Positions 1 through 64,000 of a stretch of 64,000 nt of DNA are shown here, piece by piece. This DNA is from Tachypleus tridentatus (taxonomy: Eukaryota > Arthropoda > Merostomata > Xiphosura > Limulidae): contig NC_134825.1 of the NCBI RefSeq assembly GCF_004210375.1, positions 69,121,558 through 69,185,557 of the forward strand. The letters run 5' to 3'. How positions within the stretch are numbered: position 1 is the stretch's first letter; every line of letters begins with the position of its first letter. The notes below the pieces were generated by a model. That model was not told where the DNA came from. It made no database searches and was given only the letters and a program-made list of their open reading frames with translations. A program made the position numbers and the translations under genes.

Positions 1-683
1 CCAGAGCATCACTAATACTCTCCACGAAAGTTTTCTCATGCATCTAATACTTCTGATTCATCCCCCATCTTTTGTAAAGGACAAAAAGTCCTTTACAACT
101 CGTATTACTTTCCTTTCTGAACATAGCAGTAACATCACATAACTCGAAACCAGGACTGGAAAGGCCAACTTTAGGTGACTAACGCTGGTGTTTGTACTTA
201 CCTGTTAGTTATCCTGGCTAGTTATGACCATTCAACTTATGCTACAGAATGTCCTTCAAAACTGGTGTTACTATAATTTCTCCCTGACTGCTGTACACTA
301 GATATAAAAATTGGATTTCATGCTGTTTAAGTTTTTAATTCAAAAATTCAACTTTGTTTTGTTTGATTCCTGTCACGAATTTTAATACCTTTACTTTAAT
401 ATTAACTTTATACCGAATGTTTGGCACATATAGCCTAGTTGCTTTGCGCCATAAAACGCCAAACCTGTCCTCCCACCCATTCATTTTAAAACGGCAAAGA
501 TTAGTATGCGAGAGCAGAACTACTTGTTGCACCCGAACAGGATGTTTCTCTTATAGCTTTTTTTATACTTCTATTAAAACAACAGGAATTTGAAACTAAT
601 AAGAAATAGCTTTTGTTTTTCAGATGTTCTCACAAACCTGTATAAAATGTTGAACTGTCAGACTAAAGGGATCGTAGCTGTTC
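1..683. other. Non-coding, nothing recognised
   Basis: AT-rich sequence. The longest open frames are under 80 codons, overlap antisense and show no familiar domain. No splice-flanked coding stretch was seen. Confidence 0.5.
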
Positions 684-805
684 TGTCCCCCAATTGGCAC
701 ACGGGATGTCTGTGGGCTCACACTGCTAAAAACTAAATTTAGATACCCGTGATGGAAAGAGCACAGATAGCCAATCGTGTAGCTTTATGCTTAATTTCAA
801 ACACA
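684..805 (+). repeat. tRNA-derived short SINE (family B)
   Basis: Family B is a short retroposon of about 110-120 bp. Its head resembles a tRNA (a GTGGCACAGCGG-like A-box region and a GGTTTCGATACC-like B box). It is followed by a GCAGAGCACAGATAGCC-type body and an A-rich tail of the form TTAATT-CAAACAAACA. This copy has the TGTCTGTGGGCTCACA segment, a decayed B box near 747 and the tail near 790-805. I infer Pol III-derived retroposition from this structure. It is a fossil copy with no coding capacity. Confidence 0.55.
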
Positions 806-1763
806 GCTAGCCAAGAGCACCCAACGCCATCTGTTGGATTACTTGAATCGAATAGTAGGATTTGACTGTTACTCTCATAATGCATTCTTAGACCGGCTCG
901 TTAACCACTAGATCATCTAACTCTAATTGGAAAGAGTGCGTATACATTCAAAAAATAATCTGGAACGTTATCAACGGAAAGTAAAACATAAATGAGGCCG
1001 AACACATGCAAGTATAGTATCTACGAAACATTTTAGTTGAATAACGCTAGAAGACATCTATACGTATATTAAAAAAAAAAAGACTGTCTGTATGATATAA
1101 TAACCTGTAACAAATTTTATATAAATATATATAGTAATGTGGGTAATCAAATTAGTTTACACTGACCAGCTATACGATATAATAAACGTACATTACATTC
1201 TATTTAAATGGCTGTGACAGGAATGATTAATCACACAATATAGCTAAACATTGTTAGAAACAGTTATTATTGATACATGCTTAAAACACCCCATATAAGC
1301 AAAACACGGGGCAAATCACATGGGGCATATAAACTGTTGTATGTAAAATAACTATTATTTGATACACATCTAAAACTTTTTAAAATAAAAGACGGGATTA
1401 ATCACACGACAGAGCCAAACGTTAAAACAGCTGTGATACACGTTTTAGACTTTTTTTTTGTAAAAGACGTTTCTGCAGTCATATTCAAAGCTATTTAGAC
1501 TTTTGGAAAATATGCCTAACTAGAGATGTAGTCTTATCGATGTGTTGTTTTTCAAACACACTTGAGATTGTGAAGTTTATTGCAGTAGCTTCGAATTAGG
1601 GTTTATATTAACCTTCAAGATGTCTGAGATATTTTATCTTAGTTCAGTGCTCTCTTGTGAGTTACATAGTTGCATCATCTTGTTTATTCAAGAATTTGGT
1701 GTTGAACTATAAACAATGGCTACCTGTACATAGCCATTTCCAATACTAAACTGACAGACTAGA
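806..1763. other. Non-coding, AT-rich, nothing recognised
   Basis: Many A/T runs, including a poly-A stretch near 1070-1081, and no open frame of note. Several short phrases recur loosely (a 'taatcacac' phrase near 1229, 1311 and 1398), suggesting old internal duplication. Confidence 0.45.
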
Positions 1764-1890
1764 GCCCCACCCCCACTAGTGGCACGGCGATGTTTTTGTA
1801 CTTACAACCTTAGAAGCCAGACTTCAATACATGTGGTGGGCAGAGTATAGGTAATTCATTATGTAGCTTTGTGCTTAATTACAAACAAAC
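1764..1890 (+). repeat. tRNA-derived short SINE (family B), diverged
   Basis: It starts with CCCCAC...AGTGGCACGGCG, has a degraded B-box zone near 1828 and a GTGGGCAGAG body, and ends in the typical TTAATTACAAACAAACA tail. It lies in the same orientation as the copy at 684-805 and is a diverged fossil. Confidence 0.5.
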
Positions 1891-2880
1891 AGACTGGAGA
1901 AAACGCAGTTACTCAACAGCCAACTTTAGGGCCCCTCTCATTTGATTGTCACACTTATAGCACACAGCTGCACACTTTAATACGGATAACGTTTTTTTTA
2001 TTTATTGGGGGCGCAGACCTTCATGTCATGTCCGGTCCAGAAGAGAGGAAAAAGTAAGTTTTTCAGTTAGGTCAAGACAAATCTTATCGCTTTGTCAAAC
2101 ACTTTCAAAGACTCTAAAACAAATATAAACATTAAACCTGAAGGTGCCAGAGTCTTTTTGATACCCAGGTCAACAGTCAACTTGATAACAGTTGTTGTGA
2201 TCTGAAAATGTTAACGCACGTCAATAAAATACAGCTCACAATTTAATGTTTGCATTTTAAAAACACGGACAATTTAACGGATAAAATTATTTTATCGTAG
2301 AGCAAACTAAAGGTAAAAAAATATTAAATTTAAATTTCTTTAGTGTATACGGGTATAGAGAAGACATTTTAATACAAGAAATAAACGATCTTGCAACAGT
2401 AAATTGTTTTTCTTTAACTGGACATTCAACGTTTCGCTTTACCGCTTCAGTAGCATTCCACAAAAACACAAATGAAAAATGAGAATACAAACGGTGTAAA
2501 TAATAACCTTTAATCTGATTCTAAGTTTATTTCTAATACTAAAGTGACATTTGGTGAAACGATGTGATGACGTAGTTTTAGAAATAGGTTCAGACGCTAT
2601 ACTTATGCATGCCTTTAGTTCGAACCTGGAACGCCAATTACATATTCAACCACATTTAGCTTAATAAAATGTTATATAAAATAAGCAAATAAAAATTGTT
2701 TGCCTTCGTATTTTGTGTGTATTACAATTTTTAGTTTCATAACTGTACAGTACCAGAGTAAAACCTCAATCCACTCTGTGTGTTTCTGGGCAGCGCACAA
2801 TGCCATCGCTTTACCGTAATAGCTAGTAGTAATTAAAAACAAACAAACAACAAAAACAATTCTGGTGTTTATTATTTTAT
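1891..2880. other. Non-coding, AT-rich, nothing recognised
   Basis: Open frames on both strands are at most 74 codons and low in complexity. No domain, splice-bounded exon or clear repeat boundary was recognised. Confidence 0.45.
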
Positions 2881-3134
2881 TTTGAATTTCGCACAAAGCT
2901 ACTCGAGGGCTATCTGTGCTAGCCGTCCCTAATTTAGCAGTGTAAGACTAGAGGGAAGGCAGCTAGTCATCACCACCCAGCGGCTACTCTTTTACCAACG
3001 AATAGTGGGATTGATCGTAACACTATATCGTCCCCACGGCTGAAAGGGCGAGCATGTTTGGTGCGACCGGGATCCGAACCCACGACCCTCGGATTACGAG
3101 TCGAAGGCCTTAACACGCTTGGCCATCCCGGGCC
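2881..3134 (-). repeat. tRNA-derived SINE (family A), near full length
   Basis: Family A is the commonest repeat here, about 255-275 bp. It has a tRNA-like head (GCCCGGCATGGCC...ACTCGTAATC...GGTTCGAATCCCCG), a conserved body (AACATGCTCGCCCTTTCAGC, GTTATAATGTGACGGTCAAT, ACTATTCGTTGGTAAAAGAG, GTGGTGATGACTAGCTGCC, TTACACTGCTAAATTAGGG, GCGCAGATAGCCCTCGAGTA) and a GTGCGAAATTCAAAACAAAC tail. The head carries A- and B-box-like Pol III promoter blocks and a CGT (Thr-like) anticodon loop. This minus-strand copy retains both head and tail. It lacks the AGTTGGCGGTG segment. Confidence 0.85.
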
Positions 3135-3533
3135 AATTCTAGTGTAAAATATTTTCATTACACCTTGAAATTAACTTTCTTACGGAAATCTGGTGTTACT
3201 TCAAAAACTTAAGTACAGGGTGAAACAGGAATTACCAGTCAATAACAAATGAACATCAGATGACTGCAATATGCTCAATGCTTCGTACACTATGCAATTG
3301 GCGTTTTTAGGGAGCTAACCCCTATATTATGTATTAAGTGAAGGAGTAAAAAAATCAGTAGACATGATATTAAATTTTATTCCACGCTTTTAAAGACTAC
3401 ATAAACTTTCAGTCAGTGGGAAAATGTCTCAAAACAAGTGATAAAAACAAATGTAAAATAATGTAGGGATGGCAGTACCAAAAGTAACGCAAAGAATAAT
3501 GTAGAAATGATACAGCTATACATAATTTATCTC
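3135..3533. other. Non-coding spacer
   Basis: AT-rich spacer between two SINEs with no coding signal. The open frame overlapping its right half reads through the neighbouring family B SINE on the antisense strand. Confidence 0.4.
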
Positions 3534-3649
3534 TGCCCTGCCGTATCAGAACGCTATGTCTGCGGACTTTCAACACTAAAAACCGGGTTTTGATATCCAT
3601 GGATAGCAGAGTACAGATAACTTTGTGCTTAACTTTAAACAAACACATA
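3534..3649 (+). repeat. tRNA-derived short SINE (family B)
   Basis: The TATGTCTGCGGACTTTCAAC head, the ACCGGGTTTTGATATCC B-box zone, a GCAGAGTACAGATAAC body and a CTTAACTTTAAACAAACAC tail are all visible in order. The B box carries substitutions. Confidence 0.6.
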
Positions 3650-4230
3650 AAGATTGTACTTAGATGACGCTATACAATGCATACTTTAATATTACTGCAG
3701 TTATATATTCCTAATTGTTGATATACAGTTTGTTTATCATAATATCTTGATCACGTCCGGTCAAGTCGACCGACCTAGTAGCGATTTTGTACTCGTGCAC
3801 TTTTACAGGGTGATATTAAACTAATATTGAAAGCTATGTAGGGATGCCTGTGTGTAGCTCTATCAACTTTGTATTGCTGTTTGGATTCTTCTTGGCACTG
3901 GTTTCCCTACATCATGTTACAATTAAAAATATTTTTACAACTCGTATTCGTTTAAAGTTGAAGTTTACTTCGATGATCAAACTAATAACAAGGATTGGAA
4001 GATCATAATTTAAAACAAGTTCAAACGGCCAAATAAATTAATTGTAGCACAAGTCCTACTGTAGAGCATTCTCATAACCAGATAAAATAGTGTAGCAGCT
4101 AAAAGTAGAAGTCTTTATTTCGTCCGAGGTTATTTATTATCTACTGGTTTGTGTTTGACCTTATTCTGTAGTCAAGTTGCATTTAATGCGCAGTAAGTAA
4201 AGGTGTTCATTTACTTTGTTTGTTTGTTAA
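3650..4230. other. Non-coding, nothing recognised
   Basis: AT-rich sequence between SINEs, without an open frame over 60 codons or any recognisable motif. Confidence 0.4.
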
Positions 4231-4487
4231 TTGAGTTTCGTCCAAAACTACTAAAGACACTCTCTGGCTAGCTGTTCCTAATTTAGAGGTGATAGACAAA
4301 AGGGAAGGCGGCCAGTCAACACCAAACACGGCCAGTTCTTGACCCACTTTTTACAAACGAAGAGTAGGATTGACTGTAACATTATATCGCCCTCACCGCT
4401 GAAAGGTGGAACATATTCGGTGATGTATTTTGATCCAGAGAGCCGCAGATTGTGAGTCGAGTGTCATAATCACTGTGCCATGTCAGG
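4231..4487 (-). repeat. SINE family A, strongly diverged
   Basis: The tail (GAGTTTCGTCCAAAACTAC), body (GGATTGACTGTAACATTATA) and head (ATTGTGAGTCGAG, ending at the TGGCATGAC-like 3' side) are all recognisable on the minus strand. The B box is badly eroded, so this is one of the older copies. Confidence 0.6.
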
Positions 4488-4840
4488 AAAAAGTCCAGTT
4501 CACTTTAAGAAACCTACTCGTTTTTTGAAACTAAGAGAATATCCATCTGAAATGGGGTCTGATGGTTAGGGCTCTTTACTTGCAATCAGTAGGACAGCCA
4601 TGTTTTACATTTGGGAGGGGGTAAGAAAAGGTAAAGGAGGTCAATAAATTGAAAAGTTGAGACTGATCTAAATGTTTAATAAAATGGTCATTAAAATAAA
4701 TCAAATGTATTTATTTTTATTAAATTACACAAAACGAGTTTATTATATATAAAAGCTGAAAAATAATATGTGATCAATATGCCTACATTTTTCAGAGGGC
4801 TGCCTCTCTTCCGACTATGATTCTGCTAGCAATCCACAGG

Positions 4841-5117
4841 TCACGGGTTAGAATCTCTATCCCCAAACATGCTCGTCCCTTTAGATTTGCTCTCAAGATC
4901 GTGGACTCGAATCTCCGTCACACCAAACACGCTCGCCCTTTCAGTCATGGGAGCGTTATAATGTGATGGTCAATTCCACTGGTAAAAGAGTAGCCCAAGA
5001 GTATGCGTAAGGTGGTGAAGACTAGCTGCCTTCCCTCTAATCTTATACTGCTAAATTAGGAATGGCTAACGCAGATAGCCCTGGTGTAGCTTTATGCGAA
5101 ATTCAGAAACAAACAAA
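4841..5117 (+). repeat. SINE family A, composite or partial tandem
   Basis: A first partial head (CGGGTTAGAATC to GCTCGTCCCTTTAG, 4843-4884) is followed at once by a second head and body (GTGGACTCGAATCTCCGTCA to GCGAAATTCAGAAACAAAC). This gives two head segments in tandem and one tail. It may be a SINE inserted into a SINE or an unequal exchange. Confidence 0.6.
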
Positions 5118-5476
5118 TAATTATAGCGTGAACGAAACGGTACCATGCAGTCCTATACCACACATCAGGGTGAACTACTCAAGTATAAAAATCCCTGTCT
5201 AATATAAAATATCCGAGTAGCCTTTTCCAAATCTGAGTGGGAATAAGGTAAATTGAAAAAGAAAAGTGACTATCTGAAATACTTAGTTGTCGTTAAAGGT
5301 GTTTTTTTTTTTTTAAATAAAGACTTTACAAACTGTTAGCAAAACCAGACCATTAGACGCTTTTGTCTCCAACGTATAACTTTTTGTATCAAACTCATAA
5401 GAGAAGTACGTTTAACTCTATTTTTGTGTAAGATTTTTTTTTTTTCCTTTTTCTGAGTAACAGACTTATTTGTTTG

Positions 5477-5570
5477 TATGAAGTTTGATGATAAACACAA
5501 AGTTATACAAAGGGTTTTCTGTGCTCTGATCACCCCTAGTATCGAAACCCAGTTTCTAGCGTTGTATTTT
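5477..5570 (-). repeat. Short SINE family B fragment
   Basis: Read on the minus strand it has AACGCTAGAAACTGGGTTTCG at the tRNA head, then a GAGCACAGA body and a GTTATACAAA-type degraded tail. It lies beside the next copy in the same orientation. Confidence 0.5.
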
Positions 5571-5659
5571 CTTCGATAATATTTCAGGTTTTACTATATA
5601 AAGATATGCACTAAAATTTAGTGAGGAAAATACGCCTCCTTCAAAAAAACAAACAAAAA

Positions 5660-5790
5660 ACTGTTTGTTTGTTGTCAAGCGTAAAAACTGTACAGTGGAC
5701 TATCTGTGCTCCGTCCATCACAGGTACGGAAAACTTATTTCTTTCAGGGTCGCAAGACGACAGGCTTTCTGCTGTACCACTAGGGATGGG
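5660..5790 (-). repeat. Short SINE family B copy
   Basis: The minus strand reads CCCTAGTGGTACAGCAG, then a GTACCTGTGATGGACGGAGC segment, then AGCACAGATAGTCC and a CAAACAAACA tail at its left end. The two plus-strand open frames across this stretch (62 and 69 codons) are incidental to the repeat. Confidence 0.5.
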
Positions 5791-5813
5791 GAGGGAGGGA
5801 TTGTTTTGAATTT

Positions 5814-6068
5814 CGCGCAAAGCTACACGAGGGCTATCTGCGTGGGAGGGAGGGTATTTCTAGTTTTATTGTAAAAAAACGATTTTTCAAATAACATCTT
5901 CATAAAGTTCTTTTGTTATGAATTTGTGAATGAGGGCTATATAACGTGATGATCAATCTAGGGTAGATTGGGGGCTGAAAGGGCGAGAATGTTTGATGTG
6001 GTGGGGATTCAAACCCACAACCCTCAGATTTCAAGTTGAGGGCATAACCACCTGGCCATGCTGGGGCC
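5814..6068 (-). repeat. SINE family A, internally interrupted
   Basis: The tail fragment (GAATTTCGCGCAAAGCTACA, 5817-5845) and the head/body part (5941-6068, including GGGGATTCAAACCCACAACC and CACCTGGCCATGCTGGG) are separated by about 95 bp of unrelated or heavily rearranged sequence. Confidence 0.65.
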
Positions 6069-6233
6069 CCTTTTCAAGTACGTTCGTAACTGTAAACTTA
6101 TCAAAGACACGAATTGAGATAGGTTATAGAGTTTTTTCGCAAATCTACACAAAGGGTTAATTTTAACCTGATAGTCAACAACAATGATCGTCAACTTTTG
6201 GTATATTCTTCACTGTCCGCAACCGATGGGAAC

Positions 6234-6246
6234 CATAAATCTTCGT
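6234..6246 (+). repeat. Left target-site duplication of the Penelope insertion
   Basis: The 13-bp sequence CATAAATCTTCGT occurs here and again at 9087-9099, exactly bracketing the palindromic element. The perfect match implies that the whole 2.84-kb structure entered as one insertion. Confidence 0.75.
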
Positions 6247-6270
6247 GATGTCGAGAAACCCACTTGTTGA

Positions 6271-6978
6271 GAAATTTATATGCAAAAAACGGCTCGTTTG
6301 GGTTGAGAAAATATTTTACATAGAAGAGCGAACAACGTTTCGACCTTCTTCGGTCATCGTCAGGTTCACAAAGAAAGAGGTAACTGACCGGAAGCTGACC
6401 ACATGTTTGAAAGGGGTTGTGTAACTGTGTGTCGAAATGTAGAGGGCGGTATTAGATGTTTGAATATATAATTTTATTTATTTATTATATTAATATAGGT
6501 ATAAAGGCGTTCCTTTATATTGGTTTATTTTGGGTTTAAGTTGTTGTATAAGTAAGGCTTCTTTGATTTTGCGTTTGTTTATGTTTGTTTCTTTATTTAG
6601 TATTTGAGTGTTTTCTATGGTTATGTTGTGTTTATTTGACTTGCAGTGTTCGAAAACGTGTGGAGGTGACTTTTTATGTTCTTTGAATCTGGTTTCCATT
6701 TTTCTACTTGTTTCTCCAATATAGAAGTCGTGGCAGTTATCACATTGTATTTTATAAATAATGTTGGTGTGGTGTTTGTCAGTGTAGTTTTTACATAGTA
6801 TAGACCTCAGTTTTGTGCCGGGTTTTTGAATAAATTTGGTATTAACTGGAATGTCATATTTTGTTACTAATTTTTGCCAAATGTTGGTTATTTGTTTGCT
6901 GATGTCAGGAATATATGGTATATAGCAGTATATGGTTTCGTGGTTTTTTGATTCGTGAGCTGTATTTACTGTAGTTGG
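6271..6978 (-). repeat. Left arm of about 700-bp inverted repeat
   Basis: It is the reverse complement of 8382-9087 with only scattered differences. It spans the PLE linker, the GIY-YIG domain, the 3' untranslated region and the ribozyme. The inner end falls at the shared CCAACTACAGTAAATACAG sequence. Confidence 0.85.
6328..6369 (-). ncRNA. Hammerhead ribozyme motif, PLE 3' end (left)
   Basis: On the minus strand the 42 bases read as stem I strand GTGAAC, core CTGACGA, stem II GACC with a GAAGAA loop and GGTC, core GAAA, then the short palindrome ACGT, a T at the expected cleavage position, and stem I strand GTTCGC. The two stem I strands pair over all 6 positions with one G-U pair. Stem III is only the ACGT palindrome, with no room for a loop, so a single molecule could not fold it well. 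Minimal PLE and retrozyme hammerheads of this type are known to work as dimers. The motif was called from visible core and pairing; activity is inferred. Confidence 0.8.
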
Positions 6979-8160
6979 TTGATTTTGCTTTCTGTCTAGG
7001 TGTGTGCGTATAATGTTTTCTACGGTTTATGGAGGAAACTTATTGATGTTGATGAAGTATTGTTTTATTTTGTCTAATTCATCGTTAATTTTATCTGGTG
7101 AGCATAGTTTTATGGCTGTGTTTATTTGGTTTCTTAGTATGTTGAGTTTTTGTTTTGTTTCATGTGCTGAGTCCCAAGGAATGTATGGTCCAGTATGGGT
7201 GATTTTTCGGTGGATTTCTGTTTTGAATTGTGTGTCAGTTCTTGTAATTTTGAGGTTAAGAAATGATATTTGATTGCTTTCTTCCTGTTCACATGTGAAG
7301 TTAATGTTGGGATGTATAAAGTTAATGTGATTGAAAAAATTAAGTATGTGTTCTGTAGATTTGAATCCCGCAACCGAAATTAAAAGAGTCTTTGATGAAT
7401 GAGCTGGCTGATGTTACATATTTGGAGAATTCCCATGCTATGTATTTACCAAGATTGTAATTAAACGATTCACATGTGGACATTATTGGTCGTAATGGAC
7501 AATCTGGTTTATGAGGTTTGGGGATGCCGTATATTTGCGGTGTGCGTGAGTCGGTTTTACGTAGGTAGGAATAAAGTGTTTGTGAAATTGTGTTGGCTTT
7601 TTTTCATTTGTAGTAGTAATTTGTTCAGTTGTGTCTCGTGTGTCTTTGTTGGATTTGTGTTTATTTGTTTAAATTTGTTCGTGTCTGATAGGATGTTATT
7701 CATTTTTTGGATGTATTCATTCGTGTTCATTATGACTATAGCGTTACCTTTATCTGCTTTTAGAATTTTTATGTTTTGTCTTGTTTTAGGTTTTAATGGA
7801 ATTAATGTCTCTTTTGTAAGGTTGTTTTTAGTTTTCTGTTTTGTGAAATTATGTTGATGGTTTGTGAGAAAATTCTTTGAAAAATCGTTTAAGATGTTGT
7901 TTTTAGGTGTTTCTGGAAAATATAAATTTGTAATTTTACCTGGGAAGTTTAGCTGTTGGATGTCAATAAAATTATTTAAGTTGTCTTCTTTCTGTTGGTT
8001 GTGTTTGGTTGTTTCCTTGTTTTTCTTCTGTGTAGAAAGTATCACAAGTCTCCTGGCTAGGTCTTCTAAACATGTTTTGATTTCTATGGTTGGAATGTAC
8101 CTAGGTGCTATTGCGAAGTTGAGTCCTTTGTTAAGTCCTAATTTTGTAAAGGTAAAACTT
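6490..8160 (-). pseudogene. Penelope-like RT/GIY-YIG polyprotein, decayed (minus copy)
   Basis: Read from right to left, the order of domains follows PLEs. First comes an N-terminal segment with GLNFAIAPRYIPT, then a conserved stretch with ILKADKGNAIVIM and an acidic DTNKF segment. After a frameshift near 7560, the fingers motif YGIPKPHKPDCPLRPIMST follows. The reading then jumps near 7375 from the SSFIKDSFNF region directly to the RT C terminus (HILNFFNHINF, ISFLNLKI), so the central palm with the catalytic aspartates (the YxDD-type box) is absent. A stop interrupts the linker near 7030. The last part (to 6490) is a GIY-YIG endonuclease: IYKI, FYIGETSRK, RFKEHK, then a conserved KETNINKRKIKEALLIQ segment. 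PLEs prime reverse transcription at DNA ends or nicks with this endonuclease; this copy could not make an active enzyme. Confidence 0.85.
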
Positions 8161-8164
8161 TCAA

Positions 8165-8869
8165 AAAATTTTAATACATACACGAACATTATCCAAAATT
8201 TACAGAAAAAACTACCTAAAGCCATGTTGAACACAAAATACAAAGAACTACATGACTTACAAAAACAAAAAATGAACCTAGACCATCAACTGGCATGCTG
8301 CATTAAACCAGAGATTTACGGACTTATACAACGAAACATAAACCAAATCAATACTAAGAACGACAGAGACAAAAAGATCTGCCAACTACAGTAAATACAG
8401 CTCACGAATTAAAAAATCACGAAACCATATACTGCTCTATACCATATATTCCTGACATCAGTAAACAAATAACCAACATTTGGCAAAAATTAGTAACAAA
8501 ATATGACATTCCAGTTAATACCAAATTTATTCAAAAACCCGGCACAAAACTGAGGTCTATACTATGTAAAAACTACACTGACAAACACCACACCAACATT
8601 ATTTATAAAATACAATGTGAAAACTGCCACGACTTCTATATTGGAGAAACAGTAGAAAAATGGAAACCAGATTCAAAGAACATAAAAAGTCACCTTCACA
8701 CGTTTTCGAACACTGCAAGTCAAATAAACACAACATAACCATAGAAAACACTCAAATACTAAATAAAGAAACAAACATAAACAAACGCAAAATCAAAGAA
8801 GCCTTACTTATACAACAACTTAAACCCAAAATAAACCAATATAAAGGAACGCCTTTATACCTATATTAA
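8165..8869 (+). pseudogene. Penelope-like ORF, internally deleted (plus copy)
   Basis: The frame starts with a basic N-terminal PLE-like region (KAMLNTKYKELHDLQKQK, LDHQLACCIKPE, to about 8380). It then runs at CCAACTACAG straight into the linker and GIY-YIG part, so the whole RT domain is missing. The GIY-YIG residues IYKI and FYIGET are present. A 1-bp deletion near 8650, relative to the minus copy, then shifts the frame. The shifted frame continues as METRFKEHKK to the normal stop at 8867-8869. The copy is therefore doubly inactivated. Confidence 0.8.
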
Positions 8870-9087
8870 TATAATAAATAAATAAAATTATATATTCAAA
8901 CATCTAATACCGCCCTCTACATTTCGACACACAGTTACACAACCCCTTTCAAACATGTGGTCAGCTTCCGGTCAGTTACCTCTTTCTTTGTGAACCTGAC
9001 GATGACCGAAAAAGGTCGAAACGTTGTTCGCTCTTCTATGTAAAATATTTTCTCAACCCAAACGAGCCGTTTTTGCATATAAATTTC
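8382..9087 (+). repeat. Right arm of about 700-bp inverted repeat
   Basis: Partner of 6271-6978. It carries a 1-bp deletion near 8650 relative to the left arm, which shifts the frame within the GIY-YIG domain, plus a few substitutions (for example a loop change in the ribozyme). Confidence 0.85.
8990..9031 (+). ncRNA. Hammerhead ribozyme motif, PLE 3' end (right)
   Basis: This is the plus-strand counterpart of the left motif, with the same stem I pair (GTGAAC / GTTCGC), CTGACGA core, GACC/GGTC stem II, GAAA core and ACGT palindromic stem III. The only difference is in the stem II loop (GAAAAA instead of GAAGAA), which should not affect the core. Both catalytic boxes are intact. Confidence 0.8.
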
Positions 9088-9099
9088 ATAAATCTTCGT
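9087..9099 (+). repeat. Right target-site duplication of the Penelope insertion
   Basis: Perfect repeat of the 13 bases at 6234-6246, immediately abutting the end of the right arm. Confidence 0.75.
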
Positions 9100-10780
9100 A
9101 TTCACAGCCTCATATGCTAATTATTAGGCCACTCCAGGCCAGAGTCAGAATAATACATTTACAGTGACTAATTTTATTGGTGAAGACCCTTTTGGATATT
9201 TTACAGGATTGAAAATTGTTCTGTCTATTGTTTTACATCACCTTGATGTTTAAATGATAGTTCGTCTGTTTATTTATTATAAAAGCATACCAAAAATAAA
9301 ATTCCAAAGCACTTTAGATGTAGAAATACTACATATTTTTATTTTATTTTTTGAAAAGTTTTGGGAGAAGAAATCGATCACAAATAAATAATGCACAATC
9401 CAGTTTCTAGTTTTAAAACATGTTTAAACTTCAGTGACATAAGAGGCAATTTAATACTGGGGAGGGGCAAGATTTATTTAACCTAACGAAGCGACGAAAT
9501 GTACGCCTGAGGCGCACCTGTTACTGCTTGGATCCAGAGCTCGCCTTAGAGCCCTGGGAGTTATTGATTAAATATTATGCATTCTCCTGCCTTCCTAATC
9601 TTAATACATTTTTACAAGGAAAGATTGAACCTCGGAGGTGCCTACTTCCATGTACCCCGCCACTAAACTTGATTTCGAAAAATGTTTATAGCTATGTTCA
9701 TTTCTTTACTAAATCTTAATGTGCATTTCATGAATTCATTTTGAACTTTCTAATTCTGTAGTTTTAAAATTTCGTACATCAACGATTAAGTTTCGGCAAT
9801 ATGTAAATTATCATCTACACTGAGAACTGAGTAATTGCCACGGTAAAATATTTCTGGTATTGTCGACAGTCGCTATTATTTGAGGAATCTCACTCAGTTG
9901 CTTTACAATATCTTAGCAATTGAAACACATAATTGTGTCACCACGTTTACAAATTCTTCAACCATTTTTCAGCAAAAGGCGAAGAAATTCACGTTCTTGG
10001 ACGCACGTGGGTTGCACGAGATATCTTCGATCTGGCAAGGCTTTAGTTTTCATTTTCTCAATGGCGAACGCACGAATGTGAGCACATGCTTGTATAATCA
10101 AAGTTTCCCGATAAAGTTAAATGGTGTCACGTTGTTCGACATGGTTAAAGTTACGCTGATCAAAAACTGTGATTGCTGAAAATAAAACACTAAAGAAATA
10201 TTTTTAAAACGAGAATGATCCAGATTAGTTCAGAATGTTGCCATTCTGGCATTTACCACGTTCATGATGCTTACAATAAAGTTCGAAGGGCAAGAAGTCC
10301 TTTCCGAAAGTCCTCCAATCCACGGGCGGTAGCAGTGCCATCAGGTCTATACAGTTGTCGCGTAGATGAGCCGGAGTGTCGAATGTACCGTTCTTTAGAA
10401 GAGAGAGCAATAGAAGTGCTTATACGTCTTCGAAACGACACAGTCAGTCGGATAAGATTACGTTCATATTAAAGAAAACTGTGAATTGTTAACATTTGTA
10501 TTACACTCAGGATTTGTCAAAAAAAAAGGGGGGGGGGCAGAAGAAGGTATGGAGATTAAACAATGTTTCTCGCATTTCTCTCGTAAATAACTGTCGGTGT
10601 TGATTTTACAAAAAATCTTTTACGCACTGTTTCAGAGATTTTGTTACACTTTTATATTGTCATGTGTAACAGAAAAATCTTTAACAACTCCATCGTATGT
10701 TTCTGTAGACTAAAAATACATTATTATCTCTTCGTAAGCCATTGTTATTATTTATCATGCATGAAATAATTTGTGTTCGT
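9100..10780. other. Non-coding or unknown, partly GC-richer block
   Basis: Most is AT-rich, but 9420-9680 and 9990-10480 are richer in G+C and CpG than the surroundings. Open frames exist on both strands (plus 9880-10179, 99 codons; plus 10215-10472, 85 codons; minus 10225-10410, 61 codons). None shows a known domain or convincing splice borders. It could hold a promoter or first exon of the SNAPC2-like gene downstream, or an old element. A poly-A/poly-G run lies at 10520-10537. Confidence 0.35.
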
Positions 10781-10936
10781 GGCCCGGCATGGCCTAGCGT
10801 GTTAAGGCGTGCAACTCGTAATCTGAGGGTCGCGAGTTCGCATCCCCGTCGCGCCAAACATGCTCGTCCTTTCAGCCGTCTGGGTGTTATAATGTTACGA
10901 TCAATCCCACTATTCGTTGGTAAAAAAGAGTAGCCC
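10781..10936 (+). repeat. SINE family A, 5' half
   Basis: The head (GGCCCGGCATGGCCTAGCG, GCAACTCGTAATCTGAGGG, a B box with GAGTTCGCATCC) and body run up to GAGTAGCCCAA, where the copy breaks off against an inverted copy. Confidence 0.85.
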
Positions 10937-11166
10937 AAGCTACTGTCCCTAATTTAGCAGTGTAAGACTAGAGGGAAGGCAGCTAATCATCACCACCCAT
11001 CGACAATTCTTGGGCTACTCTTTTTACCAACGAATAGTGGGATTGACCGTAACATTATAACATCCCCACGACTGAAAGGGTGAGCATGTTTTGTGTGACG
11101 GGGATTCGAACCAGCGACCCTCAGATTACGAGTCGACTGGCTTAACCACCTGGCCATGCCGAGCCT
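10937..11166 (-). repeat. SINE family A, inverted partner
   Basis: Minus-strand copy from the CACTGCTAAATTAGGGAC body back to the GGCTCGGCATGGCC head at 11166. With 10781-10936 it forms a hairpin-capable inverted pair with little or no spacer. Confidence 0.85.
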
Positions 11167-11176
11167 AGAGGTTTTC

Positions 11177-11280
11177 TTTTGAATTTCGCGCAAAACTACA
11201 CTAGGACTATCTGCGCTAGTCGTCCCTAATTTAGCAGTGTAAGACTACAGGAAAGGCAGCTTGTCATCACCACCCACCCA
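11177..11280 (-). repeat. SINE family A, 3' fragment
   Basis: Tail and body fragment (GAATTTCGCGCAAAACTACA to CATCACCACCCACC) beginning a few bases after the preceding copy and in the same orientation; the tRNA head is missing. Confidence 0.75.
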
Positions 11281-11401
11281 TACATGACGAGGATCTAGGT
11301 GTAGGTTTCAGAGTTGTACCTGGCGTCGTTTTTGTGGTTCTTGTTCTTCTAAGAATCCAACGGCACAACGTTTACAACAATATTCACAGTCCCTCTTAAA
11401 A

Positions 11402-11551
11402 GTTAATCTGAGGGACGCGGGTTCGAATCCCCGTCACACCAAACATGTTCGTTTGTTTAGCCGTGGAGACGTTATAATGTGACGGTTAATCCCACTATTA
11501 TATGGCAAAATAGTAGTCCAAGTAGCTTTGGGCGAAATTCAAAAAATAAAC
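11402..11551 (+). repeat. SINE family A, internally deleted
   Basis: The head (TTAATCTGAGGGACGCGGGT, B box GGTTCGAATCC) and body to the TATGGCAAAATAGTAG segment are joined directly to the AGTAGCTTTGGGCGAAATTC tail, so about 90 bases of the middle are missing. Confidence 0.75.
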
Positions 11552-11836
11552 AATCTAGCTGATCAGCAGTTCAAATAATCATTTAATTAAAAAATCATAA
11601 GTGAAAGTTGGTGGCATTCTGAGCTTACAAGAGATGGTATACAGTAAAATGTCTCCAGAATGCTATGTTGAAACCAGCCGATTATTACATAGTCGGTATA
11701 TTTTGTTGTTTGGAAATTTATTACAAATCTTTCTGAGCTATAAAGCCAAATTTAGTTGTGATATGTTTGTCTGAGGTCTCACGTTAATCGTTCGATCTCT
11801 TTGTCTTGTAATAAAATCTTGGCAGTGTGTGTGTGT

Positions 11837-11937
11837 GTTTTTCTTATAGCAAAGCTATCTGCTCTGTCCATCGAGGGGAATCGAACCCTTGTTTTTAACG
11901 TTGTAAATCTGCAGACTTACCGCTGTCCCAGCGAGTG
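11837..11937 (-). repeat. tRNA-derived short SINE (family B2, TATAAGAAA tail)
   Basis: The minus strand reads CTGGGACAGCGGTAAGTCTG, then GGGTTCGATTCCCCTCGATG with an excellent B box, then GCAGATAGC and a CTATAAGAAAAA end. It shares its head with family B but has a different tail, so the two are sister subfamilies. Confidence 0.6.
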
Positions 11938-12080
11938 ATGAATCTCGGCAAACCAGTCGAAATTCTAAATACACAACTAGGTCAAACTGAAGTTATTGGA
12001 TTAAAGTTCTAGAGAAAGTTAATGTTGGATTCAACTGTTAATGATGACCAGTGATTTTGGTAGGAAAGAAAAGGTAGTTC

Positions 12081-12106
12081 AAGATATATATATATATATA
12101 TATATA
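12081..12106 (+). repeat. (AT)n microsatellite
   Basis: Uninterrupted run of alternating A/T dinucleotides; a simple repeat. Confidence 0.85.
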
Positions 12107-12439
12107 ACCTTATAAGTAGATTTTAGCTGATTAAACCTTCAGCTCAGTTTGTAGAGTATACTTGTCTGATGTGCGAGACGACAAGGATTTGATATTGAAA
12201 TATTTTGACAGGATTTTACATGAGAAATTAATGTATACGGACATATGTATGTGCAGAGTCTGACCGACCTTTATTTACACGCAAAACAGGTGTTCTGTTT
12301 TGTCAAACTGCTTCAGATATATTTCTCTTGATGTGTATGTCGTAATAAATATTATTAAAATTTTAATGGTCTGCAAACATTAAATCTAGTTAATTTTCTC
12401 ATATGCTTCAATGATGCTCCTTTAATATATTTGAACTAT

Positions 12440-12643
12440 GGACAGCCACTTAGATCAGATGAAGTACACATCCAACCAAAGTACAGTGTTGGACGGCTAC
12501 TTAGATCAGATGAAGTACACATCCAACCAAAATGCAGTGTTGGACAGCCACTAAGATCAGATGAAGTACACATCCAACCAAAATGCAGTGTTGAAAGGCC
12601 ACTTAGATCAGATGAAGTACACATCCAACCAAAATGCAGTGTT
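12440..12643 (+). repeat. Minisatellite, 4 x 51 bp
   Basis: Four head-to-tail copies of a 51-bp unit (GGACAGCCAC, TTAGATCAGATGAAGTACAC, ATCCAACCAAAATGCAGTGT) with only 2-4 differences between units. Because 51 is a multiple of 3, a 17-residue repeat is open in several frames on both strands. There is no flanking coding evidence, so translation is unlikely. It sits just upstream of hAT remains. Confidence 0.9.
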
Positions 12644-12839
12644 AGACTGTCAGCTATTTCTCCATCTCAATTTTAGAGATCTAATAAATACACATTTTCG
12701 ACAAACAAGTGAAGAGAGCTTTAAGAGCTGGAAAAAGTGTACAGGTGATTCATATAAGAATAACCGACAACTTAACCACAATAAATCAGAGTGACACGTT
12801 TACTGTAAAGGCAGATATGCTGCATACAACAAGTAAAAC

Positions 12840-13760
12840 GGCGAAAAAATACAGCATCACATCTAATTCATAAACAACATAAAGAAACTATGAGTACAAA
12901 TCGTTAATACATCAAAACTGTAGCGGATACCGTCAGACTAACAGTGGCCCGAAACATTGCACAAAGGAGACATTGAGAGACAAATTATGAGGTTAATGAA
13001 GTCAATCTCCTAACAGTATAGGATCTATTGCAAAAAAATATTCAGAATCGCTGCGATCCAAGCTGACAGAAGAACAAGCTAATGCGAAGTATAATCATCA
13101 CACATTACAAAATGCATTACTTGAAATTATATCAGATATCATTTTAGATGAAACAAAGAAAAAGTAGCAAATGCAAAGCTATTCTCCATTTTGGTTGATG
13201 AATTCAAAGATTTGTCTAGAAGGGAGCAATTTTTAGTCGTTATTAGATATTTCTTTGAATGAGTAATCCATTAAGGATTTACTGGTTTCATGACAGCAGA
13301 AAGTTCAAATGCATACCTCCAGGCGGAGCTAGTATAAAGTGTAATTGATATACGAAATTTGACAGTTCAGTGCATGATGATACAAGTGCAGTTTTGTTTA
13401 GTAAAGAATAAAAGAAATCATGCTACAGGCTCTACATGTACATTGACTTGCCCATAAGCTGAACTTGGTCATTGTGAATGTAGTCAAATCAGTCATTCTT
13501 TCAGCTGATTTTTACCCAACATTGGAATTAGCTATGTCTTTCTCAGTAGTTCATATACAAATGCCAAGTGAATCAAATACCAAAAATACGTGTGTCCGGC
13601 TGACAAACCAGATGAGCTTAAAATTTTACTTTGACGCTCGCTGGGCTAGCCAGATCAGAGCGACTAAAGAATAGAGAGTCATCTGTACAAAGAGGGTTTG
13701 TGATAATCCTGTTGGTGGTGGTTTTTTTGCATGTTACAGTGAAGTTCTATCATATGTAAA
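12840..13760 (+). pseudogene. hAT transposase remnant, ZMYM1-like type
   Basis: Translated pieces in changing frames follow the order seen in hAT-type transposases of the ZMYM1-like group. ARNIAQRRH lies near 12950, then an SLRSKLTEEQANAKYNHHTL stretch and ILDETKKK near 13150. AKLFSILVDEFKDLSRREQF follows near 13175-13235 with its characteristic VDE-LSRREQ pattern. Next are LAHKLNLVIVNVVKSV near 13450 and FDARWASQIRATK near 13630-13672, corresponding to the conserved C-terminal 'RW' block. Many stops and frameshifts interrupt it. It is dead and probably old. Confidence 0.7.
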
Positions 13761-14446
13761 AATAGGTGGAAACATCAAGGCTAGTGGAGAACAAAAATTG
13801 TGCACATAGAGCTCAATACAAGTCGCAAAAAGCTATTATGTGAGAGAGATAAGTATCCATTAAAAATACATATTCAGTGTAGTAAACTTTTAACTTACAG
13901 TATATTTGTAATGAGCTCAGTTATTATTTATATTTTCCATATAAAATATTTGCAGTATTCATTATATTATTTTACAAGAACATAAGAAGACAGACAAACA
14001 TGATAATAAAGTCCACCCAAGCATAAAGCATTAAACTAAAATCTAAAGCATCACTTTTCTCTTTTGTATTTATATAACCAGATTTTGCAACAATTTAAGT
14101 TAATAATACTTGCAACGGTATCAGCCAAATTATTCCAAAAGGTAAAATCTGTAAAGCAATATCTTCAATAAGCTTAAAATAAAACTTAATTACTTTTAAT
14201 GTTGAAATTTTTTCACATGTTTTATATATATATTTCATACTTTTTGCTGTTAATATATGTTTTTAATATTTTCCAAGTTTATTCTTTTAGTTCAGAGTTT
14301 ATTAGAGAAGAATATAGCACACTAGTTAAGAATGAGTTTCTGTTTTTAATATTTATAGAAAAAGCACAGATATTAGTGGTTTCATCTCATGCAAGTTGAC
14401 AGTTAGATTTTCTCAAAATAATTTCGAAATTTTAATTTTCTTATAG
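13761..14446. other. AT-rich sequence upstream of the SNAPC2-like exon
   Basis: Very AT-rich with pyrimidine-rich stretches and no coding signal until the acceptor at 14445-14446. Probably intron. Confidence 0.4.
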
Positions 14447-14545
14447 TGAAAAGAAAGCCTTCCTTGAGGGATTAAAAAAGTATGGTCTTGGAAATTTGGA
14501 GATGCTTGAGAAAGTTGTAAAAACTAGGAATCAAACAGAGATTAA
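14447..14545 (+). CDS. SNAPC2-like gene, SANT/Myb-like exon
   Basis: A 99-bp exon lies between TTTTCTTATAG and AA|GTAAGTTTG. After one base completing a preceding codon it encodes EKKAFLEGLKKYGLGNLEML, then EKVVKTRNQTEI. The pattern matches a SANT/Myb repeat: an acidic/basic start, F-L-x-x-L-K-K-Y-G, then a third helix with RNQTEI. In SNAPC2 (SNAP45), a subunit of the snRNA-activating protein complex that helps Pol II and Pol III start at snRNA promoters, a similar REKRQLVRLL ... SEAEIR motif precedes the conserved C-terminal block. I link the two exons because the second one matches that block too. The upstream exon supplying the conserved Trp was not found. Other SANT proteins remain possible. 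Confidence 0.55.
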
Positions 14546-17500
14546 GTAAGTTTGTGTGCATTATGTTGTAAAGCAAAGCTGTATTTAAAATGTTTGTCTC
14601 AAAATATTAAAAAAATTGCTTTTATGAAAATGTAGGTTTCTCTGTAATTTACACATGTATCCTCATAAACATGCCAAATGCAAATGGTTCAAATTAGACC
14701 TTATACAAATGAACACACCTCTTTTATGAGAGTAGTACTGATGTCAATGAAATAATACTTGATGGCTGAAAGATCTGGGAGCAAATATTTAATTCACTCC
14801 ATTCACAGATATTGTAACTCATGCTGGAAAGTTTACTTCTCAGTTATGTCAAGAAGCAGTTATGCTTTACCTGACATGTCACAACTTCATGATTTAACCT
14901 TCCCTGCCAGGTGTAAGTATTTTCCAACTCTCAAATAATACATCTACTCCTTGAATTTCAGAGTTTAAAATGGAGTGTGTGATAAACCTGTTTAAATTGA
15001 TATATCCTGATGGGACAGGGTAAGTCTAACAGACTTGCAACCCTCAAATCATTTTCCTTTTTTCTCTTACCTTTATAGGTGCTCTATTCTACACCTCAGT
15101 AACCAACTCAGTGGCTTGTGGATGCCTGCCAGGGTATACTTAAATATAAATTTGCATCCTACAGCCAATCAAGTCTGTAATGCTCACTGTTGAGATGGGA
15201 TGTTCCAAAAGACCACTAGAGGTTGTTCTCATGGTATCTTATTTGTTAAACAAAACCCAATTCAAACCATACCTGCTCATGGACTGCCATAAGCAAACTA
15301 GTGTTGAAATAACTGCCCATTTTTCTGGTTTTAGTTTAATAAACCAGGACTGGAAGCCTTTTAAAAGTAAGGTTGCATGCCAAATTATTGCATTGTCTAA
15401 AGGTGTTTTGTTCCTCCAACCTCCCCAGTGTGCTTTCACTCCCCTTTTTTTTAGTAGGGTATGGGAGTTCTTGCCATTTGCTAGTTTTTAGTTGCTGGGG
15501 TCATGGATCAGAGACTTCCTCCTGAGTGTAACCAGTATTACTCAGTGGAAAGTAGAGCAATGGTGTTCTGTTGGTATAAATGGTGTAGATCCTTCTTCTA
15601 ATGCAGAGTGGATGAGAAATACCTGATGCTGTCTGGTTTTGGACTGTAGATAACCCACTATGTATGGTTTTTATCACTTTAGCCATACTGCACCATCTTG
15701 CACGTCCATTTCCATTACTTGGGTTTTGGACTGTGCATAATTTTCCCTGAACTTAGAGAAGCATATCTTTATTTTGAGTAGAGTATATCCTTGTACATAA
15801 GGGATGCAGTCTGTCATGGGTGTGCCCCAACATGTTTCCATTGTAGAGGGTGTCACAGTTCATGGGTTCCCTTCGGGTACATTCCAAAGAGGATGCTCGT
15901 TTAGATAACTTTTGCACCTCTCCTTCCACCTTTTCATTGTGAGATTATTGTTATTATATGAGTAAGGGTAAGATATTATATAATCAGTCAACATTTTCCA
16001 ACACTGAAAATATATTTGCAGTAGATATTTTCTATGCGTCCATCCTCCCTTCTTTCTGTGCACCTCTACTTGCCTAATCTCAGTGCATGGAGAGGGAAAA
16101 GATATTACTTCAGTAGAGGTAAGTACCTATCAGAAATGTATTTTTGGTGTTGGAGCATACCAATTTCACTTGTACTGTAGATAATTTTATGGAAATGTTT
16201 ATTTTCAAGTTACTGTTTTATGTCTGATTTCAAATGTAAGAATATTTTAAAACCCAGCATATACATGTAAGAAAAATTTATCTTTTCAAGAGAATATTCT
16301 ATACTAGCAAATAATTTTTAAAGTACAAATGTTGCTATTTGATCATATAAAATTTTTCCAAATGTTTAAAAATGTTATGTGCATGTGTATAGTCTATTAT
16401 TCCATCACATTATCATTTATTAAAACTGTGATATTTCATTTCTTATGTAGTTGTATTTCAGTTTGAATTCTAGAAATGTAAATTAATTGTAACCAGTGCA
16501 TAAAAATATCTGAAATTAACAGAACCTTGATATAGTTAATTAACTGTCTAGTAAATGACAAATCTGGGAGGCCTGTACAAAGTTGGCATGTTAGCTTTGA
16601 GTAGTTTAAAAGAGTCAGTTTGTATTTGCATGCTATGATTATGCTTTGTAAATTTTTCTTGATCATTTTCTCAGATTTGTTGACTTAGTGTCTTATGTTT
16701 TCAGTCTTGTAATATTATCAGCATTTTAACCAACATAGCTGTCTGTTTCAAAAGTGTTTGACTTAGAAGGTCAGTGGCTTCATCATTGTACAAAAGGAAA
16801 AACGTCCGAGTAAAATAAAGAAAATTGTATAGTAATATCTCGACCAGACTACGTCTACTATAACCATTGCTGGCGAGATCCTTTTCCAAGTAATATGATT
16901 CTTCAAGCTGGCTAACACACTAGTGTTTGAAATACTGTTTTTATTAACAAACTACTTTACAACAACTGTTACAGTGTGAACTTGATTAGGTTAGTGAAGT
17001 ATAACTTTTCATCAGTTTTCTTTTTCACAAAACTCCAGAATTAAGATAAGGATTTCTTGAGACTTGTTCTTCTTTAAGATCATATTTATCTTATTGAAAT
17101 AAGTTGATCATTACTCAGTACGTGGCTTACACTGAATTTCACCTAGACTTAGCTGGAAGAGATTGTTTATGATTCTAAGTTTCATCTTTTATGTTTTCAG
17201 ACTTTCGTTAATCTGTGACTTTTGTATAGACATTCTATCATGAGTTCTGCAGTCCCACAGCTTTCATGTGTGTGTACTTCTCAAAATATCATAAACACAC
17301 TAGTTTTGGGAACAGTGGCTTCTCTTTATGTGCCAATCAATGAATCATGTTTATTTAAGATTTTGCAGTGAGCCTTGAATCTTTATGAAGTTTGTTGTCA
17401 AACCTGTCACCTGTTGGAATATCTTTATTTTGCTCACGATTGTTTCAAAATGTGGCTCATTTATGAGTATAACTTTGTAGATAACCTCTTTTCCTCTATC

Positions 17501-18380
17501 TCCTTTGGGTTCTGAATCTTTTCAACACTACCACTCTCCAGGACTGTGTTGATATACTTATGGTGTTGGCATTATCTTCAGAAGTTTGTCTTTCTGCATA
17601 ACAAAGAACTCTTACCCTTTTTCACACTGTTGTGTAAATTCCTACACACGCTATAAGTCTAGAATAAAGCTCTCACTTCACTGTGTGTCAGTGAGTATTA
17701 TGCTGGTCTGTGATTTAATTACTATTAGACTATAGCCATCCACTAATAGGAAGGCAAGATGCACAGTAATCCTCATTAGCTCTAACTCTTGAACACTGAC
17801 TCATTTTTTTATGATTCTTGTTTTACATGATATTTTTGATTTTTAGAAACAACAATAAAAAATGTTTAATTTATCAGTTAGAACTTTTATTTAAATTATC
17901 TTCAATTTTTCTTTTAACCCTCTCCCTACAGGTAGGTAAAAGTACAGATGACCTTTTAGACTTACATTCAAAATTTAATTAAATTACTTTATTAACATTA
18001 TATACAAATAATCTTGGCATAAAAACATAGTCAGTAAATCAAATTTTAATATCTTGTAAATATTAAGTTCTTTTTTATATAACAAAATATTTACAAAAGC
18101 CTTAATTTTCCCTGGTGTGAGAATTGTGACATTATTCTCCATGTATTCCCTCTTTTTTAATTATTTGCTACAACTCTTGAGAAGTATAGAGTTGCACATA
18201 TATTTCTCATTATAATCAAGATATTACTAAGGTAAAGTCTATTTTTTTATAGCCTTTAATCTTATTTGCATATGGTGCCACAAGATACAAAACCAGACAT
18301 AGTTCCCATGCACACCTACTGCATTCTCTCTTTTACAAATTTCCAATAGCTCTCTCCTGCTGATGTTTTATAATGCATTA
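14546..18380. other. Probable intron with unclassified repeat-like sequence
   Basis: No exon was recognised. Sequence 14930-16140 is less AT-rich and carries overlapping open frames on both strands (103 codons at 15180-15491 plus; 60-67 codons on the minus strand) without any domain; I suspect an unclassified dispersed repeat. The segment 17935-18060 (including ACATTCAAAATTTAATTA) resembles 49030-49140, so it is also repetitive. Confidence 0.4.
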
Positions 18381-18384
18381 TTAT

Positions 18385-19290
18385 AATCAATGGAAAGCCA
18401 AAATTCTGTTTTATTAAGTGATGTATTATATTGTTTACTGTACAGAGCATTGTCTGTTTCATCTTCAGTTATGTGTTCCAAGCTCTTTTCCATCAAGATA
18501 GTTCTGCAAACCTTGGAATACATGATAATCGGATGGGGCAAGGTCTGGAGAATAAGGAGAATGTGGAAGTTTTTTTAGTCTAGCTCTTCAGTCTTTGCAG
18601 ATGTGATCCTTGTTGTATGGGGCCGTGTATTATCCTAGTATAACACAACACCTTTATGATTGATTACAGCAATATTCAGTGCAACATTCAAGTGCTCTAA
18701 CTGTTGACAATAGAAGTCTGATGTAATCATTACATTGAGTGGCAGCAACTCAAAGTGGATTGATCCCACCAACAATATCCCACCAAATGCTTAACAACAC
18801 TTTCCTATGGTGGAGGTCCATTTTGGGCTGTACTTTAGCCAATTTACCTGTACTGAGCCATTTTCTACAGTGCTTAACCTTTTTATAAAATAATCATTTT
18901 CCATCTCCAGGCACTAACCTTTCCAAAAAAGGTGAGTTACATTCATGAGATTGCAGATAAGTGCAAATGTCCACTTTTGTTCTAAGGTTGGCTTTTGTTA
19001 AATCATGGGGGACCCATTTTTTAAGCTTTGACATCTTTTCAAGCTGTTGCAGATGATGGTAAACTGTTGAATGAGTTGAATTAAGCTTCTGTGCTAGTTC
19101 TTCAACTGTTACAGCACAGTCTTTATCAAGTGCAGCCTGCAGCAAGTCATCATTAAACTCAACAGGACAATCTGAACTTTTGAAACCATCTTCAACATTT
19201 TATTTCACTGAGAGACTGAACCATAAGCATCTTGCATGTTTCATGTAGTTTCTGCTGTACTTTTGCCATTTTTATGCTCATAAAGCATTA
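18385..19290 (-). pseudogene. mariner transposase remnant
   Basis: On the minus strand the order is that of a mariner transposase. LYEHKNGKSTAET-like N terminus lies near 19280, then helix-turn-helix VTVEELAQKLNSTHSTVYHH, then LKKWVPHDLTKANL. LERLVPGDGKW follows with the first catalytic Asp; the usual GDEK is GDGK here. A WWDIVGGI segment comes next, then DNTRPHT with the second Asp, and PYSPDLAPSDYH with the third Asp of the D34D triad (near 18560). Several stops and frameshifts break it; the longest open piece is 83 codons at 18894-19145. No terminal inverted repeat was located by eye. It lies in the interval between the two SNAPC2-like exons and is antisense to them. Confidence 0.9.
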
Positions 19291-22200
19291 TATTACTTTT
19301 CTTTCCTTTTTAGTGCTTTTTTTGGGTATTTTTTAAATGCTGCAGTTTGTTTTAATGCTGCTCTTTATCTGTTCTACCTTTAGTGAATTACGTTTTGGAC
19401 CAGAGGACTGCAACAGGTTTTTTTCATTTCATTGGTCCCTTCTTCTACTGTTCTTTGTTTTTTTGTTACTGTATGGTTTGTCTTCTTTGAGGGTTAGCCA
19501 TTTCAGGTCTTTGAGATGAGTTGTTTCTGGAGCAACCCCTTGGCTCCAGTTCTGTAGGAGTTTTGTTCTCCAACTCTTTTCTTTGATGGATCCCCTTTTC
19601 TATACCTGTTCAGTTCCTCAGGACGTCCTCAGAGGTTTTCCTATACTTTTACTCTCCCTATCACCTGTGTAAAAATCCTTGAGATAATTCATCATCTTCA
19701 ATATGAGGTTATACTTTCATCCTTTTATTATTCCCACAAAGTTGGAAAATTGTTGGCCAAACATCATCCTATCTTGTTTGATCCAGCTTTGGGTTTTCCT
19801 GTTTCTGATGGTCAGTTTCTCACTCTACAGGTACTCTTCCTTGTGATGGATGACCAGTTCAGGTTTTCAGACATTTCCTCCACATCATGATTTTGCTTCA
19901 TTTGGTGTGTCTTCTGTTGGTGAAATATTTAGTTTTCAGTTCCTCCCCTCTGTGTTGGTTCCATCCTCTCCTTTATTCATTGTCTCCTTCCAATTGCCTA
20001 TATTCACTCATCATAGTGGCTCTAATTTGAATTGTTGACTTTTCTGCATTGTTTGTTCTCATAATGACCTTATTCAAACATTATGTATTATTAAGATCAT
20101 AGAACACACTAAGTGTCCAGTGTTTGCTCAAAAGAAATATTTGCTGAAAATTCACATCAAGTGGAGAGAAGTACTAAAAGTATTTAGCCCATCTGTTGAG
20201 GCTTTAAGCATGACTATTCATTGATTTCTATGCATGTATACACATACACACACACATTATATATATTCCAGGCTATTCTACATTTGACAAAAATATGAAG
20301 GACAGCACTAGGTGTGTGTCTGCTGTCTTTAGTCATGGTAATCCGTGGTACTGTCTCTCAGTAAGACATCTAATTGCAGATGAATGTGCCTGTTAACAAT
20401 GATTCATGTATCTCTCCTGTGTTCTCCCTCATGCAAGTTCCATTTCCCTCAAATTCTTCTAGTGGAGTTGGGGAAGTCGACATAGAGTTCCTCATTAAAT
20501 GGAATACCAATATTCCAATACTGAGTGGACACATCCTTTGCTTTGAAAGTAGGATTGGGATGTTACCTGATATTGTACTTCAGGTATCTGCTGTTTTATG
20601 AAGTAAGTTGATTATAACAAGATGGATGAGTCATGGGTTCACTTTGGAACGTGGGTCTGTATGCTTCTTCTGTTCTATTTTTTGTAATATCTCATGTAGG
20701 TATTCCTCCAATATGTAATGACCTAACATATAGGTCTAGCAACTCTAAACACTTATGCCCAGCTATCTTCCTGTGAGATTATACATGCTTGAATAATCTG
20801 CCATCTCATCCACTAGTGACATATTAGCGTTCACCAAAAGATTCTTATTGACAGTCTTTTTCCCTATAACCTCAGCTGTACAAAGAACATTCTCTGCTTA
20901 AAATGGATGTGGTTTCTCACTGAGTGCTGCCTCCCATGTCGTGTGTGTCACACTCCATGATTACTTGCATGGAGAGCTAAGGTCTAATGAAGATTAAACT
21001 GTAGACTGGTGCAGTATATATTGATGCATGTAAGGGGATGGGAACTTTGTTCAAGGCTTCTGGCATTTGCAGAAACATGCATGATAGTACACATGAGGTA
21101 ATAGCTCTTTGTAGTAAAAAAACTGTTAGCTTTAGGGTCAGCAATCTTTTTTGATATCTCATTTTAAAATCACTCTTCTAAAGATTTATTCTGTTTCAAA
21201 TGAATATCAGGATTTCATGTTCTTTTTATTGAACTGAGTGAGATGTTATAGTATTCACAAAAACTTTGTTGTGATATGTTTCAAAAAGTATAGTTGAACT
21301 TGATCTTGTTGCCTTCGTTTGCTTCAGTTTTTCTATTGTTTTGGCTGTTATCACATCATGCTAGTCTAAACTGGTATTTAGGCCATCCCATGTTCGGTGC
21401 CTTAGGGGCAACAGTGCACATTTTTGATACTTTACTGGTTTAAAGTTCTAAGTCCATCTTCTGTAGCAGTGGATACTGTGAGTCTTTCTTGGAAAAAACT
21501 TGTTTCTCTGAACCTGCCAATTTTATCTTCATTCTCAAGTAATGGGTAAGATAAGATCAGTTAATCCCACTGTCCAAATCTTATTGCCTCATGCTGACTT
21601 GCTCCTTGATGATTTTCATTCTTCTTGCCTGTCCCAAAGAAATCCTGTTCCATTACTTTTGATAAGTCTTCTGTAATGGCTAGCTGTTATATACAGAATT
21701 TGAAGTCTTTATCTTTTTCAAATTTGTCCACATCTTTATTTTTTTCATGTTTCATATACCATTTTCATGATTGTGGTTTGTTTTGTTTCAGTTGCAGTCT
21801 TCATGTCTTTGTTGTCACTGTTTTTTCATGCTGTTTTATGTGTTTTTAATACATCTTTCTTTAGTATCAAGATGTCATCATCGGATGCAAGCCTGGTATT
21901 AATTTGCATGTCTTTGTTTGAACCTTGTGCATCTTGTTTACATTCTTCCTCTGAAGACATGTTGTATTTTGTTACTAACTTCAGGAATAAGATGATTTGA
22001 AATTTTTTATTTTTTTTTATACTCTTATTTTTTCTTTTAGAAAGGTTCTGTACTGAGACCTTAATATAGAGTCTTTCTACCAGAGATTTGGGCTGAGATA
22101 GTCACAGCTGTTTTTCTCATATTATGTTACCTAGCCTGACCGACCTCAATTCTTTTTTTGTTTTATGTCTTTTTCTTTTTGTTGTTTTTTTAACTCACCA

Positions 22201-25200
22201 ATAAGGCTGTCTGTTTCTGGTGTGAAAAAATGTAATATTTCCAAGGAGATCAACATTAGTTTTTATATTTTGCAATGGCTCATGTTTCACAGGTCTTGCT
22301 TTATTCATTCCATTGAATTTGTTTGTGCACCTTATATGTCTTGTTTATCAAGGTGTTTCTGACCACCTGAATTGGATTTCAGGTTATATAACATATTTAA
22401 CATTTGGCTATCTGTGTTAGGTCTCATGGACTCTGTATCCTGTTCTTGACATCATTTAGTATTTTTATTGTTCTTCAGACCCAATGGAATCTCTCTTGGG
22501 AGTTTTGTATTTCCTACCTAGTATTTTTTTATTAACTTTTTACAGGGTTTCTGAAATTCTGAATAATTTTAACTACATATATAGCACAGAACAAGAAAGG
22601 TAGAATAATTAAGTACAGCCTCTTTTTATGCATTGAGAACGTTTATTTATATTCATTCATCCAGTCAAAAGTCTTATTTTCTATAGTGTATGTTTTTTTT
22701 GCAGGCAACCCCCAGGTATTTCTGTATCACTTTAAAATCACCCAGTTTACAAATCAAGAGGTGTGTACAGTTTTGAAATTATTTAATTATATATATAATG
22801 AGGTAACAAGATTGAAGTATGTCCTTTTATAATACATGTCTGAGTTGTTCCACAAAGAATATACAACTGCATTATTGATATATATTCCTCCAACCTATTT
22901 TATGTCACTACCATTGTTGGCTTCACAGGTTCAACATAACATTACTCCTAACAAAATCACTCCTTTGATTAAATTAAAGGATTTTATGGGTTCTAAGAAG
23001 AATGTGTTTTCTTTAGAACCTGTCTTTTTATATGCACTAATTTTTTTTCCTCAAATATGCAAATTATTTTCTTGTTCTGAATTGTACTTCAGCTTCATTT
23101 GGTTATATATTTCTTGTAGTCTAATTTATTATATTCCTGTGTTGTAACTTTTGGTTTTATACTTTTCAGTTTCTTTTCATATTTATTTGTTCCTATCTAC
23201 TTTAACATTGTGAGTATTCTAAATCTAAAAACTTCAAATGTTGGGTCTATTTAATTCAAATTTTACATCTTTATAATTCAAACAACTTTCAAGTAGATAC
23301 TTCTCTCAAAATTCTTCTGTTGAACCTCCCCACAAATGAATTGTCATCATAACTACAATTTAAATGCAGAGCTTATACAAGATTGTACAATATGTCTTGT
23401 GGAAGATGGAAGAATGATGAATTATGGGAAAGTGATGCACAAAGTGTGTTAAGTACTTTCAGAAATTTTTAGTCATAATTATTGACAGCATGAGATCAAC
23501 CTCAACAGGAAAAGGTTTTCAGTATCTCAGAGGTAAGTGCATGTTTGATATTAAATCTAAAAAGGAAAGATTTTCGTTATCATAACCCGTCTCTACAAGT
23601 AGATCAAAGTGAGCTTTGCAACCATTTTAATCATTTAAGTAAACTATGTGATTCTCAATATATACAAATAAACTGAACTTCAGAAAGTAGTTAATAAATC
23701 TAATTTGAATATGAGTTTTAATATTTTAATTTCAAAAGGAATTCTTTAAATAAATCCTCATTCTCTCCTTCTGTGTCATTGTAATACTTGTTTGCTCAGA
23801 GATGTCCATCCTCTCTTTTAGTTTTTTATTCTACCTCTCTGATGTCCTGAGTTTTAATGTGCAAGTTATTCATTATGGTATATGGATATTACTAAGACAG
23901 TCTAATTTTTATAGCCTTCAATCTTTGGTTATGAAGATATATAAACTAGAAAGCTGGATGGGACAAAGTTATCATCCCCACTTGTCACATCTTCTCTTTT
24001 CCACAATTGCCATTAATTCTCGGATGTTTGCTATTACATCATTTGTAACCAACAGAAAACAAATTATGAAATGACTTAAAATGATACCTTGTTCTTAATG
24101 GAAATATTTAGATGTTTCACTTAAATATTGAAAATAGCTGTTGCCAAGTCCTGATTGAGTAGTGAAGGGAATTTTAAGGAATTTATGTTTTAGTTACAAA
24201 GCCAGTTAAAGTATAATAGTTATAGGAATTTTTTCTTTATGATTATTATTTGTGTATTTAAGTGCCTGAAATAATTATTGTTTGATATACTATTACCTCC
24301 ATCACAAATAAAGTAGGTTTTGTTTCATTGGTAAGCTAACAGCAAAAACACAGGAGACTAAATGAGAGTACTTGTTTTCATGTATATTAGTTTTGGGTTG
24401 TTATAAAAGTAATAGAATGTAAAAATTAAAAACTTGGATAATGTAATGAAAATATCTACAAGGTACAAATATGTGTGTAGGTTATGCATTATATCATTTG
24501 ATATTTTAGCTATGTATTAGCCAAGTTTTTTATTATTAGATAGACAAACTGCAAAGGGCAATAAAACAAAAAATCAAGTATGGACAACATAGACTGTCAT
24601 TACCCTTAAGTTATTTCTGTTAAATTATTGCAGCTTTTTTTTACAATCTCCAATCACTCTCAGAAAACAAAATGTAACTTAGATTTATTTTGGATTTTTT
24701 TTAGTGGCTGTAAATCAGCCAAATCAACATTATGTATCAAATTAGGATAGAGAGAGTAATAAATGAAATATAAATTATTACCAAAACATTTGATATTTGT
24801 ATAGAAGAGTTTTTAGGAATTAAGCAAATGAAATTTGAAAACTGTAAGATGAAAATGTATTTTTCATCTGAAAATAAAACCCACTTTGCTTTTGTACTAG
24901 TCATCACTTTGACTCTGTATGCTTCTGGTTAGATTTTAAAAAGCAAGCTTAAGTAAATATTCTGTTTGTGTGTGTGTGTACAAAGCATGCAGTGCTTTCT
25001 AAAAGCTTGCCAAATTTCATAAAGATACACATATCACATTAAAAGTTATAGTATGGATACTTTCATGTTGGTTATATGGTTAGTCAGAATTACCAAACCC
25101 ATATCAAGAGAGTTAGTTAAATTGTAATGTCCTACCACAAATATTTATGTATTATGAATCAGTTTTCATAAAGAAAATCCTTACTCCTCTTTAGTTAAGT

Positions 25201-25438
25201 TACAGCAACAAATGTTGCATTATAATAACTCGAGTTTTGCGAAAATTAATTTTTTCCACAGCTACATTCAAATGAATATTCTGATAAATGATTTTTATAA
25301 CTAATGTGCAATTCAAATACACTCATCTTTCATAATTTTGATATAACTTTTTCCCACCAGCCATAATGCAAAATGGCTGGTGCCTTGATCTTATTATTAT
25401 TACATTTCTCTTTCAATTTATCAAAACTTTTACAACAG
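19291..25438. other. Probable intron, AT-rich, with unclassified repeats
   Basis: No exon was recognised. Pyrimidine-rich stretches at 19330-20050 and 21600-22380 give hydrophobic open frames of 60-77 codons that look like chance. Part of 23750-24010 loosely resembles 18120-18380 (ATTACTAAG..., TTTATAGCCTT(T/C)AATCTT, CTTCTCTTTTCCACAA), suggesting a second copy of an unclassified repeat. A short CA run occurs near 20240-20256. Confidence 0.4.
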
Positions 25439-25578
25439 TTACTTAGTGAATCTGTTGGAGGGTAATATCCCTTCTGACTTACCACCTGCAGAGAGTGAAG
25501 TTATAATTATGCTTCTTAAAGATCTTGCACAAGTGGTAAAATATCCTCTTTTACAGGAAGAAAAAGAATTCCTGAGGA
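25439..25578 (+). CDS. SNAPC2-like gene, conserved C-terminal exon
   Basis: A 140-bp exon lies between AACTTTTACAACAG and GGA|GTAAGTTATG. Its acceptor phase matches the donor phase of the exon at 14447-14545 (two bases carried over). It encodes YLVNLLEGNIPSDLPPAESE and then VIIMLLKDLAQVVKYPLLQE. In vertebrate SNAPC2 a YLSSVS...ELSAAESAVVLDLL block occupies the same position. The AES motif followed by an amphipathic leucine-rich helix and a PLL-containing end is the main similarity. This family evolves fast, so the match is suggestive, not decisive. Known homologues have more sequence between the SANT part and this block, so an exon in between may have been missed despite the phase match. Confidence 0.55.
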
Positions 25579-28083
25579 GTAAGTTATGTAGTAAATTAGA
25601 AAATATAAATGTTGTATAACGAGTTAATGATTTTTGGTTTTTTAAATCCTGATTTGCAAAAAATGAAAATGCCTTGTTAAAAGAAATTCTTTTAATCTTG
25701 TGCTCGTGGAGTTGGGCAGTTAGATTAAACTGTTAATGTGTAATTTTATGCACGTAATAATTGCAAATATATATTTTTTGCATCTTCACAAAATTATGTA
25801 ATTTATTAGTAAACATTACAAATATGGTGTACACAGAAAATCCAAAGTTAGTTATAGAATATTTTTCTAAAAATTTGTCTGTGATGCTACCAATTCAGAG
25901 TGATTCAGGCATTGACTAGTCTTGTGTGCAAGCTGAATTTCATGTTAACTCTTTTGAAATGGGTCATGGGTCAAAGGCCATGTCATTGTTTTTGTTGACC
26001 AACATTCAAAATTTTATTGAACTACTATTTTATGAATTTGTCCTTAAGTTTAGTATCAAACTGTACATTATAATTCAGATTTTCATATTAAATATTATTT
26101 AATTTCTTAATTAAAAAATTAAACATTAAACATCAATTTTTGTGTTTTATGTGGTATGTTGAATACAGCACTGGTTCAAGTTAGATGTTTGTGATACCAA
26201 AATACAAAGTCTGTAGTCTTGTATGAATTAGGAACTCAAATTACCAATATTGAAAAGCTAGAATATAAAATAAACACCTTTTATCTTTTCTCTTTGCTGA
26301 GACAACACAATATCTAGTGAATCAAACACGGTGGCCCCCACTCACCTCTTTCCATATTTGGAAATAGTCCCTTATATACGCTTACTTTTATATGTGAATT
26401 GAATAACCAATTAAACACTAAAAATATCTTAGTGATTTTCTCAACAATTTTCAAATGTAATGGCATCCTCTCTTTTTCTCTAAATGAAATGTGACTATTT
26501 TACCAAATACTAATCTACTAAAATGCAGCCAAGACAGGTTACTCTGGCCACCAAATGTCTACTTTAAACTACTTTTCCCATGTTATTCCAAACAATGTAT
26601 TCATATTCATATATAAATATTATAAATAAGGGGATAGACAGAAAAAAGTGACTTCCTTTGTATGTATTCATATACATACACAAGTATTATATATAAGGGG
26701 ATGGACAGAAAAAAGTGACTCCCTTTGAAAATGTTAATTTGTTGTATTTTTTTAGATAACAGAAAAATATGTAAAACAATAAATTTTTAGAACTCACTAG
26801 ACAAGATCTACTTAAGTATGATCTCGTTTCTTTCTATTTTTGTAAGTGGTCCCTTCTGTACACTTCAATATATATGAGGTGAATAACCAATCAAAAGCTC
26901 AGAATGTCCCCCTAGTCACTTTCTTGGCTATTTCAAAGTGCTTGGAAGTCATCTTGTTCTTTTGAACCAATGGTTTAAGCAGATAGATTGTGTCTTCACA
27001 TATTTTTGTAAACAAAATACAGCTTGCTTACTAAGCTAGATAAATTGGAGTCAAATTTTATGGCATCAGTATAGTTATGATTTTTGAGTTATTTCAAATG
27101 CATATAAAAAACCTAAAAAACTAGTTTCACATCCTCTGTGCAAAATTTAAAAGGCTTAGCAACCTATGGCAAGCATATATTTTTAATGTAGAAAAATATT
27201 AACTATGCTTAGTGTTGTATAATCTCTGGAACCTTCTAAATGAATATGAAAAGTTTTTTTTTGTAATACTTTATAACTTACCTTTTTCTCTAGCTGTAGT
27301 TGAATGAGTAACAAAGGGTAAAGTGAAAAGTTGAAAAATACAAAATAAAGCTGAATTACCCATTTTTCCTTTCAAGAATGACTGCATATTATAAGAGGCA
27401 ATTACACTATTTACTCTTACAAAATAATTGATTCATTTTAAATTCCTGGTCATTTAAAATTGTTGCATTACCAATGCACTTAGAATAAAGCAAAAGCAGT
27501 TTATAACCACAAGACAGAGTTGTGTTAACAAAAGATAGGGTTACCATTACCTATAGTCAAATAATAGTCATACTTAACTCATCGTATGCTTGTGTTGTCA
27601 TAAGCATTTCTTTTTTCATTTATGTTTTCATTTCTAACCTAACAACTTTCTGATTTTTAAATTTTATTTACTTTTATTATAATAACAAATAAAATGAACA
27701 TGAATAAACAAGATATACTGTAATTACACATGGATCGGGTATTCTTTTGGTCTAAAGTCTTGACAAAAGTTAACTGTATGCTTTGTTAGGTTTGCTGGTG
27801 GTGCTGTACATAATTCAGAACATAAAATATTAACATGCATAAAAAATACCATATTCTACAACCTTCATAATTTAACCAACTTTCTACTAATCTGTCTATT
27901 AAAGTAATTGCATTTATTTGTTAAGGTGGTATTAGACAGTGAAAAAGTTGACCAAATAATTAACACTGTCATCAAAAAGAGCTAGCTAGCCTGATAGGGA
28001 ACTCAGTAAGTTAAAACCAAATTTTCTGTTTGTTGGTTATAAATAATTCAAATAGCAAATGTCATACAGAGAAATATTGACAT
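25579..28083. other. AT-rich, with a diverged internal duplication
   Basis: Two internal repeats stand out. An AAGGGGATRGACAGAAAAAA-type unit followed by GTGACTYCCTTTG occurs at about 26628-26660 and 26695-26727. A longer diverged pair carrying GAATAACCAATYAAA-type phrases lies at about 26360-26480 and 26845-26965. No exon was recognised. Confidence 0.4.
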
Positions 28084-28140
28084 AGGGACGGCTAGCACAG
28101 ATAGCCCTCGAGTAGCTTTGTGCGAAATTCCAAAACCAAA
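28084..28140 (+). repeat. SINE family A, 3' end only
   Basis: Only the last 57 bases remain (AGGGACGGCTAGCACAG to GCGAAATTCCAAAACCAAA). The sequence is close to the young consensus, so a recent 5'-truncated insertion is likely. Confidence 0.8.
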
Positions 28141-29851
28141 CCTATTATTTGTTACAATATTTTCTACATTGACGAATATTGGGTAAGTCAAGAGTTGTAT
28201 TTAAAAAAATAAGTTTGATTACTTCACGTGAAAAGTAGTTGATTGTGAAAAAACATGGAATTAAAGCAACAAATATTATTATATTGTCTCTTTATTTGAA
28301 TTGAATCTGTGATTCTGTACTAATATCCTTAAATTTGTTGTGGAATAAATAATTATTGAGGCATACCTTTTGTGTTAATTTGTATAATTAGCAATTACTC
28401 ACTTATTGTATGCTTACACTAATGTAATTGCAGTTGTTGGTCCTAAGGATGTTTGTAAAGATGTTTATCCATATTGTCGGTGCGTATACGAAAATAATAA
28501 GTTAATCAACTTGTTACGAACATATTATAAATCTGACATCCTTGAACCTGCTCCATTTTGTCAGTTATCCTGAGTATCCGAAAAGCTACAATCACCATAG
28601 TTGCCCAGTAGGAGATACGAGTTTTCAATACTTAATAAACCTTATAATAATATTGTGTGGAGTATTTTCAATATTCATATCTCTTAGAACGTTTCTTCTA
28701 TTACTTCAGGAATTAAAGGTGAGATTTTATTTCAAACCGCCTGATGTAGGATATTTACTGACAATTCTTTAGCCCATTATAAAAAAAAACTTTGATTTAA
28801 ACACGATTACATGATTTTTTATTGGTGTTTACCGCATAAATTAAATGTCAGGGTTACCTGTTTAAGGTTTATTTTTTTGTAGTGATTATGTTAATTTATG
28901 TTTGTCAAGCATTTTTTGTCTAGAAGTATACAGTAATGCAAATGAAATATATGGGTGTGTTGGACAAAGTATGTAACTTGTTGGTGGCGGTAAATTTGGC
29001 AATAAATGAACTGTACACACTTCGCTTATTTTAAAATAGTGTATGTTTAAAACAAGTTATACGCACAAAAAGAATTTACACTACATGTATGTACATCATA
29101 GTTGCATTTCAAATAGTATACAATAGAGTTTCTTTTTGTTGTCAATAAACTGCTTTAGAATCTAGTTGAAAAACTAAACTATCTTTATTTTTAATTTGAT
29201 CAATAACAGTGTATAACTCTCTTATTTCTTTCGCCTTTGTTGTTTCTTTTATCATAACAGTATCCTCACTTTTGATACACGTCTGCTGTTTTTGTGGAAG
29301 GCAGGTTCAGTGGTCTGAGAAAACGCTTTAACAAGACAAGTTATTCTCTCAAAATGTCAGAAAATTGCTAATCTCCCTTTAACATGTTAACCGTTAGGCT
29401 ATTCGTTCCTACGACGTTTAACTTTACGTTACCTAACCTTTGTTTGACCAAAACTATCTTTCAGTTAATTAAGTTCGATTTTCGCTCTCTTCCAGCCAGT
29501 TCGCCCAGTAGTTGCATTTTAATACATTTTATTGAGGCGTTAACATCTAGATCAGCGACTTACAAACACAACTTCCAACGATCGTCTGCTTTTAACTCTT
29601 ATTATAAAAAAAATATAATTAAATATAATCTCACAAAATAAATCAGTCAATACTGCTTACACTATCTTTTATATCTAAAAATGTTGCAACAAACCAACAG
29701 CACAGAACAATACAGGAATTATTATTTTATAATAAAAAAGAATAAAGACACGAAAGATCGATTTTTTGTCTAAATAGGAGATTTAACATCATTCATATCT
29801 TTAAGGTGTAATTTAGAACGTTCTATATAGCAGTCAAGAGACACTATAATC
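28141..29851. other. Non-coding; possible terminal exon of the SNAPC2-like gene
   Basis: After an acceptor at 28432-28433 (AATTGCAG), a frame open from 28434 to a TGA at 28571-28573 has the phase needed to continue from the exon ending at 25578. It encodes IVGPKDVCKDVYPYCRCVYE and onward. I see no family similarity in it, so I list it as a possibility only. The remainder is AT-rich without features. Confidence 0.25.
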
Positions 29852-30113
29852 AGGCCCAGCATGGCCAAATGATTACTGCGCTCGTCTCGTAAAATGATGA
29901 CAGTAGCGGGTTTGAATCCCCGTCACACCAAACATTGTTTTCCTTTCAGCCACAGGTGCGTTATAATGTGACGGTCAATTCCATTATTCTTTGGTAAAGG
30001 AGTGGGACGTGAGTGGTGATGACTAGTTTCCTTCCCTCTGGTCTTGCACTGCTAAATTAAGGACGGATAGCGCAGATGACCCTTGTGTAACTTTTGGCGA
30101 AACTCAAAAACAA
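29852..30113 (+). repeat. SINE family A, full length, moderately diverged
   Basis: GGCCCAGCATGGCCAAATG head, GGGTTTGAATCCCCGTCACA B box, complete body and a CGAAACTCAAAAACAAA tail. The anticodon-arm region is altered (CTCGTCTCGTAAAATG). Confidence 0.8.
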
Positions 30114-30239
30114 ATATTATAATTAATTTTTGTTGGCAAACGCTTATTTATATTTGTGTGGTATATTAATTGTTCTTCTATAGTACTTAATATTATTTAA
30201 TTTCGGTAGTGCATAAAAAAAAATATTAATAATATTAAA

Positions 30240-33080
30240 TTACATGAGGGGATTCTGTGTGAAACCACCAAACCATGGCAGAGCCCACAGTCATCTGATT
30301 TCGAACCATCCATATAAATGGGAATGAAAGGATGGTTCGAAAGATGTTCGGCAAATATTAGAAGGTACTTCCAATTGTGAGTATCTGCCTTCTTCAGATA
30401 GGCTGACCAGTGAATACAGCAGTTTTGTCCAAGGACAGACTTAGTTTAGTGAACTGCACCTGGATACGAAGGCCAAAAGGAACAATGGCAAACCATCTAT
30501 TCTGAAAAAGCATGGGATGCTGTGGTAGAGATCGAAGTTTCGAAGCATACAGTAAAGACTGTTGCAAACATTAGAGATGTAGAGGAGTTTCATGAGACTC
30601 AGTGTACAAACCCTGGACTGGAGAAGTGCGATAGGCCGTTGTGAAGAGCTGAAGCCCCTGATGGTGAACTTCAAGGAGGAAGTGCTGGCAGAGCTCTAGG
30701 CCACAGTGACTCGTAGTCCAGTTTTGATGAATGAAGACACAATAGATTTCTAGCATAAAACATCAACTTGCTCCAAAGGAGGTGGAAGAGAGGAGAAGGA
30801 GGATACTCAGTGCCTTTGTACACTTGACACATATCTTTTTTATGCGTGGAGTAAAGGTCAGCTTACAGTCAGTGATAAGCCCCAGGAACCTTGCTTCAGG
30901 GACCACAAGAAGTGCAACTTTTCCAAGACAGAGTTCAGGATGGGAGTGAATACCATATTGGTAGCAGGAATGCATACAAACGCTTTTAGAGCGAGAAAAG
31001 GTAAAACTCTTTGCTGTGGTCCACTTCAATAAGTGACTGAGGGCAATCTGTAGCTACCATTCAATGAACCTCATAATCAAAGACTGTCACGAGAAGTAGA
31101 AGTCACTGAGATAAAGACAACTTGCAACTGTAGGGAGGAATTGTCTGCTGATGGCATTAATCTTTATAATGAAATGTGCAGCATTCAAGACACATCCCTA
31201 AGGGACTCCAAGTTCCTGTGGGAAAGAATGGGAAATTGTTGAACCCATACGGACTTTGAATCACCAGTCCATTATAAAATGTTTAATAATGGCCACGCAA
31301 ACCATTTGATTTGAAGTCTCGCAAAATGGCAAACCTCCATGTAGTGTCAAAAGTTTTATCTACGTAAAAAAATACAGAAACAATATGTTGTTGCTTGAGA
31401 ATGATTTCCCGATTAACGTTTCAAGTCAAATCATGTGGTCCACGATGGAGCACTGTCATTGGAGTCCAAACTGTATGGGCAAGAGGATATTATTTAATTA
31501 AAGGAACCAAAAATGAGCAATAAAAATCCTCTGTAATATCTTACAGAGACCGCTCGTCAAAGCATTTGAATGGTTGTTTCAAAGAATCTTGGAATCCTTC
31601 CCAGGCTTGGGAAAGTGAGAGGCAGTAGCATTTTGCCAAGCATCAGGAAAAAACATTCTCCTGTCAGACTCAGTTAAAAACAACCAGAAGAATAGCAAGA
31701 GAGGCAGGAGAGAGATGACATAGCATTTTATAGTGAATATCATTAGGTCCAACTTGTGTACTACAAGATCAATGAAGAGCAATCGTAAGTTTTACCAGCA
31801 TAAAGGGCGATTATGGTCATAGAGACGATCAGCTCAAACGAAAAGAGGTGATTGCTCTGCTAGTATATTGATGAGTAAGAAGTTGAGGGATGAGGCAGAA
31901 GTGCTAGATGCACGAGAAGACTTTCATCTAGGGTATCTGCAATTTTCTGGCCATCAGAGAGCAAGATTCAAAGGGGCATAAGCATACTATCCACTGATCT
32001 TTCAGATCTGAAACAACAAGGAGTTCAAGAACATTGATATGAAGAGGCCAATAATTTTTGCAACACAGTCCTGAAGAGAATACATCAATGAAGACATGCA
32101 AATTTGGCCGTGTAGGAGGAAGTGGGATGTTCTCCGAGACATGAACTTTGCCCAACCGCAATAAGGCTTGTCCATAACTTTAGAAGGGGGATGGGAGAAT
32201 CTAACATCTTGAGCATGGTTTCATTTCTCGTGAAGAACCCATTGAAGGGACCACATATGAGCCCCATACAAGGTGTGTCAGAGGAGTTAATGAAGACATC
32301 ATCCCCTAAAGCAATTTGATTAAGCAGCATCGAGAAACAGCTGATGAGTATGATTAGCCAACTCCTGTTTGGAATGAGTGAAAAAAACACCAGTTGCTCA
32401 GAAACAAGTGAAAACACAATTCCAAAGAATAAGGTACAGAGAGAGGGCTTCTAACATGTAATGGTGCTAGAGCCATCCCCAAGGGTAGAGCATGAAACTG
32501 TATGTTACCCGACGATAGAAAACTAAAGATATAGATGATAATACTCTGATACAGGATTGTAAAAAATATGCATTGGAGATGCCCAGCTTTGTCATCCAAA
32601 GCTGAAGAGAGAGATCTCACTAAAATGTAAGTTCGGATTCCATAATGAAGCATGAACATGTTTATTGTCACTGGACAAGTTCATGACACTCTTTGCTTGG
32701 TCATTTTGGGGGCCACAAACTAGCGGGAGGAAACACCTAAAAAACATGGCGAGAAAGATTCGATAACCTCTGGTGTAAAAAAGGTCATTGTGCCACCTCT
32801 GAAAGATGCTGGCACAGAATGGGATCCTGAGGAGGATAAAGGAAACAGGTACAATGAATAAGGGATGAGGAGTAAGAAATGGATAATGAAACCTTCTGAT
32901 AATACCTTGACAAACTTCTACTAGACCTAAACGCATCAGGTAGGCATAAGAACTGTTTTTGATGAACCATGTGACTTCAGGAAAACCATGAGTAGTGGCA
33001 CCAGGGGAAGAAGGAACAGGTCAAGGCTAGAAAGGGGATGGTTGGAAGACAGGAATCGGTGCCATGCTCGGCTCTGACTC
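30240..33080 (-). pseudogene. jockey-like LINE, decayed (EN/RT/RNase H region)
   Basis: On the minus strand, in broken frames, typical jockey-clade pieces appear in order. ORF1 or endonuclease-like sequence spans 31930-32940. RT start is marked by MFFPDAWQNATASHFPKPGK near 31610-31650. The fingers/palm region is eroded. The RT end is AKSFTFSRSKSVCMH, then LGKVALLVVPEARFLGLITD, then LTFTPRIKKICVKCTKALSI (30763-31029). The connection contains HHQGLQLF.TAYRTSPVQGLY (30640-30670), and the RNase H start (GLRIQVQF...SLSLD) lies at 30400-30470. The element stops near 30240 inside the RNase H region, so its 3' end is missing. Stops and frameshifts are frequent. The other open frames in this block are fragments or shadows of it. 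Confidence 0.85.
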
Positions 33081-33118
33081 AGACTAATGCGTCATTAGGT
33101 GAAAAACGGTGGATTACA

Positions 33119-33566
33119 ATATGTAACAAAATTTTTCTTTTTTTTTCCTGGGCAGGAAGTATTATTTTCCACTTGCTTATGCCTAAAATAAATGGAAAAG
33201 ACATATTTTTCTCTTCAAACTTTGCTTTTGTGACCCGAATTCCCTGTACCCACTCCGCCAGATACGTGAAAGTGATTTACATTACAGTCGCAAATCTCGA
33301 GAAACTACTCACTTTTAAACATTTTTGTATAACTTTAGTATAAATACATGTAAATAATGATTCATATGTTGTTTTATTCAGATCTTATGCAAACGAAAAT
33401 GTGCAAATTTGCCCGTTTTTACATAGAAAATAAGTTAATTTCTAAATTTCATTATCCATGTCACAAAAGCAAAGTTTGAAGGAAATAATGGTCATTTCTT
33501 GTACTTTTACAACATAAGCAATTAAGAAATAACACATACTATCCACGAACAAAATCTGTGTTACAT
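33119..33566. mobile_element. Foldback (MITE-like) element with long imperfect TIRs
   Basis: The ends are imperfect inverted repeats: ATGTAACAAAATTTTT near 33119 against AAAATCTGTGTTACAT near 33551-33566. Inside, CTTCAAACTTTGCTTTTGTG (33214-33233) is repeated inverted as CACAAAAGCAAAGTTTGAAG (33462-33481), and GCTTATG / CATAAGC also pair. There is no coding capacity. It appears to split older sequence that continues on either side. Boundaries are approximate and I could not define a target-site duplication. Confidence 0.5.
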
Positions 33567-34536
33567 TAAATAAGGAGTGAGAGGACTTTCCCAGAAAACT
33601 CCTTCATGTTCCTATGAAAAATCTCAGACAAGAGATGGACCGAGGAGAGGTACTGCAACAGAGTCATCACAGTATGACAAAGACAGAAATAGTAAATACC
33701 TGATAGATGAATGGGAGATTCGTGATCTGCTACTCCCACACCCGAACAGGCAGAAGTGAACCCAACCATTTTTTGGTCCAGACACGAACAATCTATCCAA
33801 TGTTAAGAGAGAAGGAAATGATCCATAGCACGAAGGGACGAGGCATACTGATGCTACCACCCAACTAAGAGGTGAAGTGCTCAACACAAACCCAAATATC
33901 AAGGGATGGGGAAAAGTAAATGAGGTAGGGAGGCAGAACTATATGAAAGGGGAAAGACTGGAACGATAAGAAGTAGAATGAAGAAACAAAACATCTCATG
34001 ATAAATAAATTCGAAAAACAAAACTAATGAAAGTTGATCAGGATCGTCGGGAACTGTGTGAGAAGGCATGGCAAACTCGGTTGGGGTGAGAAGAAATAAT
34101 CAAAATCCTTTTCAGACAAATGTTGCCCCATATAATGCTCAATCTTCCTGTGAATGAATGCAAATAAATAGCTTGCTTGGTCGCTTGCACCTATGGCTTG
34201 AAGTATGGCATCACATAAATGAGAAAGATCCGAAGTAGTACGTGACGTTAACTTCGGAATTCGGGTTTGAGCTCGAACAAACAAGTGAAATATTAAAACA
34301 AGAGTAAATAAATTCTTTCAAAGTTAAAGCGGAAATTTCTTGAAATAAATAGTAAGTTACACTAACGTAAACCACTCTAAGCAGAACTTGAACAAAAAGA
34401 AAAAAAAATGATGTTTCGATAGTGGCACATAAGAGGGAGATACATGCATGCGTAACGCGACGGTTGTGTATTTCTATTGGTGGAAAAATGACGCATGATG
34501 ATTTGCGTGTGAGATTTGTTGAAATCTTTGATTTAA
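33567..34536. other. Possible 5' part of the LINE or unclassified sequence
   Basis: The composition matches the decayed LINE to the left. Minus-strand open frames of 67-92 codons (33566-33769, 33624-33902, 34024-34284) may be remains of its first ORF, but no zinc knuckle or other marker was recognised. Confidence 0.3.
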
Positions 34537-34699
34537 ATCAGGCCCGACGAGAGGGGTGTCAGGGGGGCCAGTGCCCCTGGGTTCGGGTGTCTAGAGGCCC
34601 AGGAGGACAGCGTATATATAATGTTTTGCCAACTGTTTTTGGAAGGGGTCCTTGATGCTTGCTGTCCTGGGGCCCGTAATGGCTCTCGACGGGCCTGAT
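34537..34699. mobile_element. Small GC-rich MITE with 17-bp TIRs
   Basis: The ATCAGGCCCGACGAGAG end (34537-34553) and CTCTCGACGGGCCTGAT end (34683-34699) are inverted repeats with one mismatch. The 163-bp interior is G/C-rich (GGGGGGCCAGTGCCCCTGGG) in an AT-rich setting and has no coding capacity. No clear target-site duplication is visible, so the superfamily is undetermined; CAGG ends are reminiscent of hAT elements. Confidence 0.55.
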
Positions 34700-35405
34700 T
34701 CCAATAGGTGGGTGCAAAAATGCTTGTGGAATGCGTTATAAAAAAATCGTGTATGGAGGGCAGAACAAAATGGTAAAAGCTAATTTTGTGAGAGGAGGAA
34801 AGTACCTTATTACAAGATTAAAATAACTTTGAAACTTACGGGTAGTGTTTTACAGTAGTTTCTACATTTAACAATGTGTAAAAAATTGTTTACGGAAGAT
34901 AACAACTTTTATTTAAACATGGGTATTTTTTTTATAGGAAGGCCAAATTGAGAAAAATGTTGTATCCACTAAGAGGGATCGAACTTCTGATGATACAAAT
35001 TCAAAAACTTTCATCCGTTTCGCAGGAGTCGTTTAATTAGAAACACCGTAAGAAATATCCAGTCTGTTTTCTTTTGATATTAGTATTGTTACACAAGCAT
35101 TAATATTTGCTTTATCTTTTACACCTGTGCAATACAAATGACATATTTTATAATGAATTATATTTCAAGTTAAATTGTATGACCTCTAGGTGGTTCATAA
35201 CTTTAATGGTATAATTTAGAGCATTCTATACGGGATTTTGTTTATTTTTCACCGTCTTGTGATTACATAATTCAAAAGCTGCTCTTTGTTTACATCACTG
35301 GTGTCAGAGCATTGAATATTCAGTTACTTTCTAAATATACGTATATCATTGAGTTAGAATTATTACTTCATAGTTGTAATATTAATGATTACATTTCTTT
35401 ACCAG
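34700..35405. other. Non-coding upstream of first visible PAK exon
   Basis: AT-rich sequence ending in the polypyrimidine/acceptor ACATTTCTTTACCAG at 35391-35405. The CRIB/p21-binding exon expected upstream in a PAK gene was not recognised anywhere in the window. Confidence 0.4.
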
Positions 35406-35605
35406 TGTGCAAAACCTGTTGAAAAAGAGGGAGAAGTAAATAATTGCTCATCTCTTGGACTTCAAAGAAAAGATATCAGAAACAGTAACAATCCCATGAT
35501 CAAGTCAAATATGACATATGAAGAATTTCTGCAAAAGTTTAAAACTCTAGTTTCTATGGAAGATCCTTATAAGAAATATACCAATTTAAAAAAAATTGGT
35601 CATGG
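35406..35605 (+). CDS. PAK-like kinase, exon before kinase domain and start of G-loop
   Basis: A 200-bp exon lies between TTTCTTTACCAG and CATGG|GTAAGTTT, phase 0 in and phase 2 out. It encodes a linker, then MTYEEFLQKFKTLVSMEDP, YKKYTNLKKIGHG. In p21-activated kinases (group I PAKs, effectors of Rac and Cdc42) the same place reads M-x-x-E-E-(I/F)-L-x-K-(L/F)-x-x-(I/L)-V-S, then D-P-x-K-K-Y-T, followed by the glycine loop. The residue order and the exon border inside the glycine loop fit PAK well. This is the first visible of five exons running to 44101. The regulatory CRIB and autoinhibitory parts are not in view. Because of the downstream stop and missing exons this may be a decaying paralogue. 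Confidence 0.85.
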
Positions 35606-35774
35606 GTAAGTTTAAAAAAATAATATATACCTCATCAGCTTTTATTCGTATAAACTTAAAGAAAAGTATGGTAATTGAATAGGGTAATTTCACTTATTAA
35701 TATTTGAATTCAGGATTGACGTTTTGTATTGGAGTTGGACCGAAGTCTGAGTCCAAAGTATGAATGCTTAAAAC

Positions 35775-35959
35775 TTTGGCATTCCACTCTTAATCCCAGG
35801 GTCGTAGGTTCGAATCCCCGTCGCACCAAACATGCCCGTCCTTTCAGCCGTGGGGACGTTATAATGTAGCGTTCAATCCCATTATTCGTTGGTAAAAGAG
35901 TAGCTCAACAGTTGATAGTGGGTGGTGATGACTAGCTACCTTTCCTCTAGTCTTACACT
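35775..35959 (+). repeat. SINE family A in PAK intron
   Basis: Clear from the B box (GTAGGTTCGAATCCCCGTCG) through body to TCTAGTCTTACAC; the head 5' of 35790 is eroded and the tail is missing. It faces an inverted copy 34 bp downstream. Confidence 0.8.
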
Positions 35960-35993
35960 TTTCCAACCTTCCACAAAGTTTCAAGTTTGTTTG

Positions 35994-36259
35994 TTTTGAA
36001 TTTCTCGCAAAGCTACTCCAGAGCTATCTGCGCTAGCCGTCTCTAATTTAGCAGTGTAAGACAAGAGAGAAAGCAGCTAGTCATCACCACCCACCACCAA
36101 CTCTTGGGCTCCTCTTTAACCAACAAATAGTGAGATTGACCGTCACATTATAGCGTCCTCGCCGCTGAAGGGGCGAATATGTTCGGTGCGACGGAGATTC
36201 GAACCCGCGACCATCAAATTACGAGTCGAACGCCTAAATCCACCTGGCCTTGCCGGGCC
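35994..36259 (-). repeat. SINE family A, inverted partner in PAK intron
   Basis: Full-length minus-strand copy, tail GAATTTCTCGCAAAGCTACT to head GGCCCGGCAAGGCC. With 35775-35959 it could fold as a long hairpin in the PAK pre-mRNA. Confidence 0.85.
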
Positions 36260-36884
36260 AATATTGCAATTTAAAGTTAAATTTGTACTCAGTAATAAAA
36301 TATTCGAAACAAAACTATTTTTAAAATATAGTACTAATTTATAATTAATTAGTAGGTATTATGTCACCTTAACTATATCACTTCGTTAATCAGTTACTTA
36401 TTTTTTAAACCAAAATGTGACATTTTTAAAAAATTCGTGTTGTAGGTTCATTAATTTTTGAAAAACTATTCAGTTGAATGAATACATGACATTAAACTGA
36501 TTATTTTTTGAATTTCGCATAATGAATTCTTTCTATCTTCTTCAAATTCTTTTATACAGCAGGGCACAAAGTTCTGTATTATTATCCTGCTAAAATTCAA
36601 AGCAGGAGTTTATTAAATGTCATTATACATGTTACTAAAGTATGGCACCTTCTTCATAATACTTCCAACCTTGACAATATTTCACTTTTTTCTTTTGTGT
36701 AAGGATAAAAAAGATACTAGGGATGTAAACATGTTAGTATGGATAAGAAAAGTATTAGTTCAAACTGAAAGCTACTAGTTGATTCATTTTATTATTATAA
36801 TGACTTAATTATTACAAAGTGTAAATGCATACATATCTCTTTTAATTGATATGACTCTTTTCATAACATTATTACACTATATTC

Positions 36885-37131
36885 GGCCCGGCATGGCCAG
36901 GTGGCGTCCGACTCGTAATCTGAGGGTAGCGGGTTCGAATCTTAGTCGCACCAAACATGCTCGCCCTTTCAGCCGTGAGGGCGTTATAATGTGACGTATT
37001 ACCACTATTCGTTGGTAAAAGAGTAGCTCAAGAGTTGGCGTTGGGTGGTGATGACTAGGTGCCTTCCCTCTAGTCTTACGCTACTAAATTAGGGACAGCT
37101 AGCCCTCGAGTAACTCTGTGCGAAATTCAAT
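36885..37131 (+). repeat. SINE family A in PAK intron
   Basis: Nearly full-length plus-strand copy (GGCCCGGCATGGCCAGGTGG to GTGCGAAATTCAATTAAAA) with a good B box (GCGGGTTCGAATC). It lacks a few bases between the two tRNA boxes and in the 3' body. Confidence 0.85.
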
Positions 37132-37858
37132 TAAAAAAAAAAACACACTATATGTGATGCAAAGGACAGGCTGGTAATCCCATTGGTATTGAAAATATGA
37201 TTTAACTTAGAAAATATACAAATGTTCAACATTAGAAACACCTTGCCACATTATGATCTATCGAGGAAAAAAAAATTAGTTACAAGTGGGCATTGTGATT
37301 CATCTCATCCAAATACAGCTAGTATATTTTACATCAACAAAACTTTGCATTAAAAAATAACTAGTCCCAGCAAAAATAGTCTCATAGTTCAGAAAGTGTT
37401 ATAAATTATTGGATATTTCGATGTAAAAGGAGAAATTGGGAAATTACGAAGAATAAAATTACACCATAGGAAGACATCATTACCATGTGAACTTTTAATG
37501 TACATTTGACCACACACAGGGTTACAACGTTTATAGAGCAAAGTAAGCCATGTGTCATTAGTATTGTTATGCTTAAAAGCATGCATTCATTACAAAAAAA
37601 GGATTAATTTATGCATGTAGGCTTAGCTGAATTACAACATTAAAGATTCAAAACTAACATTACATAATGGATGTATCTTGAATGTAACAGGAGAACAGAA
37701 TTACTGTATAATAGTGTAAATATACAGTATAACGACCTTACAAAAATATAAGGCTAGAAACATGTAAAGGCATAATAATTTTATTACAAGAATACAGTAA
37801 TGTCTTTGTATCAGGTAACCAACATACCACAGATAATAATGTTTTTTTATTGTTTCAG
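37132..37858. other. PAK intron, AT-rich
   Basis: No repeat or exon recognised; it ends in the acceptor TTATTGTTTCAG at 37847-37858. Confidence 0.5.
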
Positions 37859-38045
37859 CGCTTCAGGAATTGTTTATAAAGCGTTAGAAATTGGTACTGG
37901 TAGAGAAGTTGCTATCAAGCAAATAAACGTATCCAAGGAAACTAAAACTGAACTGTTCTTTATTGAAATTCTCAGATTAAGGGAACACAAAAACCAAAAT
38001 ATAGTGAACTACATTGACACCTATCATGTAGGTGAAGAACTCTGG
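37859..38045 (+). CDS. PAK-like kinase, N-lobe exon
   Basis: A 187-bp exon, phase 2 in and phase 0 out, between ATTGTTTCAG and CTCTGG|GTAAAT. Joined to the previous exon it completes the glycine loop [12 protein letters not shown]. It then gives [11 protein letters not shown] with the ATP-anchoring Lys in [17 protein letters not shown] with the alpha-C Glu, [16 protein letters not shown] and the entry to the hinge. The NIVNYID/LD...VG-ELW pattern is characteristic of PAKs. The ATP-binding half is therefore intact. The longer open frame to 38093 simply reads through the donor. Confidence 0.9.
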
Positions 38046-38939
38046 GTAAATTTTCATGGTGTTACATATTACTTTATTTTATTTATAATTTGACATGTTA
38101 TAATGTATGGGTTAAGATATTGTCTTCATTAAATTAATTTGTTTAATTTTGAGCAACATGAGAAATTTAAGAAAAGTTTTGTATGCCACTTTCACAGATC
38201 CGATTTTTTCTTAATTGTGATTATAAATAGTTTTAGAGCAAGGATTGTGAGTTGGAGACACATCTGCTTCAGATACAATAATTTTTAATTCATTCCATAT
38301 ATGTATATATATTTAGAATTACTTTATACTTGCATACTGTGTACCTACCAGTACATTATCTCTCACCAGCATAAGGTTTATCTGTAACATTTTAGTTATT
38401 ATGGTTGTTGAAACTGTTTAATACAGGAAAAGTTGAGTTTGTTCAATTATTAGCAGCTTACATGATACAGTATATTAGGAAAAGCTATAAACATTAAGTA
38501 ATCAATTTTTTACACAAAATACGATCTTACTTAATTTTTTATAACTGTTAGGAACCAGATCACAGATTTAGTCACCAATTATATAAAAGAATGTACTTGA
38601 AAAATGAAAATTAGAAATAGAAAAATTAACAAAGAGGTAGAAAAGTATTCTTTGCTAGTTCAACACCCTTAAAACTGAATTTAATATATTTATCTTCTGT
38701 GAACCACACAGCTTTATATATAATACAAATCTATCTCTTAAAGAATACTAAAGAACTATTGTTACTTTTTTCCAACTTCATGAATAAATTTTTGGAAGAA
38801 TTTTGGTATGAGTATTTTGTTAGAAATGTCATTACTGACAGAATCCTAAATCAGGAAGTAAAATTATTTTGTGTTACTAGTATGTATGATTTTAGTAAAG
38901 AACAAAATGTAAGTGAAAATTTAAACTTCCTTTGTATAG
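38046..38939. other. PAK intron
   Basis: AT-rich; the 92-codon open frame at 38699-38977 is mainly intron read-through overlapping the next exon out of frame. Acceptor CTTTGTATAG at 38930-38939. Confidence 0.5.
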
Positions 38940-39032
38940 ATTGTAATGGAGTATTTGTCCAGTGGATCTCTGACTGATGTTGTAACAAAAGCTTGCATGA
39001 AAGAAAAGGAAACACCAGGAGTTTGTAGAAAA
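38940..39032 (+). CDS. PAK-like kinase, hinge exon
   Basis: A 93-bp exon (31 codons, phase 0 both ends) between TTTGTATAG and AGAAAA|GTATGTGAG. It encodes [15 protein letters not shown] and then a CM-containing acidic/basic helix ending VCRK. IVMEYL is the hinge, and the GSLTDVVT...C...VCR signature is specific to the PAK group of STE20 kinases. Exon borders at ELW|(I/V)VMEYL and VCR(K/E)| match those I know for PAK genes. Confidence 0.9.
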
Positions 39033-40733
39033 GTATGTGAGATTGATTGTTGTTAGTTGATATGTTTTACAGAAGAGATCTGATGATTGTATTTTACTTA
39101 GGTCTGTAGAATAATAATTTTATTTCCTTGCAAAAACTCTTATGACCTATGTAGCAAAAAATTGATACTTCCATAAACTTTCATTTCTACAGTGATAAAG
39201 AACAATTTAAATAATATTTCAGCTGGTAATAGTGTAATTCCATAAAAAATTGATGAGGTTATCATAGTATAAACTCCGTGAAGTTACTTGAACTTACAAG
39301 AAGTTTCACCTCCAGTGCATTATATGGAAACATATCTTCAACAAGTCTACAATTTTTTTTTAAATTTACCATTGGCAAGTTTTAACTGAACTAAATATCA
39401 GTCTGAACCACGTTAAAACTTAAACCTTTGATATTAAGTACATAGTATATTCCAAAGAAATAAATACCAGAAAGACTTAAAAAATGGTTCAGCCTGAAAA
39501 TAGGTTAAAATATTACAATTTTAGAATTAATTTTACACAAAGTAAAAAAAACAAAACTAGTTAAGGTTGTGAAGAACACATAATTTAGATACTACTGCAG
39601 GCAATGGTTTAGTCTTTCAGGAGCGAGTGGAAACGTAAAATCTACTATTATGTTGTGTAAGTAATATTTCACTAATAACATTGTTTATATATAATAATAA
39701 AAAAGTGTATGTAACTCTGTATCTCCAAGAAGAAAGAGCACAGAGACTCAGCTTTTGCACCCATATTAATGGATCCCTGAGGGTGTGCATCTGCGTATTA
39801 ATTATTCTTATGTATCTTTTTAATGAGGTAAATCAGTGGAACTACACAGAAAAGAAATATTTTCCTATATAAAAACTTCTAATTTATAGAAAAGTTAATA
39901 CATTTTGATAACAATGGGCTCAAACAGTGGTTTTTGTGTTGTGCTGTTTAGCAAGAAAGATATATAGGGTATACTTTCGTGTTAAAATGGGCTCAGAATA
40001 CATACACACTGACATAATAATGTAGCATAGGCAGACTTGAGTCTTTACTATTTCATTATGAGTTGGGGCCCACATGCCGTGGAACAATAGCCAGTCCACC
40101 TCTGTAGTGTAGAATATATCAACCTAATAACTTGAGCAAAGCTGGGTACCTTAGTTTGTATAACAACATGTAATATATAGGAAAGCTAGTGCACTTTGAT
40201 AACAATGCTTTCCAGCAATGGCTTTTATGTCATGTTGCTTGACTAAAAAAGTATAGTCAAATATTGTTGTTAGCCTGTGTATAGGAAATATAACATGACA
40301 TATGTAAATGACAGAATTGGGAAAATATTTGTTTATTTCTCAATTTATCATCTCCATTCATTAAAGATATGTGTTTTCTATTAAAAGTATTCATGATATA
40401 ACAGAAAATACCTTAATTTAGAAACAATTTAAGATTAAAACTGCACAGAGGCAATCCCTCAAGGTTGTTGGTCTCAATCTATAAAGCCCATGCTTTTATC
40501 ATGATCAGGGCATGAGAAACCAACTAATATATCAACATAATAACTTGTGTGAAGCCAAATACTTTTCCTAGTTATCAATATAAACAGCTTTAATATTTTC
40601 TTCTTTCACTCAGTATTTGTACTGTTGTCTCCAAATATTATAATACACACACACACACACATATAAAGTTTTAAATATCTGATATTGATTTATTAAAATA
40701 TTAATAGTTGAAATAAATTCATATTTCATTTAG
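39033..40733. other. PAK intron with diverged internal repeats
   Basis: Segments at about 39885-39965 and 40170-40245 resemble each other (TTTTGATAACAATG and then a CAGTGGTTTTTGT or CAATGGCTTTTAT phrase). TATATCAACCTAATAACTTG at about 40115 recurs with one change at about 40528. A CA microsatellite lies at 40647-40662. Nothing coding. Confidence 0.4.
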
Positions 40734-40833
40734 GTTTTTCAGGGATTAGAGTATCTTCACCATAATCATGTTATTCACAGAGATATCAAAAGTGACAATA
40801 TTTTACTTGGAACAGGTGGTTAGGTAAAATTAG
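40734..40833 (+). CDS. PAK-like kinase, catalytic-loop exon with in-frame stop
   Basis: A 100-bp exon between TTCATTTAG and AAATTAG|GTAAGG, phase 0 in and phase 1 out. It encodes QGLEYLHHNHVIHRDIKSDN and then ILLGTGG, stop, VKL. The HRD motif with its catalytic Asp, the RDIKSDN catalytic loop and the VKL just before the expected DFG are all there. A TAG at 40821-40823 replaces the residue between GG and VKL; one substitution from GAG (Glu) or TCG (Ser) would produce it. An alternative donor at ACAG|GTGGTT would skip the stop but delete the VKL that PAKs need. Either a pseudogene allele, an assembly error or a truncated product is possible. Confidence 0.85.
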
Positions 40834-41796
40834 GTAAGGTTTTAGACGTATGCCTTTGTGAAAAATACAGTTCCAAATATTTTAGCTTGTTTGTGACAAA
40901 ATTTCCTTTAAGCATAGATTAGTTGACAATACATTAGCCTTGTAGTTTTATTAAAACAGAAGGTTTTGCTAGTGATTGCCAGTTGAAAACAATCTAGTTA
41001 AAGTGATGTTTTATTTTTGAAAAAGCAAAAATATTTATGTGTGTACATGTATATAAACTTATGTATTTATATATATTAATAAAAAGTAATATTTCTTTCA
41101 AGGTATTATAAGCCAATTATATAAACATAGCAAACACAGAACAAATATAGAAATTGTTTTCAAAGTTTGTCTGTCTAAACTTTAATTTTTCAAGCTTTTG
41201 CTGTTAGAAAAACAAGCTAATTGTGGATGTTTTTTTTTCTCTTTCACATTCCTTTTTTGTTTACTGAAGATCAGAATGTAAAAAAATATACATTTTTGGT
41301 GTATGTTTTACACACCTCTGGTTTACAGCCACAGTTAACAAATTAAGAAATAAATAGAGAAGACACAACATCTGCAGTGAAATGTTTTATAATATTATGT
41401 TTAACTTATACAACATTTCAGTGGCTTACAATATTTAGATTGCAAAATTTAAATTATTTTATTACACGTGTAGATAGTGTTTCATGGAAACTTTTGTCTC
41501 TTAAAATCCAGTCAAAATAATGAGTTCTGTTACTGAATAAAATGTTTATTGGGCTCCAATCGTATAATTGTTCCATATTCCTATGTTCATTACAATATAC
41601 TTACAGTTATAATCTTATGTATCTTCCTAATTAATTTTTAAATTATTATAATCATGTTTTCCTTTTATTTATCTTAAAAAGTTGTTATATTTGATATTTT
41701 TATATTATGTTGTGGCTGTTTATTTCTTCATATTTATTTCAATATCAAATCTTTAAATATTATTGAAATATATTTTCTAGTAGTGTACAGTTAATG
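40834..41796. other. PAK intron, AT-rich; expected kinase exons not seen
   Basis: This is where exons for DFG, activation loop, APE and C-lobe helices would be expected, up to 44071. I scanned for GTPYWMAPE-like and DxWSLG-like coding and found none here or beyond the hAT fragment. Confidence 0.45.
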
Positions 41797-42436
41797 ACAG
41801 GTTCGGGCCGCTCGAATCCAGACGCGTCCTACATCACTTTCCTCCGCTCCCTTTAGTCCAAGCCTGGATTTTACAACAGGGCTCATTAGACCTGTGTTTG
41901 TGGCCCTCATTAATCCATGAAATATCAGATTATCACCGTCTTCTAATAAAGTGCTGGTGCTTTATGGTAAAAGAACAATATATTCTCTTCTCATAGATAG
42001 TAAAAATATTGTATTTTCTTGTATAATCAGAACACAAACACATTCACATCACCCCAGGCTCAGAATGAAATAATGGAGATGTTCAGCCATCAAATACTGA
42101 GGAACAAAGCACACGAAGTGCAGCAAAGAAAAACTTTGCATTCATGGTTGATTGCACTCAAGATGTTACAGGTGCCGAACAGGAAGCAATATGTGTACAA
42201 TACGTAGATGAGAACCTTGACGTCCATGAGACATTTCTTGGTTTGTACAGTGTTTCCAATACAATTGGTGAAACAATATTCTCGACTATACTTGATGTAC
42301 TGACTAGACTCAATTTACCACTGTCAGGATTAAGATAACAAATTTATGATGGAGCCACTAACATGAGTGGTGCGTACAGTGGATGCCAGGCCAAAATAAA
42401 AGAGAAGCAACCGTCAGCTTTGTTTTTTCACTGCGT
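41797..42436 (+). pseudogene. hAT transposase fragment, ZMYM1-like type, in PAK intron
   Basis: From 42060, in two frames joined by a frameshift near 42140, the sequence gives QNEIMEMFSHQILRNKAHEV, then FAFMVDCTQDVTGAEQEAIC, then a VQYVDENLDVHETFLGLYSV segment. After these comes LSGLR, an in-frame stop at 42336-42338, QIYDGATNMSGAYSGCQA and a final FHC. D-x-T-x-D...EQE, FLGLY and YDGA-NMSG-Y-GCQA are diagnostic of the hAT group that includes ZMYM1-like proteins, and contain the first two catalytic carboxylates. It ends abruptly at a SINE. The GC-richer 41797-41960 (CAGGTTCGGGCCGCTCGAAT) could be its 5' flank. Confidence 0.8.
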
Positions 42437-42589
42437 AGCCATGCCGGGCCTTTATTAGTAGTATTTACGGTAACATTATAATGCCCACATGGTTGAAAGG
42501 GCGAGCATGTTTGGTGCAATGGGGATTCGAACCCGCGACCTTCAGATTGCGAGTCGAGTGCCTTATCCACCTGGCCATGCCGCACTAGA
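42437..42589 (-). repeat. SINE family A, 5' part, inserted at the end of the hAT fragment
   Basis: Minus-strand head and body, 42589 (GCGGCATGGCCAGGTGG) down to TAATGTTACCGT, with an excellent B box (CGGGTTCGAATCCC). A second tiny head end (GGCCCGGCATGGC, 42438-42450) lies beyond it in the same orientation, indicating a tandem or rearranged insertion. Confidence 0.8.
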
Positions 42590-43673
42590 GTTGATTTGTA
42601 ACTGGGAGAAGTGTTTGAACTAAATAGTGATGTTCCTATGATAAAATTTTTAACATTACACAACTCGGTTTTGTTGAAGTTCATTTTCAGATACTTTAAA
42701 TTTTAATGCATTAACTATTGATAGAAAACACTTGATTTTACTCTATTTTGTACAGTTCATCTAATAGGTAGTTCTCTATACATATTAGTCATGACAAAAA
42801 GTTGTTGAGTGTTAACATTTTTCCTTGCCATCATTCATACATACACATGGTGTAGATGCATAAACAACTTATATAAATACAAAAATGCTATTCAGTGAAG
42901 AAGGATATTAATAACTTTTATATTTATGTGTATAAGTTTAATAAGATACAATTTGTTGTATAGTAGTAAGAGTTACTTACCCGTTTGTTGTATTTCTATA
43001 AATTTTTGCATAGCAAATGTTTTAAATTCAAAATAAATAAATGACTCACTGTAGTATTATGCATTGCAAATAGAAATAATAATAACTGTGTTAGTGGGTT
43101 ATGTAAATCCTTTAAAAAAAAAAAGACCATTTATACATATCTGTGCACATTTTAACATGATAAAGAATATAAGATCATTCCATATTTTTGAATACTTTCT
43201 TTGATGCATGAGTGAGAGGAAACTAAACAAATCTACTAAAAATACATGTACATTAAACTCCCATTGGAAAACAAATATTTATTTTGAAAATGTTTATAAA
43301 TAGTGTAAATATTTGTTTAAGTAATTCATGTAAAAATTCATTTCTTTAATGGTTTGAGGAAAGGAATTAGAAGAACCTTGTTGATTTTGTTTTTTTTCTT
43401 TATTGCTGCCTAGAGTTGAACTCTCATGCCAAAGTAAGGAAAGTTTTATAGCATGTCATATATTGTTATACAACTGGGAATTGTTCAAGAAGTTATAGAA
43501 ATACTTGTAGGGCTGCTGATGTGTAGTAACTTTTATTTTTCTAATTTTTTAATGCTCTTTATGATAAGTATGTGTAACATTTTCTATCAGTAGAATTCAA
43601 ATCTGAAGCCGTGCTTACAGAGGAGCGGTTGAAAATAAATTCTTATAGATTCTTGTATAGTTCTCGTTGGATT
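42590..43673. other. PAK intron, AT-rich
   Basis: No repeat boundary or exon recognised; poly-A run near 43114-43125. Confidence 0.45.
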
Positions 43674-43877
43674 TATAGACTTATAAAACTTAAACTTTTT
43701 CTTTTTTTCAAGCATCAAAGATTTCATCAATGCTAAGAATGGTTTAATTGTATTTCAGTCCAACTTGACTTTTTTTATAGACTTATAAAACTTAAACTTT
43801 TTCCTTTTTTCAAGCATCAAAGATTTCATCAATGCTAAGAATGGTTTAGTTGTATTTCAGTCCAACTTGACTTTTTT
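43674..43877 (+). repeat. Tandem duplication, 2 x 102 bp
   Basis: Two adjacent copies of a 102-bp unit starting TATAGACTTATAAAACTTAA and ending CCAACTTGACTTTTTT, with only two or three differences (for example TTTAATTG against TTTAGTTG). It is a recent local duplication within the presumed PAK intron. Confidence 0.9.
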
Positions 43878-44071
43878 AGTGTAAATTGTGTTAGTAAAAA
43901 TTTGTAGTTCAATATATGGAATTATTTACTCTTAAGTTGCCAGCATGTCATTAGAGTGCTGTACACTGTAAAAATATATTAAACTTATAATGTACAGAGA
44001 CTAATTTACTAAAATGGGTGTAATGTAGAAAAAACATATTTTCTGAACAAATATTTTTATTTTACACACAG

Positions 44072-44101
44072 CATCCTTTCCTGAAACTAGGAGACGAGTA
44101 A
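44072..44101 (+). CDS. PAK-like kinase, probable terminal exon
   Basis: After the acceptor TTATTTTACACACAG the sequence reads HPFLKLGDE then TAA at 44099-44101. PAK genes commonly start their last exon at the HxFLK motif of the final kinase helix, with about 25 residues following; here only four follow before the stop. The exon is very short, so the call depends on its position downstream of four good PAK exons and on the HPFLK match. If right, the product would lack the usual conserved tail. Confidence 0.5.
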   Translation, partial: HPFLKLGDE

Positions 44102-44229
44102 CAACTTTTTCATCTCTCCAAGTGTCACAGATTTTTTTTATGTTTATTTTAATATCTGTTATTTTTTATGTTTATAGAAATACATGTATATTGTTAAATG
44201 TGTGTTGTGTTCGACCGACCTACCTGTAA

Positions 44230-44501
44230 GGCCTGGCATGGCCAAGCGCGTAAGGCGTGCGACTCGTAATCCGAGGGTCGTGGGTTCGCGCCCCCGTCGA
44301 GCTAAACATGCTCGCCCTCCCAACCGTGGGGGTGTATAATGTGACGGTCCATCCCACTATTCGTTGGTAAAAGAGTAGCCAAAGAGTTGGCGGTGGGTGG
44401 TGATGACTAGCTGCCTTCCCTTTAGTCTTACACTGCTAAATTAGGGACGGCTAGCACAGATAGCCCTCGAGTAGCTTTGTGCGAAATTCCAAAACAAACA
44501 A
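44230..44501 (+). repeat. SINE family A, full length, close to consensus
   Basis: Complete from GCCTGGCATGGCCAAGCG to GCGAAATTCCAAAACAAACA. Body segments are nearly free of changes, so this is one of the youngest copies. The B box reads GGGTTCGCGCCCCCG, a subfamily variant shared with the copy at 10781. Confidence 0.9.
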
Positions 44502-44789
44502 GTTATACAGGATTTGAAGATATTAATTTTTATGAATCGGGAAGAAAAGAAAAACCAACTCATTTCAAATTATTATTTCGTTTACCACAATGAACATTTT
44601 GTTTTACAATTATGTTCGAATACAAAAGTACAAACAAACTAAAGAAAAGGGTAAAAATTGGTGTGAAATATGTATCCTCATTCATTATGACTTTATAATG
44701 AAAGTCTATCTTAGTCTCATAAACTGTGTTGTGATCTTTCTTTTATGTATTGTATTTTGAACATCTCGTTTCAATGACCAGCAATAATT

Positions 44790-44918
44790 GGCCATCATGT
44801 TGATGTTTCACCTTCTCTGATATCTACTCTCCATTTCCTGATGTTTTGATGAAGCAGTCAAATTGCTTTTCCGTCGCTTTAGTCGCTCTGATCTGGCTAG
44901 TCCAGCGAACGTCAAAGT
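44790..44918 (-). pseudogene. hAT transposase C-terminal fragment
   Basis: The minus strand encodes FDVRWTSQIRATKATEKQFD before a stop. This matches the FDARWASQIRATK block of the hAT remnant at 13630-13672, at nucleotide level too (CTTTGACG...GCTAG.CCAGATCAGAGCG), so both derive from the same hAT family. Only the piece around the conserved RW survives; a SINE abuts it. Confidence 0.6.
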
Positions 44919-44920
44919 TA

Positions 44921-45170
44921 TGGCTCTCGTCTCGTAACCTGAGGATCGCTGGTTCGAATCCCTTCTCGTCCTAACGTGTTCGCCATTTCAGCTATTGGAG
45001 CGTTATAATGTTGCGGTCAATCCCACTTTTTATTGGTAATAGAGCATCTCAAGAATTTGCAGTGGGCGGTGATGACTACCTTCCTTCCCTCTAATTCTAC
45101 GCTCCTAAATTAGTGGCGGCTAGCGCACATAGCCCTCATCTAGGTTTGCGCAAGATTCGAAAACATAAAC
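44921..45170 (+). repeat. SINE family A, diverged
   Basis: Starts within the anticodon arm (TCTCGTCTCGTAACCTGAGG), B box GCTGGTTCGAATCC, whole body with many changes, tail AAGATTCGAAAACATAAAC. Confidence 0.8.
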
Positions 45171-45186
45171 ATTTTGAAGAAACCTA

Positions 45187-45297
45187 GTGGTATGTCTGTC
45201 TGTAGACTTAAAACGCTAGAAACCCGGTTTCGATACCAGTGGTAAGCAGAACACAGATAGCCTATTGTGTAGCTTCGTGCTTAATTGCAAACAAGCT
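45187..45297 (+). repeat. Short SINE family B
   Basis: GTGGTATGTCTGTCTGTAG head, CCCGGTTTCGATACCAGTGG with a good B box, GCAGAACACAGATAGCC body, TTAATTGCAAACAAG tail. Confidence 0.7.
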
Positions 45298-45548
45298 GTT
45301 CATTTTAACATTATAAGTAAATACTATGGTTTGTATCATAAATCATAATAAGTCTTTATTAAAGACTTTCATGCTATTGTAGTAAGTTGTAGATCATTAA
45401 TACTTTTGTTTTGAGCTTATTTATTGATTACGAATATTATCTTATTGAACTTTACAGTAAGGAAGAATATTCTTGAAACAAGCACAACGTTTCTATCACT
45501 AGTGTGATCATTTTTGAAAACTTGAGAATAATTTCACCAGTATATGTA

Positions 45549-45660
45549 TTTTTCTTATAGCAAAATCACAATGGGCTAGTTGCTCTGTCAACCGAGCGGA
45601 ATCGAACCCCTGTGTTTAGCGTTGTAAATTAGAAGACTTTCCGCTCTTCCAGAAGGAGAT
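45549..45660 (-). repeat. Short SINE family B2
   Basis: Minus strand: CTTCTGGAAGAGCGGAAAGT head, AGGGGTTCGATTCCGCTCGG B box, AGAGCAACTAGCCC body and CTATAAGAAAAA end. Confidence 0.65.
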
Positions 45661-46012
45661 CGACCGACCGTTTCACCAGTGATTTAAACGTTGTGCCTGT
45701 TCTATAAATATATTCTTCCTTACTGTAAAAACTGTAATTTGTATTATTATAATTTTCGATCATTGTTAAAATGATTCTTACGTTTGTGTGATATGACAGT
45801 GTTGTTAGGAATAAATTAATTTTAACGCTCTCCTTGACTCTGTGGTAAGTTTAGAAGTTATTGATTTTAAAACGCACATCACGAGACAGGAAAAGGTTTT
45901 TATTTGTTTATTTATTTATATTTTGACGAAAAAAAGCAACAACATCCTGTTGCGGCATTTGTTGAACTGTTGTGAAAATTTATGAGTTTTAACTGGTTAT
46001 TTGTTTGTTTTG
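45661..46012. other. Non-coding; part of an imperfect inverted arrangement
   Basis: TTTACAGTAAGGAAGAATAT (45455-45474) and its complement ATATTCTTCCTTACTGTAAA (45709-45728) form a perfect 20-bp inverted pair around the family B2 SINE. A shorter pair CAAGCACAACGTTT / AAACGTTGTGCCTG lies just inside. The SINE appears to have inserted into the loop of a hairpin or MITE. Confidence 0.5.
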
Positions 46013-46277
46013 TTTTGAATTTCGCGCAAAGCTACTCGAGGGCTAACTGCGTTAGCCGTTCCTAATTTAGCAGTGTAAGACTAGAAGGAAGGCAGCTAGT
46101 CATCACCACCCACCGCCAACTCTTGGGCTACTCCTTTATCAACGAATAGTGGGATTGACCGTCACATTATAGTGCCCCACGGCCGAAAGGGCGAGCATGT
46201 TTGATGCGAGCGGGATTCGAACCCGCGACCCTCGGATTTCGAATCGAACTCCTTAACACGCTTGGTCATGCCGGCCC
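46013..46277 (-). repeat. SINE family A, full length
   Basis: Complete minus-strand copy from GGCCGGCATGACCAAGCGTG at the head to a GAATTTCGCGCAAAGCTACT tail; close to consensus. Confidence 0.9.
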
Positions 46278-46779
46278 TTTTGACTGGTCTTAAAGGATGT
46301 GTTTTGCATAATATTTAAAGCGGTGACAAATCTCCCTCGCCCAGATAAAAGTACTAAAGTATCGATATAAAGTGTTACTTTTGGAGAAACTTGTAAATGC
46401 AAGCTTTCTAAATGATCTTCGTGTGTAAAATGCAGTCGCTGTGGATGATCTGGTGCTTTTTAATAACCAAAATACAAAAATTACATCGTAAACGTGGAGA
46501 GCAAGCAACCAATTGAAAGTAAAACATATACTTAACAAGGGGAGTTGGAAAAATAACGGTTTTGATGAGAATTAATTGAATTTCGCGATTGTAGTGATGC
46601 TAATGAATACAAGGATGATATTGATGATGTTATGATTGAATCTCCGGTTCTGAATGATGCTGAGAAGTTCAGGATAACCTTGATGTAAGTACCACTCCTG
46701 TTTATCGGAAATTCTCCCCAAGAAATTTCTGCAGTGAGACATATCTCCACTTTAAAGACAGAATTACGCTGCGGACCAA

Positions 46780-47430
46780 TGCCCAAATTTTGACATTTAA
46801 CTCACCACGTCCACCTGCTACCATCAAGACGCTTCTGTTCTTCTCCAGTCCAGAGTATGTACACTGAGTCTCATGAACCTTCTCTACACCTCTGCCGTTT
46901 GCAAATATCTTTACTGTATACTTCAAATCTTCGATTCATACAACAGCATTTCACTTGCGACTGTGTTTTTCTTTCTCAGTAGTCCATGTTTGTTTCATAA
47001 TTGATGGTATGCCATTGTTTCTTTTGGCCTTCATATCCAGGTACAGTTGGCAGAATTGGGTTTGTCCTTAGATGACGTTGCTGTCTCCACTGGTCAGTCC
47101 ATTCGACCATGGCTTATTACCATCTCCAAATGTGGCTTTTCATTTGGTCATCTGAAGAAGTCTCGATTGGAAATACCGTCTTCTATTTGCCAAATATCTT
47201 TCAAACCATCCTTCCATTACTATTTATACTGATGGTTTGAAATCAAGTGACTCTGTGGGCTCTACCATGTGGTTTGGTGGTTGCATACAGAATCCCCTCT
47301 GCAGTTTTTATGTTCACTGCCGAATTGTGTACTATTTCTTTTGCCCTCACTGATAAATTGAAAAATTTATTGATTGACTAACTAATTTCCTCTGATCTTG
47401 TTATATCATTAATCCTTTTTGCTTACTACA
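46780..47430 (+). pseudogene. jockey-like LINE 3' fragment (RT end and RNase H)
   Basis: In broken plus-strand frames: a PVQSMYTESHE-type segment near 46850-46875, then GLHIQVQLAELGLSLDDVAV near 47030-47095, GQSIRPWLIT, HLKKS and the RNase H core (IYTDG near 47225, then SVGSTMW, IPS.VFMFTAELCTISFA). It is the same family as the LINE at 30240-33080, whose 3' part breaks off where this one continues. Several frameshifts; dead. Confidence 0.75.
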
Positions 47431-49202
47431 CCAAACTTCTAGATATTGCATCATCATGCTGTAATGAAAAGCTTCCTCTAGTAAACAAACATTTAAATCA
47501 AAATATTAAATACACAATTTATTAGTACAGAGTACTTTTAAAAGTCCACGACCCCTCCAATAATTTAGTTTTACGAGGAACACTTTGCATTACTTGTATT
47601 CTCTGTCAGTTTACTGTCTAAATATAGGTTTACATTCAAACATAAATATTTTATAATTTTCTTAGCTGTTTTGTTATGAAACGTACACTAACTGGATCTT
47701 TGGTTGAAGTTGATGCTGATTGTGTGAGTTTACAAATCGTATGATTAAAAGTTGCATGCTCTTACATTGTGATATTATCAGATACACTGATTTCACAGGA
47801 CTGTAACTAGGTATCTTCCTATAGCTGGGGCAGTTGTTCTAACAATTTGTGCAACTAGCCCTCTTTCCTATTGTATAGGGCCCATGCTTTTGTCCATGTC
47901 TCAGTCTCATCCTAACATTGTAATTTCAGGTAGGTAAATATAGTGATAATGACTGGTAGGGTTGTCAGGAGTTTCAATGTTAGTTGCCACTGTGATTGAT
48001 ATAAAAACTACTTGTGTGAGATAACTTCATCACTGCCAATGTAAATGTCTTTTGATATACCTTGTCTATTGCCATCATTGCTTGGAGGATCCTTGGCTTT
48101 CCTTGAAATACTTTACCATTGTAGATTGGTTTGTAATTAATTGAACACTTCGTTCCAGCTCAGAGAAACCATTGGAAGAATTTTGCTCCAGAAAAGTGTG
48201 CTTTGAAATGTAGTGGACGATCCAGAGGTTAATACACATTCTGTGCCTGTACAACTTTCTTAATGACATCCTCTGATGGTGCTTACCATGAACTGGAACT
48301 AATGCGTTATTGTTGATTCGGTTATCACCCTCTTTATGGACATTTGCGTAACTTCAGAAATTAAGTTGTGAGGTACAGCCACAGGTAGACTAGACTCAAT
48401 TAGCATGGTAAAGATTGATGATAGCTCAATAGCAGTTGGGTCCTCATCAACGGGGTCTGCCAGGTCAAACCTGATGTCTTAGAATGGTTGTGAAGGGTTC
48501 CAGGTAGTTTATCTTACTAAAGATTATATTATTTTATAAGTTTCTTCTTTAAAAGCATAGAAACGAGAATATTTAGTACAAACAGAATGAAAAACAAACA
48601 TAATTGACTAATTCAGAAAACAAGAGAGTCAGAAGGGTTAATTGCTTCATTTTAAATTTTAAGAATCAGGATTAAAATGTGAGGTCAAATGTATTTTGAT
48701 TCACCTACTCATAAATATTTTGATTTGATCCAATCAAACTATCTCCCGTTACTGTTACTGAAAACATAAAATGTGTTCCCACTTCCCCCTAATATAGTCT
48801 GAGTATTTTCTTTACTGTCATCTTTTCTATCAAAATTCAGTCCCTGCCGAATATTTCAATGCCAATATTAAAATATTTTATCATTCACGTCAGTGAAAAT
48901 AACACTTTCACAATATCTTCAAATAATTCTCTACTGGTAAGTAATAACAAATATATTTTTCAAATTCTTAACATTAAGATGAAGTTGTTAACATTCTTGC
49001 TATGAATAAGTTGAAGTACATATGCCACGAACTTTTACAGAGTTACGTTCAAAATTTAATTACACTACTTTATATTCAATGCATATGAATAAACTTGGTG
49101 TCGAGATGTAGTTAAGAAATTAAAATGTAATATCATATAAGTTTTACTTTCTTAATTTTAAAATAAATAAATTCTCAAGGTTCCCTTGTATAACTATATA
49201 TG
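47431..49202. other. Non-coding, with one unexplained open stretch
   Basis: AT-rich. On the minus strand, 48300-48480 is open for about 60 codons with a non-random look (DPVDEDPTAIELSSIFTML, then LPVAVPHNLISEVTQMSIKR). A further 64-codon frame lies at 48075-48269. I recognise neither; they may belong to one decayed element. 49030-49140 repeats sequence seen at about 17960-18060. Confidence 0.35.
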
Positions 49203-49318
49203 TATTTTCTTATAGCAAAGCCACATCTGGCTATCGGCTGCCTCTCTCAAGGTGAATCAAACCCCTGATTTTAGCGTTGTAAATCCGAATAATTACTGCT
49301 GTCTTACCGGCGAACTGT
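49203..49318 (-). repeat. Short SINE family B2
   Basis: Minus strand head GTTCGCCGGTAAGACAGCAG, GGATTTACAACGCTAAAATC, a weakened B box GGGGTTTGATTCAC, end GCTTTGCTATAAGAAAA. Confidence 0.65.
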
Positions 49319-51299
49319 TGTATGAGAATCATGAAATTTGTTCTCTAGGTCTTTAACTTCTCCAATTTACTTATCAACCCTCACTGAAGTATGGAATTTA
49401 ACGTGAATTACGTTTCAATACAACCAATGAAGATTTGAGGTTCAATAAAATTATATATTGAATAGTTCCAAATGCATTAGTGGCTGATCTGAGGGGCATT
49501 TTTTGAATTCATTCAGTTTCATTTTCAATGATGCAATGGAACATTATGCCTCAGGGATGTAACATTTAATATTAAAGCAATGCACTTGTACAGTATACTT
49601 GTATATCTACTCAATAACAATTAATATGTAATGGTGTTAAAAAGCAAGAGGTGTCAAGGAGTTATTAATAAATTCAATTCTATTTATTCCTGAAATGTGT
49701 TAATCTTTGGCCTTCCTGAATTTAACTAGGGCACTTTCAAAGTGCTTGTCTGGAACTTTTTTTTTTAATTCTAGTTTGAAATTATTGTTAATATCTTCAC
49801 TAAACAGATTTATCTGTAAGGTAAAAAAAATTACATCTGACAAAATGGTTTAAATAATTTGAATAAATGTACATCAGTGAAATTAAGATTGTCCTTCTTG
49901 TTTTGATATCATGCACAGCTTCAGCTGTAAAGTTTAAAATCTTGCAGAATTTTTTTTTTTTTGGTGGGAAGCCACCTAATAAGAAGCTCAAATATACTTT
50001 TAGGACTGGTAAATCCAAAATGTATGTCTTTTTGCCATGCAGTTCCTCATGAATGGTTAATCATAGAAAAAATATATCCAATGCTTCTTTTCCAAAGTAC
50101 ATCCCAGGAATTTTTTTTTGCAATTCCTAAAATTTCATAGTGATATATACATCAACATTGATCCATCAGCCTTCTTATGTGCTGAACATTCAATCTGAGA
50201 AAGTAAAAGACAAAGTTTCTTTTTATGAGGGGAATTTAATGAAAAAAAAACAACAAAAAACACTCAACTTTCTCATTTTCTTTGTTTGGTAAAATGACAA
50301 AGAATGGTGGATGCAATCTCTGCAACTACTTCATGAACTTGAACATTTTGTTTCATTGAAACATAAACATTTTTGTTAACTGTGTATTGTAGTCAGTGTT
50401 CTTTGCTTTATGATAAATACAGTGCAATTTTGCTTACTGCAATAACATATGGATTGACACAACAACTTATGAATGGACTGCTAGACGATCTTGTTGTATG
50501 TATGCTTTCATCCAAGGGATTAAGTTGACTGCACATTTTATGTTTATTCATCATTATTTTTAGGAAAATTACTATAAATTGCTTCAGTGGAAATCTGTGA
50601 ATTAAATATATTTCTCTAAACTAGTATAATTGTACATCCAGAAAGGAACGTTCAAAGTCTTTTTGTTTATTTTTTATATTGAAATATGCAAGTGGGTTCA
50701 TCTATAGAGAAGTAACCAAAGAAAGCTATTGCATAAAAACGTGATGCTTCTCCCCTCCCCCCACTACAGCTCACTTTCAAATTGCCATTTGTTACTACAC
50801 TGACATCAGTCATAAAATACACTTGAGATTTCTTTTAAGCCAAAACTAAGACAAATTAGAGAGAGTTATGTGGTATGTTTATGTAAAACTGAATGGGATA
50901 GATTCTTATAACAGGAGGTTCTCCAAGATGTTTATTACAAACTAATTCTGAGATCTCTGATTTTGTTCAAGAATGAAAAGATTAATCACAAAGTAAAATG
51001 CAGAAAATGAACATTTTTTATTAACATGTTTCTCAAGGTACAACCCCCGGCAGGTCATGACCCACTTTTCCTATTACAATACAACTCACATATAGGTTGT
51101 AGGCAAAGTTTCATATGTACTTATAATTTGGTGTTTTAGGCATCTTATAATATTTAATTCTTTAATATTGAGTAAATGAATAACAGGTAAGTGGTTAATA
51201 AACAGAAATGTACCAATTATATGAAGTTTATTGCAAAATTAATGAATTCAGTTTAAAAAAAAAAAGACATTTTCTTAGAAAATCAGCTTATTAGACACA
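49319..51299. other. Non-coding, AT-rich, nothing recognised
   Basis: Poly-T or poly-A runs (for example 49950-49963 and 50239-50248) and short overlapping frames only. Confidence 0.4.
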
Positions 51300-53137
51300 A
51301 GACCTGCAATGTTTAACTGCAAACCATGAAAGATATAGGTTAGGCTTGCTCTTGGTTGCTTTACAAAAGTTGAGACCTTATTAGCCATTTTTGAGGCCTG
51401 TCTGTATCCTCCCTTTTACAGCTATTATTGCATAGCATCCTACACACCTCTTTCTAGATTCTTCCTTTTGAACCTTCTGTCTCTATTAAACAGTGCTGTA
51501 CACTTGTGGCCCCACCAACACTTGGATTTCTTTTTCCTGGCTAAATATTTTCATCAGGAGAACCAATTAACAGCAAAATAATTGGAGATTCATTGGATAC
51601 AAGAAGGACCATTTGTTATCAGCATAACATTTATTAGAAGTTATCTATGCATTTACTACTGTAGTTCCTGTGAATAACTCCATAGCTATCTTTTCATACC
51701 ATATATTGGATTTCCTCAGCAGTACTGTGTATTAAGAGAACATCTAATCCACAAGATAACAGCTTTTTTTAGAGACACTGTAATCTACCCAACTCTTTGG
51801 TTTCTGTATTTCTTTACCAGCCCTTGATGTTTTACCTGTTGCAATACGTTTGTCATTGTATTCAGGAACAGTTGATAATGTGATAACATTTCTCTTATTT
51901 TTCCACTGAAATACCTTTATACCATTTTTATTTTCAAGAGCAGCTGTTTCTCATTCTTGAGGAACCCTTTGTGATTAGAACGTATTGTTCCAGAGAAATA
52001 TATTGTGTATAAGAAGATATTTGCCCAGTGAAACAGATGCATAGAAATTGTCTGTGAATAATGTAATTCTTATTTCAAGTTACAACAAGATCAGCCTTGT
52101 CACTACAGATACAGAAATACCTAAAGATTGGCAAATATCTCCTTTACAACAGTACAACTCTTAATTCTATGCATATATTTCAGAAGTACAAAGTTTAAAA
52201 AGATTCAAGCCATACTTGTCTTTTACCAGGAATTTATTTGTGGAAAAATATTCTGCTTTTAAATGGTAACATTCTCTCATCAATAACAATGTTTGGTCTG
52301 GTTTTATAAAGCATCTGAAATTTCTCTAGCAACATATCAAGTAGCAAATTGATTTTATAAGTTCTACCTGTATCTGGGACAATATTATTTGTAAAATGCA
52401 ACATTCTTAGGAGAAGCTTAAACATGTATCTTTCCATTGTATTTGGTTACAATATTCTCTCATACAGTTGGCTCTAAGCAATACACACACCTTGAACAAA
52501 ATGTTTACACCCACTCATATAAAGCACTAAACCTAAACACTTTATTATTTCTACTTGTGAAGTGGAAACCGAGCTCAGAGTCAAGATTTTCTTGTCATGG
52601 TACTTGCAGTAATAACTTGGTCTGCAAAACAACTTGTTTCACAGACAATCAAATCTGTGACTTAATCGGTCGCAAACAGAAAATAAACATCAAATGAATG
52701 AATTATGCTATCAGCTGATGAAGGCAAAGCTCTTCTTTACCTGTGAATGAGTAAGTGTATTGCTTGGAACTTACAAATTTCCAATTATTAGGAGATACTA
52801 CATTTATCTTATTGTCATTACTTGTATGTTCAATTTCATCATCCTCAGTTCCTACATTTGGCTCTTCAATGGAAAACAAAGATGAATCTTCTGGTTCATG
52901 AACTAAATTATTTAATGAATAATCCTGCACATCTGCATCTGAGCTATCATCTGAATCGTGGTAATCTTTTGCATTAGATTGGCATGCCATAAAACATACA
53001 GGAATTAATTTTTCCATACCTACAACAAGAATTGGTTGCAACCGAGGAAAGTATGTAGGGGTGCCTGTTGCAAGAAATATGTTAAATAACCAAGGGTGTA
53101 TGTGTGTAACTGTTGTTACTAAACACCATATGGTCAT
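51300..53137 (-). pseudogene. piggyBac transposase, decayed
   Basis: Read from 53137 leftwards, an acidic N terminus (DSDDSSDADVQDYS, 52700-53000) is followed by the conserved start IIHSFDVYFLFATD, stop, VTDLIVCETSCFADQVI (52640-52700). The 67-codon open piece 52234-52437 follows, with MERYMFKLLLRMLHFTNN, RTYKINLLLDMLLEKFQ and NIVIDERMLPFKSR, in which the IDE-M-PFK-R block carries a catalytic Asp of piggyBac (DDE_Tnp_1_7) enzymes. Next come DNFYASVSLGKYLL (second Asp) and SGTIRSNHKGFLK near 51950-52050. An eroded C-terminal half and a possible Cys-rich end near 51400-51440 close it. Many stops make it inactive. The 144-codon ORF at its N terminus has extra residues that need not belong to the original protein. 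Confidence 0.85.
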
Positions 53138-53606
53138 TTCTACTGCAAACTTTTATTGTTGAATTCACCTTACTTCCATGAAACTTCAGTTTTGCCCAGA
53201 ACAACTAATGCTATCCATCTGACTGATTATTCTCATTTGAGAAGTGCAAAGGCCAAAACCTTGAGATATCATCTGAACTACCAAAGAAGGACAACAGCTA
53301 TAAAAAATTCTCTCACAGTACAGCATTATAGCCACATCTCCCATGGACAGAATAGATGTGACAAGAAACAACAGTAGCTAGAACAGAGCCAACTTGACCA
53401 TATTGTGAAAACTACATATTTTAGAATAAATGATAAATTCAGAATAATACTGTATCAAAACAGAATGATGGTAATACAAAGTATATTTATATAACATAGC
53501 TTTAAGTGCTCCAAGTAATATCAGATTCAAACCTTACAGAAAGGAAATTATATACAGCTTTTCTGCATCTCACATTCATTCTACCCTTTTGCAATGTCAT
53601 TATGGC

Positions 53607-53632
53607 AGCAATAACAATAATAATAATAATAG
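53607..53632 (+). repeat. (AAT)n microsatellite
   Basis: Short run of AAT/ATA triplets (AACAATAATAATAATAATAG). Confidence 0.8.
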
Positions 53633-53919
53633 ATTTCCAATTTAATGGGGGACAATAAAAATAAGTTCTAGAAGTCAAATGTTAGTAAACTTTGGGAGAA
53701 ACATGTACTAGTGTATATGTGAATGATATCACAGACTGGCGATATCATTATGTTTTGCATAATAGCAATATCACTGAACAACCAATCAACAGTAGGAAGA
53801 ATTTTGTCTAATATAAATCTTGAAACAACATGTACAAAAATGTGCTTACTAGGTGCTTTGGTAAAAAACTACCATTCCAAAAATATTCTCATTCTAGTAA
53901 CAAATTACCTTAAGTGTCA

Positions 53920-54253
53920 TTAGGCTCTCAGATAACTTCTTTCTAACATCACTACATGGACACCGATTAACCCACATGAGTATAAATGGCAGACAACTCT
54001 CCAAACGTAACGAGGGAAGTAGTTTTCATACTCTGGATCTCCTTGTTTCAGGTGAAGTTTTGACATCACTTGAACTGAAATTTTCCCATTACTCCAAGCC
54101 TTCAAGCCATCATCCAACAACTCCAATACATGACATCTTGTGTTTACATCACTAGAGCAGATAGGAGAAAAGATTTTCAGTATGAGTAATGGCATTTCAG
54201 TCTGGTCTAGTACTGGGCAATGTGACATAATGTCATTGTCTAGAGGGAGAACT
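53920..54253 (-). CDS. Unidentified gene, exon 2 of 2 visible
   Basis: The acceptor is TTTAAACAG at 54254-54262. The phase (one base, then GTT) exactly complements the donor of the exon at 54532-54758. The frame encodes VLPLDNDIMSHCPVLDQTEM, then PLLILKIFSPICSSDVNTRC, then a helix-rich HVLELLDDGLKAWSNGK region and GDPEYENYFPRYVWR. It stays open to a TAA at 53920; the last 20-25 codons may be intron read-through, but I found no obvious donor. The alternating leucine pattern suggests alpha-helical (HEAT/ARM-like) structure. I do not recognise the protein. It is not similar to the piggyBac copy beside it. Confidence 0.5.
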
Positions 54254-54531
54254 CTGTTTAAACATCAAAATGATTTATAAGTTTTTACACCAAATACATC
54301 AGATGAAAGTGAAACAGGTGTTAACAAATAACATCCCAAAATGTAACTGTTTCATTATTATGAGCATGTATACAGGATGTGTTATATAGCCTTGTTTATT
54401 TAATTTAAGCATGATAATAAGAAAAATGTTGTAGAAAATAATTACACAAATTTTAAATTTTAGAAGCTGCATGTTAATTTCCAAATTTTTAAAATAAGTA
54501 TACAACTAATTGTAAGTGGACATATATATAC

Positions 54532-54758
54532 TTCCTTAGAACTTTCACATTTTCAAAATGGTGACATTTGTCTAATCCAGTTGTTTTTAACCACTGGTCA
54601 ATGGCCTGTGATGCTCCATTTGGATAATATTCACAAATAAATTTTAAAGGGTTTTCATCATACTTGCAGTTTAGTGGTCTGTAACAGTTAACAGAGATAG
54701 CAATCCAGTCCTCATTATTGAAAAGGTTTAGAAATATAGATGCCATATTCATAACTTC
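54532..54758 (-). CDS. Unidentified gene, exon 1 of 2 visible
   Basis: A 227-bp exon between AAATGTTTTAG (54759-54769) and AAGGAA|GTATATATAT. It encodes EVMNMASIFLNLFNNEDWIA, then ISVNCYRPLNCKYDENPLKF, then ICEYYPNGASQAIDQWLKTT and CHHFENVKVLRK. It has no internal stop, a balanced composition and amphipathic helices. The joined two-exon product would be over 150 residues of an internal part of a larger protein. Identity unknown; the exon structure and clean frame argue for a host gene rather than a repeat. Confidence 0.55.
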
Positions 54759-54916
54759 CTAAAACATTTGTAGGTTTACTTGCAAACAATACAATTTGTA
54801 GTTAAATAAATGTGTTTATTTTGCACATCTCTTGTTTTGTTTTATTTTTTTAACAATTGCCTTCAAAGGTCACTATAGAAAAGCTGGTTTTGATGTCTTT
54901 TTAAACTGCAATTATC

Positions 54917-55160
54917 ATGTACTCGTAATCTAAGGGTCTCGAATTGAAATCCATGTTACACCAAACACGATTGCCCTTTCAGCCATGGGAGACATTATTA
55001 TGTGCAGTTAATCCCACTATTCAGTGGTAAAAGAGTAGCTTAAGAGTTGGCAGTGGGTGGAGATGACTAGCTGCCTTTCCTCCATTGTTACACTGCTAAA
55101 TTAAAAATGACTAGTGCATACAGCCCTTGTGTAGCTTTGTGTAAAATTCAAAACAATCAA
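54917..55160 (+). repeat. SINE family A, diverged
   Basis: ACTCGTAATCTAAGGGTC anticodon arm, degraded B box (GAATTGAAATCC), complete body and GTGTAAAATTCAAAACAA tail; CpG sites are mostly lost, as in an old copy. Confidence 0.8.
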
Positions 55161-55547
55161 AAAATCAGTAATAAAAATATATGTAGTACAAATTCTGAAT
55201 TATACTATTTAACATGTTATACAGATAAAATTCTTTTTTAATCAATGATACTGACACAAATCAGCCAAGAAACAATACTTTGTTACAGAAGGAAATATTC
55301 TGGACAATCAATTGTAATTAAACACACTCAAACATACCTCTAGCTTCCAAAAGTAAACTACATTAAGTTAAGCATTTCTTCAGTATAATCTAGTTTAGTA
55401 TTTAATGGACAATACTGTATGCTGAGCTATGACCTGGCTTTATATATCCATAGTGTTTACACTCACCACAGCTGAAAGGACAGTAGGAACCAGAACTTCT
55501 TGAACTTTGCTTATTTCAGAACTTTGTTAGATGAAGGCAATTTGTAT

Positions 55548-55748
55548 ATAGCCATTCTTAATTTAGAACTAACACATATGGCCAGTCAACAGCATCAACC
55601 ACTAACTCTTGTCTTATGAAGCAGGTGAGGGATTTGATTTTACTCTTACAGTACACACAACATATTTTACAGCAAAATGTTGAGGATCATGTATTGGGAT
55701 CCACAGTCAGCACGTTTGCCCTTAGGCTAGACCTAGCCCACTCTGACA
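55548..55748 (-). repeat. SINE family A, very diverged
   Basis: Recognisable pieces in minus orientation: GCCATTCTTAATTTAGAACT, GCCAGTCAACAGCATCAACC, ACTAACTCTTG, then a TGATTTTACTCTTACAGTAC segment and a head remnant ending near 55748. Confidence 0.45.
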
Positions 55749-56189
55749 AATGAATACATTAAAATGTCATTACTGTCTCAATTCTAGTTAGCTAGATTCA
55801 ACTGTACAAGTACTCATTAAAGAAATAACAAATTAAATCAGTGCATCATATTAGCTTGTTAAAAACAAAAAGTACATATTAAGGGCTTGCATGTCTTTGT
55901 TGATGCATTGTGATATTTATTTAGTGAATTCATATTTTTGTCAAAAATATTAAAAAAACAAAAACATAAACTACATACGAAATGCCAAAGTGAAGTAAAT
56001 ACAAGTGTAAAAATTACTATAATCTGCTCCAAACACAAGTTATAATTTCCAATATTTAAAACATCTACACCAATGCTGTCCCAGGAAATGTTGTCATACA
56101 AGGTGAATACTTTAGGCTTTGTAACCTTGTATCAGTGGTGTGATTAATTTTTAAAGTCTCATAAAAAGATGCTTTGCAAAGTAACTTAA
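55749..56189. other. Non-coding spacer
   Basis: AT-rich; the 80-codon minus frame at 55859-56101 is hydrophobic and low in complexity. No motif. Confidence 0.4.
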
Positions 56190-57170
56190 CAAAATTTTGT
56201 TGGACAGTCAACTTGATTTCATTACAGGAAAAGCTTGCCTTACTAATCTTTCAGCACTTTTTGAAGAGGTTACAGCTTATGTACATGAGGGTAAGGGTGC
56301 GAACTTGGTGTATTATGGTTTTTATTACTTAAATTTGCTGATGACTTTAAAGTTCTTGGGTGTTGTAGACTATGAGGATACTGCTGCATTTTATATAAAA
56401 TTACTGATCATTTGGATTTATAAATGATGGGTAATTTTTAATTATACTGAAAGCAAAGTAATGCATGTGATTAAAATAAACAGATAAAATAAAGCATTCT
56501 AATCTTTATAGGTGGAAATGTAAGAAAAGTGCATACTCACTAACAGGTTAATTTTTATTTTGGTGGGAATAAATTTAACAGTGTTAGGGCAATAAAAAGG
56601 TCGTGGAGTTCTAAATGAATAGTCTTGGGAGCCATAGAAGCATTGTGCTGTTGCTAGGGCAAATACAATTTTAGGTTGTATGTACAAAAATAATGAAAAT
56701 AAATTTAAAAGATTTTCATTGTATAGGTTACTTCTTAAGCCACACTTGGGGTATTGTGTTCAGTCTTGGGCTTCTTACTTTATGAAAACATTGAATTATT
56801 TGAAATGGTTTGGACGAGGGCTACTAAGATGATACCTTAGATGGAAATCTTGTCATACAAGGACAGATTTTTTTCTCTGAAATTGTATTTACTTGAGAAA
56901 AGAAGAGTTAGAGATAATCTAATTGAAGTCTTTAAGATTGTAAAGGAAATTAATAGTGTTGATTCATTGCCTTTTTTGTACTTAATGGTGAAAACAACAA
57001 GATACGGGACACAAGTACAAATTTTGGCAGGGTAGTAGTCATCTTTAGCTGAGACAGTTTTATTTTTATAAAAGGGTGATTGGTCTTTGAAATAATTTGC
57101 CTTCAGATGTAGTAAATTTAATGGAGTTTAAGAGAATAATTTACAAATAATTAAATGATAAGGGCTGGGT
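56190..57170 (+). pseudogene. CR1/L2/Rex-type LINE reverse transcriptase, decayed
   Basis: In broken plus-strand frames: LLDSQLDFITGKACLTNLSA, then LFEEVTAYVHEGKGANLVYY (RT block with Q-x-F-R-K-G-x-S-x-x-T-N-L-type pattern, 56197-56310). An internal jump deletes the middle of the palm. Next come LGVVDYEDTAA, ESKVMHV, and the thumb region LLLKPHLGYCVQSWASYFMK (56725-56790). Last are LEKRRVRDNLIEVFKIVKEI (56890-56955) and a final NNLPSDVVN (57098-57120). The RPHLEYCVQ and LEKRR-R-DLIEVFK phrases are typical of CR1/L2/Rex-type elements found widely in animals. Dead; 5' truncated. Confidence 0.75.
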
Positions 57171-58281
57171 TTGAGAATTTTTTAAAAGCTAGCTTTAGTG
57201 GATGGTACAGCTTAGATAAACCAATAGGTCCCTTGTTGTCCTTACAGTTATATTTTTAAGTTAAGGGAAATGTTATTTCAGATAGATATTTACTTCTCTG
57301 CCTACTAAGAGCTATTACCTTGCATGCAACTACTGTGGAACATCCTGTGACTATGACAACCCTTAAAATCTCACTCCTACATTTCTGAGTGCATTCTACC
57401 AGCCTATTACATAATGCTGTAGCCTTCCACCAATGGTAGGGTGATATGATTTTCAATACTTGTGAATACTAGTCCACAATAATAGGCTCATTCTTGATAA
57501 GACAACTGAAATATATATGTGTAATGATAGGTGAGTACCTGAAATACATCTTCAGGTAAGGAAAATGTTAACTTCACAATTGTTACACATTGTAACAATT
57601 GTTAAGAGCTAGAATTCCACACTGCATGGTAGAGAAACTGTCACTGATCAGTTACAAAAAATGTATTAATTTCTGAAATAGCAATAGAAAAGAAAAGCTT
57701 CTGAGGTGTCACCCCATGACACTGGAGTTCATCCAATGAAGATCATGTCCTTTCTGAGCAGGGAATACTCTTCTCCCAATAATTATATTTACTGAGACAG
57801 CAGACTAATGAATGTTTGGAAAGTCCAAACACATGGTTATGTGTTCTCAAGGTTGATGGAATGTTAGGATATGTGATCTGGCTAGGGTTTTAGGACATTC
57901 TGTCTTGGTTAAATACATATATGAGATAAATTTTATAAAGACAAGTGTTGGATCTTCCATCCACCTATGTTCCAAGACAAGTCCAAGTCTCTTCTGGCTG
58001 GACATATCAACCAACAATAGCTTGGGAGATATTATAATGTAGTGTCTTTTACTATGTTTCCAGGTAATGCCCTAGCCCTACATCTCAAATGAGGAGTGAG
58101 CTCAATGAATCTTTTATCAGAGAGAAGGCACCATATGCAAAAGAAATTTTCCACTCCAGTGGTTTTGGACTAGGGAAGTAAGGGTTCTTCCATGCTTCAC
58201 TAGAAGAATGGGAAGGGAATACACAAAGAGAAGATCATCAATGTGTGTGTGGGCACCTGTCATAAAGTAAAATAATCTTAA
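57171..58281. other. Non-coding, nothing recognised
   Basis: A 14-bp exact palindrome AATTGTTACACATT / TGTAACAATTGTTA lies near 57578-57603. No other structure or coding signal was recognised. Confidence 0.4.
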
Positions 58282-58332
58282 CACTCCTACGAAAAGACGT
58301 TTCTACTCCTGATTTCTCCAAGCCCGTTCCCC

Positions 58333-58367
<35 letters not shown>

Positions 58368-58498
58368 TGGGAATCTCGTTAATCCATTCATTAATGGATT
58401 TAAATGGCAATTTCATTTAAATACAAAATTATTAGCCTAATATTAATAACCTTTCAAGTTGCTCTGGGGCCTATTAGGCCCCACTTTTCGTAGGAGTG
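58282..58498. mobile_element. piggyBac-type MITE with TTAA target site
   Basis: A 217-bp element with perfect 15-bp terminal inverted repeats, CACTCCTACGAAAAG (58282-58296) and CTTTTCGTAGGAGTG (58484-58498). It is flanked on both sides by TTAA (58278-58281 and 58499-58502). A TTAA duplication is the hallmark of piggyBac insertion. Inside are short palindromes (GGGGCCTATTAGGCCCC at 58466-58482; AATCCATTCATTAATGGATT at 58380-58399) and no coding capacity. It would depend on a transposase in trans. Confidence 0.9.
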
Positions 58499-60661
58499 TT
58501 AATTAGTTCTCCAGCTACAGACAGTGCAATAAGCTATTACATCTTAAGACAAAAACACGAGCCAGCCATAAGGGCAGTGTTGCTTTATTTTGTAAAAGGT
58601 ATGGGAAAGGTTAATGTCAAGTATACAGATACTGCTAAACATTCTTGCAAAAAATATTGTATCAACGATGGGCATTGAGCAAGATGTATAGGTTTAACAT
58701 ATTATGTACCATGTTGTGCAATGCAGATTTTTGAGTAAGTACTCCCTGAAGCAATTCTGCTGGTCATATGGTAAAATCCAATGACTCCAAACATAACTGA
58801 TACAGTTTTGTGTGTATACTTATAAATTACTACAATAAGGTGGTGTTACAAAATGTGATGAATATGAAGATCTTACAAAGTCAGTGATGGAACTGGAAAC
58901 TAAAATCAAAGAGAAAAACTCACTACACTAGATCCACTGTTAAGAGTGAAAGCTACAAGGGGATACCAGAGGCTCATGAAACTGCCCAGTGATGTCAGTC
59001 ATAGTAGATGAATGTGTTATACAAGCTCACAAGATCTCCAATGGTTGGAAATGAAAAAAAATGCAAGTATGGCTGGAATATGCAGTTCTGATGAGAAGTG
59101 AAATTGCAAAGTGTTTCTTCAGACTCTCCCAAAAATAACTTGCCAGTTGGATAAGTTGACAAAGCCATCCTGAAAAGTAGAAAGAGATAACACTTTAGAG
59201 AAAAAACAGATATTTGGCAGTAACCAGTTACGGGGGCTATCTATGTAGGATAGCAACAGTCAGCCTTAAATGAACGAGAATAGAAAACAAATGAGCAGAG
59301 ATCGAATCTCTGGAGACCAAACCCCAGAAAAAGCAGAGGTGTTGAGAACTGCCCTCCCCTCCCAACTGGAAAGGATAGCATGTGGAAATTTGCATGTCCA
59401 ATGGAAGAGGTGGAAAAAGGAAAAAATCCTAGTTTGTGTTATAGTAATTAAGCTACCATAAAAGAGAGATGGAAAGAACAATGGAGAGGCACAAAAGCAG
59501 ATAATGGATTGCAGGGTCTATGCCACAAATATTTAAGACACCATTGATGGTGATGAATCTGCAAAGAAAGGCCAGAGTTTCCCAAAACCTTCAGCACAGA
59601 AAGAGAAGGAGAATGAAAAGTCTTAGATACCAAAAACTCCATGGTATGAATATGCAAGGAAGATGGTTGAGGTTGCCCCCATACATTAATTGAGAACTCC
59701 CAAAAAAGAAGGCAGAAAATTGGAAGAGGATGTGTGAGAGTATAAGAATAAAGAATAGATGAAGTTTTTATAGCAGAGACAAACCTTAAAGTACTTGTAT
59801 AATTGATGGTTTACTCTACAGGAGAAGACACAGCAAGTATAAACAATAGAATGAGGAACAGGAGGAGATAGCCCCATAGAATTCCCAAAGTCAAATTGCC
59901 AGGTATCTGTGACCTAGTGATACAGGAAATCAAAATAAAATTGTAGCAAACAGCCCTAGGCTATAAATCTACAATTTAATAACACTCCCCCTAAAGGTTG
60001 GTACAACCAAAAAAGGGGCAAGATTTAGATCAAGGAGACAGAAGAGAAGGAGAAAGAAAATCCAGACCAATGATATCTCAAAAATGAAGAAACCAAGTCA
60101 AATTAGAAGCCAAAGAAATTGGGGTTCAAGAAATATAGAATGGTTATGACCTTAGACTATAGCAAAGGAGTCAGGAAGAAAATAAGTTGTTGATCATCAT
60201 AGAGATGGAACAGAAGGAGGTTCAAGAAGTAAAGTAACTCAACAGTCACTATGTACATAGGCAAAAAAGGTAGAAAGTCACACACCTAAGTTATAAATGT
60301 AACAAATGGAAAGGGAGCTACCTGTTCATAATCAGGGAAAGAAGAGTCAATAGTGGAGACTAGAGATGGAAGGATGAGCCAAAATCTTCCACAAGATCCA
60401 GAGAAGGCAGTGAAACAGAATGATGAAGGCCATGACTAAGAAATAAGTAAGCAGAATGGAACCAACTCCTGATGCATGATAGCAGTGGACAGTGTCATAT
60501 TACAGTTTATCACTGCTATACGAGTACTTAGTAATTTAATATTTCTATGATATTTACAGTGCCTTGCCACAGATTCAAATGCAAAAACTGTGAAAGGCAT
60601 TTGCTCTCTTAATTGAGCTAAAGAGAGAGTCATTCAGTGTGGGCTTTATGACCAAATAAAG
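58499..60661. other. Purine-rich, non-coding, nothing recognised
   Basis: 58900-60430 is notably purine-rich on the plus strand (many GAAGA/GGAAAG runs). Minus-strand frames of 60-71 codons (59266-59481, 59448-59657, 59686-59877) are Ser/Leu/Phe-rich as a result. It resembles the sequence style of the LINE block near 32-34 kb and may be an old LINE 5' part, but no domain was found. Confidence 0.35.
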
Positions 60662-62088
60662 TATACTCTTCAAAAAAAAGAAATGCAAAAAGGGATATTT
60701 TTTTTATTTTAAAAGAAATATATGTGATAACGTTACAAGCTCAGAGTATGTGATGTTACATGTGTTAAGGCACTGATGTCAGACCAAAATGACAATAAAA
60801 GTTGTGTACTTTGAAAATGGAGGAAAACTTTGGATTTTTCGCCAAAACGCATTCGTGTCCAATAAATTTGTTTGAGAGATCTGCATGTTCTGCAAGTGCA
60901 ACATGTGCAAAATCCCTATAAAAGTGACGGGTTCTCGGTTTCCATAGCTCAGTGTTAAGCCACCGACACGCAATACAGTTATGCCAAGACTGACTGAAGC
61001 ACAACACAACAACGCCATCGGTCGCTTGGAAGCAGGCGAATCTCGATCAGATGTTGCCAGAGCTGTGAAAGTCCACCCAAGCACCATCACTAGGCTACGA
61101 AATCGTCACCAACAACATAGATCAACTCGTGACCGTCCACGATCTGGCAGACCTCGTGTGACCACACCTGCACAAGATCGCTACATCTGGTTACGTCACC
61201 TTCAGGATAGGACCACCACTGCGACGTCTACTGCCTCAACCATACCAGGGCTGCGGGATTTCCGATCAGACCGTACGCAACCGTCTACGAGATTCCGACC
61301 TCGACGTCCAGTCAGAGGCGTCATCCTCACCCAGCAACATCGTCAAGCACGGCGCAGTGGACTCGGGCACATCGGGTATGGCCTCATCGACGATGGAGGC
61401 ATGTTTGGTTCAGATATGCTTCGTAGGCAGGATGTGTTTACCGTCGCCGAGGTTAGGTGTGCAGGATGTTGACAGATATGGTGTGCATGATGTGGGCCCA
61501 CGCCATGAACAGACCTTTTGCACATTCGAATCTTACGGCTCAATGACGTCGACGAGATTCTTAGGCCCCATGTGCAACCCATCATGGTGAACGTCAACGA
61601 CGTTTTTCAACATGACAACGCCCGTCCTCACACAGCCCTGACTCACCATTGTCTTCTTGAGACACCACAACATCAACGTTCTTTCCTGGCCCTCCAGATC
61701 ACCAGATTTAAACCCCATCGAACATCTTTGGGACGAGTTGGACCGACGTCTGCGACGGCGACAACCTCAACCGCAGACTCTACATCAGCTTGCAGCAGCT
61801 TTGCAGGCTGAGTGGACAGCCATTCCACAGGATGTGATTCGTCATCTCATCGCTTCCATGGGCAGGAGATGCCAAGCAGTTATTGATGCTCACGGGGGGC
61901 ATACTCGTTATTGACATTGAGTGACGTTAAACTTCAACTAGTGAGCGTGGATTTCGCCTTTGCAGACTTTGGATGTTCAGCAGTGAATGTGCAAAGTTTC
62001 ACACATGTCATACAGAACTACCCTGAAAAAACTTGTTAACAATTTGTCTCAAATTTTGCCTTTTGCATTTCTTTTTTTGAAGAGTATA
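60662..62088 (+). mobile_element. Tc1-type DNA transposon with TIRs and TA duplication
   Basis: The 1,423-bp element (60664-62086) is bounded by inverted repeats of about 26-27 bp, TACTCTTCAAAAAAAAGAAA...GCAAAA on the left and its complement on the right (one base shorter in the A run). TA lies on both sides (60662-60663 and 62087-62088), as expected for Tc1/mariner insertion. It carries one transposase gene in broken frames. Near-perfect TIRs suggest a younger insertion than the other transposons here. Confidence 0.92.
60981..61914 (+). pseudogene. Tc1 transposase, frameshifted
   Basis: It starts MPRLTEAQHNNAIGRLEAGE with a bipartite HTH (SRSDVARAVKVHPSTITRLR), followed by an AT-hook-like RPRSGRPRVTT. 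Around 61250 and 61400 the frame shifts. The area of the first catalytic Asp (61400-61430, MFGSDMLRRQD) appears shortened, so that the usual FSDESRF motif is lost. FQHDNARPHTA (second Asp, 61605-61635) and SPDLNPIEHLWDELDRRLRR (catalytic Glu of DD34E, 61690-61755) remain, and the C terminus AVIDAHGGHTRY ends at the TGA at 61912-61914. Intact enzyme would be about 340 residues. Inactive because of the frameshifts. Confidence 0.9.
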
Positions 62089-63434
62089 TCTTTAGTCACT
62101 GTTGACTCTGTTGGAAAAATGCCTGAAGAGGAATATGTGAGCCTTGAGAATTTTTATGTATCTACTGCTGTGAGAAGCACAAAGGCCTTGATACTTTTAT
62201 GTCTTCATTGTTGTAAATAGCACAGAGCAGAAATGTGATGGCTAGGGAAAAGAATGCAGCAGTCAGGTGGATGGAACAGAATTGCAACAGAAATGAAAGT
62301 GATTTAGCTTTGAGTATCTAGTCACTTTACATATGGTGCCAAGGAAAGAATGAGCATATAATTATGTGCTAGTGCTCACAAAGACTACTACACATAGAGG
62401 TTGTCACCCTTCTGTTAGTGAAGGACTACAACATAGGCTGGTACACCACATGGACACATCTGAGCATGGAAGTTTGCAATGTACTAGCACTTATTGGTGC
62501 AGAAGATAAAGTAATGTTTTTGAAGTAGATGTTAACTTGACATCCTTTTGGGAACAACAAGGGTTTCTTTGGCCTATGTGTCTGTTGCATTCCTTTCATC
62601 TGTTTTATATTTTGTCCAGATTTTCCAAGCACTCATCAAGTTCTCTCTTGAACTATCTCCATCCTGCCGAGTCTACCATGTCGAAAGAACTCTACTCCAA
62701 AGACTGACCAACCTACCAGATCTTACTTCTGTCATTATTACACAAGAAAAATAATGCATCAATTGTATCTATACTCTTTATAATTTCAAACTTATAGTTG
62801 AACTAGTCAAAGACACTAATAATTAGAAAGATTAATTTCAATCAGTTGATTATTTTTCATAAAATGAAATACTAATAAATTAGGTTAAATAAAAATGAAT
62901 TAATTGAAAGTAATGATAAATCGCAGTGACAGCATTTTGATTACTTAGATAGTGGAAATAATCAGAAACATTTTGATGAATTTATTATTTTTGTGACACT
63001 GATTGATTTAACTATAAGTCTGATTATTTACACGTTACACATTAACAGAGTTAATGACCAATCTCCAAGCAAACTATACGTAAAACTTAATCTATTTGTT
63101 TACCACTCTTTTATCAATATTATTAATGTATTTCAAAGAAAGTAAGGGTCTCAGCACTGAACTCAGAGGTAATTCACTTGCAATTCTCCAATCGAGTTTG
63201 ACTATATTCTGTTCAGTGGAAATATTTATTTAATTTCCCCAAACCATTCAATGACTTAAAATACCCCCTCCTCCCAAAACACACAAAACTTACAATTTTA
63301 TCTTTGAAGATTTGTAAAGCCATATTTAAGTTAGTCTCTACAAAACTTTTACCATCACAGATGGAAGACTAACTGGTCTATAATAATGTGGAACTGGTAT
63401 CAGTAAATTCTGAAGAATATAGCAAATGTCTCCC
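62089..63434. other. Non-coding, nothing recognised
   Basis: Frames of 68 codons overlap antisense at 62426-62754 without motif. AT-rich after 62760. Confidence 0.4.
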
Positions 63435-63541
63435 ATTGGAACAGCTGTAAGACTACAGATTTACAACACTAACATTAGGGGTTCAATTCCCCTCAGTCGA
63501 CATACCATATAGCCTGATGTGGCTTGCTTTTAGAAAAATAC
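63435..63541 (+). repeat. Short SINE family B2
   Basis: ACAGCTGTAAGACTACAG head, GATTTACAACACTAACATTA, AGGGGTTCAATTCCCCTCAG with a B-box-like core, then a GATGTGGCTTGCTTTTAGAA tail. Confidence 0.65.
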
Positions 63542-63805
63542 ACATGCACACACATACAGAGCAAATACTTGAAATGCTTTATGTAATAACGATCACTAAT
63601 ATCATCAAAAATCGAAGTTAAACAAGTACATGAGTATGAAGCAAAATGTAACTGTGACATTATTGTACAGAACTTGCTACAGGTTTACTACAATCTGCAG
63701 ATTACTATAGATACTATTTCTTCATGCAGGAAATTTGTTGTTGGTTTTTTATATTACAAAATAATGCAGGAAGTTTGTTCTATTTTTTATCTTTGAAAGT
63801 AATTG

Positions 63806-64000
63806 TTTTTAAATTTCCCACAAAGCTATGCAAAGGCTATCTGCACTAGCCATTCATAATTTAGCAGTGTAACACTAAAAGGAAGGCAGCTAGTCATCAA
63901 CGCCAACTGCCAACTCTTGGGATACTCTTTTACCAACAAATAGTGGGATTGACCATCACATTATAATGCCCCCACAGCTGAAAGGGCAAGCATGTTTGGT
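63806..64000 (-). repeat. SINE family A, cut by the window end
   Basis: Minus-strand tail and body (TTTTAAATTTCCCACAAAGC to GGGCAAGCATGTTTGGT) running off the right edge before the tRNA head. Many CpG-to-TpG/CpA changes mark it as old. Confidence 0.85.

Follow-up and report, generated by a model that had tools for sequence, protein, structure and literature searches.

Head-to-head Penelope-type insertions in Tachypleus tridentatus: a single target-site duplication and the pairing of one long with one short end

A 64,000-nt stretch of contig NC_134825.1 of Tachypleus tridentatus (the window) holds two arms of a Penelope-type element (PLE) that lie head to head with their 3' ends outward, which raises the question of whether such a palindrome is made by one integration or by two and, if by one, how its second arm is primed. 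The initial annotation had recognised the head-to-head pair and alignment bears it out: one inverted arm pair (6285-6708/8651-9074) runs for 424 nt at 100% identity as rounded, a second (6709-6993/8367-8651) for 285 nt at 96%, and the outermost inverted 18 nt are 6271-6288/9070-9087. The arms are unequal, the left copy having a 24-nt additional 3' tail that the right copy lacks. Internal deletions in both arms, the larger of them in the right, mean that neither copy has a whole reading frame. The arms meet bluntly with 0 nt overlap, about 18 nt from the junction near 8155 that had been proposed at first (Table 1).

Table 1. Features of the palindromic insertion and its flanks in window coordinates; unit positions refer to a 2,852-bp tandem unit from contig 10, which served as the position ruler throughout.
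Feature	Positions	Strand	Basis
Left flank, in dispersed repeat with empty paralogs	5997-6246		Flank search
Target-site duplication (TSD), left copy, 13 bp, CATAAATCTTCGT	6234-6246		Exact match to right copy; five empty paralogs have it once
Left PLE arm (L arm), 3' end outward, reaches unit position 596	6247-8136	-	Matched to unit
3' tail of left (long-ended, L) arm, between two inferred reverse transcription (RT) start sites; ends CATC(AC), 3 nt before the family's usual CACTGA end	6247-6270	-	End comparison
Hammerhead-like core (CTGACGA ... GAAA), ATG inside	6330-6366	-	Seen by eye; Rfam negative
Open C-terminal fragment, 178 aa, IIYKI...FYIGETSRKMETR, GIY-YIG-like motif	6490-7026	-	By eye; Pfam negative
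Left-arm internal deletion joint, about 355 nt (unit 1362-1716)	7376-7377	-	Matched to unit
Head-to-head junction, blunt, unit 596 vs 229	8136-8137		Matched to unit
Right PLE arm (short-ended, S), 3' end outward, tail absent, ends GCATATAAATTT	8137-9086	+	Alignment and unit match
Right-arm internal deletion joint, unit 476 to 2107; BLAST pieces overlap 11 nt	8374-8384	+	BLAST against unit
TSD, right copy	9087-9099		Exact 13-mer match
Right flank, same dispersed repeat as left flank	9100-9349		Flank search

The two arms are bracketed by one perfect 13-bp duplication, the exact 13-mer lying outside both of them as had been noted from the start. Among 3,000 mismatched flank pairs the longest common word reached 10 or 11 letters in 23 and did not exceed 11 in any. 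The element ends account equally for three of the 13 letters (gaps -2 and -1), whose assignment is therefore ambiguous on the filled site; all 13 are present in empty sites. The flanks belong to a dispersed repeat. When the joined flanks (250 + 250) were searched, 40 of 1,352 candidates were scored, namely 20 long paralogous matches (89-96% identity, 15 on contig C19), the window's own two halves and 18 short one-end matches. All 20 long matches continue across the target (13 over positions 1-500, six over 28-499/500 and one over 81-500), and the five that were read each have a single CATAAATCTTCGT at the target; these empty sites are paralogs rather than alleles and show the pre-insertion target. 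The short matches fall in the end part of a SINE-like stretch at about 5760-6070 (GATTCAAACCCACAACCCTCAG), which by its appearance we take to be a tRNA-derived SINE. Because the empty paralogs hold one 13-mer and a single duplication lies outside both arms, the window palindrome is, as far as sequence comparison can tell, one integration, as the initial annotation had argued. An origin by two separate insertions, nested or adjacent and oppositely oriented, or by a later rearrangement, would draw on a family that is abundant (a 66-mer of the element occurs exactly 2,415 times) and forms tandems, but would have to be reconciled with the single outer TSD and the empty site, with arms that share source alleles in most cases and with the recurrence of the same form at about 30 loci. 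We consider this origin very improbable.

Head-to-head copies turn out to be the commonest form in the sample read, contrary to the first impression that this copy is unusual; the same architecture recurs at some 30 loci in this genome, and almost every one of them has a duplication of about 13 bp to itself. The 66-mer lies near the 3' end and is found 1,194 + 1,221 times in the 2.17-Gb genome. One hundred of these places were listed, all on contig 1, and they form 78 clusters: 21 with head-to-head members no more than 6 kb apart, 57 apparently single and none tail to tail. Nineteen of the 21 and 33 of the 57 were fetched, which places 25 clusters outside the sample, and the window was counted separately. 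The 19 had been chosen for this form and are accordingly all head to head; an inverted arm was found in 18 of the 33 apparent singles, four of which (L018 and L022-L024) have an inverted arm that ends inside the element. The window is in effect a 34th apparent single and is likewise a palindrome. Extrapolation (21 + 57 x 18/33) puts the head-to-head share at about two thirds of the 78 clusters, an estimate that may be low because four fetched singles (L054, L056, L059 and L060) run beyond the stretch. The head-to-head arrangement is thus a common form of this PLE family here and not an odd copy. The family also forms tandems: on C10, units of 2,852 bp follow one another head to tail, C4 has a similar series, and L040 reads through into a second unit. 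Two groups of loci are related beyond the element itself. L010 and L011, some 765 kb from each other on C1, have an identical palindrome and identical flanks, and are either a segmental duplication or an assembly duplicate. L022, L023 and L024, about 0.2 Mb apart, were probably copied together with their surroundings, since they have the same 3' flank and a similar inner-ending arm.

The outer ends of the arms fall at two places, a long end after CACTGA and a short end about 30 nt upstream at GCATATA. With one mismatch allowed, CACTGA precedes the end in 31 of 33 long ends (29 exact), the exceptions being the window and L035, which stop at CAC, and GCATATA is found at all 30 short ends. Thirty-two independent palindromes have both outer ends at a standard place: 30 are long/short, two are short/short and none is long/long. 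Independent choice would make half of them mixed (P = 1.1e-7), and the deviation persists when L018 and the L022-L024 group are counted in as exceptions (P = 3e-6). Among the listed matches, ten of ten further typable pairs are also mixed and three more are not typable. Tails with up to three mismatches number 5,195, and the 100 exact ones listed include no pair that face one another at a distance of up to 6 kb. L043 and L055 alone among the palindromes read are short/short, and both lack a TSD; for L043 the type of the left end was assigned by eye from its letters. L003 and L008, among the 30, come from a whole-palindrome search, which favours palindromes but not end types. The count leaves aside L011 (flanks as in L010), L009 (contig start), L040 (read-through), six loci with one end beyond the stretch (L047, L051, L054, L056, L059 and L060), the inner-ending L018 and L022-L024, and insertions that have no second standard arm (L015-L017, the first element of L019, L025, L028, L041, L046, L049, L052 and L057). 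An assembly artefact, in which the library or the assembler creates a false palindrome, is hardly credible given flanks that vary by locus, a TSD around most pairs and ends that differ in the same way in 30 of 32. The palindrome at L019 (4930-5085) measures only about 155 bp, yet its ends are one long and one short and its TSD has 13 bp. L049 and L052 have short-ended arms, and on the other side some 12-28 nt of unmatched letters followed by a 12-13 bp TSD; in L049 these letters end in ACTGA and perhaps represent a very short long-ended arm.

Duplications accompany the mixed ends. At least 10 exact TSD letters flank 26 of the 30 long/short palindromes, with a mode of 13 (18/30), as against four of 15 insertions without a standard second arm (Fisher P 0.0006, L022-L024 counted once). 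Of the remaining four, L053 has none, and the repeats of L035, L036 and L058 (14, 14 and 11) are imperfect or overlap the element. A more complex arrangement is seen at L003 (470-2990), where the TSD ATATGATATCATT encloses an S arm, a unit with a complete tail, about 227 nt of non-unit sequence and a fragment of pseudo-LTR (pLTR) with tail. Foreign DNA seems to have been captured, resembling the accessible description of Pen1 of Adineta, for which captured foreign DNA is reported (PMC3846280).

The architecture argues strongly for filing the family as a PLE, a placement that is not proven by every domain. A fit to endonuclease-bearing (EN+) PLEs is seen in the reverse transcriptase domain (RVT_1, E 3.7e-12 in L010 and 1.5e-11 in L005, with YWYRYVDDT), which may be of the PLE/telomerase branch, in the tandem or partial-tandem units with pLTRs (C10, C4 and L040), in the TSDs and in the tail at one 3' end, which is optional and 30-40 bp long in EN+ PLEs and about 30 nt long here. 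The first flank letters are mostly A or T, in line with the AT-rich targets of EN+ PLEs. The GIY-YIG and hammerhead assignments rest on motifs read by eye. The GIY-YIG-like motif reads IIYKI...FYIGET, and neither Pfam nor NCBIfam gave a GIY-YIG match, weak WWE (E 0.023) and MobA (E 0.056) matches being taken as chance. The three window ORFs examined had no Pfam match. A PDB sequence search also found nothing, and the predicted structure of a C-terminal fragment, with a mean pLDDT of 38, was unusable. Rfam detected no hammerhead in the window part or in L061; its PK-PYVV match in the window part (E 0.68, far below the gathering score) was likewise taken as chance.

Differences between arms were divided into those at which both alleles recur in other insertions (shared polymorphism) and the rest. 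In 28 of the 30 mixed palindromes (L019 and L045 aside), shared-polymorphism differences within insertions number 25 in 13,800 bp (1.8 per kb), compared with 3,185 in 306,196 bp between insertions (10.4 per kb), and none of 10,000 re-pairings gave a value as low as that observed within; with 24 insertions, the corresponding counts of an earlier run were 10 in 13,528 and 2,247 in 267,879. The two arms of one insertion thus usually come from one source, which may be one RNA molecule or two RNAs from the same locus. Of the 21 insertions whose arms overlap by at least 100 bp, 13 have no such difference and eight have one to seven, so a shared source is not proven for each insertion. The highest values are those of L058 (7) and L012 (5), the clearest of a few insertions that look like products of two different templates. 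Gene conversion within the palindrome could lower arm differences but is a poor alternative, because L021 keeps 19 of them, none at shared sites.

In an alternative model one cDNA, or an antisense RNA, folds back and is itself copied into the second arm. Such hairpin or self-priming accounts for the head-to-head form and the near-identical arms, and long overlaps at the joint are seen in two cases (28 nt in L019 and 14 nt in L039). A fold-back copy must, however, nest within its template at both ends. In 16 of the 30 palindromes, including that of the window, the S arm reaches further 5' while the L arm reaches further 3', and these cannot be fold-backs of either arm. The L arm reaches further 5' in 13, nested palindromes that do not contradict folding back, and one is a tie; if differences of up to 20 nt are ignored the counts become 14, 13 and 3. 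For L008 and L029 the extra 5' reach of the S arm lies beyond an internal jump, and L045 was set by hand. Folding back also does not predict a fixed second end, and we regard it as unlikely.

In twin priming of L1 elements, inverted arms inside one TSD are the usual product and the segments are largely complementary, the second priming occurring at variable internal places with no fixed second site. The insertions described here are similar in that both target ends would prime reverse transcription in one integration. An L1-style event, with the second target end priming the same RNA at a random internal place, would suit L018 and L022-L024 with their inner-ending arm. Against it, both arm ends could be placed in 34 independent head-to-head insertions, and in 32 of these the second arm terminates at a standard site, long or short, from which onwards the two arms overlap. 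L1-style priming thus appears improbable for most copies. The initial annotation had offered twin priming, or template switching, on a circular or dimeric RNA. The first of these comes close to the reading that we prefer, except that the second start is fixed in most copies and not random and internal; nothing in the data shows a circular or dimeric RNA.

We favour, at a probability of roughly three in four, a reading in which the window copy goes back to two-sided target-primed reverse transcription, by which an endonuclease-type Penelope retrotransposon inserted once. Its endonuclease would cut both target strands in a staggered manner to leave 13-nt 3' overhangs, and the 3' end of each target strand would then prime reverse transcription of the element RNA, one at the long site and the other at the short site. 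Each cDNA would extend towards the 5' end of the RNA and halt at an arbitrary point, after which the two cDNA ends would be joined, mostly via 1-4 nt of microhomology or with filler. This would leave a 13-bp duplication around a palindrome of head-to-head arms, each with its 3' end outward and only one with a tail. Of these steps we infer the overhang polarity, the copying of RNA by both primers and the joining. At the 34 joints measured, 25 are direct and nine have filler; 21 of the 25 direct joints overlap by at least 1 nt (median 2) where 43% would be expected, the observed values being BLAST piece overlaps and the expected ones exact extensions, which are not measured quite alike. The target beyond the long end resembles the RNA that follows (TTATT...), with a mean run of 1.65 against 0.69 in shuffles over 31 ends, a likeness that may stem from pairing between primer and RNA or from a preference in cutting. 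In folding, the RNA surrounding the start sites does no better than shuffles (z -0.16). The window copy departs from the family in its blunt joint, its non-standard long end and two arm differences at shared-polymorphic sites. Two-sided priming is opposed by the short/short palindromes without TSD and by the four loci whose second arm ends inside the element.

Comparison with known Penelope elements supports parts of this scheme. The accessible part of a 2013 study of EN+ elements in Adineta vaga and other animals describes pLTRs in direct or inverted orientation, head to head being commonest among the inverted ones, TSDs of 8, 9 and 10 bp, a 31-bp tail that is optional on one inverted pLTR and a microhomology joint, and proposes self-priming for head-to-head PLEs (PMC3846280). 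The direct or inverted pLTRs, the commonness of head to head, the TSD, the one-sided tail and the microhomology joint are alike here. In contrast, the TSD is mostly 13 bp and the family very abundant, which makes the tail rule and the source of the arms countable, and the self-priming model as set out there does not fit half of the palindromes. For PAc, a Poseidon PLE of Anolis carolinensis, the available text of a 2024 study reports that both target strands are cut and extended in vitro, with cutting at ATT, and that reverse transcription starts at two adjacent sites bounding the tail, later integration steps being unvalidated (PMC11167929). PAc and the present family have in common the two start sites bounding the tail, tandem units with a pLTR and an ORF start in a hammerhead motif (here a motif read by eye). 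They differ in that PAc, according to the same text, shows no difference in start site between the top and bottom strand and no homology to the cut DNA, whereas here each end takes one site in 30 of 32 palindromes and a slight target homology (TTA) lies beyond the long site. These in vitro results thus do not bear out a strict use of one site each. In the literature searched, with most subscription papers outside it, we found no published count of a one-long-one-short rule or of a common arm source, and priority is not claimed.

The insertion itself is ordinary and of a known kind, with a clean empty site, and the useful addition is the one-long-one-short rule. It leads to a stronger proposal, towards which we lean only slightly: that Penelope integration is obligately asymmetric and two-sided, with a complex, probably dimeric, using the long start on one strand and the short start on the other, and RNA of one source locus. 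The palindrome would then be the normal product, and a single-armed copy without TSD an aborted one. How Penelope elements integrate is still open in the literature as far as the two sources describe it, between the self-priming of 2013 and the two-strand extension in vitro of 2024 (PMC3846280, PMC11167929). If true, obligate asymmetric integration would replace the self-priming model and account for the tail on one arm only. The thousands of copies in this genome make tail pairing, arm nesting, source alleles and TSDs countable, and models of integration therefore separable by counting; the counts speak for two-sided priming and yield a sharp prediction for bench work.
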